54,807 bases of DNA, from positions 1 through 54,807 of the forward strand of contig JAFRLZ010000030.1 in the NCBI GenBank assembly GCA_017430985.1, given 5' to 3'. Below are positions 1 through 54,807 of this stretch, piece by piece. The DNA comes from Oscillospiraceae bacterium (GTDB taxonomy: Bacteria > Bacillota > Clostridia > Oscillospirales > Oscillospiraceae). Position 1 is the stretch's first letter. Every line of letters begins with the position of its first letter. The notes beneath the pieces were generated by a model, which was not told the origin of the DNA, ran no database searches, and worked only from the letters and a program-made list of their open reading frames with translations. The position numbers and the translations under genes were made by a program.

Positions 1-381
1 GCGGGCGATATCGACGCGATCAGCTTCTCGCTGTATGCCGACTCTGAAACGAGGGTGTACCTGTACCTGAACATGAAGGAAGGGTACGCGGGAACGCCGA
101 CGGCGACGCTGGGCGGCGAGAGCCTGACGGTGAGCCCGACGGGCGTGACGGGCGAATACAGGATCATCCTGCCGGCGTTGAAGGCGAACGGACTTGGGAA
201 TATGCTGACGGTCACGGTGAGCGACGGAACGGCAAGCACGACGGTCAAAGTATCTGCGCTGTCGTATGTGAGAAGCGTTCTGGATCCGGGCAAGACGAAG
301 ACGGAGGCCGTTAAGAACTTTGCTTCCGCGCTGTATCAGTACAACCGTGAAGCGGTGGCCATCAGCGGCCAGGGACAGTAA
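1..381 (+). CDS. C-terminal end of a secreted or surface repeat protein (5' end outside window)
   Basis: The reading frame is open from the first base (frame 1) to a TAA at 379-381, so this is the last 126 residues of a longer protein. The segment is rich in Thr, Val, Gly and Ser with alternating beta-type patterns, as in bacterial Ig-like or adhesin modules, and ends with a short helical region (KNFASALYQYNREAV) and no membrane anchor or sorting signal. I do not recognise the family. The stop is only 14 bases before the start of the small peptide gene at 396, so both are probably on one mRNA. That makes this protein a possible partner of the peptide cassette, but this is inference. Confidence 0.6.
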   Translation, partial: AGDIDAISFSLYADSETRVYLYLNMKEGYAGTPTATLGGESLTVSPTGVTGEYRIILPALKANGLGNMLTVTVSDGTASTTVKVSALSYVRSVLDPGKTKTEAVKNFASALYQYNREAVAISGQGQ

Positions 382-395
382 AGGAGGAGAGCAGA

Positions 396-491
396 ATGGA
401 AGCATATGAAGTGATGAAGCTTGAGATCGTGCGTTTCGAGACGGTGGACGTGATCACGGATTCGGATCCGCTCGAGTCGGAAAGAGAATAA
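396..491 (+). CDS. 31-residue acidic peptide, candidate RiPP precursor
   Basis: An ATG at 396 with an ideal Shine-Dalgarno (AGGAGG, 382-387) opens a 31-residue frame ending in TAA at 489-491. The peptide starts MEAYEVMKLEIVRFETVDVI and ends in an acidic tail with Ser23, Pro25 and Ser28; it has no Cys. Short Clostridial peptides with the pattern xxEIVxFExxDVIT are familiar to me as unannotated small ORFs, but I cannot search for them here. It sits directly before an HPr-kinase-like protein, a PqqD-like leader-binding protein, an S26 peptidase and an ABC exporter, the usual order of a RiPP operon. I therefore infer that residues 1-21 form a leader and the tail is the core. The modification and product are unknown. 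Confidence 0.62.
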   Translation: MEAYEVMKLEIVRFETVDVITDSDPLESERE

Positions 492-503
492 AGAAAACGG
501 GAA

Positions 504-534
504 ACACGGGGCGGAGCAAACGTCCGCCCCGTGT
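504..534 (+). promoter_or_regulatory. Strong hairpin between peptide gene and downstream enzyme genes
   Basis: A perfect 12-bp stem (504-515 with 523-534, ACACGGGGCGGA and its complement) and a 7-base loop lies 13 bases after the peptide stop. No T-run follows, so it is not a plain terminator. Hairpins at this point in RiPP operons commonly protect the precursor mRNA or reduce transcription into the enzyme genes, so that peptide exceeds enzyme. That role is inferred. Confidence 0.6.
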
Positions 535-574
535 ATCAGGTAAGCAGATTTCAAAGGAAAGACGGAATAACGAT

Positions 575-1276
575 ATGAAAGGGTTATACCGCCTTGCGGA
601 ACTGAATATCGAGATCGACAGCCTCTGCCCGGACGTCCATAACCTGTGCGCGGACTACCGGGCAGAGGGCTTTGCGGACTTTTCCGTTCAGACCACCGGG
701 GCGGATATCGCCTTCGAGCGCGAAAGAGGCTCCGGGCTGTCGGTTTCCGACGGGTACCTGGAGACCCTGGCGGTGTACCGCAAGATCGCCGAAATGCTGC
801 CGTATCACGACGCGGTGCTGATCCACGGCTCCTGTGTGGCCGTCGACGGCGCGGCCTATCTCTTCACAGCCAAAAGCGGCACGGGGAAGAGCACGCACAC
901 GCGCCTGTGGCGCGAGCTGCTGGGGGAGCGCGCCGTCATGGTCAACGACGACAAGCCACTGCTGCGCATCACGGAGAGCGGCGTGACCGTCTACGGTACG
1001 CCGTGGAACGGAAAGCACCGGCTGGGCGCGAATATCGCCGCGCCGCTGAAGGCGCTGTGCCTGCTGGAGCGCGCTGCGGAGAACAGCATCGTGCCGGTCA
1101 CGGTCCCGGAGGCCTATCCCATGCTGCTGCAGCAGGTATATCGCCCCGCAGACCCCGCGGCGCTGGAGAAGACGCTGCATCTGATCGACCGCCTGGCGGC
1201 GTCCGTGAAGCTGTACCGCCTCGGCTGCAACATGGAACCGGAGGCGGCGGAAGTTGCCTATGCGGGCATGAAATAA
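575..1276 (+). CDS. HPr-kinase-like P-loop protein of a peptide-modification cassette
   Basis: This 233-residue protein has a P-loop AKSGTGKST at residues 99-107 preceded by the strand VLIHGSCVAVDGAAYLF, then VNDDKPLL (123-130) and YGTPWNGKHRLG (140-151). This is the pattern of HPr kinase-related proteins that accompany PqqD-like proteins and peptide exporters, not of the two-domain hexameric HprK/P that regulates sugar uptake. In lasso peptide clusters such kinases phosphorylate a Ser on the precursor (known for paeninodin-type clusters). By analogy the substrate here could be Ser23 or Ser28 of the peptide encoded at 396. The gene starts at ATG 575 with a weak AAAGGA far upstream, and is followed after 30 bases by the PqqD-like gene. 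Family assignment is firm; substrate is inference. Confidence 0.78.
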   Translation: MKGLYRLAELNIEIDSLCPDVHNLCADYRAEGFADFSVQTTGADIAFERERGSGLSVSDGYLETLAVYRKIAEMLPYHDAVLIHGSCVAVDGAAYLFTAKSGTGKSTHTRLWRELLGERAVMVNDDKPLLRITESGVTVYGTPWNGKHRLGANIAAPLKALCLLERAAENSIVPVTVPEAYPMLLQQVYRPADPAALEKTLHLIDRLAASVKLYRLGCNMEPEAAEVAYAGMK

Positions 1277-1306
1277 GGATCGCGGAAGGCGCGGAAAGGG
1301 AACAGA

Positions 1307-1567
1307 ATGAAGCTGAACAAGCATTTTATCGTCCATGAGATCGGCGGAGAGAGCCTCCTTGTCCCGGTCGGCGGCGCCGAGTTTTCCGGCATCGTCCGCG
1401 GCAACAAGACGCTCGGCGCGCTGCTGGAACTGCTGAAGACGGAGACCAGCGAGGCTGAGCTCGTCGCGGCGCTCTGCGCTCGCTTCGACGCCCCGGAGGA
1501 GCAGATCGCCTCCGACGTGGCGAAGGCGCTCGAGAGCCTGCGCGGCATCGGTGCCATCGATGGGTAA
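1307..1567 (+). CDS. PqqD-like RiPP recognition element protein
   Basis: This 86-residue protein has the PqqD pattern: an N-terminal beta hairpin (FIVHEIGGESLLVPVGG), then a winged-helix-like helical half (NKTLGALLELLKTETSEAELVAAL, FDAPEEQIASDVAKALESLRGIGAI). PqqD-type domains bind the leader of ribosomally made peptides and present it to modifying enzymes. ATG 1307 has GGAAAGGGAACAG upstream. It lies between the kinase-like gene and the peptidase gene and overlaps the latter by 8 bases, so the two are probably translationally coupled. It stands alone and is not fused to an enzyme, as with the B1 proteins of lasso clusters. Its ligand is most simply the peptide at 396. Confidence 0.82.
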   Translation: MKLNKHFIVHEIGGESLLVPVGGAEFSGIVRGNKTLGALLELLKTETSEAELVAALCARFDAPEEQIASDVAKALESLRGIGAIDG

Positions 1568-2003
1568 GGCGCAGCTGGAGGAACTGAATAAACACGGCCG
1601 CTATCTGAGCGTCCCGCATGGCGTCAGCATGTGGCCCATGATCCTCAACAAAGAGGGGATCGTGGAGATCGAAAAGCTGGAACGTCCGGCCAGACGCTAC
1701 GATCTCGTCCTGTATATCCGCGGGGAGGAGCAGGGCGTGATCCACCGCGTCCTGCGCGTGCGGGAAAAGGACTATATCATCGCCGGGGACAACTGCTGGC
1801 GGCGGGAATATATCCCGAAGGATCGCGTCGTGGGGATCGCCGTGCGCTTTTACCGCAAGGGGAAATGGTACGAGGTCACGGACTGGCGCTACCGGATCTA
1901 CGTCCACCTGTGGACGGATCTTTTTTTCATCCGTATGCCGCTGCTGTTCCTGCGTGACAAGACGAAGGCTGTTTTGAGGAAGATCGCCCATGCAAAAACA
2001 TGA
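1560..2003 (+). CDS. S26B (SipW-like) peptidase, candidate leader peptidase
   Basis: The 147-residue product has the signal-peptidase nucleophile box HGVSMWPMI near residues 20-28, a VIHRVLRV box that carries the His used as base in the S26B (SipW/ER-type) Ser-His dyad, and the AGDN box. The usual N-terminal membrane anchor is missing; instead a hydrophobic amphipathic segment near the C terminus (LWTDLFFIRMPLLFL) may bind the membrane. I start it at ATG 1560, inside the end of the PqqD-like gene, rather than at GTG 1551; neither has a clear ribosome site, which fits coupled translation. The ABC gene starts 14 bases before its stop. In this context it is the best candidate to remove the peptide leader, in place of the transglutaminase-like protease of lasso clusters. 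That role is inference. Confidence 0.75.
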   Translation: MGKAQLEELNKHGRYLSVPHGVSMWPMILNKEGIVEIEKLERPARRYDLVLYIRGEEQGVIHRVLRVREKDYIIAGDNCWRREYIPKDRVVGIAVRFYRKGKWYEVTDWRYRIYVHLWTDLFFIRMPLLFLRDKTKAVLRKIAHAKT

Positions 2004-3720
2004 CAACACGGCGCTGACATGGTTGTGGCGGGTCTCGGGCAGGCAGAAGGGGAGCATCCTGGCGCTGACAGTGGTGCAGGCCCTGCACGGGGCCTCCGGC
2101 GTGGTCTACGCGCTGCTGCTGCGCGGGATCGTCGACTCCGCCGCCGGGCACGACGGCGCGTCCTTCTGGCGCTATGCGCTGCTCACGGGTCTGCTGGTGC
2201 TCGCGCAGCTTGCGCTGCGCTATGCGATCCGCTTTCTGAGCGAGCTCGGGAGATCCGGCCTGGAAAACGCCTTCAAGCAGCGCCTGCTGCACGCGCTGCT
2301 GCGCAAGGATTATAACGCGGTCAGCGCTCTCCATTCCGCCGAATGGCTCAACCGGCTGACCAACGACGCCGTCGTCGTGGCCAACAGCATGGTGGAGATC
2401 CTCCCGAATCTCGCCGGGATGTGCGTCAAGCTCGTCTGCGCGCTCGTGATGCTCACGGTGCTGGATCGGCGCTTTGCCGTCATCCTGCTGCCGCTCGGCG
2501 CGGCGCTGCTCCTGCTCACCTGGCTGTTCCGGAAGGTCCTCAAGCGCATGCACAAGACCGTGCAGGAGCAGGACGGTAAGCTCCGCGTCTTCTTGCAGGA
2601 GCGCATCGGTGCCATGCCGATCCTCCGCTCCTACGCGGCCGAGGAGCAGACCGAGCGGGAGGCTTCGGACAAGATGAAGGCGCACCGGGCCGCCCGGATG
2701 CGCAAAAACCGTTTCTCGAATATCTGCAATTTCGGCTTCGGTGCGGCGATGAGCGGGATGTACCTCTTCGGCGTTCTCTGGTGCGGCTACGGGATCCTGC
2801 AGGGAACGATCAGCTTCGGTACGCTGACCGCCGTTACCCAGCTGATCTCGCAGATCCAGTCGCCCTTTGCCAGCATCACCGGCTACCTGCCCCGCTTCTA
2901 CGCCATGCTCGCCAGTGCCGAGCGCCTGATGGAGATCGAGGCCTTCCCCGACGAGTGCGGCGGCGAGGCGCATTCGCCCGACGAGATCCGGGACTATTAC
3001 GGCGAGCGCTTCTACGCCGTGGAGCTGCGCGACGCGGCCTTCACCTACTACCCGGCCGCGGAGAGCCTGGAGGAGCTGAACAAGGACGATCAGCCCGTCG
3101 TGCTCGACGGCCTGAGCCTTACGATCCGCCGCGGAGAGGCGCTGGCCTTTACCGGCCCGAGCGGCTGCGGCAAGTCCACGGTGCTGAAGCTGCTGATGTG
3201 CCTGTATCCGATGGACGGCGGCGAGCGTCTGCTGCGCAGCCGCGACGGGAGCGCGGAGCCGCTCTCGCCCGCCTGGCACCGGCTGTTCGCCTATGTCCCG
3301 CAGGGGAACCAGCTCCTGAACGGCACGATCCGCGAGATCGTCAGCTTCGCCGATCCCACGGCGGCGCAGGACGAGGAACGCCTTCGCCGCGCGCTGGCCG
3401 TGGCCTGCGCGGACGGCTTCGTGTCGGAGCTGGAGCGCGGCGCAGACACGCAGCTGGGCGAGCGCGGCGCCGGCCTGTCAGAAGGACAGATGCAGCGCCT
3501 GGCGATCGCAAGAGCCATTTTCTCCGGCAGCCCGATCCTCCTGCTCGACGAGGCGACGGCCTCGCTCGACGCGGAGACGGAGGAGCGCCTGCTGCACAAT
3601 CTGCGCGAGATGACGGACATGACCGTCGTGATCGTGACCCACCGTCCGGCGGCGCTCACGATCTGCGACAGGGTCCTGCAGTTCACGGAAAACGGCGTGG
3701 TCGAACAGAAAAAGGAATAA
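1990..3720 (+). CDS. ABC exporter (fused membrane and ATPase domains), likely peptide exporter
   Basis: A 576-residue half-transporter of type IV exporter fold: membrane domain in residues 1-310 with several hydrophobic helices, then an ATPase domain with Walker A GPSGCGKST (about 388-396), signature LSEGQMQRLAIARA (about 495), Walker B ILLLDEATAS (about 515) and H-loop THRP. No C39 peptidase domain precedes the membrane domain, so leader cleavage must be done by another protein, consistent with the S26-type peptidase just upstream. It would act as a homodimer. ATG 1990 overlaps the peptidase gene by 14 bases. The linker before Walker A contains a short acidic insert (EELNKDDQ). A hairpin terminator follows. 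Confidence 0.88.
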   Translation: MQKHDNTALTWLWRVSGRQKGSILALTVVQALHGASGVVYALLLRGIVDSAAGHDGASFWRYALLTGLLVLAQLALRYAIRFLSELGRSGLENAFKQRLLHALLRKDYNAVSALHSAEWLNRLTNDAVVVANSMVEILPNLAGMCVKLVCALVMLTVLDRRFAVILLPLGAALLLLTWLFRKVLKRMHKTVQEQDGKLRVFLQERIGAMPILRSYAAEEQTEREASDKMKAHRAARMRKNRFSNICNFGFGAAMSGMYLFGVLWCGYGILQGTISFGTLTAVTQLISQIQSPFASITGYLPRFYAMLASAERLMEIEAFPDECGGEAHSPDEIRDYYGERFYAVELRDAAFTYYPAAESLEELNKDDQPVVLDGLSLTIRRGEALAFTGPSGCGKSTVLKLLMCLYPMDGGERLLRSRDGSAEPLSPAWHRLFAYVPQGNQLLNGTIREIVSFADPTAAQDEERLRRALAVACADGFVSELERGADTQLGERGAGLSEGQMQRLAIARAIFSGSPILLLDEATASLDAETEERLLHNLREMTDMTVVIVTHRPAALTICDRVLQFTENGVVEQKKE

Positions 3721-3726
3721 AACAGG

Positions 3727-3760
3727 AAACGGAGCTGTGCAAACATGCACAGCTCCGTTT
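3727..3760 (+). terminator. Hairpin terminator of the peptide cassette
   Basis: A perfect 14-bp inverted repeat (3727-3740 with 3747-3760) with a 6-base loop begins 6 bases after the ABC stop codon. The stem has flanking A and T runs (AAAC and GTTT), so it can work on this strand. It marks the end of the cassette. Confidence 0.7.
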
Positions 3761-3780
3761 CCGTTCACAAGGACATATCC

Positions 3781-3816
3781 AAAAAAAACAAGGACAGCTT
3801 TTACGCTGTCCTTGTT
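3781..3816 (-). terminator. Intrinsic terminator of the surface protein gene
   Basis: Read on the minus strand, a stem CAAGGACAGC with its complement (3789-3798 with 3805-3814) is followed by a run of eight T. It lies 10 bases beyond the stop of the gene at 3827. With the hairpin at 3727-3760 it separates two convergent units. Confidence 0.85.
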
Positions 3817-3826
3817 GCCGTATGGC

Positions 3827-6217
3827 TTATTCGGGAGCGCCGGAGGAGGGTGCTTTGTCGCCCTTCCTGCCCTTGCGCGTCACGACGAGGAGAACGACCA
3901 CGATCACAACAGCCGCGGCCATCAGGCCGACCCAGATCCAGATGTTGTTCGCGTCGCCGGTGACGGGCGTCGTGCCGGCGGGGATCTTGCCGCTGGAGTC
4001 GGTGATCTTGATCTTGCCGAACTTGTAGGTGATCTCGTAGTTGCTCGTCACATCGACGCCGGTGCCGCTGGAGCCCTTGACTTTCTCGCGGATGATCAGC
4101 TCGGCGGAGTTTTCATAGGTGCCCATGTTCTTGGGGGCCGCCGTGTACTTGATGCTGATCGTCTGCACAAAGGTGTTGCCGCTGTGGATGTATTCGCCGA
4201 GCTTCGGATCGGTGTAGGTCATGATCGGCTGCGGGTTCTTCATGTGGGTGTAGGACCAGGATTTGCCGTCGTAGACCTTGCTGTCGTCGCGGGTCTCCAC
4301 GGTGATCTTGCGCTTGGTGATCGTTACCACGGCGTTCGCGTCCGCACAGGTGAAGCTGGAGGTGACGTCGGTATCGGAGGCGTCCTTGACGCTCTTGAGG
4401 TGCAGCTTGACAACGGCGGTGCCGACGTTGTACAGCTCGGTGACGCCGCCCTCGTAGGTAATCTCCACGTCGGCCTTGTGGCCGGCGGGCAGGCTCGTCA
4501 GGGAGATGTAGTTCTTGAGCGAATTCAGATCGAAGGCGTTGCCGTCGTAGACCTTGGTGAAGCCGGTCACGTCGAAGGCGAAGGCCAGAGCGGTGGTGCC
4601 GGGAGCCGGGGTGGGCACGGTGACCTCTACGGTGACGTCATGGCCGCTGGGGAAGTGGACGACGATCGTATGGGTGCCGGGCGTCAGCGTAGCCATGTAG
4701 GACGGCTCGATGAGGACGATGACGGAGCCCTCGCGGACGCTGAAGGCCGTGATGGCCGTGCCGTCGACGTCGACGGCGATGCCCGCGGAGTTGGTGGCAA
4801 AGTCGGCGTCAAAGTGGAGGGACAGACCATCCTGGTCGTCGGCCTTCCACTCCGTCTCGGTGTCAGAGAGGATGGCGGGCGTGCCGGCCTTGTCGATCTT
4901 CACCGCTTCAAGCGTAGTGGGCTGCTGGCCCTCGGCGTCCAAGAAGATGTCGGTGCAGCCGGAGCATGTGTAGTAGGCCCTGTTGCCGTCCGCCGTGGCG
5001 GTGGCGTTCTTGGCCGGGACGAGCGTCAGGCTGTGGGTGTGGGCGGGCGCGGCAGCGTCTTTCCAGATGGCCACGAGCGTGTTGTCGCCGCTGATCGTGT
5101 CCGGATCATCGGGGTGAAGGACCTCGTCGCCGCGGAGCCAGTGGGAGAACTCCTTGTTTTCAGGCGCGGTGAAGCCGCAGGCGGGGACAGTGTACGCCTC
5201 GCCGACAGTTACGTCCATGGGATCCATGTTCCCCGTGCCGCCGTTGGCGTCGAAGCTCAGCCGACAGGTGGTGGCGGCGGGAGCCTGGTAGTGCGTGACG
5301 ACGCTGGTCTTGTCGGTGATCTCATTCTCACCGTTGGCGTCGCTGAAGAACTTGTCACAGTCGGGATCGGTGCACTTCCAGTACTGGATGTTGCCGTCGG
5401 CCGTGGCGGTAGCCTCGACGGCCGGGACCTCCTGCAGGGTGTGCTCGTGGGCCGTGTTGCGGTCAGCGGGGGCCTCGTAGTGCGTGACGACGCTGGTCTT
5501 GTCGGTGATCTCATTCTCGCCGTTGGCGTCGCTGAAGTACTTGCCGCAGACGGAGCATTCCCAATACTCGATGTTGCCGTCGGCCTCGGCGGTGGCCGCG
5601 ACCGCCTCATGATGGGTCAGAGGATCGCTGTGCGTGCCGGGAGCGGCGATCACGGGGATCTCGTCGAGCAGATAGAGCTCGCCGGCGATCGTGTAGTAGG
5701 CGTCGTTGCCGGCTTCAGTGCAGGTCGCAGCCTTTGCTTCGACAGCGGTCACTCTGGCAAGAACCAGGCCGAGCGTATACGCGGTGGACGTAGCATTGAA
5801 CTTGCCGGCGGAGAAGAAATCGGGGTCGATTTCGATCTCGGCGCCGTTCCCCGTTAAGGAAGCAAAGTCCTCGCTGACCGCTTCGAGAAGATCGTCATTG
5901 ACAGCGGCTGCGATATACAGGGAAGCCACAGCGTAGCCTTCCGGAGGCGTGAGCACGAGGCCGTTGGCCTGCAGAGCGGCAACGTCGGAAAGCGTCGCAA
6001 GAGAAGAAAGGATGCTGCTGTCTTTCAACTGTCCGTTCGTCTGGGCGGAGCTGGAAAGATTGCCGTCTTCGTCGACCGGAGCCAGAACATACAGGCTGAC
6101 GGCCGCGCTGCCGGGCAGTTCGCCCTCAGCGCGCGCGGCGGGAGCCACAGCGCCGAACTGGAGCGCCATGACCAGCACCAGCAGGAGGCTGAGCAGAGTC
6201 TTCGTAGTCTTTTTCAT
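3827..6217 (-). CDS. Sortase-anchored surface protein with repeats and a TPVTG signal
   Basis: The 796-residue product has a classic signal peptide (MKKTTKTLLSLLLVLVMAL, cleavage near ARAEG). Cys-containing modules of the type YWECSVCGKYFSDANGE recur near residues 220 and 277, with a weaker third near 410. An InlB-type repeat (FDANGGTGNMD, about 320-390) and two KVYDG modules (about 555 and 640) follow. It ends with TPVTGD at about 748, a hydrophobic helix, and RKGRKGD, the layout of a sortase signal with Pro and Thr-Gly in the right places. I start at ATG 6217 because GAGGTG lies 8 bases upstream; a GTG three codons earlier would sit inside the ribosome site. The sortase gene upstream on the same strand is the likely anchoring enzyme. 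Confidence 0.85.
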   Translation of the reverse strand: MKKTTKTLLSLLLVLVMALQFGAVAPAARAEGELPGSAAVSLYVLAPVDEDGNLSSSAQTNGQLKDSSILSSLATLSDVAALQANGLVLTPPEGYAVASLYIAAAVNDDLLEAVSEDFASLTGNGAEIEIDPDFFSAGKFNATSTAYTLGLVLARVTAVEAKAATCTEAGNDAYYTIAGELYLLDEIPVIAAPGTHSDPLTHHEAVAATAEADGNIEYWECSVCGKYFSDANGENEITDKTSVVTHYEAPADRNTAHEHTLQEVPAVEATATADGNIQYWKCTDPDCDKFFSDANGENEITDKTSVVTHYQAPAATTCRLSFDANGGTGNMDPMDVTVGEAYTVPACGFTAPENKEFSHWLRGDEVLHPDDPDTISGDNTLVAIWKDAAAPAHTHSLTLVPAKNATATADGNRAYYTCSGCTDIFLDAEGQQPTTLEAVKIDKAGTPAILSDTETEWKADDQDGLSLHFDADFATNSAGIAVDVDGTAITAFSVREGSVIVLIEPSYMATLTPGTHTIVVHFPSGHDVTVEVTVPTPAPGTTALAFAFDVTGFTKVYDGNAFDLNSLKNYISLTSLPAGHKADVEITYEGGVTELYNVGTAVVKLHLKSVKDASDTDVTSSFTCADANAVVTITKRKITVETRDDSKVYDGKSWSYTHMKNPQPIMTYTDPKLGEYIHSGNTFVQTISIKYTAAPKNMGTYENSAELIIREKVKGSSGTGVDVTSNYEITYKFGKIKITDSSGKIPAGTTPVTGDANNIWIWVGLMAAAVVIVVVLLVVTRKGRKGDKAPSSGAPE

Positions 6218-6300
6218 TTCATTCACCTCGAAAGATAGTTGCGGAACGCAGACGGTAAATCGTCATTTTTCTTTACCGGTCTGCAATTTCTTACACGGTC

Positions 6301-6329
6301 ATTATACCGTTGCACGGCGGGGAAAGCAA
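6301..6329 (-). promoter_or_regulatory. Promoter of the surface protein gene
   Basis: On the minus strand TTGCTT (6324-6329) and a perfect TATAAT (6301-6306) are separated by 17 bases. The leader would be about 75 bases. The rest of the 6218-6533 gap is AT-rich and holds no gene I can support. Confidence 0.7.
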
Positions 6330-6487
6330 GGGAGGCAAACCTAAAGCTTTCTTAAGATTGCAATTAAGAAACCAGCAAGTTGCAAAATGGAAACAACAAA
6401 CAGGCGAAAGCCCTCCCGCTTTTCCTATCTAAACTATACTCTTTTCCGCGTCCCCTGTCACCTTAAGCATTCTTAAATCGTACAAGA

Positions 6488-6513
6488 AAAGAGAGGAGCC
6501 GAAGCTCCTCTCT
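6488..6513 (-). terminator. Intrinsic terminator after the sortase gene
   Basis: On the minus strand the stem AGAGAGGAGC, a TTCG tetraloop and GCTCCTCTCT are followed by TTTCTTG. It lies about 20 bases after the sortase stop and separates it from the surface protein promoter, so the two genes are separate units. Confidence 0.85.
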
Positions 6514-6533
6514 GAACCATTGTGCGTTTGTTT

Positions 6534-7352
6534 TTAACGGGTCGGGACCAGCTTGCCGAAGACGACGTAGCGCGCCTGGTTGTATTCATAGGTGCAGGTG
6601 GACAGCACCACGATGCGGTCGTCCACGGTCGGCGTGACGTCGCAGTCAAACTCGGAAAAGGCCTTCATTTTCAGCAGATAGGCCTGATATTCCTCGTCGG
6701 TCGCGAAGCCCGTCACATAGACGGCGGAATCCGCCGCCGTGATAAAGGCGGAGAACAGATCCACGCGGTAATTGCCCTCCGGCGTGTTGAGATACATGCA
6801 GGGGTGCGCGTCGTAGTATTCCTGCTTGCGGTAGTTGACGAGCGAGGCGAACATGGAGCCGTCGTTCATGTGGTGGCCGTAGATGAGGTTGATGCGGCTG
6901 GCGAAGCTGCCGGTGCAGCGGAAGTCGATGAACAGAGAGCCGCTGCCGTTGTAGCTGCGGTCGTACAGGCGGTGCAGATAAAAGTCGTTGTCGGCGGCCT
7001 GCATGACGGGGTAGTTGATCACGGTGTCCGCACAGTAGAGCCAGCCGCGCACGTCCGGGTTCTGCGCCAGCAGCGCGTCGAAGTCTACCGTGATGGGGGA
7101 CGGATCGGCCAGCGAGGCGTCGGCCGGGGTCTGCGCCTGCCCGGGAAGCGAGGGAAGCGAGGCAGGATCGGCGTTGCTGACGTAATCGCCGCTCAGCTTG
7201 TTGTAAGAGCGCTGCGCGACGCGGTACTCGTGCGCGATCGTGTAGAGCTTATAGCCGGCAAACAGGAAGACGGCGAGCAGCAGACCGATCGAAACGCTGA
7301 TCAGGATGCGCTTGGTCTTTCGGCTCAGTTTGATCTTTTTTTTCTGTTCCAT
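6534..7352 (-). CDS. srtB: Class B sortase
   Basis: A 272-residue transpeptidase with a cytoplasmic basic start (MEQKKKIKLSRKTKR), one membrane helix (about 19-38) and an extracellular catalytic domain. The catalytic His is in IYGHHMNDG (about 157), the Cys in VVLSTCTYEY (about 251) and the Arg in NQARYVVFG (about 259). The spacing and the GHHMNDGSMF box are those of class B. The start is ATG 7352, which has GGAGGG 8 bases upstream; a longer in-frame extension would read back into a palindromic repeat and is rejected. Clostridial class B enzymes such as that of C. difficile recognise (S/N)PXTG-like signals, which fits the TPVTG protein encoded next to it. Confidence 0.9.
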   Translation of the reverse strand: MEQKKKIKLSRKTKRILISVSIGLLLAVFLFAGYKLYTIAHEYRVAQRSYNKLSGDYVSNADPASLPSLPGQAQTPADASLADPSPITVDFDALLAQNPDVRGWLYCADTVINYPVMQAADNDFYLHRLYDRSYNGSGSLFIDFRCTGSFASRINLIYGHHMNDGSMFASLVNYRKQEYYDAHPCMYLNTPEGNYRVDLFSAFITAADSAVYVTGFATDEEYQAYLLKMKAFSEFDCDVTPTVDDRIVVLSTCTYEYNQARYVVFGKLVPTR

Positions 7353-7377
7353 AGAGTTGCCCTCCGTAGTTGGGGGC

Positions 7378-7406
7378 ATTATAACGCATGAAAATGAAAA
7401 AGAAAA
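7378..7406 (-). promoter_or_regulatory. Probable promoter of the sortase gene
   Basis: A perfect TATAAT on the minus strand (7378-7383) lies 26 bases before the sortase start. The -35 region is T-rich without a good TTGACA match, so only the -10 is well supported. Confidence 0.45.
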
Positions 7407-7436
7407 GACTTCCGGCAAAAAGCTTAAGGAAAATTC

Positions 7437-7586
7437 ACAAACTGGGATTTGGCGAGGTGTTGGTATTTGACCGTAGGGGCCGATGCCCTCATCGGCCCGC
7501 GGAAAAAAATACCTGTTCATGCGGGGCGATGAAGGCATCGCCCCCTACATCATCCAATTTAAACGCCTCGATAAACTCCCGTTTGT
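7437..7586. repeat. 150-bp palindromic intergenic repeat, copy 1
   Basis: The ends form a long imperfect inverted repeat (ACAAACTGGGATTTGGCGAG against the complement of CTCGATAAACTCCCGTTTGT). Inside, two arms of about 28 bases (GTAGGGGCCGATGCCCTCAT and GAAGGCATCGCCCCCTAC regions) also pair. A second copy of nearly the same sequence and length lies at 23305-23453. The element ends directly at the TAG of the ABC ATPase gene. It codes for nothing; the open frames seen across it on both strands are by-products of the palindrome. The structure suggests a MITE- or REP-like element moved in trans. Confidence 0.85.
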
Positions 7587-8327
7587 CTACTTTTCCCGGA
7601 AGCGGGCGAGGAACGCGCGGGTCTCCTCTCGCTGCGGATCGCCGAAAATCGTCTCGGGGCTGCCCTGCTCGCAGACCACGCCCTTGTCCATGTAGACGAC
7701 GCGGCGGCTCACGTCGCGCGCGAAGGCCATCTCATGCGTCACGACAAGCATGGTCATGCCGTCGTCGGCCAGCTGCCGCATGACGGCAAGCACTTCGCCC
7801 ACCATCTCGGGATCGAGCGCGCTCGTCGGCTCGTCGAAGAGCAGCAGCTCCGGGTCCATGGCCAGTGCGCGGGCGATGGCGACGCGCTGCTTCTGCCCGC
7901 CGGAGATCTGCCGCGGCCGGGCCTTGACGTAGGGGGCCATCCCGACCTGATCCAGATAACGCAGCGCGCGCTCCTCCGCCTCCCGGCGGCTGCGGCGCAG
8001 GACCTTCACCTGGCCGACGACGCAGTTTTCCAGCACGGTCATGTTGCTGAACAGGTTGAAGCTCTGGAACACCATGCCCACCTTCGCGCGGTAGGCCGGA
8101 GCGTTGAAGCCGGGACGCGCGACGTTTTCGCCGCGGAAGAGGATCTCGCCGCTGTCGGGCGTTTCGAGCAGATTGATGCAGCGCAGCAGCGTGGACTTGC
8201 CGGAGCCGGAGGCGCCGATGATGCTCGTCACGTCGCCGGGGCGGACGCTGAAGTCCACGTCGCGCAGCACCCTCTGGCTGCCGAAGGATTTGGAGAGGTG
8301 GCGCACCTCAAGGATCGGCTGTTCCAT
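7587..8327 (-). CDS. Amino acid ABC importer, ATPase subunit (lysine by riboswitch context)
   Basis: A 246-residue ATPase of the GlnQ/ArtP family: Walker [10 protein letters not shown] (about 37-45), signature [15 protein letters not shown] (about 139-153), Walker [12 protein letters not shown] (about 160) and THEM switch His. It energises uptake of a polar amino acid with the permease encoded one base upstream. The operon is headed by a lysine riboswitch, so lysine is the expected substrate. ATG 8327 almost touches the permease TGA (8329-8331), which points to coupled translation. The stop abuts the palindromic repeat. Confidence 0.92.
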
Positions 8328-8328
8328 C

Positions 8329-9132
8329 TCAGCGGCCTCCTCTCTCGCCGGGCAGAGACCAGGTCCCGGCGGTCATGGTCAGCGCATCCTGCTGTACGAG
8401 CTCATAGCTGCTGCTGCCGTCCATTTTCCGCTCGACCCAGCGCAGCAGGAAGGAGGCGACGAGCGTCATGCAGAGATAGCCCAGCATCTCGATGGCGGCG
8501 GAAGGAAAGTACAGGTTGTTCACGCCCGTGATATAGCGGTGGAAGGCGAAAAACTCCGTGAAGCTGATGATGAACATGACGGAGGTGTCCTTCACGTTGA
8601 TGATGAAGTTGTTGCCGATCTGCGGCATGATGTTGCGCAGCGCCTGCGGCAATATCACGCTCGTCATGGTCTGGACGTGCGTCATGCCGATGGCCTTCGC
8701 GCCCTCGGTCTGTCCGGGGTCGATGGAGAGGATGCCGCCGCGCACGGACTCGGCCATGTAGGCACCCGTGTTGATCGACACGATCAGGATCGCCGCCGCC
8801 CAGACGCTTGAAAAGCGCATGGCGTTATCGGTGAAATAGGGGAGGCCGTAGAAGATGAACACGGCCTGCAGCACCATGGGCGTGCCGCGGAAGACCTCCA
8901 CATAGACGCGCACCAGCACACGGATCAGCCCGAGGAAAAAGCGCTTGAGCGGCCGGTCGGTCTTCGCGCAGGGGATGGTCTGCAAAATGCCGCAGACGAG
9001 CCCGATCACGCAGCCGATGGCCGTGGCGACGAGCGCCAGCAGCAGCGTGTTTTTGACGCCGTTCAGATAGGACGGGCTGTAGCCGCGCCAAAGCTGCGCC
9101 ACGTCGCGCCCGAGCTTGAGGAGCTTATCCAT
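8329..9132 (-). CDS. Amino acid ABC importer, permease subunit
   Basis: A 267-residue integral membrane protein of the HisM/GlnP family with about five helices and the ATPase-contacting EAA loop ([20 protein letters not shown]). I start at ATG 9132, which has AGGAAGG 8 bases upstream; a GTG at 9141 lies within that ribosome site. The gene is 218 bases after the binding protein gene and directly before the ATPase gene. With the L-box upstream of the operon, lysine uptake is the likely function. Confidence 0.9.
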
Positions 9133-9350
9133 GCGCTCCACCTTCCTTTATTGAACATTGGGAAAAGAATAGTCAAAAGAACGGTTTTCACCCGGAGGGA
9201 ATAAGATCGTTTTTGACGCGGCTCCGCCGCGCCAAAAACACTCTGAGGCGAGCCGGGCGAGCCCTCGTGCCGACCAAACGAGGCGTGTCCCCGTACGCCG
9301 AGTGCGATGAGCACGAGCATCTCAAGGGCGAAACGCCGTTTCGCCCTTGA
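9133..9350 (-). other. 218-bp gap inside the importer operon with a perfect palindrome
   Basis: No gene is seen. Directly after the binding protein stop is a perfect 14-bp inverted repeat with a one-base loop (9322-9335 and 9337-9350, TCAAGGGCGAAACG and its complement). It is followed by more GC-rich repeats such as GGCTCCGCCGCGCC. There is no T-run. In ABC importer operons such stems often stabilise the 3' end of the binding protein message so that it is made in excess; that is my inference. Confidence 0.5.
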
Positions 9351-10220
9351 TCAGATATCGGGCTGGATGGCGATGGCCTGTTCCATGAGGGCGTTGAAAT
9401 CGGCCTCGCTCATACTGGAGAGCACGCCGTTCATCGCGTCGAGCAGAGTCGTGTTGCCCTTGAGCACCGAGATGCCGATGTTCACGTTCTCGGCGCGTTC
9501 CTGCTCGTCGGCGAACTGAAAGTCGCCTTCCGTGCCGGAGAAGTTGAGGACGACAAGGTTCGGGTCCTTCGAGGCCGCGCCCACCGCCGTGGGAAGATCC
9601 GTGCAAACGAAGTCCACCTCACCGGTCTGCAGCGCCATGATCATGGCAGGCGCCGTGTCGGCCGGGGCAAGCAGCTCCGCGTCCGCGATCTGGGGCAGGC
9701 AGGTGTCGTACCAGATGGTGCCGGACTGCGAGGTGCAGCGGCCGCCCGCGAGGTCGGCGATCGAGGCCGCAGAGGCGTAGGGGCTGTCAGAAGTAGTCAG
9801 GCACACGATGGTAGCGTAGTAATAAGGACCGGCCATGTCGACCTCGCGCATGCGTTCGGCGGTCATTGACTGTCCAGCGATGTTCGCGTCCATGGTCTTC
9901 GACTGTACGGCGGGAGTAAGGGATTCCCAGGCGCTGGACACGATCTCAAGCTCCCAGCCGTTGGCCTCGCAGATCGCCTTGGCGATCATCACGTCGTAGC
10001 CGTTGGCGTAGGCGTTGGGGATGTTGGAGATGGGCACGGCGCCGTTGGAGTCATCGGGCTGCATCCAGTTGTAGGGCGCGTAGGCGCATTCCATGCCGAC
10101 GGTGAGTACGCCGTCCTCCACGCCGGTGAAGCCGGCAGAGGCGGGCGAGGGAGCGCTGCCGCAGGCCGTGAGGGCGCAAACAAGGACAAGCGCAAGCAGG
10201 ATGGTGATGGTTCTTCTCAT
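9351..10220 (-). CDS. Amino acid ABC importer, substrate-binding lipoprotein
   Basis: A 289-residue family 3 solute-binding protein. It begins MRRTITILLALVLVCALTAC with the lipobox LTAC, so Cys20 is lipidated and the protein is tethered outside the membrane. The family features GMECAYAPYNW near the mature N terminus and YDVMIAKAICEANGWELEIV follow. It is the first gene of the operon, after a lysine riboswitch and terminator, which makes lysine the probable ligand even though the binding pocket cannot be read by eye. ATG 10220 has AAAGGAGACG upstream. Confidence 0.92.
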   Translation of the reverse strand: MRRTITILLALVLVCALTACGSAPSPASAGFTGVEDGVLTVGMECAYAPYNWMQPDDSNGAVPISNIPNAYANGYDVMIAKAICEANGWELEIVSSAWESLTPAVQSKTMDANIAGQSMTAERMREVDMAGPYYYATIVCLTTSDSPYASAASIADLAGGRCTSQSGTIWYDTCLPQIADAELLAPADTAPAMIMALQTGEVDFVCTDLPTAVGAASKDPNLVVLNFSGTEGDFQFADEQERAENVNIGISVLKGNTTLLDAMNGVLSSMSEADFNALMEQAIAIQPDI

Positions 10221-10271
10221 GACGTCTCCTTTCGATCCCGGTCATTGTCTCCCGGCCGGGCGGGTGTGATA

Positions 10272-10302
10272 AAGAAAAAAGAACCGCTTTGTCAAGCGGT
10301 TC
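10272..10302 (-). terminator. Riboswitch-controlled intrinsic terminator
   Basis: On the minus strand GAACCGCTT pairs with AAGCGGTTC (10294-10302 with 10281-10289) and is followed by TTTTTTCTTT. It lies between the L-box aptamer and the binding protein gene, the usual place for the expression platform of a transcriptional OFF switch. Confidence 0.8.
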
Positions 10303-10344
10303 CCAAAGACATCATGGGCGGCTCTATGAGCCGTTCACAAGGTT

Positions 10345-10507
10345 TCGATAGCGCTCCACAAAACTGTGACAGTCCGGCGGATTTTCTCCGACGACCCAGC
10401 GCCCGGGGAACAGTCCCTCCCGCGAACGCTTCGGCGGCGATCCCTTTCCCGACCGGCGGCAGACTGGCCTTGCCGGAGGTACTGATGAGCACCGCGCCTC
10501 TATCTAA
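10345..10507 (-). ncRNA. Lysine riboswitch (L-box) aptamer
   Basis: Read on the minus strand the element begins AGATAGAGGCGCGG, continues with ATCAGTA, GGGAAAGGGATCGCCGCCGAAGC, GCTGGGT, GGACTGTCA and ends TGGAGCGCTATC. These are the conserved blocks of the L-box in order. GATAG and CTATC close helix P1. When lysine binds, the downstream terminator at 10272-10302 should form and shut off the importer operon. A CUGAUGAG motif visible on the plus strand is only the complement of the aptamer. Confidence 0.92.
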
Positions 10508-10527
10508 GCGATTCAATTTTCGAGTAT

Positions 10528-10557
10528 ATCCTAACATCCGCCTGCGGAGGATGTCAA
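10528..10557 (-). promoter_or_regulatory. Promoter of the lysine importer operon
   Basis: On the minus strand a perfect TTGACA (10552-10557) is followed after 18 bases by TAGGAT (10528-10533). Transcription would start about 10-15 bases before the L-box aptamer, as expected. Confidence 0.65.
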
Positions 10558-10664
10558 CATGATTTGACACACTAAAGCGATTTTTGTATAAAGCGCAAAA
10601 GAAGAATGGGGACAAGCGGGAAAAACTGAGCAGATTGGCCGGAATAGGACAAAGAAGACCTCGT

Positions 10665-11207
10665 TTACAGGGAAAGCACTTCCAAAACTTCGTCGGTCAG
10701 CTCGTCAAGAGGTCGTGTGCCGTCCAGCGTCAGCAGCCGGCAGCGAAGCTGCTTCTGCCAGAGATCGTGTTGGAGCCGGCTTCGCATTTCGCTGCCGCCT
10801 TCATCGTAGGCGGCGGCCCATTGCAGAAAGGCCTGATGCTGCTCATACATGTCGCCGCCCGGAAGGATCCGATCGCCAAAACGTGCATATTCTCTGCGTC
10901 TATGTCTGTCCAGACGGATCTTCGTTGGCACGGTGAGCCTGACGGCAAGAGAAAACATGGGGATCAGAGGATCGCCCCATCCGACGATAGAGCCTGAGAG
11001 CACGGCACAATCGGAAGCAAGCAGGTCCCTTTGCAGCAGGAGCAGACGTTCCTCGACATTCCGCTTATCGGTAAACGGGGGATCGGTCGGGAGCCAGAGA
11101 TAATCGTCAGAGTCAAAATGTCGAAAGCCTGTCTTTTCGCTGAGAGATCTTGCAAGGCTGCTCGTCCCGGAGCAGGACGCCCCAAAAATGTGAAGGATCT
11201 TGTTCAT
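10665..11207 (-). CDS. Small P-loop NTPase, adenylate-kinase-like, atypical Walker A
   Basis: A 180-residue protein beginning MNKILHIFGASCSGTSSLAR. The P-loop has GASCSGTSS (residues 9-17), in which Thr takes the place of the usual Lys; I know this GASGSGTS variant from a family of small bacterial kinase-like proteins of unknown substrate. HFDSDDYLW follows where nucleotide kinases bind the acceptor. I start at ATG 11207, where the P-loop strand begins, rather than at the far longer in-frame extension to 11327. The ribosome site is weak (CGGAAAGC). It lies in a stretch of lower GC with the phosphatase gene upstream. No function can be assigned. Confidence 0.72.
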   Translation of the reverse strand: MNKILHIFGASCSGTSSLARSLSEKTGFRHFDSDDYLWLPTDPPFTDKRNVEERLLLLQRDLLASDCAVLSGSIVGWGDPLIPMFSLAVRLTVPTKIRLDRHRRREYARFGDRILPGGDMYEQHQAFLQWAAAYDEGGSEMRSRLQHDLWQKQLRCRLLTLDGTRPLDELTDEVLEVLSL

Positions 11208-11380
11208 TGATGCTTTCCGGTCACGGAGACTTGAAGTCTCTTTTCCGGTTTTTCCTTTGCGGTCGAGCGGGACGCGGCCGAAAATCTGCGGATGCCGCAG
11301 CACAGCCTTTCCGCGTTCATCAGGCATAACGGCCGGGAATTACAGTAACGGGCGAGAAAGGCGCCTTCAAAAGGAGAGGC

Positions 11381-13522
11381 TTAGGCTTCCCCGCGTTCTT
11401 TTCCGTACCATGTCATTCCCACCATGGTCATATCGTCAAACTGGGGCGCTTCGCCGGTGAATTCTTTTACGGCAGAGCTGACTTCCCTTATAAACACATC
11501 CGTTTTTTTGTCCGGGTTGCGGTTCAGAGACTCAAGCATCCGGCCCGTCCCGAACATTTCAGAGTTGACATTCATCGCCTCCGGAACGCCGTCCGTATAT
11601 ACGAATATGCTGCCGCCACGCTCGATCTGTATCTCATAGTCACGGTAGCGAGACTTCTCCATACCGGCCAGAACAAAGCCGTGTTTGTCCTTCAAAAGCT
11701 CAAAATGCCTGTCGGAACCGCATACGGCGGGGAATTCATGACCGGCGCTTGCGGCTGTCATGACGCCTGTCGAAAGATCGCATATCCCCAGCCAGCAGGT
11801 GACGAACATATCTGCGTCGTTGCCCTCGCAGAGTTGTTGGTTTACATCGGCCAGTATCTGCGCCGGGCTGCCGCCCCGCATGGCGCGGTTTTTTATAAGC
11901 GTTTTGGAGATCACCATAAACAGCGCTGCCGGAACACCCTTGCCGGATACGTCTGCTATCACCAGCGCCAGATGATCGTCATCTATCAGGAAGAAGTCGT
12001 AGAAGTCTCCGCCCACCTCTTTTGCGGGAGTCATTGAGGCGAAAAGGTCGATCTCCTTTTTCTGCGGGAACGCAGGGAAAATCCGCGGAAGCATATCTGC
12101 CTGTATCTGCGTTGCCACATTCAGTTCGGCGCTTATCCGTTCCTTTTCGGCGGTGACAGACTTAAGATTCTCCGTGTAGAGCTTCAGATCATCCTGCATC
12201 TTGTTGAAGCCTCTCGCAAGGTCGCCGATCTCGTCGCGGGTATCGATATCCGATTTTTTGTCAAAGTCGCCCTCGCCGGTGTTTTTTACCGTGTCCGTCA
12301 GCTTTATGATGGGCTTTGAAATGGTGCGCGAAATGAAATATTCAATAACGGCGACAGTGAGAGCGATTGCGACGATGGCAAGGATGGCGTTAAGGATCAG
12401 AGCCTTGAATTCGGCTGTCATCTCTGTGCGCGCGTCGGCGAACAACTGATCGGATTGCGCGGTGACCTTTCCTATGGGTTCCGTTACCTCTTCTGCATTG
12501 ATCGCGGTGCAAAGAAGCCAGCCGGTGGAGGGTATCACGCGGGCAGTCATGTAGATCTCTTTGCCGTCGAGCTCAGCTTGAAACGCCTCCCCGTCGCCGA
12601 AAGCGCAGGCGTCGATCTTTTTCAGAACGCTTTCCGGGTCGGCAAAATGATCCTCAAACGTATTGTACAAACCGTTATGCTCATTGACGTCTTTCATAAA
12701 AGAACTGTAGGCCACCAGATCTCTTGTAGCGCCGAGAACGAAGGTCGTTCCCGTTTCTCCGAGCCCGCTGCCTATCACGTTAGACATCATCTGCTCAAAA
12801 TTCACGTCGGCCGCTACCACGGCGACAAGATTCCCTTCAGGGTCCTTTACAGCCAGTGAGGCTGTTATACACGGCCTTCCGTAGGAATCGATTTCCGTCT
12901 CCTTCCACATGATCTCATCGGGCGAGGATGTTGAGTTTGTGTACCAGTGCCGCTGCGTCACCACATAGTTTTCAAGGAAAACATTGTTGTCTGTGTACTG
13001 ATAAAAGATCCCGCTTGCCGTGCCGACGTAAAGATTATCCAATAATCGGCTGTTATATTTCATGATCGGCGCGAATAATTCCTCCATATTCGATATGAGC
13101 TTCAGTTCTTCATGCAGCTCATCGGTCTCTTCAATCCCAGCGCTGAACATGTATCTCGCAGAAAGCGTATCCGGAGCCTCGGCCAAATGAACGGGCGAGA
13201 AGGAGGAGTCTGAATACTCCGCCGGGGAAGCGTAGAGCTTTTCGGCATATTCCGCCGACTGTCTGACCGCGTCAGACACGATACGCAAACGTGAATCCGT
13301 CACCTCGATCTGCATATCCGCCAGCACCCCGAGCGAATTGGAATCCTGTGAGTACAGGCCTTCCTCGATGGTTTGCTCCGCGTCTGCTCTTATATTTTCA
13401 TACAGCTTTTGTATGTTTTCCCGCAGACCGGTTATGATCGCGTAGAGCCCGGCATAGGTGAGCAGCATCGTACCGAGAGTCAGCGCGAGCATTGAAATGA
13501 TCAATTTTTTCCCTATTTTCAA
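11381..13522 (-). CDS. Membrane sensor PP2C-type (SpoIIE-like) phosphatase with HAMP domain
   Basis: About 713 residues. One N-terminal helix (KLIISMLALTLGTMLLTYAG), an extracellular region of about 320 residues resembling a dCache sensor, a second helix (ILAIVAIALTVAVIEYFI), a HAMP segment (SRTISKPIIKLTDTV), a coiled coil, and a SpoIIE/RsbU phosphatase domain with VGGDFYDFF, ADVSGKGVPAALFM and FDDMTMV metal-binding boxes. Such proteins dephosphorylate an anti-sigma-factor antagonist in response to an outside signal. I prefer a TTG start at 13522, which has AGGAGG 9 bases upstream; the ATG at 13570 has no ribosome site. No antagonist or anti-sigma gene lies next to it. Base composition is less GC-rich than in the flanks. 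Confidence 0.85.
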   Translation of the reverse strand: MKIGKKLIISMLALTLGTMLLTYAGLYAIITGLRENIQKLYENIRADAEQTIEEGLYSQDSNSLGVLADMQIEVTDSRLRIVSDAVRQSAEYAEKLYASPAEYSDSSFSPVHLAEAPDTLSARYMFSAGIEETDELHEELKLISNMEELFAPIMKYNSRLLDNLYVGTASGIFYQYTDNNVFLENYVVTQRHWYTNSTSSPDEIMWKETEIDSYGRPCITASLAVKDPEGNLVAVVAADVNFEQMMSNVIGSGLGETGTTFVLGATRDLVAYSSFMKDVNEHNGLYNTFEDHFADPESVLKKIDACAFGDGEAFQAELDGKEIYMTARVIPSTGWLLCTAINAEEVTEPIGKVTAQSDQLFADARTEMTAEFKALILNAILAIVAIALTVAVIEYFISRTISKPIIKLTDTVKNTGEGDFDKKSDIDTRDEIGDLARGFNKMQDDLKLYTENLKSVTAEKERISAELNVATQIQADMLPRIFPAFPQKKEIDLFASMTPAKEVGGDFYDFFLIDDDHLALVIADVSGKGVPAALFMVISKTLIKNRAMRGGSPAQILADVNQQLCEGNDADMFVTCWLGICDLSTGVMTAASAGHEFPAVCGSDRHFELLKDKHGFVLAGMEKSRYRDYEIQIERGGSIFVYTDGVPEAMNVNSEMFGTGRMLESLNRNPDKKTDVFIREVSSAVKEFTGEAPQFDDMTMVGMTWYGKERGEA

Positions 13523-13663
13523 ATCCTTGTGCCTCCTGTCGATTTTCAGCTTCCGAACCCATTCTATCATACAATTTCATCAAATACAAAGAAAGCTCGC
13601 AAATTCTGAAGAAAAGAACCAGACTGCATTGATTTGCAAGTGTTTTGCCAGAAAACCACAAAA

Positions 13664-13697
13664 AAGCGTTTTTTGTCATGGCAGACAAAAAACGCTT
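13664..13697 (-). terminator. Terminator of the tRNA array
   Basis: A perfect 14-bp inverted repeat (13664-13677 with 13684-13697, AAGCGTTTTTTGTC and its complement). On the minus strand it is followed by TTTT and lies 7 bases after tRNA-Cys. Confidence 0.8.
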
Positions 13698-13703
13698 CTT
13701 TGC

Positions 13704-13778
13704 TGGAGGCGCCACCCGGAATCGGACCGGGGAATCGCGGATTTGCAGTCCGCTGCCTTACCGCTTGGCTATGGCGCC
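13704..13778 (-). tRNA. tRNA-Cys (GCA)
   Basis: On the minus strand the acceptor GGCGCCA pairs with TGGCGCC, followed by T and an encoded CCA. The anticodon loop CTGCAAA gives anticodon GCA. D and T arms are regular (GGTCCGATTCC). It is 75 bases long and is last in the array. Confidence 0.95.
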
Positions 13779-13833
13779 ATCTATATAAAACAGTGCGGGC
13801 GCTATGAAGCAGACCCGCGACTGCTGTATTTTG

Positions 13834-13909
13834 TGGAGCGGGCAACGAGGCTCGAACTCGCTACCTCCACCTTGGCAAGGTGGCGCTCTACCGGATGAGC
13901 TATGCCCGC
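13834..13909 (-). tRNA. tRNA-Gly (GCC)
   Basis: The acceptor GCGGGCA pairs with TGCCCGC and the CCA end is encoded. The anticodon loop TTGCCAA gives GCC. The T arm has GAGTTCGAGCCTC. Length is 76 bases. Confidence 0.95.
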
Positions 13910-13934
13910 ATGGGACCCGCCGCAATGCGGCGGG

Positions 13935-14010
<76 letters not shown>

Positions 14011-14037
14011 GTATTCAAAGCTTCGGCTTGTGCTGCA

Positions 14038-14074
14038 CCAAAAAACAAAGCCGCGCAGCGGATTTGTTTTTTGG
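14038..14074 (-). repeat. Perfect inverted repeat in the tRNA-Val to tRNA-Phe spacer
   Basis: CCAAAAAACAAA (14038-14049) pairs with TTTGTTTTTTGG (14063-14074) over a 13-base loop that itself can form a small CCGC-GCGG stem. One arm overlaps the encoded CCA of tRNA-Val. On the minus strand the loop stem is followed by a T-run, so it may act as a partial terminator or processing signal. Confidence 0.55.
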
Positions 14075-14148
14075 TGGGAACAACTGGACTCGAACCAGTG
14101 ACCCCCTGCTTGTAAGGCAGGTGCTCTAACCAGCTGAGCTATGCTCCC
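14072..14148 (-). tRNA. tRNA-Val (UAC)
   Basis: The acceptor GGGAGCA pairs with TGTTCCC with one G-T pair, and CCA is encoded. The anticodon loop CTTACAA gives TAC. The T arm has GGTTCGAGTCC. Length is 77 bases. It is the first tRNA of the array on the minus strand, 50 bases after the hsp33 stop. Confidence 0.95.
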
Positions 14149-14198
14149 AAACCAGAAGCTTTGTCATAATACCAAAAGCCTATCCGTTTGTCAAGTTC

Positions 14199-15089
14199 TT
14201 ATTTTTCTTTTTCGCTGTTTTTTTCTGCGAGCATCCGGCGCAGATCGTCGGGCGTCACGGTGTAGACTTTGTCGCAGAACTGGCAGCGCACCGTGAAGTC
14301 ATGCGCCTCGTCAAGCATCTCCCGCAGCTCCGCTGGGTCGATCACGGAAAGCGCCTCGTCCACGCGCTCGCGGCTGCAGGCGCAGCGGTAGCCGATCGGG
14401 ACGCGGGCGACGACGTGCCAGTCGAAGCCCTTCAGGATCTGGGAAAACAGCGCCTCCGCGCCGTCCTCGCTGAGCACGGTCGTGAGCTGATCCATCAGAA
14501 AGATGTTCTCTTCCAGCCGGTCGATCAGTTCCTCGGGCGCGCCGGGCATGAGCTGCACGAGAAAGCCGCCGGCCGCCTTGACGCTCCGGTCCGTGTCGAC
14601 CAGCACGCCGAGCCCGCAGGCGGAGGGCACCTGGTCGCTGGAGAGCAGGTAGCGTGTCAGATCCTCCGCGATCTCGCCGCTGACGAGCTCGACCGAGCCG
14701 ATGTACGGCTCCTTGAGGCCGATGTCGCGGCTGACGGTGAGCAGCCCGCCGCGCCCGACGGCGCCGCCGACGTCCAGCTTCCCGTCGGCGCGGAGCGGGA
14801 GCTCCAGCCCCGGGTTTTCCACATAGCCCCGCACATAGCCCTCGTGGTCCGAGACGGCCACGACGCTGCCGAGAGGTCCGCCGCCGTTTATGCGGACGGT
14901 GAGGCTCGCGTTGTCCTCCTTCATCGCCTCGCCCAGCAGGGAGGCCGCGCAGAGCGTGCGGCCGAGCGCCGCGGCGGCGACGGGCGAGCAGCCGTGGATC
15001 TCCCGCGCCCGCTGCACCGTGTCCCGGGCGGAGATCACCGCCATTTTGATGCTGCCGTCCGCGGCAGTCGCGCGAATGATCGTATCCAT
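14199..15089 (-). CDS. hslO: Hsp33 redox-regulated chaperone
   Basis: A 296-residue holdase activated by oxidation. The N-terminal domain starts MDTIIRATAADGSIK and has REIHGCSPVAAAALGR. The zinc switch is present as CAC (about 235-237) and CQFC (about 267-270), spaced as in the family. ATG 15089 is 4 bases after the methyltransferase stop, so they share an mRNA. Oxidised zinc release exposes the client-binding surface in the cytoplasm. Confidence 0.95.
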   Translation of the reverse strand: MDTIIRATAADGSIKMAVISARDTVQRAREIHGCSPVAAAALGRTLCAASLLGEAMKEDNASLTVRINGGGPLGSVVAVSDHEGYVRGYVENPGLELPLRADGKLDVGGAVGRGGLLTVSRDIGLKEPYIGSVELVSGEIAEDLTRYLLSSDQVPSACGLGVLVDTDRSVKAAGGFLVQLMPGAPEELIDRLEENIFLMDQLTTVLSEDGAEALFSQILKGFDWHVVARVPIGYRCACSRERVDEALSVIDPAELREMLDEAHDFTVRCQFCDKVYTVTPDDLRRMLAEKNSEKEK

Positions 15090-15093
15090 AAAC

Positions 15094-15834
15094 TCAAAGT
15101 TCCTTTCCAGTCTCGCGTCTGGCGATTACAAACAGCCGCCCGTCGCCGCCCTGCGGCCCGTCGTCCCGACGGCGCAGATCGACGAAGCCCGCCTGCGTCA
15201 GCAGCGCCTCGAGCGCCTCCGGCTCGTGCGCGTATTCGACGTGCTCCTCCCGCTCCCTGCGCCAGAGCTCGCCCTGCCGGGAGAAGAGGTCCATCCCGTA
15301 GACGAGGGCGTTTTCCGCCTCGTCGAAATCGGCGCGCCACAGACAGAGCAGGTCGTCCGTCTCGTCGAGGAAGACCTGCCCGTCCCGCTCGCGCAGCCAG
15401 TCGGGCGTGCGGATATCGAAGATCAGCAGTCCGCCCGGGCGGATGAACAGATGCAGCCGCCGGAAAAGCTCCGGCAGCGCCTCGGGCGGGAGATAGTTCA
15501 TCCCGTCGAGCGAGCAGTAGGCGGCGTCCACCGTGCCGTACAGATCCAGCTCCTCCGCGCTCTGGCAGAGGAAAAGCGGCGGGACGGCCAGGCCCTCCGC
15601 CTTCTCCCGCGCCTGCATGAGCATGTCGGCGGAGGCGTCTGCGGCGATCATCTCGTAGCCGCGCCGCGCCATGAGCGCCGTCAGCGTGCCGGTGCCGCAG
15701 CAGAAATCAAGCAGAAGGCGGAATTCGCCGCCATCGCGGGCAAACTCCGCCTCGTAGAGATCCGCAAACTGCGCATAGGGCACGTCTCCGGTCAGAGAAT
15801 CATACCAGAGAGCCAGAGCCCCGTAGCTGCTCAT
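15094..15834 (-). CDS. SAM-dependent methyltransferase
   Basis: A 246-residue class I methyltransferase with motif I LLDFCCGTGTLTALMA (about 40-55), followed by IAADAS acidic strand end and a C-terminal half with HVEYAHEPEALEALLTQAGF. This resembles YodB/UbiE-like small molecule methyltransferases, but the substrate cannot be told. ATG 15834 overlaps the yerC TGA (15831-15833), a clear coupled start; a longer in-frame reading back into yerC is rejected. It lies between yerC and hsp33 in one operon. Confidence 0.85.
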   Translation of the reverse strand: MSSYGALALWYDSLTGDVPYAQFADLYEAEFARDGGEFRLLLDFCCGTGTLTALMARRGYEMIAADASADMLMQAREKAEGLAVPPLFLCQSAEELDLYGTVDAAYCSLDGMNYLPPEALPELFRRLHLFIRPGGLLIFDIRTPDWLRERDGQVFLDETDDLLCLWRADFDEAENALVYGMDLFSRQGELWRREREEHVEYAHEPEALEALLTQAGFVDLRRRDDGPQGGDGRLFVIARRETGKEL

Positions 15835-16130
15835 GCCTGCTCCTGCTCCTTCATGCGCTCGAAGACGATGGCATAGCCGTCGTTGCCGTATTGCAGGGAA
15901 CGGTTGACCCGGCTGATCGTGGCGCTCGAGGCGCCCGTCTCGGCCAGGATGTCGTTGTAGATCATGCCGTTGTTGAGACAAACGGCCACCTGGAAGCGCT
16001 GCTCCATGGCCAGCAGCTCCGATACCGTGCAGAGGTCGTCAAAAAACTTCATGCACTCGTCCACGGTCTTCAGCGTGAGGATCGCCTTGTACATGTTTTC
16101 GTTGCGCGGCTTCTTCGGCAGCTTGTTCAT
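15831..16130 (-). CDS. yerC: YerC/YecD family TrpR-like regulator
   Basis: A 99-residue helical protein with a TrpR-type helix-turn-helix in the C-terminal half (NDILAETGASSATISRVNRSL). The N-terminal part (TVDECMKFFDDLCTVSEL) matches the YerC/YecD subgroup found in Firmicutes. Its target is not established here; it may act on its own promoter or on the methyltransferase and hsp33 genes that follow. ATG 16130 has GGAGGCGG upstream. Confidence 0.9.
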   Translation of the reverse strand: MNKLPKKPRNENMYKAILTLKTVDECMKFFDDLCTVSELLAMEQRFQVAVCLNNGMIYNDILAETGASSATISRVNRSLQYGNDGYAIVFERMKEQEQA

Positions 16131-16169
16131 ATTGGTTCCGCCTCCGTATCAAAAAATGTCAGTGCAGCC

Positions 16170-16198
16170 ATCATACACGATTTCTTTAAAAATGTAAA
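16170..16198 (-). promoter_or_regulatory. Promoter of yerC-methyltransferase-hsp33
   Basis: On the minus strand TTTACA (16193-16198) and TATGAT (16170-16175) are 17 bases apart, giving a leader of about 35 bases before yerC. Confidence 0.75.
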
Positions 16199-16237
16199 GG
16201 GTTAAAGTGAAAAAGTTCAGGTAATATTTAGGAATTT

Positions 16238-16345
16238 GCCGCCCGGCGCTCTGACGATGATCGGATGGCGAAAGGCCGGAAAGCATGGCACCGGGCGGCT
16301 CTGCGCATACGAAGCTGCCCGGCAAAAGGACCCGGCTCTTTTGCC
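16238..16345. other. Hairpin-rich intergenic block, possible structured RNA
   Basis: In the 487-base gap between yerC and nfeD, GCCGCCCGG (16238-16246) pairs perfectly with CCGGGCGGC (16291-16299). The second arm could instead pair with GCTGCCCGG (16314-16322). A further perfect 8-bp stem follows (GGCAAAAG 16321-16328 with CTTTTGCC 16338-16345). I see no believable protein here and match no RNA family I know. The strand is not clear and no promoter directly feeds it. Confidence 0.35.
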
Positions 16346-16541
16346 CTGTCGTCCTTCCGATGAGCGCCGCGCAGATGATCGGAACGATCCTTTCGGCCAG
16401 ACGGCACGTCCGGCGGAGAGTGCGGTGATCATTATTTTGCCGAAACCGGGGGAATAGCGAGCTTTATTTCCGCGTTTTCGCGCTTGCTTTCCCGCGCGCT
16501 TCGCGGTATGCTACAGACAGAAGGAAATCAACGGATGGCTC

Positions 16542-16570
16542 TTGCGGAAGCCGGCGGGATACTGTATAAT
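16542..16570 (+). promoter_or_regulatory. Promoter of nfeD-paraslipin
   Basis: TTGCGG (16542-16547) and a perfect TATAAT (16565-16570) with 17 bases between them lie about 40 bases before the nfeD start. Confidence 0.8.
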
Positions 16571-16617
16571 AACACAGTAATGTATCCGCAGAATAACGCG
16601 GAAAGGAGACAGAGAAC

Positions 16618-17052
16618 ATGACAATGCCTGTGGTATGGCTGATCGCCATGGTGGCCCTGCTCATCATCGAGGCCGTGGTCCCGGGGCTCATTTCGATCTG
16701 GTTCGCGATCGGCGCGCTGGCCGCGCTGCTGTCGGCTCTGCTGCACGCGCCGCTGTGGCTGCAGATCGTATGGTTCCTCGCGGTCTCCATCGCCGCGCTG
16801 GTGCTGACGAGGCCGCTGGCGGCCAAGTACGTCAACGCCCGCACGCAGCCGACCAACGCCGACGTGCTCATCGGCCGGGAATGCGTCGTCACCGAGACGA
16901 TCGACGACCTGCAGGGCAGCGGCGCTGTGAAGGTGAGCGGCAAGGTCTGGACGGCCCGGACAGGGAAGGAAGGCCTCAGCATCGAAAAGGGCGCCAAGGC
17001 CCGCATCCTGCGGATCGAGGGCGTCAAGCTGATCGTCGAGCCGATCGAGTAA
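16618..17052 (+). CDS. NfeD-like membrane protein
   Basis: A 144-residue short-form NfeD protein without the protease domain. The first half has three or so membrane helices (VVWLIAMVALLIIEAVVPGLI, AIGALAALLSALLHAPL, IVWFLAVSIAALVLT). The C-terminal half is the OB-fold (NADVLIGRECVVTETID, GLSIEKGAKARILRIEGVKL). These proteins partner SPFH-domain proteins in membrane microdomains, and such a gene follows 38 bases downstream. The ribosome site GAAAGGAGAC is good. Confidence 0.88.
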   Translation: MTMPVVWLIAMVALLIIEAVVPGLISIWFAIGALAALLSALLHAPLWLQIVWFLAVSIAALVLTRPLAAKYVNARTQPTNADVLIGRECVVTETIDDLQGSGAVKVSGKVWTARTGKEGLSIEKGAKARILRIEGVKLIVEPIE

Positions 17053-17090
17053 GAAATCTTTTTTGGAACTGAGATAAGGAGGAAAAACAC

Positions 17091-17984
17091 ATGACCGGAG
17101 GAACTATCGTACTGATTGCGCTGATCGTGATCCTGATCGTGATCCTGATCCGCAATATCCGCATCGTCCCGCAGGCGAGAGCGTTCGTCATCGAGCGCCT
17201 GGGCGCCTACCGCACCACCTGGGACGTGGGTCTCCACCTGAAGGTGCCTTTCATCGAGCGCGTCTCCAAGATGGTCTCCCTCAAGGAGCAGGTGGCGGAC
17301 TTCCCGCCCCAGCCCGTTATCACCAAGGATAACGTCACCATGCAGATCGACACGGTGGTCTATTTCCAGATCACCGACCCGAAGCTCTACACCTACGGCA
17401 TCGAGCAGCCCATGATCGCCATCGAGAACCTCGCGGCCACCACGCTGCGTAACATCATCGGCGACCTGGAGCTCGACCAGTGCCTCACGAGCCGCGACAT
17501 CATCAACACCAAGATGCGCGCCATCCTCGACGAGGCGACCGATCCCTGGGGCATCAAGGTCAACCGCGTGGAGCTCAAGAACATCCTCCCGCCCAAGGAG
17601 ATCCAGAACGCGATGGAGAAGCAGATGAAGGCCGAGCGCGAACGCCGCGAAGCCATCCTGCGCGCCGAAGGCGAGAAGCGCGCCGCCATCCTTGAGGCCG
17701 AAGGCGAGAAGGAATCCGCGATCCTGCGCGCCGACGCCAAGAAGCAGCAGCAGATCCTGGAGGCCGAAGGCGAGGCCGAGGCCATCCTGAAGGTGCAGAC
17801 CGCCACGGCCGAGGGCATCAAGCTCATCAACGAGGCCGCGCCGACCGACGCCGTGATCCGCATCAAGGCTCTCGAGGCTTTCTCCGCGGCTGCCAACGGG
17901 CAGGCGACCAAGATCATCATCCCCAGCGAGATCCAGGGGCTGGCCGGTCTGGCCGAGGGCGTCATCGAAGCCACCAAGAAGTAA
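17091..17984 (+). CDS. SPFH-domain membrane protein (paraslipin/QmcA-like)
   Basis: A 297-residue stomatin-family protein: one N-terminal helix (IVLIALIVILIVILI), the SPFH domain from RAFVIERLGAYRTTWDVGLH to about residue 190, and a long Ala/Glu/Arg-rich coiled coil (AILRAEGEKRAAILEAEGEK repeats) used for oligomerisation. It ends QGLAGLAEGVIEATKK. It probably forms a membrane scaffold with the NfeD-like partner. A terminator follows within 20 bases. Confidence 0.93.
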   Translation: MTGGTIVLIALIVILIVILIRNIRIVPQARAFVIERLGAYRTTWDVGLHLKVPFIERVSKMVSLKEQVADFPPQPVITKDNVTMQIDTVVYFQITDPKLYTYGIEQPMIAIENLAATTLRNIIGDLELDQCLTSRDIINTKMRAILDEATDPWGIKVNRVELKNILPPKEIQNAMEKQMKAERERREAILRAEGEKRAAILEAEGEKESAILRADAKKQQQILEAEGEAEAILKVQTATAEGIKLINEAAPTDAVIRIKALEAFSAAANGQATKIIIPSEIQGLAGLAEGVIEATKK

Positions 17985-18004
17985 AGCATAGAGGAAAGAC
18001 CCGG

Positions 18005-18033
18005 AAGGGGCTGCCGTTCTGGCAGCCCCTTTT
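18005..18033 (+). terminator. Intrinsic terminator after the paraslipin gene
   Basis: AAGGGGCTGCC and GGCAGCCCCTT (18005-18015 with 18021-18031) form a perfect 11-bp stem followed by TTTT within the last arm region. Confidence 0.8.
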
Positions 18034-18054
18034 CGGAATAGGAGGAAATCTCGG

Positions 18055-19326
18055 ATGAATGGCAGTGCGGCAGAGTTTTTGAAGCGACACGGCATGCAGC
18101 CGGAACGCATCGACCCGATCCCGGAGGCCGAGCGCATGCTCGGGAGCCTGCGCGACGGCCTCGCGCGACCCGGAGCCACGGTGCCGATGATCCCGACCTA
18201 CCTGCGCGTGGACGGGGCGATCCCGGCTGGAGCGGCCGCCGTGGTCATCGACGCGGGCGGTACGAACTTTCGCTGCGCGCTGGCGCGCTTCACGGACGAG
18301 GGCTGCAGGATCGAGCGCATGAGCAAGCGGCGCATGCCCGGCATCGAGCGACCGGCCAGCTGGGAGGAGTTCATCTCCTTCACGGCAGACGCGATCATGC
18401 CGCTCCTGTCGGAGACGGACGCCGTCGGCTTCTGTTTTTCCTATTCCGCCGATATCACGCCGGAGGTCGACGGACGCGTGATCCGCATCGACAAGGAAGT
18501 CACGATCACCGGCTGCGAAGGGAAGCTCGTGGGCGAGTCTCTGCTGGCGGAGCTCAAGCGCCGCGGCGTGACCGGCAAGCGCGTTGTCGTGCTGAACGAC
18601 ACGGCGGCCGTCCTGCTCGGCGGCACGGCCGCGCTGGACAAGTCCCGCTACGAGGGCTTCATCGGCCAGGTCAGCGGCACCGGCACCAACACCTGCTGCG
18701 CGCTGCCCTTTTCCGCGATCGGGAAGCTCGCGCGCGCGGACGACGCGCGCATCCTCGTCAACCTCGAGTCCGGCCTCTACGACGGCCTGCCGCGCGGCGA
18801 CTTCGATCTTGCGCTGGACCGCGAGAGCCAGAACCCCGGGCTCAAGTTCCTGGAAAAGCTGACGGCGGGCGTGTATCTCGGCGAGCTGCTGCGGCTGATG
18901 ACCGCGGCCGCCGCGCAGGAGGGAGAGCTCTCCGCCGCCACGGCGCGGCGTGTGCGCGCCCTCGGGCGCTTCGACGCGGCCACGGTGGACGCCTGGGCCT
19001 GCGGAGAGGGGCTCGGAGAGCTCTGCGAGAACGAGGCGGAGGCGGCCTTCCTGCGGGAGCTGAGCCTTGCCATGTTCGAGCGCTCGGCGCGCGCGATGTG
19101 CGTCAACCTCCTGGCGATCCTGCTGCTGACGGGCGAGGGGAAGGAAAAGCCCGTCTGCCTCTGCGCGGAGGGCTCGCTGGTGCAGAAGGGACGGCAGTAC
19201 CGCCCGAGGCTCGAAGAGCTGCTGAAGACCTATGCCCTTGGCGTGCTGGGACGGCGGGTCGAGCTGCGCGTGGGGGAGGAGACGACGCTCCCGGGCGCGG
19301 CGGCCGCCGCTCTGCTCAATAGATAG
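18055..19326 (+). CDS. Hexokinase-family sugar kinase
   Basis: A 423-residue protein with the hexokinase fold signatures: VVIDAGGTNFRCAL (about 63-76, phosphate loop), GFCFSYS (about 124) and VVVLNDTAAVLLGG (about 177-190), then an GTGTNTCC adenosine-side box. Length and motifs resemble the eukaryote-type hexokinase family rather than ROK or short bacterial glucokinases. The usual sugar-binding WTKGF box is replaced by IRIDKEVTI, so the sugar preference is uncertain. The start ATG 18055 has AGGAGG 9 bases upstream, after the preceding terminator; I see no clear promoter of its own. Confidence 0.82.
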   Translation: MNGSAAEFLKRHGMQPERIDPIPEAERMLGSLRDGLARPGATVPMIPTYLRVDGAIPAGAAAVVIDAGGTNFRCALARFTDEGCRIERMSKRRMPGIERPASWEEFISFTADAIMPLLSETDAVGFCFSYSADITPEVDGRVIRIDKEVTITGCEGKLVGESLLAELKRRGVTGKRVVVLNDTAAVLLGGTAALDKSRYEGFIGQVSGTGTNTCCALPFSAIGKLARADDARILVNLESGLYDGLPRGDFDLALDRESQNPGLKFLEKLTAGVYLGELLRLMTAAAAQEGELSAATARRVRALGRFDAATVDAWACGEGLGELCENEAEAAFLRELSLAMFERSARAMCVNLLAILLLTGEGKEKPVCLCAEGSLVQKGRQYRPRLEELLKTYALGVLGRRVELRVGEETTLPGAAAAALLNR

Positions 19327-19348
19327 CAGAATACGATCCCCGTCTGAC

Positions 19349-19385
19349 AGCGGAGCCGCGGCGACATGCCGCGGCTCCGCTTTTT
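19349..19385 (+). terminator. Intrinsic terminator after hexokinase
   Basis: AGCGGAGCCGCGGC pairs perfectly with GCCGCGGCTCCGCT around a short loop, followed by TTTTT. It is one of the strongest stems in the window. Confidence 0.9.
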
Positions 19386-19402
19386 CATCCGACCGGCGTT
19401 CA

Positions 19403-19432
19403 GGTATCAGCGGAAAGCAAAAAACATAGGCT
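19403..19432 (+). promoter_or_regulatory. Possible sigma-E type promoter of yqfC
   Basis: CATAGGCT (19425-19432) resembles the CATA-starting -10 of mother-cell sigma E promoters, with GGTATCA about 15 bases upstream as a weak -35. yqfC and yqfD are sigma-E genes in B. subtilis. The match is too loose to be sure. Confidence 0.3.
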
Positions 19433-19458
19433 GTATACCATCGGGAGGAGGTGACGCC

Positions 19459-19728
19459 GTGAGGAAGGACACGGCGCGGTTCAGCGATTTCTGCGAGCGT
19501 CTGGACTTGCCGGCCGAGGCGGCCGGCGCGGCAAAGCTCACGATCACGGACGGAAAGCAGACGCTGGTGGAAAATCATCGGGGATTGTTGGAGTACGGCG
19601 CGGACCAGATCCGCGTCAGCACCGGCCGCGGTCAGATCATCCTGCGCGGCAGCGGCCTGACGCTGGGCGCCATGAGCGACCGGGAGCTGCTGATACGCGG
19701 AAGGCTGCTGTCGGCGGAATGGGAGTGA
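19459..19728 (+). CDS. yqfC: Sporulation protein YqfC
   Basis: An 89-residue protein with the YqfC pattern: LPAEAAGAAKLTITDGKQTLVENHRGLLEY, then a GRGQIILRGSGLTLGAM segment. It starts with GTG at 19459, preceded by the strong ribosome site GGGAGGAGGTGA; a longer frame reaching back to 19366 would run through the terminator hairpin. Four bases separate it from yqfD. In Bacillus the pair belongs to the early mother-cell sporulation regulon; the molecular role is unknown. Confidence 0.9.
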   Translation: MRKDTARFSDFCERLDLPAEAAGAAKLTITDGKQTLVENHRGLLEYGADQIRVSTGRGQIILRGSGLTLGAMSDRELLIRGRLLSAEWE

Positions 19729-19732
19729 GCGG

Positions 19733-20899
19733 ATGAACAGGATCGAACGAAGGATCAAGGGCGCGCTGCGATATGAGCTCTGCGGCGTGCAGCCCGAGGC
19801 CCTGCTCAACGCCTGCGCGCTGGAGGGCCTGCCGTTTTCCGAGCTGGAGATCGTGGACGCGTACACCCTGCGCCTGACGATCCCGGAGGATGAAAGAGCG
19901 CGGCTGGAAGCCCTGGCGCCACGCTGCCGCTGCGAACTTCGTCCGCTCGGCGGAACGGGCGGCAGGACCGCGCGCAGGGCTCTGCGCCGCCGATGGCCGC
20001 TGCTGCTGGCCGCGGCGCTGCTCCTGCTCGGTCTGCTGGTCTCGTCCCTCTTCATCTGGGAGATCGAGCTGATCGGCAGGGAGTCGCTGAGCAGGGGCCT
20101 GCTTCTGCGCGCGCTCGAGGACGCCGGCGTCGCGCCCGGGGCTTTCCGGCCCGGACTGGACGCCGACGAGGTGCGTAGCCGGGTGCTCGAACGCGTCCCG
20201 GAGCTCGCGTGGATGACCGTGAACGTGCGCGGCTCCCGCGCGAGCGTGCTGCTGCTCGAGCGCAGCGACAAGCCCGAGATCTATCGGGAGAAGGACGCGG
20301 CGGACGTGACGGCGAAATGCGCGGGCATCGTCCGGCGCGTCTCCGTGCTCAACGGCCGGCCGCTCGTCCGGCCTGGGCAGGCCGTGCTCCGGGGGGAGAC
20401 GCTCGTCAGCGGCGTGATGGACAGCCTCACCAACGCGCCGCGCGGCGTGAGGGCCCGGGCGGAGGTGCTGGCCGATACCTGGTATGAGATCACGGCGCTC
20501 TGTCCGGCCGGCCGCCTGAAAGAGACGGACGGCGGGACGGCGCAGCGCCGCTACGCGCTCGTCGTCGGAAAAACGCGGGTGAATTTTTACGGAAAGGGTG
20601 GAAAAGCTCTTGACGGATATGATAAAATCATCCGTGAACACAGGCTTGCCGTCAAGGGATTGTTTTCGACGCCCCTATGCCTGGTCTGCGAGGAGCTGCG
20701 CCCCTATGAGGCGCGCGCAGCGGCCTTCTCCGCCCCGGAGGAGCTGCAGCAGCGGCTGTTCGGGGAGCTGAACGCGCAGATCCGCGGGGAGATCGTCTCG
20801 GCGAGCTTTTCCGTCTCGGAGGGCGATGCGCTGCTCGGCGTGAGCCTCCACGCGGCCTGCCGGGAGGACATCGCCAAAACGGTTGACATAATACCATAG
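19733..20899 (+). CDS. yqfD: Sporulation protein YqfD
   Basis: A 388-residue membrane protein with a cytoplasmic N-terminal domain of about 80 residues (MNRIERRIKGALRYELCGVQ), one clear helix (RRWPLLLAAALLLLGLLVSS) and a large outer domain that begins IWEIELIGRESLSRGLLLRAL and contains KCAGIVRRVSVLNGRPLVRPG. This is the usual layout of YqfD. It follows yqfC by 4 bases and precedes phoH, the order seen in many Firmicutes. Confidence 0.92.
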   Translation: MNRIERRIKGALRYELCGVQPEALLNACALEGLPFSELEIVDAYTLRLTIPEDERARLEALAPRCRCELRPLGGTGGRTARRALRRRWPLLLAAALLLLGLLVSSLFIWEIELIGRESLSRGLLLRALEDAGVAPGAFRPGLDADEVRSRVLERVPELAWMTVNVRGSRASVLLLERSDKPEIYREKDAADVTAKCAGIVRRVSVLNGRPLVRPGQAVLRGETLVSGVMDSLTNAPRGVRARAEVLADTWYEITALCPAGRLKETDGGTAQRRYALVVGKTRVNFYGKGGKALDGYDKIIREHRLAVKGLFSTPLCLVCEELRPYEARAAAFSAPEELQQRLFGELNAQIRGEIVSASFSVSEGDALLGVSLHAACREDIAKTVDIIP

Positions 20900-20916
20900 A
20901 ACGGGTGGATACACAG

Positions 20917-21924
20917 ATGATAGAGAAAACCCTCGAAGTTGAACGGATGGAGCATGTGATCCAGGTCTTCGGCTCCTTCGACCAGAATCTCCGCATCATT
21001 GAAACGGAGCTGGGCGTGAAGGTGCTCGACCGGGACAACAGGATCCACATCCTCGGTGAAGCCGAGGACGTTCTGCTTGCGGAAAAAGCCATCAACGGGC
21101 TGCTGACGCTCGCCGCCAAGGGTGAGAACATCGACGCGCAGAACGTGCGCTATATCCTCAAGCTCGTGGGCGAGGGCAAGGAGACGAAGATCCAGGAGCT
21201 CGCCGGCGACGTGATCTGCATCACGGCCAAGGGCAAGCCCATCAAGCCCAAGACGCTCGGCCAGAAGGAGTACTGCGAGGCCATCGAGCACAACACGGTC
21301 ACGCTCGGCATCGGCCCGGCGGGCACCGGCAAGACGTATCTCGCGGTGGCCGCCGCGGTGGCCGCTTTCCGTGCGGAGGAGGTCAACCGCATCATCCTCA
21401 CGCGCCCCGCGGTCGAAGCCGGCGAGCGGCTGGGCTTTCTGCCGGGCGATCTGCAGAGCAAGGTCGACCCCTATCTGCGCCCTCTCTACGACGCGCTGTT
21501 CGACATGCTCGGCCCGGACACCTATCAGAAATACCTTGAGCGCGGCAACATCGAGGTCGCGCCGCTGGCCTATATGCGCGGCCGCACGCTCGACGACAGC
21601 TTCATCATCCTCGACGAGGCGCAGAACACCTCGCGCGAGCAGATGAAGATGTTCCTCACGCGCATCGGCTTCGGCTCCAAGGTGGTCATCACCGGCGATA
21701 TCACGCAGATCGACCTGCCCGCGGACAAGACCAGCGGCCTCAAGGTCGCCATGCGCGTGCTCGAGGGCATCGACGATATCGCGGTCTGCACCCTGACCGG
21801 GGCGGACGTGGTGCGCCACCGCCTGGTGCAGAAGATCATCGAGGCCTATGAGGACTACGACAAGAAGCATCCTGCCGAGCCGGCGCCGAAAAAGCTGCCG
21901 CCGAAGCGCTACAAGAGGGGATGA
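20917..21924 (+). CDS. phoH: PhoH-family ATPase
   Basis: A 335-residue cytoplasmic protein with an N-terminal KH-like segment and the PhoH ATPase core: Walker [15 protein letters not shown] (about 133), [16 protein letters not shown] and Walker [10 protein letters not shown] (about 230), then [10 protein letters not shown]. Believed to act in RNA metabolism with YbeY, whose gene overlaps its end. I start at ATG 20917, which has GGGTGG 9 bases upstream; GTG 20905 is possible and adds four residues. Confidence 0.93.
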
Positions 21925-21926
21925 GC

Positions 21927-22409
21927 ATGGAACCGTATGAGATCTGTGTGAGCCGCGAGCTCAAAAACCTCGGCCATCGGAACGCCGCCGCGCTCATCAA
22001 AAAGGCCGCGGCCGCCGCGCTGCGGGCCGAGGGCGTGGAGGCGGCGATCATAAGTGTTATGTTAACCGACGACGCGGGCATCCGGCGCGTCAACCGCGAC
22101 TTTCGCGGCGTGGACCGCGCCACGGACGTGCTGAGCTTCCCGCTCAACGAGCTCGTGCCCGGGGCCTTCGAGCCCGACGGCTGCGAGATCGACCCGGCGA
22201 CCGGCGCGGTGATGCTGGGCGATATGATGATCTCCCTGCCGCGCTGCGAGGCGCAGGGGGAGGAGTTCGGCCACGGCTTTGACCGCGAGATCCGGTACCT
22301 GACGGTACATTCCGTGCTGCATCTGCTCGGCTACGACCATCTGGACGAGGGGCCGACGAAGCGGCAGATGCGCGCAAGAGAAAAAACGATCATGGGGGAT
22401 ATGGACTGA
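21927..22409 (+). CDS. ybeY: YbeY rRNA maturation endoribonuclease
   Basis: A 160-residue metalloprotein with the zinc motif HSVLHLLGYDH (H-x3-H-x5-H) near residue 131 and the preceding TDVLSFPL box. It matures 16S rRNA 3' ends and takes part in ribosome quality control. ATG 21927 has GAGGGG at a fitting distance; ATG 21921, which overlaps the phoH stop by 4 bases, is the alternative. Era follows after one base. Confidence 0.95.
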   Translation: MEPYEICVSRELKNLGHRNAAALIKKAAAAALRAEGVEAAIISVMLTDDAGIRRVNRDFRGVDRATDVLSFPLNELVPGAFEPDGCEIDPATGAVMLGDMMISLPRCEAQGEEFGHGFDREIRYLTVHSVLHLLGYDHLDEGPTKRQMRAREKTIMGDMD

Positions 22410-22410
22410 A

Positions 22411-23298
22411 ATGACGAAAAGTGCGATGATCACCGTCTGCGGACGGCCGAACGTGGGCAAATCCACGCTGACCAACGCCCTGGTGGGCGAGAAGATCGCC
22501 ATCGTCTCGGACAAGCCGCAGACGACGCGCAACCGCATCACCGCCATCGTCAGCCGGGGCGAGACGCAGTTCGTGCTGCTGGACACGCCGGGCTTCCACA
22601 AGCCGCGCACGCGGCTGGGCGACTATATGGTGAACGTCGTGCGCGAGAGCGTGGCGGACGTGGACGCGGTGCTGCTGCTCGTGGAGCCCGTGGCCGCCGT
22701 CGGGCCGCAGGAGCAGGCGCTCATTGAGCGGCTGCGCGAGACGGAAGCGCCGGCGATCCTCGTCATCAACAAGATCGACACCGTGGACAAGCCACGGCTG
22801 CTGGAGGTCATGGCGCTCTACGCGCAGCAGTATGAGTTCGCGGCCATCCTGCCGGTCTCCGCGAAGACCGGGGAAGGGCTGGACGAGCTTCTGGACGAGA
22901 TGGAAAGCTTCGCCGTCGAGAGCCCGCACTATTTCCCGGACGACATGATCACGGACCAGCCCGAGCGGCAGATCTGCGCCGAGCTCGTGCGCGAAAAGCT
23001 CCTGAAGTGTCTCGACAAGGAGATCCCGCACGGCACGGCGGTGGAGATCACGCGCTTTACGGAGCGCGAAGACGGCGTCGTGGAGATCGAGGCGACGATC
23101 TACTGCGAGAAGGACAGCCACAAGGGCATCATCATCGGCAAGAAGGGCGCGATGCTGAAAAAGATCGGCGAGCTGTCCCGCACGGATATCGAGGACTTCC
23201 TCGGCACGAAGGTCTATCTGCAGACTTGGGTGAAGGTCAAGGAAAACTGGCGCGACTCGCTCGCCCAGCTCAGAAACTTCGGTTATCGGAACGACTAA
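22411..23298 (+). CDS. era: GTPase Era
   Basis: A 295-residue ribosome assembly GTPase. GTP-binding motifs: CGRPNVGKST (about 10-19), LDTPGFHKPR (about 58), VINKID (about 118), and SAKTG. The C-terminal KH domain is present (KGIIIGKKGAMLKKIG), which binds the 3' end of 16S rRNA. It is coupled to ybeY. A palindromic repeat begins 6 bases after the stop. Confidence 0.97.
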   Translation: MTKSAMITVCGRPNVGKSTLTNALVGEKIAIVSDKPQTTRNRITAIVSRGETQFVLLDTPGFHKPRTRLGDYMVNVVRESVADVDAVLLLVEPVAAVGPQEQALIERLRETEAPAILVINKIDTVDKPRLLEVMALYAQQYEFAAILPVSAKTGEGLDELLDEMESFAVESPHYFPDDMITDQPERQICAELVREKLLKCLDKEIPHGTAVEITRFTEREDGVVEIEATIYCEKDSHKGIIIGKKGAMLKKIGELSRTDIEDFLGTKVYLQTWVKVKENWRDSLAQLRNFGYRND

Positions 23299-23304
23299 GG
23301 GCGG

Positions 23305-23453
23305 AAAACGGGAGTTTGGCAAGGCGTTGGTTTTTGACCGTAGGGGCCGATGCCCTCATCGGCCCGCGGAAAAATATACCTGTTCATGCGGGGCGATGAA
23401 GGCATCGCCCCCTGCATCATCCAATTTAAACGCCCCTGCAAACTCTGATTTTT
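23305..23453. repeat. 150-bp palindromic intergenic repeat, copy 2
   Basis: Nearly identical to 7437-7586 over its core: TTTGACCGTAGGGGCCGATG, CCTGTTCATGCGGGGCGATG and CATCATCCAATTTAAACGCC occur in both in the same order and spacing. The ends again form an inverted repeat (AAAACGGGAGTTT against AAACTCTGATTTT). It lies between the era stop and yqzL and does not interrupt a gene. Both strands carry short spurious frames. Confidence 0.85.
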
Positions 23454-23522
23454 CCGAATACCTATATTTGCTATCGAACAAACGCCTCTGTACGGCAAAC
23501 ACTAAGAGCAGAGGTGATCGAT

Positions 23523-23621
23523 ATGAAAAGCAGCGAGTTCTGGCGCGTTTTCGCCGAGACGGGCGACCCGGTGGTCTATCTGCTGTATCGGTCGGCAGAG
23601 GATGCGGAGCGGTCGGAATAG
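23523..23621 (+). CDS. yqzL: YqzL-like small protein
   Basis: A 32-residue frame starting at ATG 23523 with AGAGGTGATCGAT upstream. The start reads MKSSEFWRVFAETGDPVVYL, followed by LYRSAEDAERSE. The pattern FWxVFxxTGxPxxYLLYR is that of YqzL, a tiny protein encoded just before recO in Bacillus; here it also lies between era and recO. Function unknown. The gene is easily missed because of its size. Confidence 0.82.
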   Translation: MKSSEFWRVFAETGDPVVYLLYRSAEDAERSE

Positions 23622-23671
23622 AGAGACAGGCCGGAGCTTCGGCTCCGCCCTGCGGGAGCTGGGATACATAA

Positions 23672-24421
23672 ATGTTCAAAACGATCAAAGCCCTCGTATT
23701 GCGCGAGGTGCGCTATAAGGAGGCAGACCGCATCCTCACGCTCCTGAGCGCCGAGGAGGGCAAGCTCACGGCCAAGGCGCGCGGGGCGCTGCGCAAGTCG
23801 AGCCGGACGGGCGCGGCCACGCAGCAGCTGACCTACGCGGAGATGACGCTTTTTGCCAACAAGGGCAAGTGGACCGTGAACGAGGCGAGCGTCCTCGAGG
23901 GCTTCGACGGGCTGCGGACCGACCTGGAGGCCTTCGCGCTCGGCAGCTATTTTGCCGAGTGCCTGGAGGCGCTGAGCGTGGAGGACGAGCCCGACGCGGA
24001 GCTCATGCAGCTCGGCCTCAACTCGCTATACGCGCTCAGCCGCGGCCTCTGCGAAGCGCGGCTCATCAAGGCCGCTTTCGAGCTGCGCCTCATGTGCCTG
24101 TCCGGCTACGCGCCGGACCTGACGGCCTGCGCCTGCTGCGGCGGTGAGCCGCGGGACCCCGTGTTCCACCCGTCGGACGGCCGGGTCTACTGCCGGACCT
24201 GTCCGCACGGCGGCGGCACGCTGCCGCTGGGCGGCGAGGCGCTTGCCGCCATGCGCTATATCTCCTCCGCTCCGGCGAAAAAGCTCCTGTCCTTCTCGCT
24301 GGGGGACGAGGGCGCCTCCGCGCTCGCCGCCGTTGCGGAGAGCTATCTCCTGCGGCAGACCGAGCGCCGCTTCGGCACGCTGGATTACTATAAGCAAGTC
24401 AGGCTTCAGAACATAGAATGA
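23672..24421 (+). CDS. recO: DNA repair protein RecO
   Basis: A 249-residue recombination mediator: an N-terminal OB fold (IKALVLREVRYKEADRILTLL, KLTAKARGALRKSS), a helical middle and a zinc site CACCGG with CRTC (about 151-173). It helps load RecA at gaps with RecR. ATG 23672 has GGGAGCTGGG upstream. It follows yqzL as in Bacillus. Confidence 0.95.
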   Translation: MFKTIKALVLREVRYKEADRILTLLSAEEGKLTAKARGALRKSSRTGAATQQLTYAEMTLFANKGKWTVNEASVLEGFDGLRTDLEAFALGSYFAECLEALSVEDEPDAELMQLGLNSLYALSRGLCEARLIKAAFELRLMCLSGYAPDLTACACCGGEPRDPVFHPSDGRVYCRTCPHGGGTLPLGGEALAAMRYISSAPAKKLLSFSLGDEGASALAAVAESYLLRQTERRFGTLDYYKQVRLQNIE

Positions 24422-24447
24422 GGCATGAGCCGTCTCGGATCATGCCT
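24421..24447 (+). other. Short hairpin between recO and mutS2
   Basis: AGGCATGA (24421-24428) pairs with TCATGCCT (24440-24447) followed by TTG. The stem is short and the T-run poor, so it may only weaken read-through into mutS2. Confidence 0.3.
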
Positions 24448-24464
24448 TTGAAGAGGACAGAACC

Positions 24465-26837
24465 ATGACATTTTTTGAAAAATCCCTCCAGACGCTGGAG
24501 CTGCCCGCCGTGCTCGGCATGCTCTCGCAGCAGGCGGTCGGCGAGACGGCCAAGGAGCAGGCGCTCGCGCTCGCTCCGTCCTCGGACAAAGCGGAGGTGC
24601 AGCGCCGTCTGGACGAGACGAGCGCCGCCAAGACCATGATGGTCGTGCGCGGCAGCCCCTCCTTCTCCGGCGTGAAGGACGTGCGCTCTTCGCTGTCCCG
24701 CGCGGACCTGGGCGGCGCGCTCAACACCAGGGAGCTGCTGGATATCGCCCGCGTGCTCCAGTGCGCGCGGCTCGTGCGCGGCTATCTCGCGGACGACAGC
24801 GTGGGGAAGACCTCCATCGACTATCTCTTCCATGCCCTGCACGCCAACAAGTTCCTGGAAGAGAAGATCTTCACCTCCATCCTCGGCGAGGATGAGATCG
24901 CGGACGCCGCCTCGCCCGACCTGGCGAATATCCGCCGCCAGATGCGCGCGGCCGCGGCCCGGGCGCGCGACGCGCTGCAGAAGATCATTTCCTCGCCCTC
25001 CTACGCCAAGGCGTTGCAGGAGCCGATCATCACCATGCGTTCCGACCGCTTCGTCGTGCCGGTGAAGGCCGACCACAAGGGCGCGGTGCCGGGACTGGTG
25101 CACGACATCTCCGCCACCGGCATGACGCTTTTCATCGAGCCGATGGCCGCCGTCAAGGCCAACAATGAGCTGCGCGAGCTCGCGGCCAAGGAAAAGCTCG
25201 AGATCGAGCGCATCCTCGCCGAGCTCTCGGCCGACTGCGCCGAGCACCGGGACGATATCGACTCCGATTACGACTGCCTCGTCAAGCTCGATCTGATCTT
25301 CGCCAAAGCCAAGCTTTCCTACAAGCTCGACGCGCAGCCGGCGAGCCTGGATACCGAGGGGATCGTGCTGCGCAGGGCGCGCCATCCGCTGCTCGACCCG
25401 GCGAAGGCCGTGCCCATCGACGTCGAACTCGGCGACGCCTTCGACACCCTGGTCATCACCGGCCCGAACACCGGCGGCAAGACGGTCTCGCTCAAGACGA
25501 TCGGCCTGCTCGCGGCCATGAACCAGTGCGGGCTGCACATCCCCGCGGCCGACGGCAGCGCTCTTCCCGTGTTCGGGCATATCCTCGCGGACATCGGCGA
25601 CGAGCAGAGCATCGAGCAGAGCCTGTCGACCTTCTCGGCGCACATGACGAACATCGTCAGCATCCTCGACGAGTGCGGCGGGGATTCGCTGCTCCTGTTC
25701 GACGAGCTCGGCGCCGGCACCGATCCCACCGAGGGCGCCGCTCTGGCCATCGCCATCATCGAATACGCGCGGCAGCGCGGCGCCATGATCGCCGCCACCA
25801 CGCACTATGCCGAGCTCAAGGTCTACGCCACGAACGAGCCGGGCGTGCAGAACGCCTCCTGCGAGTTCGACGTGGAGACCCTGCGGCCGACCTACCGGCT
25901 GCTTGTGGGCATCCCCGGCAAGTCCAACGCCTTTGCGATCTCCCGCCGCCTCGGGCTGAACGAGAAGATCATCAACGAGGCCAGAGGCCGCGTCGGCACC
26001 GAGAGCGCGAGCTTCGAGGCCACCATCGAGAAGCTGGAGCAGACGCGCCTGCAGCTCGAAAAGGAGCGCACGGAGGCGCAGAAGAAGCTGCGCGAGGCCG
26101 AGGAGAACGCGAAAAAGGCCTCCTTCCTGCGCGCGGAGCTCGAGGTCAGGCTGGAAAAGGCCGACCAGAAGGCGCGGCGCGAGGCTGAGCGGCTGCTCGA
26201 CGAGGCGCGCTCCGCCGCGGAGGACACCTTCCGCGAGCTCGACGAGATGCGCCGGCGCGCCAACGAGGAAGAGGACACGCAGCGTATCAACGAGGCGCGC
26301 AGCGAGCTGCGCCGCCGCCTGAACAAAGCGGAGGAGGAGCTGCGCCCCGCGCCCGCCGCGCCCGCGGAAGACAGGAAATCCGCGCGGCCCGTGCAGGTGG
26401 GCGACACGGTGCAGATCAAGTCCATGGGCGTCAAGGCCAGCGTCACCGCCGTCTCTCCCGACCGGACGCTGACGCTGCGCGCCGGGATCATGACCGTGAC
26501 GGCGAAGGAGGACGAGGTGCTGCTGCTCGAGGGCGAGAGCGCCCCGAAGCCGAAGCAGAGCGCCTCCGGCGGCGCGACGCTGCGCAGCGCAGGCCTTTCT
26601 CCGGAGATCGACCTGCGCGGGATGGAGGCCGTGGAGGCCGTTCTGGCCGCGGAGCGATATCTCGACAACGCCGTTATGGCGCGGCTTTCGAGCGTGCGGA
26701 TCATCCATGGAAAGGGCACCGGCGTACTGCGCGAGGCCATCCAGCAGATGCTGCGGAAAAACAAGCAGGTCAAGTCTTTCCGCCTCGGCCGCTACGGCGA
26801 GGGAGAGACCGGCGTGACTGTTGTCGAACTGAAATAA
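24465..26837 (+). CDS. mutS2: Endonuclease MutS2
   Basis: A 790-residue protein without the mismatch-recognition domain of MutS. The core helical domain is followed by the ATPase (Walker A TGPNTGGKTVSLKT, about 332; Walker B LLLFDELGAGTDP, about 410), a long coiled coil (about 515-630) and a C-terminal Smr nuclease domain (EIDLRGMEAVEAV, IIHGKGTGVLREA). It suppresses recombination and acts on collided ribosomes in Bacillus. Length is typical. Confidence 0.96.
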   Translation: MTFFEKSLQTLELPAVLGMLSQQAVGETAKEQALALAPSSDKAEVQRRLDETSAAKTMMVVRGSPSFSGVKDVRSSLSRADLGGALNTRELLDIARVLQCARLVRGYLADDSVGKTSIDYLFHALHANKFLEEKIFTSILGEDEIADAASPDLANIRRQMRAAAARARDALQKIISSPSYAKALQEPIITMRSDRFVVPVKADHKGAVPGLVHDISATGMTLFIEPMAAVKANNELRELAAKEKLEIERILAELSADCAEHRDDIDSDYDCLVKLDLIFAKAKLSYKLDAQPASLDTEGIVLRRARHPLLDPAKAVPIDVELGDAFDTLVITGPNTGGKTVSLKTIGLLAAMNQCGLHIPAADGSALPVFGHILADIGDEQSIEQSLSTFSAHMTNIVSILDECGGDSLLLFDELGAGTDPTEGAALAIAIIEYARQRGAMIAATTHYAELKVYATNEPGVQNASCEFDVETLRPTYRLLVGIPGKSNAFAISRRLGLNEKIINEARGRVGTESASFEATIEKLEQTRLQLEKERTEAQKKLREAEENAKKASFLRAELEVRLEKADQKARREAERLLDEARSAAEDTFRELDEMRRRANEEEDTQRINEARSELRRRLNKAEEELRPAPAAPAEDRKSARPVQVGDTVQIKSMGVKASVTAVSPDRTLTLRAGIMTVTAKEDEVLLLEGESAPKPKQSASGGATLRSAGLSPEIDLRGMEAVEAVLAAERYLDNAVMARLSSVRIIHGKGTGVLREAIQQMLRKNKQVKSFRLGRYGEGETGVTVVELK

Positions 26838-26894
26838 AAAAGCTGCGGCGCTGTGGAAAGAAATGTGAAAAACAACGAAACAGCAGAAACGCGG

Positions 26895-26928
26895 TTGACG
26901 ATTGTCTTAAAATTTGATAAGGTATAGT
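26895..26928 (+). promoter_or_regulatory. Probable promoter of ptsH
   Basis: TTGACG (26895-26900) and TATAGT (26923-26928) are 22 bases apart, too far for a standard pair. TTGTCT at 26903 gives a 15-base spacer to the same -10. The region is AT-rich and about 45 bases before ptsH, so a promoter is likely but its exact elements are not certain. Confidence 0.45.
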
Positions 26929-26974
26929 GCGTACGAATTGGTACATTCTTGTTTGAAATAAAGGAGAGGCGACT

Positions 26975-27238
26975 ATGGTCAGCAAAGAGGTTGTCATCAA
27001 TAATCAGGTGGGTCTCCACGCCAGACCCGCGACGTTCTTCATTCAGAAGGCCAACGAGTTCAAGAGCAGCATTTGGGTGGAGAAGGAAGACAGACGCGTC
27101 AACGCCAAGAGCCTGCTGGGCGTTTTGTCCCTCGGCATCGTCAAGGGCACGCCGGTCACCATCATTGCCGACGGCGCCGACGAGAACGAGGCGATCGAGA
27201 TGCTCTCCGCGCTGATCGACGCTGATTTTTCCGAGTGA
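26975..27238 (+). CDS. ptsH: Phosphocarrier protein HPr
   Basis: An 87-residue HPr with the phosphorylated His15 in VGLHARPA and the regulatory Ser46 in AKSLLGVLSLGI. It carries phosphate from enzyme I to sugar permeases, and Ser46 phosphorylation by HprK links it to carbon control. It has its own promoter and terminator and no ptsI beside it. Presence of both residues rules out a Crh-type paralogue that lacks His15. Confidence 0.93.
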   Translation: MVSKEVVINNQVGLHARPATFFIQKANEFKSSIWVEKEDRRVNAKSLLGVLSLGIVKGTPVTIIADGADENEAIEMLSALIDADFSE

Positions 27239-27260
27239 TCTGACTGCGGAAAAGCTGAAC

Positions 27261-27292
27261 AGGGGATGTGCAGCCATGCACATCCCCTTTTT
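27261..27292 (+). terminator. Intrinsic terminator after ptsH
   Basis: AGGGGATGTGCA and TGCACATCCCCT (27261-27272 with 27277-27288) form a perfect 12-bp stem with a GCCA loop and TTTTT. Confidence 0.9.
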
Positions 27293-27317
27293 CAAGTTTT
27301 ATTGAGTTGGGTATCCT

Positions 27318-28172
27318 ATGAGTGACAAAACGAAAGCCACGCTGGAAATGCTCCTGTGCGCGGCGCTCTGGAGCATCGCCGGCATCTTTATGAAACTTCT
27401 CCCGTGGAACGGTTTCGCAGTGGCGAGCCTGCGCAGCCTGATTGCCGGGCTGACGATCGCCGCCTACATGCTTCTGCGCCGTATCCGGCCGAGCGTCACG
27501 CCGCGCACGCTGAAGGCCGGCGTGATGACGGGCTGCGTGTATCTGTGCTTTGCCTGCGCCAACAAGCTCACCACGGCGGCCAACGCCATCGTGCTGCAGT
27601 TCGTCGCGCCGGTGTTCATCGTCGTGTTCTCCGCGCTCTTCCTGAAGCAGCGGATCCGCCGCGCGGATCTCGCGGTCGTGCTGTTCACGCTCCTGGGGAT
27701 CGCGCTGTTTTTCTTCGACAGCCTCGCGCCCGGCTATGTGCTGGGAAATCTCGTTGCCATCGCCTCCGGGATGTTCATGGCGGGGATGTTCATGATGGTG
27801 GGCGAGATCCGCGGCGAGGAGCGCTTCAGCGCGATTTTGATCGGCCAGTGCTTCACCTTCCTCGTCGGGCTGCCCTTCGTCTTCCTGACGAAGCCCGTTT
27901 TCACGGGGACGGCGGTCATCAGCATCCTGGTGCTGGGCGTCTTTCAGCTCGGCGTCTCGTATATCCTCTACGCGAAGGCGGCGGAGAACTGCCCGCCGCT
28001 GGCCTGCTCGCTGCTGAGCGCGCTCGAGCCGCTGCTCAACCCGGTCTGGGTCTTCCTCTTCGACGGCGAGCGGCCCGGCCTCTTCGCGCTCGTCGGCGCG
28101 GTGATCGTGATCTGTTCCATCACCGTCTGGACGGTGTTCGGGCAAAAGAAGGAAGAAACGGAAACGGTATAA
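27318..28172 (+). CDS. EamA/DMT-family membrane transporter
   Basis: A 284-residue protein with ten predicted helices in two EamA repeats (first from TLEMLLCAALWSIAGIFMKLL, second from GNLVAIASGMFMAGMFM). The end of repeat two has SALEPLLNPVWVFLFDGERP, a family hallmark. Such transporters move metabolites such as amino acids or nucleosides; the substrate is unknown. It is 13 bases before uvrC and may be cotranscribed with it. Confidence 0.9.
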   Translation: MSDKTKATLEMLLCAALWSIAGIFMKLLPWNGFAVASLRSLIAGLTIAAYMLLRRIRPSVTPRTLKAGVMTGCVYLCFACANKLTTAANAIVLQFVAPVFIVVFSALFLKQRIRRADLAVVLFTLLGIALFFFDSLAPGYVLGNLVAIASGMFMAGMFMMVGEIRGEERFSAILIGQCFTFLVGLPFVFLTKPVFTGTAVISILVLGVFQLGVSYILYAKAAENCPPLACSLLSALEPLLNPVWVFLFDGERPGLFALVGAVIVICSITVWTVFGQKKEETETV

Positions 28173-28185
28173 AGGGAGCCAGACC

Positions 28186-30042
28186 ATGCCGGAAACTCTG
28201 AGCGAAAAAGCTAATAAGCTGCCGCTGCTCCCGGGCGTGTACATCATGCTCGACGCGCACGGCGAGGTGATCTACGTCGGGAAGGCCAAAAAGCTCAAAA
28301 ACCGCGTGAGCAGCTATTTCCACGGCGAGCATCTGCCCAAGGTGGCCGCCATGGTGGAAAAGGTGGCGGATTTCAACGTCATCGTGGCCGGCAGCGAGTT
28401 TGAAGCCCTGGTGCTGGAAAACTCGCTCATCAAACGCCACAAGCCCCACTACAACATCCTGCTCAAGGACGACAAGGGCTATCCCTTCGTCCGCGTGGAT
28501 ATGAAAAGCGACTACCCGGCCATGAGCATCGTCTCCCGCGCCGGGAAGGACGGGGCCCGCTATTTCGGCCCCTACGGCGGCCGCGGCCAGACGAGAGAGA
28601 TCATCTCCACCGTGTCCAAGGCGCTGCTGCTGCCGGACTGTTCGCGCCGCTTCCCGCGCGATATCGGGAAGGAGCGGCCCTGCCTCAACTATCACATGGG
28701 CGCCTGCGCCGGCTGGTGCCGCGAGGGGAGCTCCGCCGAGGACTACCGCCGCCGCATGGAGCAGGCCGTGCTGATCCTCGACGGCAAGAGCGAGGAGCTG
28801 ATCGCGCAGCTGACGCAGCAGATGGAGCAGGCGGCGGAGGATCTGCGCTTCGAGGTCGCCGCCGAGCTGCGCGACCGGCTGCGCGCCATCGCGCAGCTGG
28901 CCAACCGCCAGCGCGTGATCTCCACCGTCTTTGCCGATACGGACGCCGTCGGCTTCTGCCGCGGCGCGAAGAGCTGCTTCACGGTGCTGCACTTCATCGA
29001 CGGGGATCTGGCGGGGAAGGACGCGGAAATGCTCGACGAGCCGCTGGAGGAGGACGCGGAGGCCGTATCCGGCCTGGTGCGGCAATATTACGCGGCGCGC
29101 AGCGGCGCGCTGCCGAAGACGATCCTCCTGCCCTGCGAGATCGAGGACCGGGAGGAGCTGGAGACGCTGCTCAACGAGCAGGGCGGCCGCCGGGTCCACC
29201 TCGAAACGCCCAAGCGCGGCGAGCGCCTGCGCCTTGTCGAGAGCGCGTCGGTCAACGCGCGCGAGGAGATCCTGCGCCGCACCACCGCCGCGCAGCGCCG
29301 CAGCAAGACGCTCGAATGGCTGCAGAAGGCGCTGGAACTCGAAAACTTCCCCCGGCGCATCGAGGCCTTCGACATCTCCAACCTCAAGGACAGCGGCATC
29401 GTCGCCGGGATGACCGTGCACGTCGACGGGAAACCGGTCCGGAAGGATTTCCGCCGCTTCCGCATCCGCGAGCTGCGGCAGCAGGACGACTACGCCAGCA
29501 TGCGCCAGGCCGTGCAGCGCCGCTTTCAGCGCTATCTGGACGGGGACGAGCATTTTTCCCCGCTGCCGGATCTGCTGCTCATCGACGGCGGCGAGCGGCA
29601 CGCGGCCGTGGCCGAGGAGGCGCTGCGCGAGCTCGGGCTGGAGCTGCCGGTCTTCGGCATGGTCAAGGACGACCGGCACCGCACGCGCGCGCTCGTCACC
29701 TCCGGCGGACGCGAGATCGGCATCCAGAGCAATCCCGCGGTCTTCGCCCTTGTGGGCAATATCCAGGAGGAGACGCACCGCTGGTCCGTCGAGTACCAGC
29801 GCCTGCTGCGCCAGGAGGCTTACGGCTCGAGCCTCGACAAGATCCCCGGCGTCGGGCCCAGGCGGCGCGACGAGCTCGTGCGCGCCTTCAAATCCGTGCG
29901 CGCGATCCGCGAGGCGAGCGAAGAGGCGCTCTGCGCCGTCGTATCGAAGAACACCGCGAAAGCGGTCTACGAGTTTTTCCACAGAGAGGAGGAGAGCGCC
30001 GCATGCGAGTCATCACGGGAAGCGCCCGGGGCAGAAGACTGA
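28186..30042 (+). CDS. uvrC: Excinuclease subunit UvrC
   Basis: A 618-residue nuclease. The GIY-YIG domain starts with PGVYIMLDAHGEVIYVGKAK; a UVR motif (QAAEDLRFEVAAELRDRL, about 213) binds UvrB; the RNase-H-like second nuclease follows (EAFDISNLKDSGIVAGM, about 390); the end has a helix-hairpin-helix pair (IPGVGPRRRDELV). It makes both incisions around a lesion. The last 40 bases overlap rsmD in another frame. Confidence 0.96.
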   Translation: MPETLSEKANKLPLLPGVYIMLDAHGEVIYVGKAKKLKNRVSSYFHGEHLPKVAAMVEKVADFNVIVAGSEFEALVLENSLIKRHKPHYNILLKDDKGYPFVRVDMKSDYPAMSIVSRAGKDGARYFGPYGGRGQTREIISTVSKALLLPDCSRRFPRDIGKERPCLNYHMGACAGWCREGSSAEDYRRRMEQAVLILDGKSEELIAQLTQQMEQAAEDLRFEVAAELRDRLRAIAQLANRQRVISTVFADTDAVGFCRGAKSCFTVLHFIDGDLAGKDAEMLDEPLEEDAEAVSGLVRQYYAARSGALPKTILLPCEIEDREELETLLNEQGGRRVHLETPKRGERLRLVESASVNAREEILRRTTAAQRRSKTLEWLQKALELENFPRRIEAFDISNLKDSGIVAGMTVHVDGKPVRKDFRRFRIRELRQQDDYASMRQAVQRRFQRYLDGDEHFSPLPDLLLIDGGERHAAVAEEALRELGLELPVFGMVKDDRHRTRALVTSGGREIGIQSNPAVFALVGNIQEETHRWSVEYQRLLRQEAYGSSLDKIPGVGPRRRDELVRAFKSVRAIREASEEALCAVVSKNTAKAVYEFFHREEESAACESSREAPGAED

Positions 30043-30557
30043 AAACGCCGGAGACCTATGACATCCGCCCCACGACCGACAACGTCAAGGAGGCGCTGTT
30101 CAACATCCTGCAGTTCGATATCGAGGGGCGGCGCGTGCTCGACCTCTTCGCCGGCACCGGCCAGCTCGGGATCGAGGCGCTCAGCCGCGGCGCGAAAAGC
30201 GCCCTCTTCGTCGACGCCGACCGCGAGGCCGTGCGCATCGTGCGGGAGAACCTGAAGACCTGCGGCCTGACGGCCGAGGTGCGGCAGCAGGACGCGCTGA
30301 GCTGCCTGCGCGAGGGCGGCGTGTACGACCTCATTTTCGTCGATCCGCCTTACGACGCGGGGCTTTACGCGCCGGTGCTGGACACGATCAAATCGGTTGA
30401 CAACTTGTCGGAAGGTGGTATAATCGTCTGTGAGGCGCGCCGCGAACAGGCGCTGCCGGAGCTGGACGCGCCCTACCGGAAGCGGAAGGAATACCGCTAC
30501 GGCAAGGTGAAGCTGACTGTGTACACGAAGGACGGAGAGGAGACCGAAAAGGGATGA
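30003..30557 (+). CDS. rsmD: 16S rRNA (guanine966-N2)-methyltransferase RsmD
   Basis: A 184-residue methyltransferase starting MRVITGSARGRRLKTPE, with motif I DLFAGTGQLGIEALSRGA and the N-methylase box DPPYD (about 117). It methylates G966 of 16S rRNA. The start lies 40 bases inside uvrC; an in-frame reading that goes back to 28716 is the shadow frame of uvrC. The TGA overlaps the coaD ATG by 4 bases, and rsmD-coaD is a widespread pair. Confidence 0.95.
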   Translation: MRVITGSARGRRLKTPETYDIRPTTDNVKEALFNILQFDIEGRRVLDLFAGTGQLGIEALSRGAKSALFVDADREAVRIVRENLKTCGLTAEVRQQDALSCLREGGVYDLIFVDPPYDAGLYAPVLDTIKSVDNLSEGGIIVCEARREQALPELDAPYRKRKEYRYGKVKLTVYTKDGEETEKG

Positions 30558-31054
30558 GGACAGCCATCTGCCCGGGCAGCTTTGACCCGATCACCCTTGG
30601 CCATCTGAACATCATCCGCCGCTGCAGCAAGATCTTCGACCGGGTGATCGTCTGCATCATGGTCAATTCCTCCAAGTCCTCGCCCATGTTCTCCATAGAA
30701 GAGCGGGCGGACATGGCGCGCCGCGCCTGCGAGCGCTATCCCAATGTGACTGTGGACACATCGGACATCCTGCTGGCCGAATACGCCCGCCGCTACGAGG
30801 GGGCCGTGATCGTCAAGGGCCTGCGCGCCGCGTCCGACTTTGAATACGAGTTCCAGATGGATCTCATCAACAAGAACATTAACCCCCAGCTCGAGACGAT
30901 GTTTCTGACGGCCAGCGGGAAGTACACCTTCCTGAGCTCCTCCGTGGTGCGCGAGATGGCGCGCTACGGCGCGGATCTCACCGGCCTGGTGCCCGACGAA
31001 CTCAAAAAAGAGATAGAAGAAAAAGCAAAGCAATGGAGGCCGAATCATGGATAA
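30554..31054 (+). CDS. coaD: Phosphopantetheine adenylyltransferase
   Basis: A 166-residue enzyme of coenzyme A synthesis that adenylylates 4'-phosphopantetheine. The nucleotidyltransferase box CPGSFDPITLGHLNII is at residues 6-21, and the late SSSVVRE motif near residue 130 is present. It overlaps rsmD by 4 bases and the next gene by 8. Confidence 0.97.
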   Translation: MRTAICPGSFDPITLGHLNIIRRCSKIFDRVIVCIMVNSSKSSPMFSIEERADMARRACERYPNVTVDTSDILLAEYARRYEGAVIVKGLRAASDFEYEFQMDLINKNINPQLETMFLTASGKYTFLSSSVVREMARYGADLTGLVPDELKKEIEEKAKQWRPNHG

Positions 31055-31559
31055 CAACAACGATATCATCGCGCTGCTGGATATTCTCTATAACATGGTC
31101 ACGGAGGCCTGGGGCGTTCCTCTGGGCAACGACAAGTGCATCATCGAGCGGGACAAGGCCATCGAGATCATCAACGACGTCAAGGCCAACCTCCCCACGG
31201 CTCTCGCCGAGGCCAAGCGCCTCGTCGCGGCGCGGGACGAGTTCATCGGCAACGCCAAGCGCGAGGCCGAGGCCCTGCGCAAGAGCGCCGAGGAGAAGGC
31301 CCGCACCATGGTCGAGGAGCAGGAGATCGTGCGTGTGGCCAAGGCCCGCAGCGCCGAGATGATCGCCTCCGCCGAGGCCAAGTCCAGCGAGCTGCGCCGT
31401 CTGGCCAGCGACTATGTGGACGATATGATGCGCCAGGCCGAGCAGGGCGTCAGCGCCGCGCTCAGCGCGCTGCGCAGCTCGCACAGCGCCTTCAACGCCG
31501 CGGGCGCCGCGAAGAGCGCCGCGCAGCCGCCGAAGCAGGAGAGCGCCGAGGAAGAGTAA
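31047..31559 (+). CDS. Coiled-coil protein (ATP synthase subunit-like / DivIVA-like), function unknown
   Basis: A 170-residue hydrophilic protein. After MDNNNDIIALLDILYNMVTE comes a long Ala/Glu/Arg coiled coil (about 50-140) and an Ala-Pro-rich tail ending ESAEEE. No membrane segment. Similar proteins directly after coaD in Clostridia are usually called ATPase or cell-division-like without proof. It overlaps coaD by 8 bases and ends the operon before a terminator. Confidence 0.7.
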   Translation: MDNNNDIIALLDILYNMVTEAWGVPLGNDKCIIERDKAIEIINDVKANLPTALAEAKRLVAARDEFIGNAKREAEALRKSAEEKARTMVEEQEIVRVAKARSAEMIASAEAKSSELRRLASDYVDDMMRQAEQGVSAALSALRSSHSAFNAAGAAKSAAQPPKQESAEEE

Positions 31560-31575
31560 CATACATAGGCCTTTG

Positions 31576-31622
31576 ACCGGCCGCCGGGAGAGCAGATTTG
31601 TGTCTTCCGGCGGCCGGTTTTT
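31576..31622 (+). terminator. Intrinsic terminator before the division cluster
   Basis: ACCGGCCGCCGG and CCGGCGGCCGGT (31576-31587 with 31607-31618) form a perfect 12-bp stem with a 19-base loop, followed by TTTTT. Confidence 0.9.
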
Positions 31623-31681
31623 GCATATCTTGTGGTTTCCGGAAAGGGAGCCGAAAAGCAAAAAATGACAAAAGATTTCTC

Positions 31682-31710
31682 TTGCTTTTTGAGCGGCGGA
31701 CACCTATAAT
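31682..31710 (+). promoter_or_regulatory. Promoter of the division and cell wall cluster
   Basis: TTGCTT (31682-31687) and a perfect TATAAT (31705-31710) are 17 bases apart. Transcription would start near 31717, at the first MraZ box. Confidence 0.85.
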
Positions 31711-31718
31711 GAAAGAGC

Positions 31719-31745
31719 AAAGTGGGTAAAAGTGGTGCAAAATGG
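31719..31745 (+). promoter_or_regulatory. MraZ operator, three direct repeats
   Basis: AAAGTGG (31719-31725), AAAGTGG (31729-31735) and AAAATGG (31739-31745) recur every 10 bases with 3-base spacers. This is the known MraZ box pattern, on one face of the helix and just downstream of the -10. MraZ encoded at 31778 should repress or modulate the cluster here. Confidence 0.88.
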
Positions 31746-31777
31746 TGGGGACAAACAGAGAAGCGGAGGCGAGATCC

Positions 31778-32194
31778 ATGACGGGCGAATACCAGCACAC
31801 GCTGGACAACAAGGGGCGGCTGTTCATTCCCGCCAAGCTCCGGGACGAGCTGGGCGAGGTGTTCTACCTCACGCTGTCCATGGACCGCTGCCTCTGCGCT
31901 TACAGCGCCGAAAACTGGCGGGCCTTCTCGGAGAAGGTCGGCGCCATGCCCTATGTCAAGCAACGCCGCATGCGCCCGCTGTTCGCGCAGGCCGCCCGCT
32001 GCGAGCTGGACGCGCAGGGGCGCGCCCTGATCCCGCAGAAGCTCCGGGACTATGCGGGCTTTACCAAAAACGTGACCGTCGTCGGCTGCAACAACCACGC
32101 GGAGCTGTGGGACAGCGAGGCCTGGGCCGCCGTGTTCGCGGCGGAGGCCACGCCGGAAAACATCGCCGCCGCGATGGAGGAGCTGGAGTTCTGA
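31778..32194 (+). CDS. mraZ: Transcriptional regulator MraZ
   Basis: A 138-residue protein with two AbrB-like swapped hairpins, marked by LDNKGRLFIPAKLRDEL and LDAQGRALIPQKLRDY. The start is ATG 31778 (TGEYQHTLD), with GGAGGC upstream; a longer frame from 31742 would begin inside the operator. It binds the direct repeats in its own promoter. Its TGA overlaps the rsmH ATG by one base. Confidence 0.96.
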   Translation: MTGEYQHTLDNKGRLFIPAKLRDELGEVFYLTLSMDRCLCAYSAENWRAFSEKVGAMPYVKQRRMRPLFAQAARCELDAQGRALIPQKLRDYAGFTKNVTVVGCNNHAELWDSEAWAAVFAAEATPENIAAAMEELEF

Positions 32195-33129
32195 TGCAGG
32201 AAGCGCGCCATGTTTCTGTATTGCTGCAGGAATGTATCGACAATCTGAATATACGGCCGGAGGGGATCTATCTCGACGGGACGCTCGGCCTCGGCGGCCA
32301 CTCCTTTGAGATCGCCTCCCGGCTCACCACCGGCCTGCTCGTCGGCATCGACCGGGACGAGACCGCGATCGAGCGCGCCGGCCGCAGGCTCGCGCCCTTC
32401 GGAGAGAAGGTCCGCCTGGTGCACGGCAATTTTGCCGACGCAGCCGAGATCCTGGATTCTCTGGGGATCGCGTCGGTGGACGGGATGCTCTTTGACCTCG
32501 GTGTGTCGTCTCCTCAGCTGGACGAGATACAGCGGGGTTTTTCCTATATGGGGGAGGCGCCGCTGGATATGCGCATGGACGCCGGCGAGAGCCTGAGCGC
32601 TTATGAGCTGGTCAATACCTGGCCGGAGGAGCGGCTGAGCCGCATCCTCTGGGATTACGGCGAGGAGCGCTACGCCCGGCGGATCGCCCGCGCAATCGTC
32701 ACGGCGCGCGCCGAAAAGCCCGTCGAGACGACGCAGGAGCTGGTGTCGCTCATCAAGGGCGCCATGCCGGCCGCCGCGCTGCGGGAAAAGCAGCACCCGG
32801 CCAAGCGCAGCTTCCAGGCCATCCGCATCGCCGTCAACGACGAGCTGGGCGCGGTCGCGCGGATGATGGAAACGGCGCCCGACCGTCTCAGGGTCGGCGG
32901 GCGGCTCTGCGTCATCAGCTTTCATTCACTGGAGGACCGGATCGTCAAGCAGGGGATCGCCGCGCGGGAAAACGGCTGCACCTGCCCGCGCGAGGCCCCG
33001 GTGTGCACCTGCGGCTTCGTCCGCACGCTCAGGAGCGTCACCCGAAAGCCCATCCTCCCCACGGCGGAGGAGATCGAGCAGAACCCGCGCAGCCGCAGCG
33101 CGAAGCTGCGCGTGGCAGAGAGAGTATGA
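32194..33129 (+). CDS. rsmH: 16S rRNA (cytosine1402-N4)-methyltransferase RsmH
   Basis: A 311-residue methyltransferase. It begins MQEARHVSVLLQECIDNL and has motif I YLDGTLGLGGHS, GMLFDLGVSSPQLD and the late VISFHSLEDRIVK box. It methylates C1402 of 16S rRNA. ATG 32194 uses the last base of the mraZ stop; a longer in-frame reading crosses mraZ and is a shadow. FtsL follows with a 4-base overlap. Confidence 0.97.
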   Translation: MQEARHVSVLLQECIDNLNIRPEGIYLDGTLGLGGHSFEIASRLTTGLLVGIDRDETAIERAGRRLAPFGEKVRLVHGNFADAAEILDSLGIASVDGMLFDLGVSSPQLDEIQRGFSYMGEAPLDMRMDAGESLSAYELVNTWPEERLSRILWDYGEERYARRIARAIVTARAEKPVETTQELVSLIKGAMPAAALREKQHPAKRSFQAIRIAVNDELGAVARMMETAPDRLRVGGRLCVISFHSLEDRIVKQGIAARENGCTCPREAPVCTCGFVRTLRSVTRKPILPTAEEIEQNPRSRSAKLRVAERV

Positions 33130-33410
33130 CGCGGAAGGAAAAGCGGCTGGGCGCGCTGTTTCGCGCGGTCAGCCTGAGCGTATCCGCGCTGCTGCTGGTG
33201 CTGAGCTTGCTGTACGCGCTGCGCATGACGGAGGTCAACGACCGCGCCGCGGCCATGAAAGCAGAGATCGCCGCGCTGAAAACGGAAAACGAGATCCTGC
33301 TCGCGCAATGCGAGAGCCGCGTCGATCTGGAAACGCTCGAGCGCTACGCGCTGCAGGAGCTGGGCATGCAGCCCTGCCGCAGCGATCAGATCGTGGAGCT
33401 CGGAAGATAA
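33126..33410 (+). CDS. ftsL: Cell division protein FtsL
   Basis: A 94-residue bitopic protein: a short basic N terminus (MTRKEKRLGALFR), one helix (about 15-36) and a leucine-zipper-like coiled coil (AAAMKAEIAALKTENEILLA) outside, then the ending LERYALQELGMQPCRSDQIV. Sequence is poorly conserved in this family, so the call rests on topology and position after rsmH. It would bind FtsQ/DivIB and DivIC. ATG 33126 overlaps the rsmH stop. Confidence 0.85.
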   Translation: MTRKEKRLGALFRAVSLSVSALLLVLSLLYALRMTEVNDRAAAMKAEIAALKTENEILLAQCESRVDLETLERYALQELGMQPCRSDQIVELGR

Positions 33411-33483
33411 ACAGACAGGGATATGGCAAGAAGAGATAAGCCGGGGAATATGCTGTACAAAGCTTATCGAGAAGGAGCATGCC

Positions 33484-35817
33484 ATGTCCGTTTCCCAGAA
33501 GACGGCCGCGCCGGCGGCCTCCGCCCCGACCCGGCAGATGCTGCGCAGGATCCTCGTGCTGATGCTGCTTTTCGGCGTCGGCTCGGCGGCCCTGCTGCTG
33601 GCGAGGCTCTACCGCCTGCAGATCATCGACCACGACTTCTATGAAAACCTGGCGATCGGCCAGCAGCTGCGCGAAGCGCCGGGCTCGGCCTCCCGCGGCA
33701 CGATCTATGACGCCAAAGGGCGGGTGCTGGCGGTCAGCGCTTCGGTGGACAACGTCTATCTCAGCCCGGCCGAGATCGAGCAGTACGGCGAGGACCGCGC
33801 GCTGATCGCCGCCGGCCTGTCCGAGATCCTGGGGCTCGATTACGACGAGCTCTACGAAAAGACCGGGCGCAGCGGCTCCTGGTATGTGACGGCCGCCCGC
33901 AAGATCGAGCGGGAGCAGGCCGACGCCGTGCGCGCCTTCAAAAAGGAGCACCATCTGCGCGGCGTGCGGCTGGAGCCGGATACGAAGCGCTATTATCCGA
34001 ACTCCGCACTGGCCTGCCATCTGATCGGCTTCGTGGGGACGGACAACACCGGCCTGGAGGGGATCGAGGCCCGCTACGACGAGGCGCTCTCCGGCACGGC
34101 GGGGCGCAGCCTCCGCATGACCAACGCCTTCGGCACGGAGCTGCTCTTCGAGCAGTTCGAGGACTATCGCCCGGGGCAGGACGGCTGCGATCTGGTCACG
34201 ACGATCGACGCGACCATCCAGTATTATGTGGAAAAACGTCTTCGACAGGCTGTCGAGGACTATGACGCGCTCAACGGAGCCGGCGCGATCGCCATGGATG
34301 TGAACACCGGCGCGATCCTCGCTATGGCTTCGCTGGGCAATTATGATTTGAACGATTTCCTGGCCGTGAGCCCGGAGGCGCAGGCTGCGGTCGACGCGGC
34401 GGCGAGCCCGGAGGAAGCACAGGCGCTGCTGGCCGCGGCGCAGGCGCGGCAATGGCGCAACAAGGCGCTTTCAGACACCTACGAGCCAGGTTCCACCTTC
34501 AAGATCATCACGCTCGCCATGGCGCTGGAGGAAGGGGCGGTCGGCCTCGGCGACAGCTTTTACTGCGGCGGGACGGTCAACGTGACCGGCCGCACGAAGC
34601 CCATCCGCTGCTGGAAGGACGGGGGCCACGGTTCCCAGACGCTGACCCAGGCCGTGCAGCACAGCTGCAACGTGGCCTTCGTCAACATCGGCCGCCGCGT
34701 CGGCGCGGAGACCTTTTACCGCTACTGCGACGCCTTCGGCTTCCTGGAGCTGAGCGACGATCCGGACGCGAGCCTGACGGCGACCACGGGCGTCGATCTC
34801 TACGGCGAGAGCGGCAGCATCTGGTGGAGCCGCAGCGTCTTCACCGCGGAGAAAAACCAGTCGCAGCTGGCGGCCGCCTCCTTCGGGCAGACCTTTACCA
34901 TCACGCCTCTGCAGCTCATCACGGCGGTCAGCGCCTGCGTCAACGGCGGGGAGCTCATGCAGCCCTTTGTGGTGCGGCAGATCCTCGCCCCGGACGGGAC
35001 GGTCGTCAGCGAGCGGCAGCCGACGGTACGGCGGCGCGTGCTCAGCGAGGAGACCTCCGCGACAGTCCGGGCGATCCTGGAGCAGGTCGTGGGCGATCCT
35101 AACGACGGGACCGGCCGGAACGCGGCCGTCGCCGGCTATCGGATCGGCGGCAAGACCGGCACGAGCGAAAAGGTCAGCCTGGAAGCTCAGACGGGGCAGA
35201 AGGAGTACATCGTCTCCTTCATCGGCTTCGCCCCGGCGGACGATCCGCAGATCGCCATCCTGGCCTTTCTCGACACGCCCTCGACCAAGTCCGGCGTGTA
35301 TATCAGCGGCGGCCAGATGGCCGCGCCCGTCGTCGGCGCGATGATGGCCGACATCCTGCCGTATCTGGGCGTCGAGCCAGCGCTCGATGAGGCGGATATG
35401 GCCCTGCGCGACGCGGCGGTGCCGCAGCTTGTCGGTCTGAGCCCGTCGGAGGCGGCGCAGGCCCTGCGGGAAGCGGGGCTGGACAGCCGCAGCGTCGGCG
35501 GGGGAGAGCGCGTGACGCGCCAGCTCCCGGCGCCGGGCGCGGAGATCGCCGCCGGCAGCCAGGTGATCCTGTATTATGACGCCGAGCCCTCGCCCGGGGA
35601 GGAGAGCCTGCCGGATCTGAACGGCATGAGCTACCGGGAGGCGCGGGACGCCCTGTCCCGGCTCGGCCTGTTCATCCAAACGAGAAGCCCTGTGTACGAC
35701 CCGCTGCGGCAGCGCGTGAGCACGCAGAACCTCGCCGCGGGGACGCCGCTGGGGCACGGCAGCGTCGTGGAAGTCACGCTCGTCAGCGAGGACGATTCGA
35801 TGCTGGGAAGGTATTGA
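33484..35817 (+). CDS. ftsI: Class B penicillin-binding protein with two PASTA repeats (septal or SpoVD type)
   Basis: A 777-residue transpeptidase. One N-terminal helix (ILVLMLLFGVGSAALLLARLY), a dimerisation domain, then the catalytic domain with PGSTFKIIT (Ser near 337), HSCN (about 392) and GGKTGT (about 556). Two C-terminal PASTA repeats (about 645-700 and 707-770) start VPQLVGLSPSEAAQAL and LPDLNGMSYREARDAL. It cross-links septal or spore peptidoglycan with FtsW. ATG 33484 has GAAGGAG upstream. Whether it is the division enzyme or SpoVD cannot be decided from this copy alone. Confidence 0.92.
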   Translation: MSVSQKTAAPAASAPTRQMLRRILVLMLLFGVGSAALLLARLYRLQIIDHDFYENLAIGQQLREAPGSASRGTIYDAKGRVLAVSASVDNVYLSPAEIEQYGEDRALIAAGLSEILGLDYDELYEKTGRSGSWYVTAARKIEREQADAVRAFKKEHHLRGVRLEPDTKRYYPNSALACHLIGFVGTDNTGLEGIEARYDEALSGTAGRSLRMTNAFGTELLFEQFEDYRPGQDGCDLVTTIDATIQYYVEKRLRQAVEDYDALNGAGAIAMDVNTGAILAMASLGNYDLNDFLAVSPEAQAAVDAAASPEEAQALLAAAQARQWRNKALSDTYEPGSTFKIITLAMALEEGAVGLGDSFYCGGTVNVTGRTKPIRCWKDGGHGSQTLTQAVQHSCNVAFVNIGRRVGAETFYRYCDAFGFLELSDDPDASLTATTGVDLYGESGSIWWSRSVFTAEKNQSQLAAASFGQTFTITPLQLITAVSACVNGGELMQPFVVRQILAPDGTVVSERQPTVRRRVLSEETSATVRAILEQVVGDPNDGTGRNAAVAGYRIGGKTGTSEKVSLEAQTGQKEYIVSFIGFAPADDPQIAILAFLDTPSTKSGVYISGGQMAAPVVGAMMADILPYLGVEPALDEADMALRDAAVPQLVGLSPSEAAQALREAGLDSRSVGGGERVTRQLPAPGAEIAAGSQVILYYDAEPSPGEESLPDLNGMSYREARDALSRLGLFIQTRSPVYDPLRQRVSTQNLAAGTPLGHGSVVEVTLVSEDDSMLGRY

Positions 35818-35820
35818 CAT

Positions 35821-37275
35821 ATGAAACTGAGAGAGATCATCCGCGATCTGCAGATCGTATCCATGACGGCCGATCCCGAGACGGAGATCACGGGCATCAG
35901 CTACGATTCCCGCGTCACGCAGCCGGGAGACCTGTTCGCGGCCTGGAAGGGCTTCACCGCCGACGGGCACCGCTTCATCCCCGCTGCGGTCGAAAAGGGC
36001 GCGCGGGCCGTGCTCTGCGAGGTCCCGCCCGCCGACGGCACGCCCTATGTCCAGGTCGAGGACTGCCGCTGTGCGCTTGCGCTCGCCAGCCGGGATTTCT
36101 TCGGCGATCCGGCGAGCGGGATGAAGCTCATCGGCTTTACGGGCACCAGCGGCAAGACCAGCTCGACCCAGCTCCTCAAGCATGTTCTGGAGGAGACGCT
36201 GGACGCCAAGGTCGGCCTGATCGGTACGAACGGCAACATGATCGGCGACGAGCTGCTGCACACGGAGCACACCACGCCCGAGAGCTATGAGCTGCACAAG
36301 CTCTTCCGGCGTATGGCCGACGAGGGCTGCAGCCATGTGGTGATGGAGGTCTCGTCCCACTCGCTCGCGCTCGAGCGCGTGGCCGGGATCACCTTCGACG
36401 TGGGCGTGTTCACCAATCTCTCGCAGGATCATCTGGATCTGCACGGCACGATGGAGGAGTATGCGGCGGCCAAGCGCAGGCTCTTTTCTCAGTGCCGCGA
36501 GGGCTGGATCAATCTGGACGATGCGCGGGCGGCCTTCATGAGCGAGGGCGCGCGCTGCCCGCTCAGGACCTACTCCGCCGAGCGCAACGACGCGGACCTG
36601 ACGGCGAAGGACATCCGCCTCAGCGCCTCCGGCGTCCGCTTCGCCGCCGTGAGCGGCGAAGACTTGGCCTTGACAAAATTGTCTATTCCGGGTATCTTCT
36701 CTGTATATAACGCGCTGAGCGTGCTCGCGGCCTGCCTCAGCCTCGGGATCGGCCTTTCGGACTGCGCGGCCGCGCTCTCCACGGCCCACGGCGTCAAGGG
36801 CCGGATGGAGACCGTGCCGACCGACGGGGACTACAGCGTCATCATCGACTATTCCCACAAGCCGGACGCGCTGGAAAAGGCGCTGAAAACGCTCCGCCCC
36901 GTGACGCGCGGCAGGCTGATCGTCCTGTTCGGCTGCGGCGGCGACCGCGACCGCGCCAAGCGGCCGATCATGGGCGCCATCGCCGCGGCGAATTCGGATC
37001 TCTGCATCGTCACGAGCGACAACCCCCGCACCGAGGAGCCGGAGGAGATCATCCGGGAGATCCTCGCGGGGATCGACAAGAGAAAAAACACCGTCAGGGT
37101 GATCTGCGACCGCGAAGAGGCCATCCGCTGGGCGATCATGAACGCCCGCAGCGGAGACGTGATCCTTCTGGCCGGCAAGGGCCATGAGGATTATCAGGTC
37201 GTCGGGCACGAAAAGCGCCATATGGACGAGCGCGAGATCGTGGCGGCCGCCCTTGAGATGAGGAAGATGCAATGA
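35821..37275 (+). CDS. murE: UDP-MurNAc-tripeptide synthetase MurE (meso-DAP type)
   Basis: A 484-residue ligase that adds the third stem amino acid. ATP loop GFTGTSGKTSST (about 105), central TTPESYELHKLF and the specificity motif SDNPRTEEP (about 399). DNPR marks enzymes that use meso-diaminopimelate; lysine enzymes carry D(D/N)P(N/A). The stop overlaps mraY by 4 bases. No murF follows, unlike in most clusters of this type. Confidence 0.96.
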   Translation: MKLREIIRDLQIVSMTADPETEITGISYDSRVTQPGDLFAAWKGFTADGHRFIPAAVEKGARAVLCEVPPADGTPYVQVEDCRCALALASRDFFGDPASGMKLIGFTGTSGKTSSTQLLKHVLEETLDAKVGLIGTNGNMIGDELLHTEHTTPESYELHKLFRRMADEGCSHVVMEVSSHSLALERVAGITFDVGVFTNLSQDHLDLHGTMEEYAAAKRRLFSQCREGWINLDDARAAFMSEGARCPLRTYSAERNDADLTAKDIRLSASGVRFAAVSGEDLALTKLSIPGIFSVYNALSVLAACLSLGIGLSDCAAALSTAHGVKGRMETVPTDGDYSVIIDYSHKPDALEKALKTLRPVTRGRLIVLFGCGGDRDRAKRPIMGAIAAANSDLCIVTSDNPRTEEPEEIIREILAGIDKRKNTVRVICDREEAIRWAIMNARSGDVILLAGKGHEDYQVVGHEKRHMDEREIVAAALEMRKMQ

Positions 37276-38282
37276 CCATCAAGCTGATATGCGCCTGTAT
37301 CCTGGCGTTTCTGATCTCCACAGCTTTCGGAAAATACTATATCCCCTGGCTGCGGCGTCAGAAGGCGGGGCAGCAGATCAAGAGCGAGGTGGACTGGCAC
37401 CAGTCCAAGAGCGGCACCCCCACCATGGGCGGTGTGATGTTCATCCTCGCGGTCTTGCTCGTGTGCCTGACCGTGGGTTTCCCCAGCATGCTCCGCGGCC
37501 GCTATGTGCACATCTTCGTGCTGCTCTTCGCCATGGTCTTCGGCGCGATCGGCTTTCTTGACGACTGGGAAAAGATCAAGAACAAGCAGAACCTCGGCCT
37601 GACCGCGAGCAGGAAGTTCCTGCTGCAGCTGACGGCGGCGCTCGTGTTCGTGCTGCTGATGCGCATGTTCGGCCATGTGCGGCCGAACCTCTATGTGCCC
37701 TTCACGGGCCATACGATCCCGCTGCCGGAATGGCTGTATTTCACCTTTGCCGCTTTCGTCATCGTCGGCACGGTCAACGCCGTCAACATCACCGACGGCG
37801 TGGACGGGCTGGCGACCGGCACCTCCATCCCGGTGTGCCTGTTTTTCGCGGCGGTGAGCTTCGCCTGGGGCGAAGAGTATCTCGAGCAGGGGATCTTCGC
37901 CTCCGCCATGCTCGGCGGTCTGGCGGGCTTCCTTGTTTACAATTTCAACCCGGCCAAGGTCTTCATGGGCGATACGGGCTCGCTGTTTCTGGGCGGGGCG
38001 ATCGCCGCGATGGCCTTTGCCTACGACATGCCGCTGATCCTGCTGTCGGTCGGCGTCCTCTTCATCATCGAGACGCTGTCGGACATCATCCAGGTCTGCT
38101 ATTTCAAGCTCACCCACGGAAAGCGCGTGTTCCGCATGGCCCCCTTCCACCACCATCTGGAGATGGGCGGCTGGACGGGAAAAAAGTGGAAAGAAAAAGA
38201 ACTGTTTTTCCTCTTCGGAGGCATATCTCTGTTCTTCTGCATCATATCCTTTTTATGGGTGTTCCAGCGTTACGGCATCTGA
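37272..38282 (+). CDS. mraY: Phospho-MurNAc-pentapeptide transferase MraY
   Basis: A 336-residue membrane enzyme with about ten helices that makes lipid I from undecaprenyl phosphate. Catalytic boxes: FLDDWEKIKN, VNITDGVDGLATG, FNPAKVFMGDTGSL and APFHHHLEMGGW. It overlaps murE by 4 bases, which indicates coupled expression. Confidence 0.97.
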   Translation: MTIKLICACILAFLISTAFGKYYIPWLRRQKAGQQIKSEVDWHQSKSGTPTMGGVMFILAVLLVCLTVGFPSMLRGRYVHIFVLLFAMVFGAIGFLDDWEKIKNKQNLGLTASRKFLLQLTAALVFVLLMRMFGHVRPNLYVPFTGHTIPLPEWLYFTFAAFVIVGTVNAVNITDGVDGLATGTSIPVCLFFAAVSFAWGEEYLEQGIFASAMLGGLAGFLVYNFNPAKVFMGDTGSLFLGGAIAAMAFAYDMPLILLSVGVLFIIETLSDIIQVCYFKLTHGKRVFRMAPFHHHLEMGGWTGKKWKEKELFFLFGGISLFFCIISFLWVFQRYGI

Positions 38283-38308
38283 TATGAAGCAAACGGGGAG
38301 GTGGGTTC

Positions 38309-39463
38309 GTGCAATATGACGGCGCCCGCCTCTCCGTTGCTTATACCCCCGGTCAGCGCCGCGCGCCCTTCGACCTGCCGTTTTTCCTGACGGTCGTGCT
38401 GCTGCTCGCGCTCGGCGTCGTGATGGTCCTGTCCGCGAGTTTTCCGCGCGCCTACTACGACCCGGGGCATATCACCGGCGGCAACGGCGCGTATTACTTT
38501 GTCCGGCAGCTTTTCTTCGCGCTGGCCGGTTTCGGCGCGATGCTGCTGGCCTCGCGGCTGCCGATGGGCTTTTACCGGCGCTACACGCTGCCCTTTCTGC
38601 TCGTGACGCTCGTCCTGCTGCTCCTGGTGCCCGTTGTCGGCGTCAAGGCCAACGGCTCGCGCCGCTGGCTCGGCGTGGGCGGGCTGACGCTGCAGCCCTC
38701 GGAGCTGGCCAAGCTCGCGGTCATCCTCAGCTTTGCCGCGCTCATCTGCCGCTACCGGAGCCGGATGCACAGCTTCCGCCACGGCGTGCTGCCCTTTCTG
38801 GGCATCCTCGCCGCGCTCGTCGGGCTGCTGATCCTGGAGCCGCATTTCTCCGCCTCCGTCATCCTGCTCGCCGTCGGCGGCGCGATGCTGTTCCTCGGCG
38901 GCGTGCCGATCGGCTATTTCGCGGCGCTGGGAGCCGCGGCCGGGGGAGGACTGGCCGTGCTGCTGACCTTCTTTCCCTATGCCTCGAGCCGCATCGTCAC
39001 CTGGCGGGACCCCTTTGCCAGCTCCTCGGACGAGGGCTATCAGATCGTACAGTCGCTCTATTCGATCGGTTCGGGCGGACTGAGCGGCCTCGGGCTCGGG
39101 GCAAGCCGGCAGAAGTATCTGTTTCTGCCGGAGGAGCACAACGATTTCATCTTCTCCGTGGTCTGCGAGGAGCTGGGCTTCATCGGCGCGGCGCTGATCG
39201 TGCTGCTTTTCGCCATGCTCATCCTGCGCGGCTACTGGATCGCCCTGCACTGCCGCGAGCGTTTCAACTGCCTGGTCTGCGCCGGGATCACGACACTGCT
39301 GGCGCTGCAGGTGTTCCTGAATGTCGCGGTGGTGACGAACCTGCTGCCCTGTACGGGCATCTCGCTGCCCTTTTTCAGCTACGGCGGAACGGCGCTGCTG
39401 ATCCAGCTGTTTGAGATGGGCATCGTGCTGAGCGCCTCGCGCGACGTGCTGAAAACGGATTAA
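38309..39463 (+). CDS. ftsW: SEDS glycosyltransferase FtsW/SpoVE
   Basis: A 384-residue membrane protein with about ten helices and the SEDS motif KANGSRRWLGVGGLTLQPSE followed by LAKLAVILSF; the late GISLPFFSYGGTALL is present. It polymerises glycan from lipid II together with the class B PBP. It starts with GTG 38309 with GGGGAGGTG upstream. Position between mraY and murG matches both FtsW and SpoVE, which motifs alone cannot separate. MurD is missing before it. Confidence 0.93.
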   Translation: MQYDGARLSVAYTPGQRRAPFDLPFFLTVVLLLALGVVMVLSASFPRAYYDPGHITGGNGAYYFVRQLFFALAGFGAMLLASRLPMGFYRRYTLPFLLVTLVLLLLVPVVGVKANGSRRWLGVGGLTLQPSELAKLAVILSFAALICRYRSRMHSFRHGVLPFLGILAALVGLLILEPHFSASVILLAVGGAMLFLGGVPIGYFAALGAAAGGGLAVLLTFFPYASSRIVTWRDPFASSSDEGYQIVQSLYSIGSGGLSGLGLGASRQKYLFLPEEHNDFIFSVVCEELGFIGAALIVLLFAMLILRGYWIALHCRERFNCLVCAGITTLLALQVFLNVAVVTNLLPCTGISLPFFSYGGTALLIQLFEMGIVLSASRDVLKTD

Positions 39464-39540
39464 AGCGGCGGCGCCCCTCATTCGGCGCGTCCCGCGCCGC
39501 CTTCACCCAAAAGGGAAGGCTGCAAGGAAGGGATATAGAT

Positions 39541-40656
39541 ATGAGATTTTTATTCACCTGCGGCGGGACCGCGGGGCATGTGAATCCCGCCGTCGCGGTG
39601 GCCGGAAGGCTCCGCGAGCTCATGCCGGACTGCGAGATCCTGTTCGCCGGCGCGGAGGGGAAGATGGAGATGCAGCTCGTCCCGCGCGAGGGCTATGAGA
39701 TCCGTCCGCTGCCCGTCACCAACATCAGCCGCGGGCACAGCGCCGAGGCGCTGCTGCACAACATCAAGACGCTGGAGAACGTGGCGGTCTCCATGCACCA
39801 GACCGACCGCATCCTCCGGGAGTTCAAGCCGGACGTCGTGATCGGAACGGGCGGCTATGTATGCTATCCGGTGCTCCGGCAGGCGGCGAAGCGGCATATC
39901 CCGACGCTCGTGCACGAGAGCAACGCCGTGCCGGGCCTGACGACGAAGCTGCTCGACGGCCATATCGACCGTATCATGGTGGGCTTTGAGGAGAGCCGCG
40001 CGCATTACAAGGACCCGGAGCGCGTGGTCGTCACGGGAACGCCGGTGCGCGGCGAATTCGCCAAATATACGAAGGAGACGGCCCGGGAACAGCTCGGCCT
40101 GCCGAAGGACGAGCCGCTGGTCGTATCGGTCTGGGGCTCTCTGGGCGCGGGACATATGAACGGCGTGATCGGTGAGATGATCCCGCTCCTGCGGGAGACG
40201 AGGGACTTCCGACTGGTCCATTCCATCGGCAGCGGCTACTATAAGGACTTTATGGCCCGCCTGCGGGAGACCGCGCCGGACTGCGCCGAATACGGCGTGG
40301 ACGTGCGCGAATACATCTACGACATGCCGCGCGTCATGGCGGCGGCGGACCTGATCCTCTGCCGGGCGGGCGCCTCGACGCTCGCGGAGCTGACCTACAT
40401 TGGCAAGCCCGTCGTGCTCGTCCCCTCGCCGAACGTGACGAACAATCACCAGGAGAAGAACGCGCGCGTGCTGGAGAAGGCCGGCGGCGCGAAGGTGCTG
40501 CTGGAGGGCGAGTTCGACGCGGCTTCGCTGCTGGAGACGGTGCGCGGTCTGCTCGGCGATCCGGAGCAGCTGAAAGCCATGTCGAGGGCCATGGCCGGGC
40601 TGGGCGTGCCGAACGCCACCGACCGGATCGTGGAAGAGATCCTGGAGCTGATCTGA
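39541..40656 (+). CDS. murG: Lipid II-forming N-acetylglucosaminyltransferase MurG
   Basis: A 371-residue GT-B enzyme that adds GlcNAc to lipid I on the inner face of the membrane. The N-terminal loop CGGTAGHVNPAVAVA and the C-terminal donor-site boxes SGAGAS-like RAGASTLAELTYIGKP and PNVTNNHQEKNA are present. ATG 39541 has AAGGAAGGG upstream. This is the last wall gene before the cluster is interrupted. Confidence 0.96.
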   Translation: MRFLFTCGGTAGHVNPAVAVAGRLRELMPDCEILFAGAEGKMEMQLVPREGYEIRPLPVTNISRGHSAEALLHNIKTLENVAVSMHQTDRILREFKPDVVIGTGGYVCYPVLRQAAKRHIPTLVHESNAVPGLTTKLLDGHIDRIMVGFEESRAHYKDPERVVVTGTPVRGEFAKYTKETAREQLGLPKDEPLVVSVWGSLGAGHMNGVIGEMIPLLRETRDFRLVHSIGSGYYKDFMARLRETAPDCAEYGVDVREYIYDMPRVMAAADLILCRAGASTLAELTYIGKPVVLVPSPNVTNNHQEKNARVLEKAGGAKVLLEGEFDAASLLETVRGLLGDPEQLKAMSRAMAGLGVPNATDRIVEEILELI

Positions 40657-40673
40657 ATATCGGATACAAAAGG

Positions 40674-40831
40674 GCGCGTTGCAAGACGCATTTCAGCCTG
40701 TCATTCCGAGCAAAAAAGCCGCCATTGGCGGCTTTTTTTGCGTGGGAATCCGTCTCCATAACTGAGTAAAACGGATTGCCGCGGCTCCTGGCGGAGCCTC
40801 GCAATGACAGATTCGCATTTTTGCAACGCGC
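40674..40831. repeat. 158-bp palindromic repeat with internal bidirectional terminator
   Basis: The ends GCGCGTTGCAA and TTGCAACGCGC are perfect inverted repeats. Inside, CTGTCATTCCGAG opposes CTCGCAATGACAG and GGAATCCGT opposes ACGGATTGCC. It fills the gap between the murG and feoB stops and ends 5 bases before the feoB stop. It is unrelated in sequence to the repeat at 7437 and 23305 but has a similar size and placement. TCATTGCGAG-type palindromes are known as dispersed repeats in several bacteria. Confidence 0.75.
40712..40738. terminator. Bidirectional intrinsic terminator between murG and feoB
   Basis: AAAAAAGCCGCC pairs with GGCGGCTTTTTT around a 3-base loop, so it has a T-run on both strands and serves the convergent murG and feoB genes. 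Confidence 0.85.
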
Positions 40832-40836
40832 TCTAT

Positions 40837-42957
40837 TCATGCGATCAAGTGATGCAGAGCATTGACGAGCAGACAGAGCGCCGTCCCGAGCGTCGTCGGC
40901 AGGACGGCTGCGAGCAGGGTCCACAGCCGCGAGCCGCTCTCCCGGCGGATCGTGAGCAGGGTCGTGGCGCAGGGCCAGTGGAAGAGGGAAAACAGCATGA
41001 CGGACACGGCGGTCCATGCCGTCCAGCCCTGTGCGATCAGAAACTGTCCCGTCTCCGCGAGGCCGCCGACGGGACCAAGCGAGGCGCCGGCGGCGTAGAT
41101 CATCATCGCCGTGGGCAGCACGATCTCATTGGCGGGCAGCGCCAGAACGAAAGCCAGCAGGATCGCGCCGTCCATGCCGAGCAGCCGCCCGAAGGGATCG
41201 AGCAGGGCGGACAGCCGCGTCAGGAGACTGTGGCCGTCCGCGCCTGTCTGCGAGAGGAGCCACAGCAGCGCGCCGGCCGGCGCTGCGACCGAGGCGGCGC
41301 GCCCGAGCACGATGAGCGTGCGGTCCAGTAGCGAGCGCGTGAGCACCTTGACGAGCCGCGGCAGGCGATAGGGAGGGAGCTCAAGAACAAAGGCCTCCTC
41401 GCCGCCCCGCAGGACCGTGGCTGAGAGCAGCCGCGTCAGCAGGAAGGTCATGCCCACGGAGAGGAGCAGGAGGCATGTCAGCAGCAGCGCGACCGCCGGA
41501 CCGCCGCCCGCGCCGGTCAGAAAGAGCGAGGCGAGGGCGATCAGCAGCGGCCAGCGCCCGTTGCAGGGGATCAGGGCGTTCGTGAGCATGGCGAGAAGCC
41601 TCTCGCGGCGCGATTCGATGATCCGGCAGCCCGTGACGCCCACCGCGTTGCAGCCGAGCCCCATCATCATGCACAGCGCCTGCTTGCCGCAGGCGCGGCA
41701 GCGCTGAAAGGGCCGGTCCAGATCGTAGGCGACGCGCGGGAGCAGTCCGGCCTCCTCCAGCAGCGTGAAGAGCGGGAAAAAGACGGCCATCGGCGGCAGC
41801 ATGACCGAGACGACCCAGGCCAGGACACGGTATGCGCCTTCCGTCAGCAGCGAGCTCAGGCGCTCCGGAAGACCGAGGCGCAGCAGCAAGCCGTGCAGGG
41901 GGGCCTCCCAGGAGGACAGCAGGCGGCCGAGCCATTCGGAAGGGGCGTTCGCGCCGACGGCGCTGAGCCAGAAGACGGCGGCCAGCAGCGCCAGCAGCAG
42001 CGGCCAGGCCGTCCATCGACCTGTGAACAGCCGGTCGAGCCGTCGGTCGGCCGCGTCGGGCGCCGTGTTTTCAAAATGACATACGCCGTCGCAAAGCTGA
42101 GCGGCCGCCTCGCGGCGCGCCCGCGCGCAGAGCTCCGCGGCCCCCTCGGCCTGTTCGCTCTCCCCGCACAGGCAGCAGGCGGAGCCCTCGGGATAAGCCG
42201 TCCGAAAGGGCGTTTCGGGCGGCGGCGCGTCCAGCAGCGCATCCAGCGCGTCCAGCAGCGCCCCGCGGCTGCCGCGCTCGTGCGCCGTGAGACCGATCAC
42301 AGGCACGCCGAGACGCGTCTGCAGCAGCTCCAAATCGAGCTTCAGCCCGCGGCGTTCCGCCTCGTCAAGAAGATTGACGACGACGAGCACACGCTCGCGG
42401 CATTCCATGATCTGCAGGGCAAGCTCCAGACTGCGCGTCAGACAGGAGGCGTCGCAGACGACTACGGCGGCGTCGGCGTCTCCGCTGCGGAGGGCGTCCC
42501 GCGAGAGCTCCTCCTCGGGCGAACGGGCAGAGAGGGAATAACAGCCGGGGAGATCGGCGACGATATAGCTGTGCCGTGCGCTCCGGCAGCGCCCGACCGC
42601 GAGCGCCACGGTTTTGCCGGGCCAATTGCCGGTATGCTGGCGCAGCCCCGTCAGCGCGTTGAAGAGCGTGCTTTTTCCGACGTTCGGACTGCCGCAGAGC
42701 AGGATGCGGAAGGGCTCGCCGCAGAGCCTCCGTACGCGGATCTCCGCGGCGCTGCTCTGCCGGAGAGAGAGGACTGCGCCGTTGACGCGGTAGGCGCGCG
42801 GATCCCCGGCCGGCGAACAGCCGACGCAGTCGATCCGGGCGCCGGGCGCGAGGCCGAGCTCGAGCAGCCTGCGCCGCGCCTCTCCCCGCGCGCTCACGGC
42901 CGTCACGACGCCTGAAGCGCCCACGGCCAGCTCCTGCAGCCCGATGTCTTTTCCCAT
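40837..42957 (-). CDS. feoB: FeoA-FeoB fusion ferrous iron transporter
   Basis: A 706-residue protein. Residues 1-77 are an SH3-like FeoA domain (MGKDIGLQELAVGASGVVTA, LLELGLAPGARIDCVG). The FeoB G domain follows with G1 LCGSPNVGKST (about 88-98), G3 DLPGCYS and G4 VVNLLDEAE, then a membrane part with gate motifs (GLGCNAVGVTGCRIIESRRERLL). It takes up Fe2+ across the membrane. The FeoB part is somewhat short and the cytoplasmic linker is reduced. ATG 42957 has GGGGTGG upstream. No separate feoA or feoC gene is next to it. Confidence 0.92.
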   Translation of the reverse strand: MGKDIGLQELAVGASGVVTAVSARGEARRRLLELGLAPGARIDCVGCSPAGDPRAYRVNGAVLSLRQSSAAEIRVRRLCGEPFRILLCGSPNVGKSTLFNALTGLRQHTGNWPGKTVALAVGRCRSARHSYIVADLPGCYSLSARSPEEELSRDALRSGDADAAVVVCDASCLTRSLELALQIMECRERVLVVVNLLDEAERRGLKLDLELLQTRLGVPVIGLTAHERGSRGALLDALDALLDAPPPETPFRTAYPEGSACCLCGESEQAEGAAELCARARREAAAQLCDGVCHFENTAPDAADRRLDRLFTGRWTAWPLLLALLAAVFWLSAVGANAPSEWLGRLLSSWEAPLHGLLLRLGLPERLSSLLTEGAYRVLAWVVSVMLPPMAVFFPLFTLLEEAGLLPRVAYDLDRPFQRCRACGKQALCMMMGLGCNAVGVTGCRIIESRRERLLAMLTNALIPCNGRWPLLIALASLFLTGAGGGPAVALLLTCLLLLSVGMTFLLTRLLSATVLRGGEEAFVLELPPYRLPRLVKVLTRSLLDRTLIVLGRAASVAAPAGALLWLLSQTGADGHSLLTRLSALLDPFGRLLGMDGAILLAFVLALPANEIVLPTAMMIYAAGASLGPVGGLAETGQFLIAQGWTAWTAVSVMLFSLFHWPCATTLLTIRRESGSRLWTLLAAVLPTTLGTALCLLVNALHHLIA

Positions 42958-43014
42958 GGCAGACCACCCCCGTTTTGGCCCATCCTATTCCTCCCGGGAC
43001 AGCGGCGTTCCTCG

Positions 43015-43044
43015 TTGACAAAGGGGTGGGGAAAATGATACGAT
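43015..43044 (+). promoter_or_regulatory. Promoter of the VOC-ilvA-ridA operon
   Basis: A perfect TTGACA (43015-43020) is followed after 18 bases by TACGAT (43039-43044), about 25 bases before the gene at 43070. Confidence 0.7.
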
Positions 43045-43069
43045 AAACAAAAAACAGCGGAAGGGACGG

Positions 43070-43441
43070 ATGCGTGTGTATCGCTTTGACCACTTCAATT
43101 TCAACGTCCTCGATCTTGAGCGGAGCCTGAAGTTTTACGACGAAGCGCTCGGTCTGCGCCCCGTGCGGGAGCGGCGGACGGACAGCTACCGACTGGTCTT
43201 CCTCGGCGACGGCGAGACCGGCTTCTGCCTGGAGCTGACCTGGCTGTTCGACCGTAAGGAGCCCTACGATCTCGGCGAGCAGGAGTTCCATCTGGCCCTG
43301 ATGACCGACGATATCGAGGCTTCGCTGCAAAAGCACGAGGCCATGGGCTGCGTGGTGCAGAGGCCGAAGGTCCCCGGCGGCTTTTATTTCCTCGAGGACC
43401 CCGACGGCTACTGGATCGAGATCATCCCCGTGAGAAAGTAA
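43070..43441 (+). CDS. VOC-family protein (glyoxalase-like)
   Basis: A 123-residue vicinal oxygen chelate protein with two beta-alpha-beta-beta-beta modules. Likely metal ligands are His8 (FDHFNFNV), Glu in FCLELTW (about 56), His in FHLALMT (about 74) and Glu in YWIEIIP (about 117). LERSLKFYDEALGL and LEDPDGYW are family hallmarks. It may be a glyoxalase I-like lyase that detoxifies methylglyoxal; the substrate is not proven. It is 12 bases before ilvA. Confidence 0.85.
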   Translation: MRVYRFDHFNFNVLDLERSLKFYDEALGLRPVRERRTDSYRLVFLGDGETGFCLELTWLFDRKEPYDLGEQEFHLALMTDDIEASLQKHEAMGCVVQRPKVPGGFYFLEDPDGYWIEIIPVRK

Positions 43442-43453
43442 GGTGCGTTCGCA

Positions 43454-44677
43454 ATGACAGAACCGACGATCTCGCTCAAGGAGTTCGAGCTGGCGGCCGA
43501 GCGGCTGCGTCCCGTCCTGCATCACACGGAGCTGGACCTGTCCGCCACCTTTTCGGATATGAGCGGGGGCCGCATCTATCTCAAATGTGAAAACCGGCAA
43601 AAGACCGGCTCCTTCAAGATCCGCGGCGCGAGCAACAAGCTCGCCGCGATGATCGAGCGCGGCGAGAGGCGCCCCGTGGTGGCCTCCTCGGCGGGCAACC
43701 ACGCGCAGGGCGTGGCCTGCGCGGCGCGCAAGTTCGGCGTCCCGGCCACCATCGTCATGCCGCGCACGGCCTCCATCGCCAAGGTGCAGGCCACCGAGGG
43801 CTACGGCGCGAAGGTCGTGCTCGCAGGCAGCTGTTACGACGAGGCCTACGCCGAGGCCTGCCGCATCTGCGAGGCCGAGGGCGCGGCCTTCCTCCACCCC
43901 TACAACGATCCGGAGGTCATCGCCGGGCAGGGGACGCTGGGCCTGGAGATCCTCTCCGACCTGCCCTATGCCGACATAATCGTCGTCCCTGCGGGCGGCG
44001 GCGGTCTGCTCGCGGGCGTGGCCTGCGCCGTCAAGCAGGTCAACCCGCGCATCCGCGTCATCGGCGTACAGGCCGAAGGGGCCGATGCCATCGCGCGGAG
44101 CTTCCGCGCGGGCGAGCGCATCTGCACCGCCTCCACCGCCACCATTGCGGACGGCATCGCCGTCGGCTCGCCGGGCGATCTCACCGTTCCGATCATCAAC
44201 CGATATGCCGACGATGTGATCACCGTGTCGGACAACGAGATCGCCAATGCGATCTTGCTGCTGATGGAGCGCTGCAAGCAGATCGTCGAGCCCTCCGGCG
44301 CGGCCCCCGTGGCCGCGGTCCTCAGCGGCAGGCTGGACGTGAAGGACAAGCGCGCGGTCTGCCTCCTCTCCGGCGGCAACATCGACGTGAGCTTCATCCA
44401 GACCATCATCGAGCGCGGCCTCGTGGCGAGGCACCGCCGCCTGAAGTTCACGGCGCGGCTGCTCGACCGGCCGGGCAGTCTCGTGCAGCTGCTGAACGTG
44501 ATCGCCGACTCGCGCGCGAACGTGCTCACCGTGCAGCACGACAAGCTGCGCGCCGGTCTCGACCCGAACGAGACGACCGTGCGCATCGCCTGCGAGGTCG
44601 GGGGCAAGGAGCACGGCGAGAGCGTCGTGGCGGCGCTGCGCGAGCACGGCTATTCTTTGGAAGTGGAACAAGTTTAA
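43454..44677 (+). CDS. ilvA: Threonine ammonia-lyase with ACT-like domain
   Basis: A 407-residue PLP enzyme that turns threonine into 2-oxobutanoate and ammonia. The PLP Lys is in KTGSFKIRGA (about 54-63), the phosphate loop in VPAGGGGLLAG (about 178). A C-terminal ACT-like domain follows (KFTARLLDRPGSLVQLLNVI). This length and single regulatory domain fit the shorter catabolic-like or Clostridial form. RidA follows after 15 bases, which suits its enamine product. Confidence 0.94.
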   Translation: MTEPTISLKEFELAAERLRPVLHHTELDLSATFSDMSGGRIYLKCENRQKTGSFKIRGASNKLAAMIERGERRPVVASSAGNHAQGVACAARKFGVPATIVMPRTASIAKVQATEGYGAKVVLAGSCYDEAYAEACRICEAEGAAFLHPYNDPEVIAGQGTLGLEILSDLPYADIIVVPAGGGGLLAGVACAVKQVNPRIRVIGVQAEGADAIARSFRAGERICTASTATIADGIAVGSPGDLTVPIINRYADDVITVSDNEIANAILLLMERCKQIVEPSGAAPVAAVLSGRLDVKDKRAVCLLSGGNIDVSFIQTIIERGLVARHRRLKFTARLLDRPGSLVQLLNVIADSRANVLTVQHDKLRAGLDPNETTVRIACEVGGKEHGESVVAALREHGYSLEVEQV

Positions 44678-44692
44678 GGGAGGAACAACGGC

Positions 44693-45067
44693 ATGAAAGT
44701 GATCAGCACAGACAAGGCTCCGGCGGCCATCGGCCCCTATTCCCAGGCCCGGGTGATCAACGGCTTGATCTTTGCCTCGGGGCAGATCCCCATCGTTCCC
44801 GAGACGGGCGAGCTCGCCGTCGGGCTGGAGGGGCAGGCCGAGCAGGTCTTCCGCAACGTCGCGGCGATCCTGGAGGCGGCCGGCAGCGACATGGCGCATG
44901 TCGTCAAGACGACGCTCTTTATCAGGCACATGGACGATTTCGCGGCGATCAACGCGATCTACGCCCGGCATTTTTCCGAGCCCTATCCCGCCCGCTCCTG
45001 CGTCGAGGTGGCGCGTCTGCCGAAGGACGTGCTGCTGGAATGCGAGGTCATCGCGGCGGAGAAATGA
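44693..45067 (+). CDS. ridA: RidA reactive intermediate deaminase
   Basis: A 124-residue Rid/YjgF protein with IGPYSQARVINGLIFASGQI at the start and PARSCVEVARLPKDVLLECE near the end, which includes the active-site Arg. It hydrolyses the 2-aminoacrylate or 2-aminocrotonate made by PLP dehydratases and so protects other enzymes. It follows ilvA in the same unit, a common and sensible pairing. Confidence 0.96.
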   Translation: MKVISTDKAPAAIGPYSQARVINGLIFASGQIPIVPETGELAVGLEGQAEQVFRNVAAILEAAGSDMAHVVKTTLFIRHMDDFAAINAIYARHFSEPYPARSCVEVARLPKDVLLECEVIAAEK

Positions 45068-45082
45068 TACGGAGGAAGTACG

Positions 45083-46147
45083 ATGAAAAAAGTCTTGAAA
45101 GCGATCCTGATCCTGCTGCTGGTGATCGTGCTGGCGGTCGGAGGCCTGCTCGGCTGGCTGACGGTGACCGAGTATAAGCCGGAGGATGTGGAACAGCTCA
45201 GCATCCGCATGGAAAACAGCGGGGCCGCGGCGCTCCCCGCCGAGGGGCCGATCAGCGTGATCAGCTGGAACATCGGCTACGGCGGCCTCGGCAAAAATTC
45301 CGATTTCTTCATGGACGGCGGCAAAGACGCCCGTTCGGCCGACAAGATGCAGGTGAGCGAATACCTCGCCGGGATCTTCGCCACGCTGTACAACAGCGAG
45401 AACAAGGCGGACCTCGTGATGCTGCAGGAGGTCGACGTCGACTCCTCCCGCACCTACGGCATCGACGAGACGGCCCTGCTGACGGCCGGCAGCGGCGTGT
45501 TCGCGTACAACTATTCCTGCCCCTTCGTGCCGGTCCCGTTCCCGCCGATGGGGAAGGTCAACAGCGGCCTGTTCACCACGACCGATTACAAGATCGCGAA
45601 GGCCGAGCGCATCCAGCTGCCCTGCCTCTTCTCCTGGCCGCTCCGCATCGCCAACCTCAAGCGCTGCCTGCTGGTGAGCTACCTGCCCCTTGAGGGCTCG
45701 GACAAGCAGCTCGTGCTGGTCAACCTCCATCTGGAGGCCTATGACGACGGCGAGGCCAAGCTCGCCCAGACCAGGCAGCTCAGCGATTTCATCCGAAGCG
45801 AGTATGAAAAGGGCAACTACGTCATTGCCGCCGGCGACTTCAACCAGATCTTCCCGGGCGGCCTGGAGGCCTGGCCCAACGAGCACCCCGAGAACTGGAT
45901 CCCCGGCGTTCTGACGGAGGACATGCTGCCGGAAGGCTGGAGCTTCGTCTTCGATCTGGAGACGCCGTCCTGCCGCCTGCTCAACCAGCCCTACGATCCG
46001 ACGGATACCGTCAACACCCAGTACTATGTGATCGACGGCTACATCGTCTCGCCGAACGTCACGGTAGAGACGGTCAAAACGCTTGACCTCGGCTTTGCCG
46101 ATTCCGACCACAACCCGGTGCGGCTCGTCGCGTCGCTCGTGCCCTGA
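45083..46147 (+). CDS. Membrane-anchored endonuclease/exonuclease/phosphatase-family protein
   Basis: A 354-residue protein with an N-terminal helix (VLKAILILLLVIVLAVGGLLGWL) that places the catalytic domain outside. Family boxes: SVISWNIGYGG (about 55), VMLQEVDVDS (about 113, Glu metal ligand), VNLHLEAYDDG, VIAAGDFNQI (about 252) and DSDHNPV (about 343). Such proteins cut phosphodiester or phosphomonoester bonds; the substrate could be nucleic acid, inositol phosphate or lipid. It is 16 bases after ridA. Confidence 0.88.
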   Translation: MKKVLKAILILLLVIVLAVGGLLGWLTVTEYKPEDVEQLSIRMENSGAAALPAEGPISVISWNIGYGGLGKNSDFFMDGGKDARSADKMQVSEYLAGIFATLYNSENKADLVMLQEVDVDSSRTYGIDETALLTAGSGVFAYNYSCPFVPVPFPPMGKVNSGLFTTTDYKIAKAERIQLPCLFSWPLRIANLKRCLLVSYLPLEGSDKQLVLVNLHLEAYDDGEAKLAQTRQLSDFIRSEYEKGNYVIAAGDFNQIFPGGLEAWPNEHPENWIPGVLTEDMLPEGWSFVFDLETPSCRLLNQPYDPTDTVNTQYYVIDGYIVSPNVTVETVKTLDLGFADSDHNPVRLVASLVP

Positions 46148-46165
46148 GCCTTTTTCACGGGAAAA

Positions 46166-46212
46166 ACCCCTCGCGCATAGGATGGCGTACATCCTTGCAC
46201 GGGGGGTCTTTT
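46166..46212 (+). terminator. Long stem upstream of murA: terminator that also covers the murA ribosome site
   Basis: ACCCC..CGCGCATAGGATG pairs with CATCCTTGCACGGGGGGT through about 17 base pairs with a mismatch and a bulge, followed by CTTTTT and then the murA ATG at 46214. The G-run that serves as the murA ribosome site is one strand of this stem. Confidence 0.7.
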
Positions 46213-46213
46213 T

Positions 46214-47467
46214 ATGGAATGTTGGCATATCCGCGGCGGCAGGCGCCTGAACGGCGCCTGCTTCGTTCAAGGTTCGAAGAACGCCTCTCTGCCGATCCTC
46301 GCGGCGTCTCTGGTCTGTCCGGCGGAGACGGAGCTGGAAAACGTGCCCCGCCTGCGCGATGTGGACGCGGCGCTGCGTATCCTGCGGCATCTGGGCTGCA
46401 AGGCCGAGCAGCGCGGCACGAGGGTGTACATAGACTCCCGCGTTCTCGACGGCAGCGAGATCCCTCACGAGCTGATGGAGGAGATGCGCTCGTCCGTGAT
46501 CTTCATGGGGGCGCTGATCGCCCGCTGCGGGCAGGCGAGGCTGTCGCTCCCCGGCGGCTGTCAGCTGGGAAAACGGCCGATCGACCAGCACCTCGCCGCA
46601 CTGCGGCAGATGGGCGCGCGGATCGAGGAGGACCGGGGCGAGATCTGCTGCCGGCCGAGCGCGCTCCGCGGCGAAGAGATCCGCCTTCCGTTTCCCAGCG
46701 TGGGCGCCACGGAGAACATCATGCTCGCGGCCTGCACGGCCGGGGGACGCACGGTCATCCGCGGCGCGGCGAAGGAGCCGGAGATCGCCGCGCTGCAGGA
46801 CTATCTGCGCGCCATGGGCGCGGAAGTCGCTGGCGCGGGGACGGACACCGTCGTCGTCGACGGCTTCCACCCGCAAAGCCGCGTCGGCTTCCGCATCCGG
46901 CCCGACCGCATCGTGGCCGCCACGCTCGCCTGCGCCGCGGCGGCCGCCGGCGGAGACGTGGAGCTGCGGGGGATCGACCCCGGGCAATTTTCTACGGTTT
47001 TGGACTTCCTAAATCGTGCCGGCTGTGATATAATCACTTCCGACCGCAGCGTGAGGCTGCGCTCGGACGGGCGGCTCAAGGCTGTGGGCGAGGTCGTGAC
47101 CGCGCCCTATCCCGGCTTTCCGACGGACGCGCAGCCAGTCCTGATGGCGGCGCTCCTGCGCGCCAGAGGCCGCACCGCGATCACGGAGACCATCTTTGAA
47201 AACCGCTTTCGGCAGGTCCCCGAGCTCTGCCGCCTCGGCGCGGACGTCACCGTGTCCGGGCGCACGGCGGAGATCTGGGGCGTGGAGCGGCTGAAGGGAG
47301 CCGCTCTGACGGCCACCGATCTGCGCGGCGGGGCCGCCATGATCGTGGCGGGCCTCTCCGCCGAGGGAGAGACGCTCCTGTTTGACGAAGGACACATCAC
47401 CCGCGGCTATGAACGCTTCGACGCGCGTCTGCGCGCGCTCGGAGCGGACGTCGTTTTGGAATACTGA
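46214..47467 (+). CDS. murA: UDP-GlcNAc 1-carboxyvinyltransferase MurA
   Basis: A 417-residue enzyme of the first committed wall step, adding enolpyruvate to UDP-GlcNAc. The catalytic Cys116 is in LPGGCQLGKRPID, so fosfomycin sensitivity is expected. GSKNASLPILAASL near the N terminus and FPTDAQPVLMAALL are family boxes. The start MECWHIRGGRRLNGACFVQG directly follows a terminator-like stem. It restarts the division cluster with ftsQ and ftsZ. Confidence 0.96.
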   Translation: MECWHIRGGRRLNGACFVQGSKNASLPILAASLVCPAETELENVPRLRDVDAALRILRHLGCKAEQRGTRVYIDSRVLDGSEIPHELMEEMRSSVIFMGALIARCGQARLSLPGGCQLGKRPIDQHLAALRQMGARIEEDRGEICCRPSALRGEEIRLPFPSVGATENIMLAACTAGGRTVIRGAAKEPEIAALQDYLRAMGAEVAGAGTDTVVVDGFHPQSRVGFRIRPDRIVAATLACAAAAAGGDVELRGIDPGQFSTVLDFLNRAGCDIITSDRSVRLRSDGRLKAVGEVVTAPYPGFPTDAQPVLMAALLRARGRTAITETIFENRFRQVPELCRLGADVTVSGRTAEIWGVERLKGAALTATDLRGGAAMIVAGLSAEGETLLFDEGHITRGYERFDARLRALGADVVLEY

Positions 47468-47479
47468 AAGGAACACGAT

Positions 47480-48262
47480 ATGCCAGCTGTATCTTCCCGC
47501 AAGCTCCCGCCCTCCAGCAAGCACGATGAGTTCAGGCCCGCCCGCAAGCGCGGCGGGGTCAGCGCGCTCGTCGGCTTTCTCGTGATCGTCGTGGCCGTGA
47601 TCTTTGTCATGAGCGTTTTCTTCCGCGTCTCGGATATCCGCGTGGAGGGCAACGAGCACTATACCGACCAGGAGATCATCAACGCCAGCGGCATCGAGGA
47701 AGGGGACAATCTCTTTTTCTTCGACAAATTCTCGGCCCTCTCCCGCGCCTATACGAAGCTCCCCTATCTGGAGGAGGTCACGGTGGACCGCCGTCTGCCC
47801 GGCCGCGTCACGATCAACGTGGTCGAGTGCAAGGCCATGGCCTATATCTCCGTCGGCGATGAGAACTGGACGATCGACCACAACTGCAAGGTCCTCGGCA
47901 AAGCGGTGGAGACGGAGCTGGCCGACCTGATCCCCATTTACGGGATCGATCCGGGTACCCTGATGATCGGGGAAAAGCTCGAACGGGCCGACGGGAACGA
48001 GGAGATGGTGGATTACCTGTCCCTGCTGCTGCGCGAGCAGCAGGAGAGAGGCATCGCCTCCGAGGTGCGGCGCATCGACTTCAGCGATCCCTTCAGCGTC
48101 AGCTTTGCGCTCGGAGAGAAGTACACGGTCCGGGTCGGCGGGCCCATGAAGCTCGATCACAAGTTCGCCATGCTCTTCTCCGTGCTCGAACAGCTCAAGG
48201 AGGGAGACTCCGGCACGATCGATGTTTCGGACGGCAGCACGGCTCGTTTCATCCCCTATTGA
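47480..48262 (+). CDS. ftsQ: Cell division protein FtsQ/DivIB
   Basis: A 260-residue bitopic protein: basic cytoplasmic start, one helix (ALVGFLVIVVAVIFVMSVFF) and a POTRA domain (VSDIRVEGNEHYTDQEIINASGI in two parts) followed by the beta domain with LPYLEEVTVDRRLPGRVTINV. It joins FtsL and DivIC at the division site. It follows murA by 12 bases. FtsA is not next to it, as is common in Clostridia. Confidence 0.92.
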   Translation: MPAVSSRKLPPSSKHDEFRPARKRGGVSALVGFLVIVVAVIFVMSVFFRVSDIRVEGNEHYTDQEIINASGIEEGDNLFFFDKFSALSRAYTKLPYLEEVTVDRRLPGRVTINVVECKAMAYISVGDENWTIDHNCKVLGKAVETELADLIPIYGIDPGTLMIGEKLERADGNEEMVDYLSLLLREQQERGIASEVRRIDFSDPFSVSFALGEKYTVRVGGPMKLDHKFAMLFSVLEQLKEGDSGTIDVSDGSTARFIPY

Positions 48263-48319
48263 GCCGGGCAGAAAATGACATTTCGTTTACAAAGAATTTC
48301 ATTATTTTGAAAAAACTCC

Positions 48320-48348
48320 TTGACCGAAATGCCGAAATGTAATAATAT
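48320..48348 (+). promoter_or_regulatory. Promoter of ftsZ
   Basis: TTGACC (48320-48325) and TAATAT (48343-48348) are 17 bases apart in an AT-rich 155-base gap, which gives ftsZ its own start. A second GATAATATAC at 48391 may be another -10. Confidence 0.65.
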
Positions 48349-48417
48349 AAACAGGAACATCGTTCGCACATCATGACACATACATTGTGGGATAATATAC
48401 ACAGGGAGGCATACAGA

Positions 48418-49572
<1,155 letters not shown>

Positions 49573-49589
49573 ACCAGGCATAAAAACGT

Positions 49590-49619
49590 CCCTCCGTCCG
49601 TCGGGCGGAGGGTTTTTTT
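49590..49619 (+). terminator. Intrinsic terminator after ftsZ
   Basis: CCCTCCGTCC pairs with GGGCGGAGGG, followed by TTTTTTT, 18 bases after the ftsZ stop. Confidence 0.9.
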
Positions 49620-49653
49620 ATGCGGATAGGAGGTAAGAGGCATCAAAAGGCTT

Positions 49654-50460
49654 GTGAGCTTTTTGCGGGAATTCGGGGCGCTGTATATGGACAAGCGGCT
49701 GACGCGCGCCTCGGCTGCGCTGTCGTATTTTTTGACGATGACGCTGTTCCCGTTCCTGATCATCCTGTACACCATGCTGGGAAACAGTTACGACAAGGCC
49801 ATGCGCGTGCTCGCCTTTGCCAAAAACTTCATCGCCGCCGAATCCGTGGATGCGATCGCGGAATTTCTGCGCTATGTGGCGGCCAACAACAGCACCGCCA
49901 TGATGATCGCCGCCATGCTCGTGCTGCTGACCTCTGCCTCCGCCGCGGTTCGCTCGCTTCAGGCCACCATCGGGGAGATGCAGGGCGGCCAGCACTATCA
50001 GGGGCTGACCGGCTTTGTGTTCAGCGTGATCTTTTCGCTGCTGTTCGTGGCGGCGATCTACTTCGCCGTGCTCGTCATGCTGACGGGGCGGGAGTTCATC
50101 CAGTGGCTCAACGGCGTGCTGCCCTTCGTGGACATCAGCGACTCCTGGAATGTGCTGCGCTTCCTGGTCCTCGCGGGGATCGACTACGGCATCGTATGGG
50201 GGATCTACGCGGTCTCCAAACGGCGCGTCGACACCTATCCGACCGGGCTCGGCGCCGTGCTTGCAACGCTGGCCATGGTCGGCGTGAGCATCGCCTTTTC
50301 GCTCATCATCGGCGCTTCGGCGCGGTATCCGCTGGTCTACGGCTCGCTCGCCTCGGTGATCTTGCTGATGTTCTGGCTCTACACGGCTTGCCTGGTGATC
50401 TACTGCGGCGCGGCCGTCAACATCGCGCTGAGCAGAGTCCGCGCGCAGGACGGGGAATAA
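49654..50460 (+). CDS. YihY/BrkB-family membrane protein
   Basis: A 268-residue protein with about six helices and the family start RASAALSYFLTMTLFPFLIILYTMLG, the middle AMLVLLTSASAAVRSL and the end LASVILLMFWLYTACLVIYCGAAVN. The old ribonuclease BN name is not supported; the function is unknown. The start is unclear: GTG 49654 is the first standard codon, but the ideal ribosome site AGGAGGT (49628-49634) is spaced for an ATC at 49642 that is in frame (reading IKRLVSFLREFG). I report the GTG. Confidence 0.88.
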   Translation: MSFLREFGALYMDKRLTRASAALSYFLTMTLFPFLIILYTMLGNSYDKAMRVLAFAKNFIAAESVDAIAEFLRYVAANNSTAMMIAAMLVLLTSASAAVRSLQATIGEMQGGQHYQGLTGFVFSVIFSLLFVAAIYFAVLVMLTGREFIQWLNGVLPFVDISDSWNVLRFLVLAGIDYGIVWGIYAVSKRRVDTYPTGLGAVLATLAMVGVSIAFSLIIGASARYPLVYGSLASVILLMFWLYTACLVIYCGAAVNIALSRVRAQDGE

Positions 50461-50469
50461 AGAAAAAAA

Positions 50470-50503
50470 GAAAAAGCGCCCGGCTTATCAAAGCCGGGCG
50501 CTT
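50470..50503 (-). terminator. Intrinsic terminator after the CsoR gene
   Basis: AAGCGCCCGGCTT pairs perfectly with AAGCCGGGCGCTT (50474-50486 with 50491-50503). On the minus strand it is followed by TTTTTCTTTTTTT. It lies between convergent yihY and csoR genes. Confidence 0.85.
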
Positions 50504-50546
50504 GCCGGTTGCCGAAGCTGCGGGACATATTTGACGCTTGAAGCCC

Positions 50547-50912
50547 TCAGGTCATGAATTTGTCGATGGCTTCGTTGAGCGCGGCGAGCTGATCGGAGTC
50601 GCCCGCGCTCACGTCGTCGATGCAGTGCTCGAGGTGGTCCTTCAGGATCACCTTGGCCGTACCGCTCAGCGCCGAGCGCACTGCGGCCAGCTGAACCAGA
50701 ACCTCCGTGCAGTCGCGCCCGTCCTCGACCATGCGCTTGACCGACTCAAGATGCCCGATCGCGCGGGAGAGACGGTTCAGCACCGCTTTGGTCTGCGTGT
50801 GGACGTGGCCGTGGGCATGGCTGTGCTCGTGGTCGTGGTCGTGCTCGACCGGATGGGCGTGGACGTGTCCGTCGCCGTGATCGTGATAATAGACTTCCTC
50901 TTCTTCGTGCAT
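50547..50912 (-). CDS. csoR: CsoR/RcnR-family metal-sensing repressor with His-rich N terminus
   Basis: A 121-residue all-helical regulator. The core from about residue 42 (KAVLNRLSRAIGHLESVKRM) has Cys68 (GRDCTEV), His93 and Cys97 (KDHLEHC), the ligand set that binds Cu(I) in CsoR. Residues 1-38 carry 14 His in a DHDHEHSHAHGHVH-type tract, rare in the basic family and suggestive of Ni, Zn or Cu buffering. Metal binding should release DNA. A GC-rich palindrome overlaps the -35 of its own promoter. No metal efflux gene adjoins it here, so its other targets lie elsewhere. Confidence 0.9.
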   Translation of the reverse strand: MHEEEEVYYHDHGDGHVHAHPVEHDHDHEHSHAHGHVHTQTKAVLNRLSRAIGHLESVKRMVEDGRDCTEVLVQLAAVRSALSGTAKVILKDHLEHCIDDVSAGDSDQLAALNEAIDKFMT

Positions 50913-50942
50913 AGTCGTATCCTCTTGCCGACGTTTTTTATC

Positions 50943-50971
50943 AGTTTAGCACACGAAAGCGGCATATACAA
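50943..50971 (-). promoter_or_regulatory. Promoter of csoR
   Basis: On the minus strand TTGTAT (50966-50971) and TAAACT (50943-50948) are 17 bases apart. The CsoR-type operator covers the -35. Confidence 0.65.
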
Positions 50972-50990
50972 CCCCCATGGGGGGATATAT
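50964..50990. promoter_or_regulatory. Putative CsoR operator
   Basis: A perfect 12-base palindrome CCCCCATGGGGG (50972-50983) with ATAT-containing flanks on both sides (ATATACAA and GATATAT). CsoR-type operators are G/C-tract palindromes with AT-rich flanks, so autoregulation is likely. Confidence 0.7.
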
Positions 50991-52219
50991 CATGCGGAAT
51001 TCCGTATTCCGTCCTTCGTATCCCGCTGCGCATGCAGCTCCGCGACAAGGCAGACGAAGCAGAGCAGCAGCGCTGCGATCAGCGCCCAGGCGCCGTACTG
51101 CATCGGCAGGAAAAAGCGCATTTTCAGATAGGCGTGATAGCCGAGCAGGGAAGCGAACTGCGTCAGCAGCGCGGCGGGGGCGGCTTCCGGCAGCGAGAAG
51201 GCAAGAGCGACGGTCAGCGCGTCGGCCGCGAAGAAATAGCGGTCATGCATGTGCGGCAGGAGGAAGGGAATACCGACGGCCATCAGCACCGCCAACAGCA
51301 GGACCGCACGGCCGTTCAGACGGCTGCGGAAGCGGAAGGCGAGGGCCAGCAGCGCGATGAGATAGACGAAGGCTCCGATGACGGCGAAGGAGGCGGCGGC
51401 CTCCGGATCCTGCACGTTCCAGAAAATGGCGAAGATCGAAGAGGAGTTGTAATTGAGCCCGCTGCCGATGCTGCCCGTCTGGCTGAGATAAAGCGTCAGC
51501 GTGTCGATAAACGGACGTCCGGTGAACACCGCCGGCAGGACCAGAAGGACATAGGTCAGCGGAAAGACCGGCAGGTGGTACCACTTGAGTTTCCCGTTGA
51601 AGAGCAGCACCGCGAAGACCGGAATCACGAACACGGCCTGCAGCTTGAAGCCGAAGGAGAGAGCGAGGCAGATCATGGATCGCACGGGCTTGTCTTCCAG
51701 CGCGAGCGCCAGCGCGAGCACGGCCAGGGCGACATAGATGCTGTCGCACTGCCCCCAGAGCGCGCCGTTGAGAAAGACCGTCGGCAGGAGGAGCAGCGTG
51801 AAGAAGCATGCGATCTGCCGTCGGGGCCCGCCGCCGAGACGAGCGCAGAGGCGAAGGCCGCCCCAGGCGAGCAGCACGTCGAACAGGATGCTCAGAAGCT
51901 TGATGAGATAAAGGTCCCGGATGCCCGAATAGGAGATCAGCGCCAGAAAGTAGAGGTAGGGGATGTTGTAGTTCCCAAGCGACCAGCGCAGGGCGCTCCA
52001 GCCCCCGTGCGTGCGGTAAAAGTCCACCCAGCCGGCGAGAAAATTCTGATAGTCCAGCGTCTCGTAATCCAGAACGAGAGCGCGCAGAACGAAGGCCAGC
52101 ACAGTCAGACCGACGCAGACGAGCCAATGAGCGCGCGTTTTCAAAACGCCGGAGCGCCAGAGCAGGAACAGCGCCAGTGCCGCCTCCAGGATCAAAAGAA
52201 CGATCACACGGTAATCCAT
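50990..52219 (-). CDS. Multi-pass GT-C type glycosyltransferase (mannosyltransferase-like)
   Basis: A 409-residue membrane protein with about eleven helices. An early acidic loop LDYETLDYQNFLAGW suits the catalytic Asp of GT-C enzymes that use lipid-linked sugars, and GALWGQCDSIYVAL plus PHMHDRYFF (about 320) are typical of the integral membrane glycosyltransferases of this group. It may add a sugar to a wall polymer or protein. I start at ATG 52219 with GAGGTG upstream. A TTG at 52237 would add six residues. No promoter is evident. Confidence 0.78.
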   Translation of the reverse strand: MDYRVIVLLILEAALALFLLWRSGVLKTRAHWLVCVGLTVLAFVLRALVLDYETLDYQNFLAGWVDFYRTHGGWSALRWSLGNYNIPYLYFLALISYSGIRDLYLIKLLSILFDVLLAWGGLRLCARLGGGPRRQIACFFTLLLLPTVFLNGALWGQCDSIYVALAVLALALALEDKPVRSMICLALSFGFKLQAVFVIPVFAVLLFNGKLKWYHLPVFPLTYVLLVLPAVFTGRPFIDTLTLYLSQTGSIGSGLNYNSSSIFAIFWNVQDPEAAASFAVIGAFVYLIALLALAFRFRSRLNGRAVLLLAVLMAVGIPFLLPHMHDRYFFAADALTVALAFSLPEAAPAALLTQFASLLGYHAYLKMRFFLPMQYGAWALIAALLLCFVCLVAELHAQRDTKDGIRNSA

Positions 52220-52331
52220 AGACACCTCGGCCTCCAAGCACCCCCCTGCACGGGGAAGGCTGAGAGGAATTGCTTATCAGGAATAAAAAAACAGCCGGAG
52301 CAGGGCTCCCGCTGAAAAAACAAAAAAGGGC

Positions 52332-52360
52332 TTGACTTTGCCTTTCGAAAGAGTTAAAAT
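52332..52360 (+). promoter_or_regulatory. Promoter of rpoB
   Basis: TTGACT (52332-52337) and TAAAAT (52355-52360) are 17 bases apart. The leader of about 140 bases contains GC stems (GGGGAGGGGG with CCCC; CCGGG with CCCGG) but no element I recognise. The whole 52220-52509 gap holds no other gene. Confidence 0.8.
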
Positions 52361-52509
52361 GACTTGCTATGTGTGCTCCGGGGAGGGGGATACTACCCCA
52401 CTATCGATCGTTCACAGTATAGCATTTCCGAACCGTAAAATCAACACCGGGCGCAAAAACTAAAGCAACCCACCCGGGCGTTTCAAAAACCAGAGAAGGA
52501 GAGTGCCCT

Positions 52510-54807
52510 ATGCCGAAAGACGTTCTCTACGGCAAAACTCTGCGCAAAAGCTTTGCCCGCACGCAGGAGATCATGGATATGCCGAACCTGCTGGAGATCC
52601 AGAAGAGTTCCTATCAATGGTTCCTGAATACCGGCCTTCGCGAAGTCTTCAAGGACACCGACGCGGTGTCCGATTACTCCGGTAATCTCGAGCTGAGCTT
52701 TATCGACTATTCCATGGACGAGAAGCCCAAGTACTCCGAGGAGGAGTGCAAGGCGCGCGACGCCACCTACGCCGCTCCGCTCAAGGTCCGCGTCCGGCTC
52801 CGCAACAAGGAGACGGAGGAGATCAAGGAGCAGGAGATCTTCATGGGCGATTTCCCCATCATGACGGCCGGGGGCACCTTTATCATCAACGGCGCCGAGC
52901 GTGTCATCGTGTCGCAGATCGTCCGCTCTCCCGGCGTGTACTTCGACCGCACGACGGACAAGTCTCTCATCAACATCTACGCCTCCACCGTGATCCCGTA
53001 TCACGGCGCCTGGCTGGAGTATGAGACGGACGCGGGGGACAACTTCAACGTCCGCATCGACAAGAACCGCAAGCTGCCCATCACCTGGTTCCTCAAGGCC
53101 ATGGGCGCCTACGATCCCGAGCGTCCGGAGACTTGGCTGAGCTGCGTGGCGGACACGGCCGTCGGCGCAACGACGAACGAGCGCCTGAAGGAGATCTTCG
53201 GCGAGGACGAGCGCATGACGGCGACCATGGACAAGGACACCACCGGCAGCCGCGACGAGTGCCTCATCGAGATCTACCGCAAGCTGCGCCCCGGCGATCC
53301 CCCCACGGTGGAGAGCGCCGAGACCCTGCTGGACGGCCTCTTCTTCGACCGCCGCCGCTATGACATTTCCAACGTCGGCCGCTTCAAGTTCAACAGCAAG
53401 CTCTCCCTCTATCCCCGCATCGCCGGCCACGCGCTGGCCGAGCCCGTGGCCGATCCGCTCACCGGCGAGCTTCTGGCCGACGCGGGCGAAGTCCTCAGCC
53501 GCGACACGGCCCGCAGGATCGCCGACGCCGGCGTGATCGGCGTGACGCTGAACGTGGACGGGAAGAACGTGCGCGTGTTCTCCAACGGCTTCGTGGACAT
53601 GGCCCGCTTCGTCGACTTCGACCCGGCCGAGTGCGGCGTGACCGAGCGCGTGCGCGGCATCGTGCTGCGCCAGCTCATGGAGCAGTATCAGGGCGAGGCC
53701 CTCAAGGACGCGATCCGCGAGCAGATCGACGTGCTGATTCCCAAGCATATCGTCGTGGACGATATGTTCTCCTCCGTCAACTACCTCAACGCGCTGGCCC
53801 ACGGCGTGGGCGAGCCGGACGATATCGACCACCTCGGCAACCGCCGCGTGCGCTGCGTGGGCGAGCTGCTGCAGAACCAGTTCCGCATCGGCTTTAGCCG
53901 CATGGAGCGCGTGATCCGCGAGCGCATGACCCTGCAGGACCTCGATATCGTCACCCCGCAGAGCCTCATCAACATCCGTCCCGTGACGGCCGCCATCAAG
54001 GAGTTCTTCGGCTCCTCGCCGCTGAGCCAGTTCATGGACCAGACCAACCCCCTCGCGGAGCTGACGCACAAGCGCCGTATGTCCGCGCTGGGCCCCGGCG
54101 GTCTGTCCCGCGAGCGCGCCAGCTTCGACGTGCGCGACGTGCACTACAGCCACTACGGCCGTCTGTGCCCGATCGAGACGCCGGAAGGTCCGAACATCGG
54201 CCTGATCTCCTACCTGGCCTCTTATGCCCGCGCCAACCAGTACGGCTTCCTCACCACGCCCTACCGCAAGGTCGAAAAGGGAAGCTGCCGCGTGACCGAC
54301 GAGATCGAGTACATGACGGCGGACGTGGAGGACCAGTACATCGTCGCGCAGGCCTCCGAGCCCGTGGATGAGAACGGCTGCCTCCTCAACCAGCGCATCA
54401 CCTGCCGTCACCGCAACGACACCATCGAGGTCAACCGCGAAGATGTCGACTATATCGACGTCAGCCCCAAGATGATGATCTCCATCGCCACGGCCATGAT
54501 CCCCTTCCTGGAGAACGACGACGCCAACCGCGCGCTGATGGGCGCGAACATGCAGCGTCAGGCCGTGCCTCTGATGACGACCCAGGCTCCCATCGTGGCC
54601 ACCGGCATCGAGCACAAGTGCGCCGTGGACTCCGGCGTGTGCGTGCTCTCCGAGGGCGACGGCGTCGTCACCGCCGTGGACGCCACGCACATCGTCGTGC
54701 GCTACGACAGCGGCGAGAGCAAGGATTACAAGCTCATCAAGTTTGCCCGCTCCAACCAGGGCACCTGCATCAACCAGCGCCCGATCGTCAACGCCGGCGA
54801 CCGCGTC
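52510..54807 (+). CDS. rpoB: RNA polymerase beta subunit (3' end outside window)
   Basis: The frame opens at ATG 52510 (MPKDVLYGKTLRKSFARTQE) with AAGGAGAG upstream and stays open to the last base, so 766 residues are seen of an expected 1150-1250. Family boxes: MTAGGTFIINGAERVIVSQI, SPGVYFDR, and the rifampicin region GSSPLSQFMDQTNPLAELTH followed by KRRMSALGPGGL. The usual resistance positions (Asp in MDQ, His in THKRR, Ser in MSALG) are wild type, so rifampicin sensitivity is expected. It is not preceded by rplL; it has a separate promoter after a glycosyltransferase gene. Confidence 0.98.
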   Translation, partial: MPKDVLYGKTLRKSFARTQEIMDMPNLLEIQKSSYQWFLNTGLREVFKDTDAVSDYSGNLELSFIDYSMDEKPKYSEEECKARDATYAAPLKVRVRLRNKETEEIKEQEIFMGDFPIMTAGGTFIINGAERVIVSQIVRSPGVYFDRTTDKSLINIYASTVIPYHGAWLEYETDAGDNFNVRIDKNRKLPITWFLKAMGAYDPERPETWLSCVADTAVGATTNERLKEIFGEDERMTATMDKDTTGSRDECLIEIYRKLRPGDPPTVESAETLLDGLFFDRRRYDISNVGRFKFNSKLSLYPRIAGHALAEPVADPLTGELLADAGEVLSRDTARRIADAGVIGVTLNVDGKNVRVFSNGFVDMARFVDFDPAECGVTERVRGIVLRQLMEQYQGEALKDAIREQIDVLIPKHIVVDDMFSSVNYLNALAHGVGEPDDIDHLGNRRVRCVGELLQNQFRIGFSRMERVIRERMTLQDLDIVTPQSLINIRPVTAAIKEFFGSSPLSQFMDQTNPLAELTHKRRMSALGPGGLSRERASFDVRDVHYSHYGRLCPIETPEGPNIGLISYLASYARANQYGFLTTPYRKVEKGSCRVTDEIEYMTADVEDQYIVAQASEPVDENGCLLNQRITCRHRNDTIEVNREDVDYIDVSPKMMISIATAMIPFLENDDANRALMGANMQRQAVPLMTTQAPIVATGIEHKCAVDSGVCVLSEGDGVVTAVDATHIVVRYDSGESKDYKLIKFARSNQGTCINQRPIVNAGDRV

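Follow-up and report, generated by a model that had tools for sequence, protein, structure and literature searches.

The closest described systems are the clusters for phosphorylated lasso peptides (Bsf; paeninodin, pseudomycoidin). The Bsf cluster encodes a kinase, a discrete RiPP recognition element (RRE), an NTP_transf_5 protein, and an exporter as K, B1, N, and D, and its kinase, BsfK, phosphorylates Ser3 of BsfA, the residue at Tyr(-17)+19, with the aid of the RRE; the Y, P, and L of BsfA are replaceable with phosphorylation retained (PMC10368454).

The locus studied here lies at one edge of the window, which is the whole stretch of DNA analyzed and an entire contig (1–54,807; 54,807 nucleotides). 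It resembles the phosphorylated lasso clusters in its HprK-like kinase, discrete PqqD-like RRE, and ABC exporter, in the frequent presence of NTP_transf_5 in its relatives (24 of 106 neighbouring ORFs), and in a Y..P.L-like leader with a Ser at Tyr+19, as in BsfA. It differs from them in that an S26B peptidase replaces the transglutaminase-like B2 protease, that the tails are short and the precursors often encoded in trans, and that the system is linked to secreted and stalk proteins. The features of the locus are as follows.

1–381, + strand: upstream protein gene, C-terminal part (126 aa), cut by the contig edge (ORF listing, alignment)
124–378, + strand: C-terminal domain (CTD) of the upstream protein, its last ~85 aa, often directly upstream of the peptide in relatives
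381–388, + strand: ribosome-binding site for the peptide gene, in contact with the stop codon of the upstream gene
396–491, + strand: 31-aa precursor peptide, with leader MEAYEVMKLEIVRFETVDVITDS and tail DPLESERE (proposed boundary)
453–464, + strand: I-T-D-S codons, with the Ser codon at 462–464 as the proposed phosphoacceptor (Tyr4+19)
504–534, + strand: 12-bp hairpin between the peptide and kinase genes, identified by its stability relative to shuffles
575–1276, + strand: small HprK/PEPCK-like kinase, 233 aa, with conserved P-loop AxSGTGKST (99–107), His84, and Asp125-Asp126
1307–1567, + strand: PqqD-like RRE, 86 aa (PF05402, 2.3e-11)
1560–2003, + strand: S26B-type peptidase (ATG at 1560; GTG at 1551 possible), with conserved Ser23, His62, and Asp77
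1990–3720, + strand: ABC exporter, 576 aa, with membrane and ATPase domains (Pfam)
3725–3762, no strand assigned: strong hairpin 3' of the ABC gene, with a T-run on the − strand side only

The five ORFs that the first-pass annotation had reported in one direction are all present on the + strand, separated by an 83-nt gap, a 30-nt gap, an 8- or 17-nt overlap, and a 14-nt overlap, and they are genuine genes. That annotation had also placed the peptide at the head of the cassette behind an ideal ribosome-binding site. The site is indeed strong, but it adjoins the stop codon (379–381) of a longer upstream ORF, which runs off the contig edge, and therefore the peptide is not the first gene. The stop-to-start gap is 14 nt, and the contact between the ribosome-binding site and the stop codon suggests translational coupling of the peptide. 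The cut-off upstream gene was absent from the earlier description. In the 83-nt gap, the hairpin at 504–534 gave a z of -5.8 for the stretch, and none of 200 shuffles was equally stable; this hairpin may allow a higher output of the peptide than of the enzymes. The terminator proposed for the end of the cassette corresponds to a real hairpin (3725–3762), but in the terminator scan, which found 5 sites overall versus 2.6 ± 1.9 expected, it scored as terminator-like on the − strand only.

The window peptide, which has no match among the Pfam and NCBIfam models, belongs to a conserved family of 46 distinct peptides, one of which (L115) is a copy cut by a contig end and close to L105 and L111. Three more peptides (one at L149, two at L157) and 30 others lie outside the 46, and alignment A1 holds 22 of 24 peptide ORFs, the near-identical L019 and the fused L030 copy being omitted. 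The family follows the pattern Y..[PL].[MIL]E[IV][IV].F..EDVIT.S, behind which comes an acidic tail, short and variable. Only 22 of the 46 have the leader Pro, and the window peptide carries Met at that position. The median dN/dS of the leader was 0.30, with dN below dS in 96% of the 308 unsaturated pairs (of 1035 pairs). The frame is thus kept at the protein level, with the conserved leader and variable tail that had been predicted for it and that characterize a small RiPP precursor. A motif devised post hoc, [IV]x[LMVI]P, occurs in 13 of 76 tails as compared to a shuffle mean of 1.8, and is missing from most tails, including that of the window. One class-sample peptide (L165) has an extra residue ahead of the Ser.

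For the relation of the peptide to the cassette, a peptide always adjoining the cassette was ruled out: a recognizable peptide was present in the fetched stretch at 12 of 38 four-gene loci and 21 of 80 kinase loci, many of them on short contigs. Across genomes, the two were strongly associated. Within the family sample (150 genomes), 13 genomes had the peptide, 22 the kinase, and 11 both (P = 3e-9), and in the class sample (Clostridia, 391 genomes) the counts were 36, 103, and 35 (P = 1e-21), where these P values, and that of the tail–stalk pairing below, were computed ignoring the relatedness of the genomes. With kinase matches restricted to those beginning no later than profile position 21, 59 kinase genomes were left, 32 of them with both (P = 2e-26). 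The kinase is thus present in 35 of the 36 peptide-bearing genomes of the class sample. Judged by adjacency, the proposed precursor role of the small ORF fails; it survives because many precursor genes lie in trans to the cassette and because, over whole genomes, peptide and kinase occur together. The window's own genome (81% complete) contains six peptide genes, one kinase gene, and one S26 gene, and the peptide matches per genome reach 14 (G364), with two class-sample genomes above 10. Taken with the gut and rumen relatives, these counts suggest that a single machine serves several tiny peptides. In G408, a genome 97% complete, there are four peptides but the kinase had no hit.

Alternatively, the machinery might serve an unrelated purpose, such as phosphorylation of a surface polymer, and the peptides might merely be co-inherited with it. 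Such a reading would account for the kinase-bearing genomes of the class sample without a detected peptide at the threshold used (68 of 103), but it fits poorly with the near-constant presence of the kinase in peptide genomes, the RRE-type leader motif, and the tracking of tail Cys by radical SAM genes described below, and we regard it as very improbable.

The four proteins of the cassette were then compared with known families. For the kinase, the HPr_kinase_C match is below the Pfam cut-off (E = 0.011), and its profile matched HprK weakly (E = 0.84) and PEPCK at E = 0.084 in the PDB; the P-loop, His, and Asp residues of the HprK/PEPCK fold are conserved in 81 sequences, as in an HprK-like kinase. 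The PqqD-like protein passes the Pfam cut-off (PF05402, 2.3e-11) and has TbiB1 (E = 0.0015) and TfuB1 (E = 0.0035) as its best PDB profile hits, so that a recognition element is encoded alongside the precursor, as in RiPP systems. For the S26-like protein, there was no Pfam match, and sigpep_I_arch was below its cut-off (E = 0.006). Nevertheless, like the S26B signal peptidases (SEC11), it has Ser, His, and Asp at the expected places, with Ser23, His62, and Asp77 present in all 55 sequences (five of which were recruited through a G.SM.P pattern that itself contains the Ser), and SEC11A/C are among its best PDB profile hits (SEC11 hits at E = 0.009–0.036). Unlike SEC11, it is only ~147 aa long, shows no apparent N-terminal membrane helix in its sequence, and is encoded with an RRE. 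The domains of the ABC exporter pass the Pfam cut-offs, and a peptidase domain is absent among its Pfam matches.

HPr-rel-A (NCBIfam TIGR04352/TIGR04353) likewise combines an HprK-related kinase with a PqqD-family protein; the window proteins score 16.2 bits (cut-off, 200) and 22 bits (cut-off, 35), respectively, and fall outside those families. The SynChlorMet cassette (ScmC, TIGR04249), another peptide cassette with an HprK-like kinase, is also distinct, since the window kinase scores 19.8 bits where the cut-off is 125.

A lasso- or bacteriocin-type pathway, with the protease and cyclase encoded elsewhere and a diffusible antimicrobial as the product, would agree with the presence of counterparts to Bsf K, B1, N, and D and with the Y..P.L-like leader. 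However, the B2 protease family Transglut_core3 (PF13471) had no match in the window's own genome (81% complete), on which ground lasso membership of the window was rejected. PF13471 exceeded the cut-off in 2 of 22 kinase genomes, in both off the kinase contig (a 755-aa and a 181-aa ORF). Asn_synthase (PF00733) is neither among the five genes nor among the 25 of 91 families listed for the 106 neighbouring ORFs. In addition, 14 of the 46 tails are shorter than nine residues and 12 start with Gly; the window product would start with Asp or Thr, depending on the cut. The lasso- or bacteriocin-type pathway is accordingly improbable, and the earlier view that the system is distinct from lasso peptides is apparently correct.

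A Ser closes the conserved segment in all 46 peptides, encoded by AGY (39) or TCN (7); the end-of-leader pattern demands a Ser, and none of the 46 failed it. The position 19 residues before this Ser, taken as the nearest Y, F, H, or C to that spacing, is Tyr in 38, Phe in 5, and Cys in 1 of the 46. The Tyr/Phe-to-Ser spacing of the family equals that of the BsfK-phosphorylated Ser in BsfA. A phosphoacceptor in the tail does not hold for the family at large, since 18 of the 46 tails contain no Ser, Thr, or Tyr, and a cut after the invariant Ser would leave those products nothing that can be phosphorylated. Phosphorylation and leader removal are both plausible.

The explanation that we consider probable is a RiPP-like system without the lasso enzymes, in which one machine processes several micropeptides, often encoded in trans, and turns them into small surface ligands through phosphorylation guided by the RRE, cleavage by the S26B peptidase, and export by the ABC protein. 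The PqqD-like protein would bind the leader (Y..[PL].[MIL]) and hand it to the HprK-like kinase, which would phosphorylate the invariant Ser, 19 residues past the Tyr. The S26B-type Ser-His peptidase would then cut inside or just past D-V-I-T-x-S, and the ABC protein would export the product. A cut before the Thr, with the Ser retained in the product, has a shade better than an even chance in our estimate, and a cut after the Ser falls a little short of even. Peptide conservation, kinase co-occurrence, conserved catalytic residues, coupling to secreted-looking genes, and tail/stalk-end resemblance in relatives are supported at the level of sequence. We found no published description of the system, or of one machine with several peptides behind large secreted-protein genes. 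If correct, this explanation would define a RiPP-like class that serves the surface of the producing cell instead of killing, and in which lasso-type tailoring enzymes work without the lasso protease. Because the system combines a kinase, an invariant Ser, and an S26B peptidase, co-expression could test it simply and decisively, and its tails are ready ligands for a partner search.

Beyond the scattered precursors, two features of the peptide loci go further than the first-pass annotation, namely the large upstream protein genes and the resemblance of tails to stalks. An ORF of at least 300 aa ends within -75 to +40 nt of the peptide in 30 of 46 cases, as compared to 159 of 5000 random positions, and 13 of the 14 complete large upstream ORFs have a signal-peptide-like start, versus 97 of 182 other large ORFs. 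For the CTD, the only hits in the window's own genome are in the window and on C44, each followed by a peptide. Exclusivity of the CTD to peptide loci, which held in that genome (2 of 2), failed in the family sample, where a peptide follows directly for 13 of the 29 distinct CTD proteins with fetched loci (50 matches overall) and does not for the other 16. The kinase is present in 11 of 14 CTD genomes (P = 1.4e-8); G084 and G101 have the CTD and neither kinase nor peptide.

Anchored proteins encoded downstream tend to have a free end similar to the tail: across 19 pairs, none of 20,000 re-pairings was as good, with relatedness ignored as above. These rows were picked by a hydrophobic segment and a ribosome-binding site, not by the tail, and comprise 19 of 22, the other three having a downstream ORF truncated at the end of the locus. 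The own partner ranked within the top 3 for 12 of the 19, and poorly for L021 (19th), L092 (18th), L189 (14th), and L079 (11th). Reruns without near-duplicates and the fused case gave the same outcome. The tail-like motif lies at the free C-terminal end of stalks with differing anchors (lipoprotein, TM, SLH), and at L012 and L042 near the mature N-terminus, a region used after inspection, which favours the result. No stalk adjoins the tail encoded in the window, and among the six peptides of its genome a clear stalk is found only at C44. At L079, from the cultured rumen strain Ruminococcus flavefaciens ND2009, a single locus carries the peptide, a stalk, and the cassette.

Tail distances also correlated with CTD distances when controlled for kinase distance (partial r = 0.42, 2 of 5000; 16 loci, after removal of L019, with a spurious upstream ORF, and L030, and then of near-duplicates). 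The partial r fell to 0.32 (168 of 5000) when the 12 loci with CTD-type upstream proteins were taken alone, and to 0.20 (72 of 5000) in a set of 29 loci where leader distance served as the covariate.

These results bear on what the exported product does. The tail could be a peptide pheromone, a linear signal for which the pairing with surface proteins couples expression only, as would suit the short, variable, acidic tails, the conserved leader, and the several peptides per genome. However, neither a receptor nor a regulator is conspicuous near the cassette (2 of the 106 ORFs are response regulators), and the tail–stalk resemblance would be left unexplained; we consider the pheromone unlikely. 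A different proposal is that the tail and the stalk end are substrates of one extracellular enzyme, such as a transpeptidase, that joins both to the large protein, with the kinase and RRE acting on the free form. The free C-terminal motif on lipoprotein, TM, and SLH stalks would be expected from such an enzyme, but no candidate is among the families listed for the neighbouring ORFs, and the position of the motif near the mature N-terminus at L012 and L042 would misfit a single end-joining chemistry, which leaves this proposal with little probability. Under the preferred explanation, the tail is most likely an extracellular ligand, of a kind that anchored stalks present as well. A possible partner is the CTD of the co-encoded large protein; the role of the free peptide would then be to cap that protein, act as its chaperone, or release it. 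More tentatively, the parts could form a surface assembly, with a docking domain on the large protein, a tag at the stalk tip, and a machine making free phosphorylated copies of the tag as capping or release ligands, one machine per cell serving several tag–protein pairs.

Some relatives, as in sactipeptides and ranthipeptides, pair a radical SAM gene with Cys-tailed peptides, whereas the window's genome has no homologue of the relatives' radical SAM protein. Among the family-sample genomes with a peptide, radical SAM was found in 3 of 3 with a Cys tail versus 0 of 10 others (P = 0.0035). A Cys tail and a radical SAM gene also occur together at L021 and L058, and again at L161, which was tested afterwards. 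Separately, three family-sample genomes without a detected peptide (G092, G143, and G145) have weaker radical SAM matches (E = 6e-22 to 4e-12). With no recognized peptide nearby, L023 carries the third radical SAM ORF of the 106 neighbouring ORFs, which is of another type.

All five genes that the first-pass annotation had placed at 396–3720 were found there, and are listed with the open reading frame (ORF) preceding them.

1–381: ORF running off the contig edge
396–491: 31-aa peptide gene
575–1276: HprK-like kinase gene
1307–1567: PqqD-like protein gene
1551 or 1560 to 2003: S26-like peptidase gene
1990–3720: ABC exporter gene

The peptide had been regarded as the leading gene, which was not borne out, as its ribosome site abuts the stop codon of the edge-cut ORF. 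The PqqD and ABC domains passed the Pfam cut-offs; the kinase and the peptidase were below them. In profile comparisons with the PDB, the peptidase matched type I signal peptidases and SEC11 (E 0.006–0.036), the PqqD-like protein matched the lasso RREs TbiB1 and TfuB1, and the kinase gave only weak matches, to PEPCK and HprK. The residues expected for catalysis are conserved among relatives: His84, AxSGTGKST, and Asp125-Asp126 of the kinase in 81 sequences, with Thr103 in 96%, and Ser23, His62, and Asp77 of the peptidase in 55 sequences, five of which were recruited via a pattern that includes the Ser.

Relatives of the kinase are encoded in 399 stretches, and the best 80 of the 399 were taken as loci, whose titles bear Clostridia and related names, many from the rumen or gut. 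These loci and 150 genomes of the family (family sample) each provided 23 of 46 distinct peptides, with the approximate leader consensus Y..[PL].[MIL]E[IV][IV].F..EDVIT.S. The leader Pro is present in 22 of the 46, the window peptide having Met at that position. The tails, in which Asp, Glu, Gly, and Pro are abundant, span 5–24 aa, the shortest being truncated by a contig end. The median leader dN/dS was 0.30 (308 unsaturated of 1035 pairs), indicating that the leader codons are under purifying selection. The proposed conservation of the peptide, with a conserved leader and a variable tail, was thus upheld. At L167, L169, L170, L175, and other loci of a class sample (391 genomes), peptides share the leader, with longer tails and upstream proteins of other types.

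The peptide, often encoded in trans, goes with the machine, which consists of the kinase, the PqqD-like protein (RRE), the peptidase, and the exporter. In the family sample, the peptide was found in 13 genomes, the kinase in 22, and both in 11; completeness is 59% and 67% for the two that have only the peptide. In the class sample, which includes the window's own genome and at least two other genomes of the family, the corresponding numbers were 36, 103, and 35, respectively (P 1e-21; the co-occurrence P values take no account of relatedness among genomes); when only kinase matches starting by profile position 21 were counted, the kinase was present in 59 and both in 32. The sole peptide genome without a kinase match in this sample (G408) has four peptide matches and is 97% complete. 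Of the 80 kinase loci, only 21 have a recognised peptide in the stretch fetched, and the expectation that a peptide ORF adjoins most four-gene clusters failed, as only 12 of 38 such loci carry one there. In the own genome, six peptide genes are spread over five contigs, as against a single kinase and a single S26 match.

Two single genomes, G364 and G166, have fourteen and eleven peptide matches, respectively. On own-genome contig C61, a PqqD-like stretch right behind two tandem peptide genes (L093:835–927; 31 aa, 55% identity) seems to be what is left of a second cassette. At one kinase locus, a serine recombinase gene (L012:5726–7231, Pfam) stands immediately behind the PqqD-like gene, a hint of mobility or insertion.

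A Ser closes the conserved segment in all 46 peptides, with both Ser codon families used. Signal peptidases follow a small-residue -3/-1 rule, and the T-x-S of the peptide is also compatible with this rule, as a candidate cleavage site. The residue 19 positions before the Ser is Tyr in 38 peptides, Phe in five, and Cys in one, with two exceptions. In the Bradymonas lasso cluster, according to PMC10368454, the kinase BsfK phosphorylates Ser3 of the precursor, which is Tyr(-17)+19 by the numbering used there; the yield was raised by the RRE, and phosphorylation persisted when Tyr, Pro, and Leu were substituted. A Ser 19 residues after a Tyr is common to most of the present family and the BsfK substrate.

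The tail Cys tracks a radical-SAM gene, as the core of a precursor should. Only two of the 80 loci, L021 and L058, have Cys-containing tails, and in both the peptide and kinase genes are separated by a radical-SAM gene of the same type. When the family sample was queried after this observation (E below 1e-40), a homologue was found in 3/3 genomes with Cys-tail peptides vs 0/10 other peptide genomes (P 0.0035). In the class sample, another peptide with a Cys tail, at L161, likewise has this homologue directly downstream. L030 has a weak radical-SAM match ~3 kb off on the opposite strand, and L023 has a radical-SAM ORF of another type and no recognised peptide.

In 30 of the 46 cases, the end of an ORF of at least 300 aa falls between -75 and +40 nt relative to the peptide start, compared with 159 of 5000 random positions, and 13 of 14 complete upstream large ORFs have a signal-peptide-like start, compared with 97 of 182 other large ORFs. 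Three upstream proteins were scanned: BspA-type leucine-rich and beta-helix repeats occur in that of own-genome contig C44, and nothing exceeded a cut-off in the other two. Many upstream proteins, and the window's partial ORF, have in common a C-terminal domain (CTD) of ~85 aa. It occurs twice in the own genome, each time ahead of a peptide, and in 14 genomes of the family sample, 11 of which have the kinase; 16 of 29 CTD proteins with fetched loci in that sample have no peptide directly downstream.

In 16 of the 46 cases, and in six more in the class sample, a signal- or membrane-like segment is encoded by an ORF downstream of the peptide. Several of these ORFs encode stalks, in which a low-complexity middle lies between an anchor (lipoprotein, transmembrane, or SLH) and a free end resembling the tail of the neighbouring peptide, for instance EENMTDKG and PDNMTEKG at L106, PPEGEEVEI and PPEGEEIDPFQ at L051, GDIELPEQP and GDILLPEVP at L011, and NEGEPIDI and DEGEIIEL at L095 of the own genome. 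For 19 uncut pairs, none of 20,000 re-pairings scored as high, and the total score was robust to dropping near-duplicates and the fused case. The own partner ranked within the top three for 12 of the 19, and poorly for L021, L092, L189, and L079. The fused case is a stalk lipoprotein (L030:4098–4613) with an entire leader plus tail in frame as its C-terminus. Tail distance also correlated with CTD distance with kinase distance allowed for (partial r 0.42, 2/5000, 16 loci); the correlation was weaker in other subsets. No stalk-type gene adjoins the window's own peptide.

Our reading is of a RiPP-like system that lacks lasso enzymes and produces small surface ligands; the ligand role of the tail is putative, being the best account of the tail–stalk resemblance. 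The RRE would guide phosphorylation of the peptide, the S26B-type peptidase would cleave it, and the ABC exporter would carry the product out, each of these steps being likely. The first-pass annotation was right to separate the system from lasso peptides, and the trans-encoded precursors and the surface link are beyond what it could see. No description of this peptide–machine system was present among the literature matches listed, which cover open-access journal papers. The lasso-peptide papers among PMC7533575, PMC10368454, PMC13289728, PMC12710340, PMC7470986, and PMC4289311 describe kinases and nucleotidyltransferases in lasso clusters from rumen bacteria and anaerobes. Peptidase-domain proteins of rumen lasso clusters are also named, in a figure legend of PMC13289728, and there may be some overlap between these and parts of the present machine.

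Beyond the cassette, two adjoining genes lie on the opposite strand.

3827–6226, minus strand: long ORF encoding a PVTGD-type sequence and a C-terminal membrane segment
6534–7538, minus strand: sortase gene (Pfam 9e-8)

No LPXTG model exceeded its own cut-off on the long ORF; from its sequence, the PVTGD-type stretch looks like a sorting motif.
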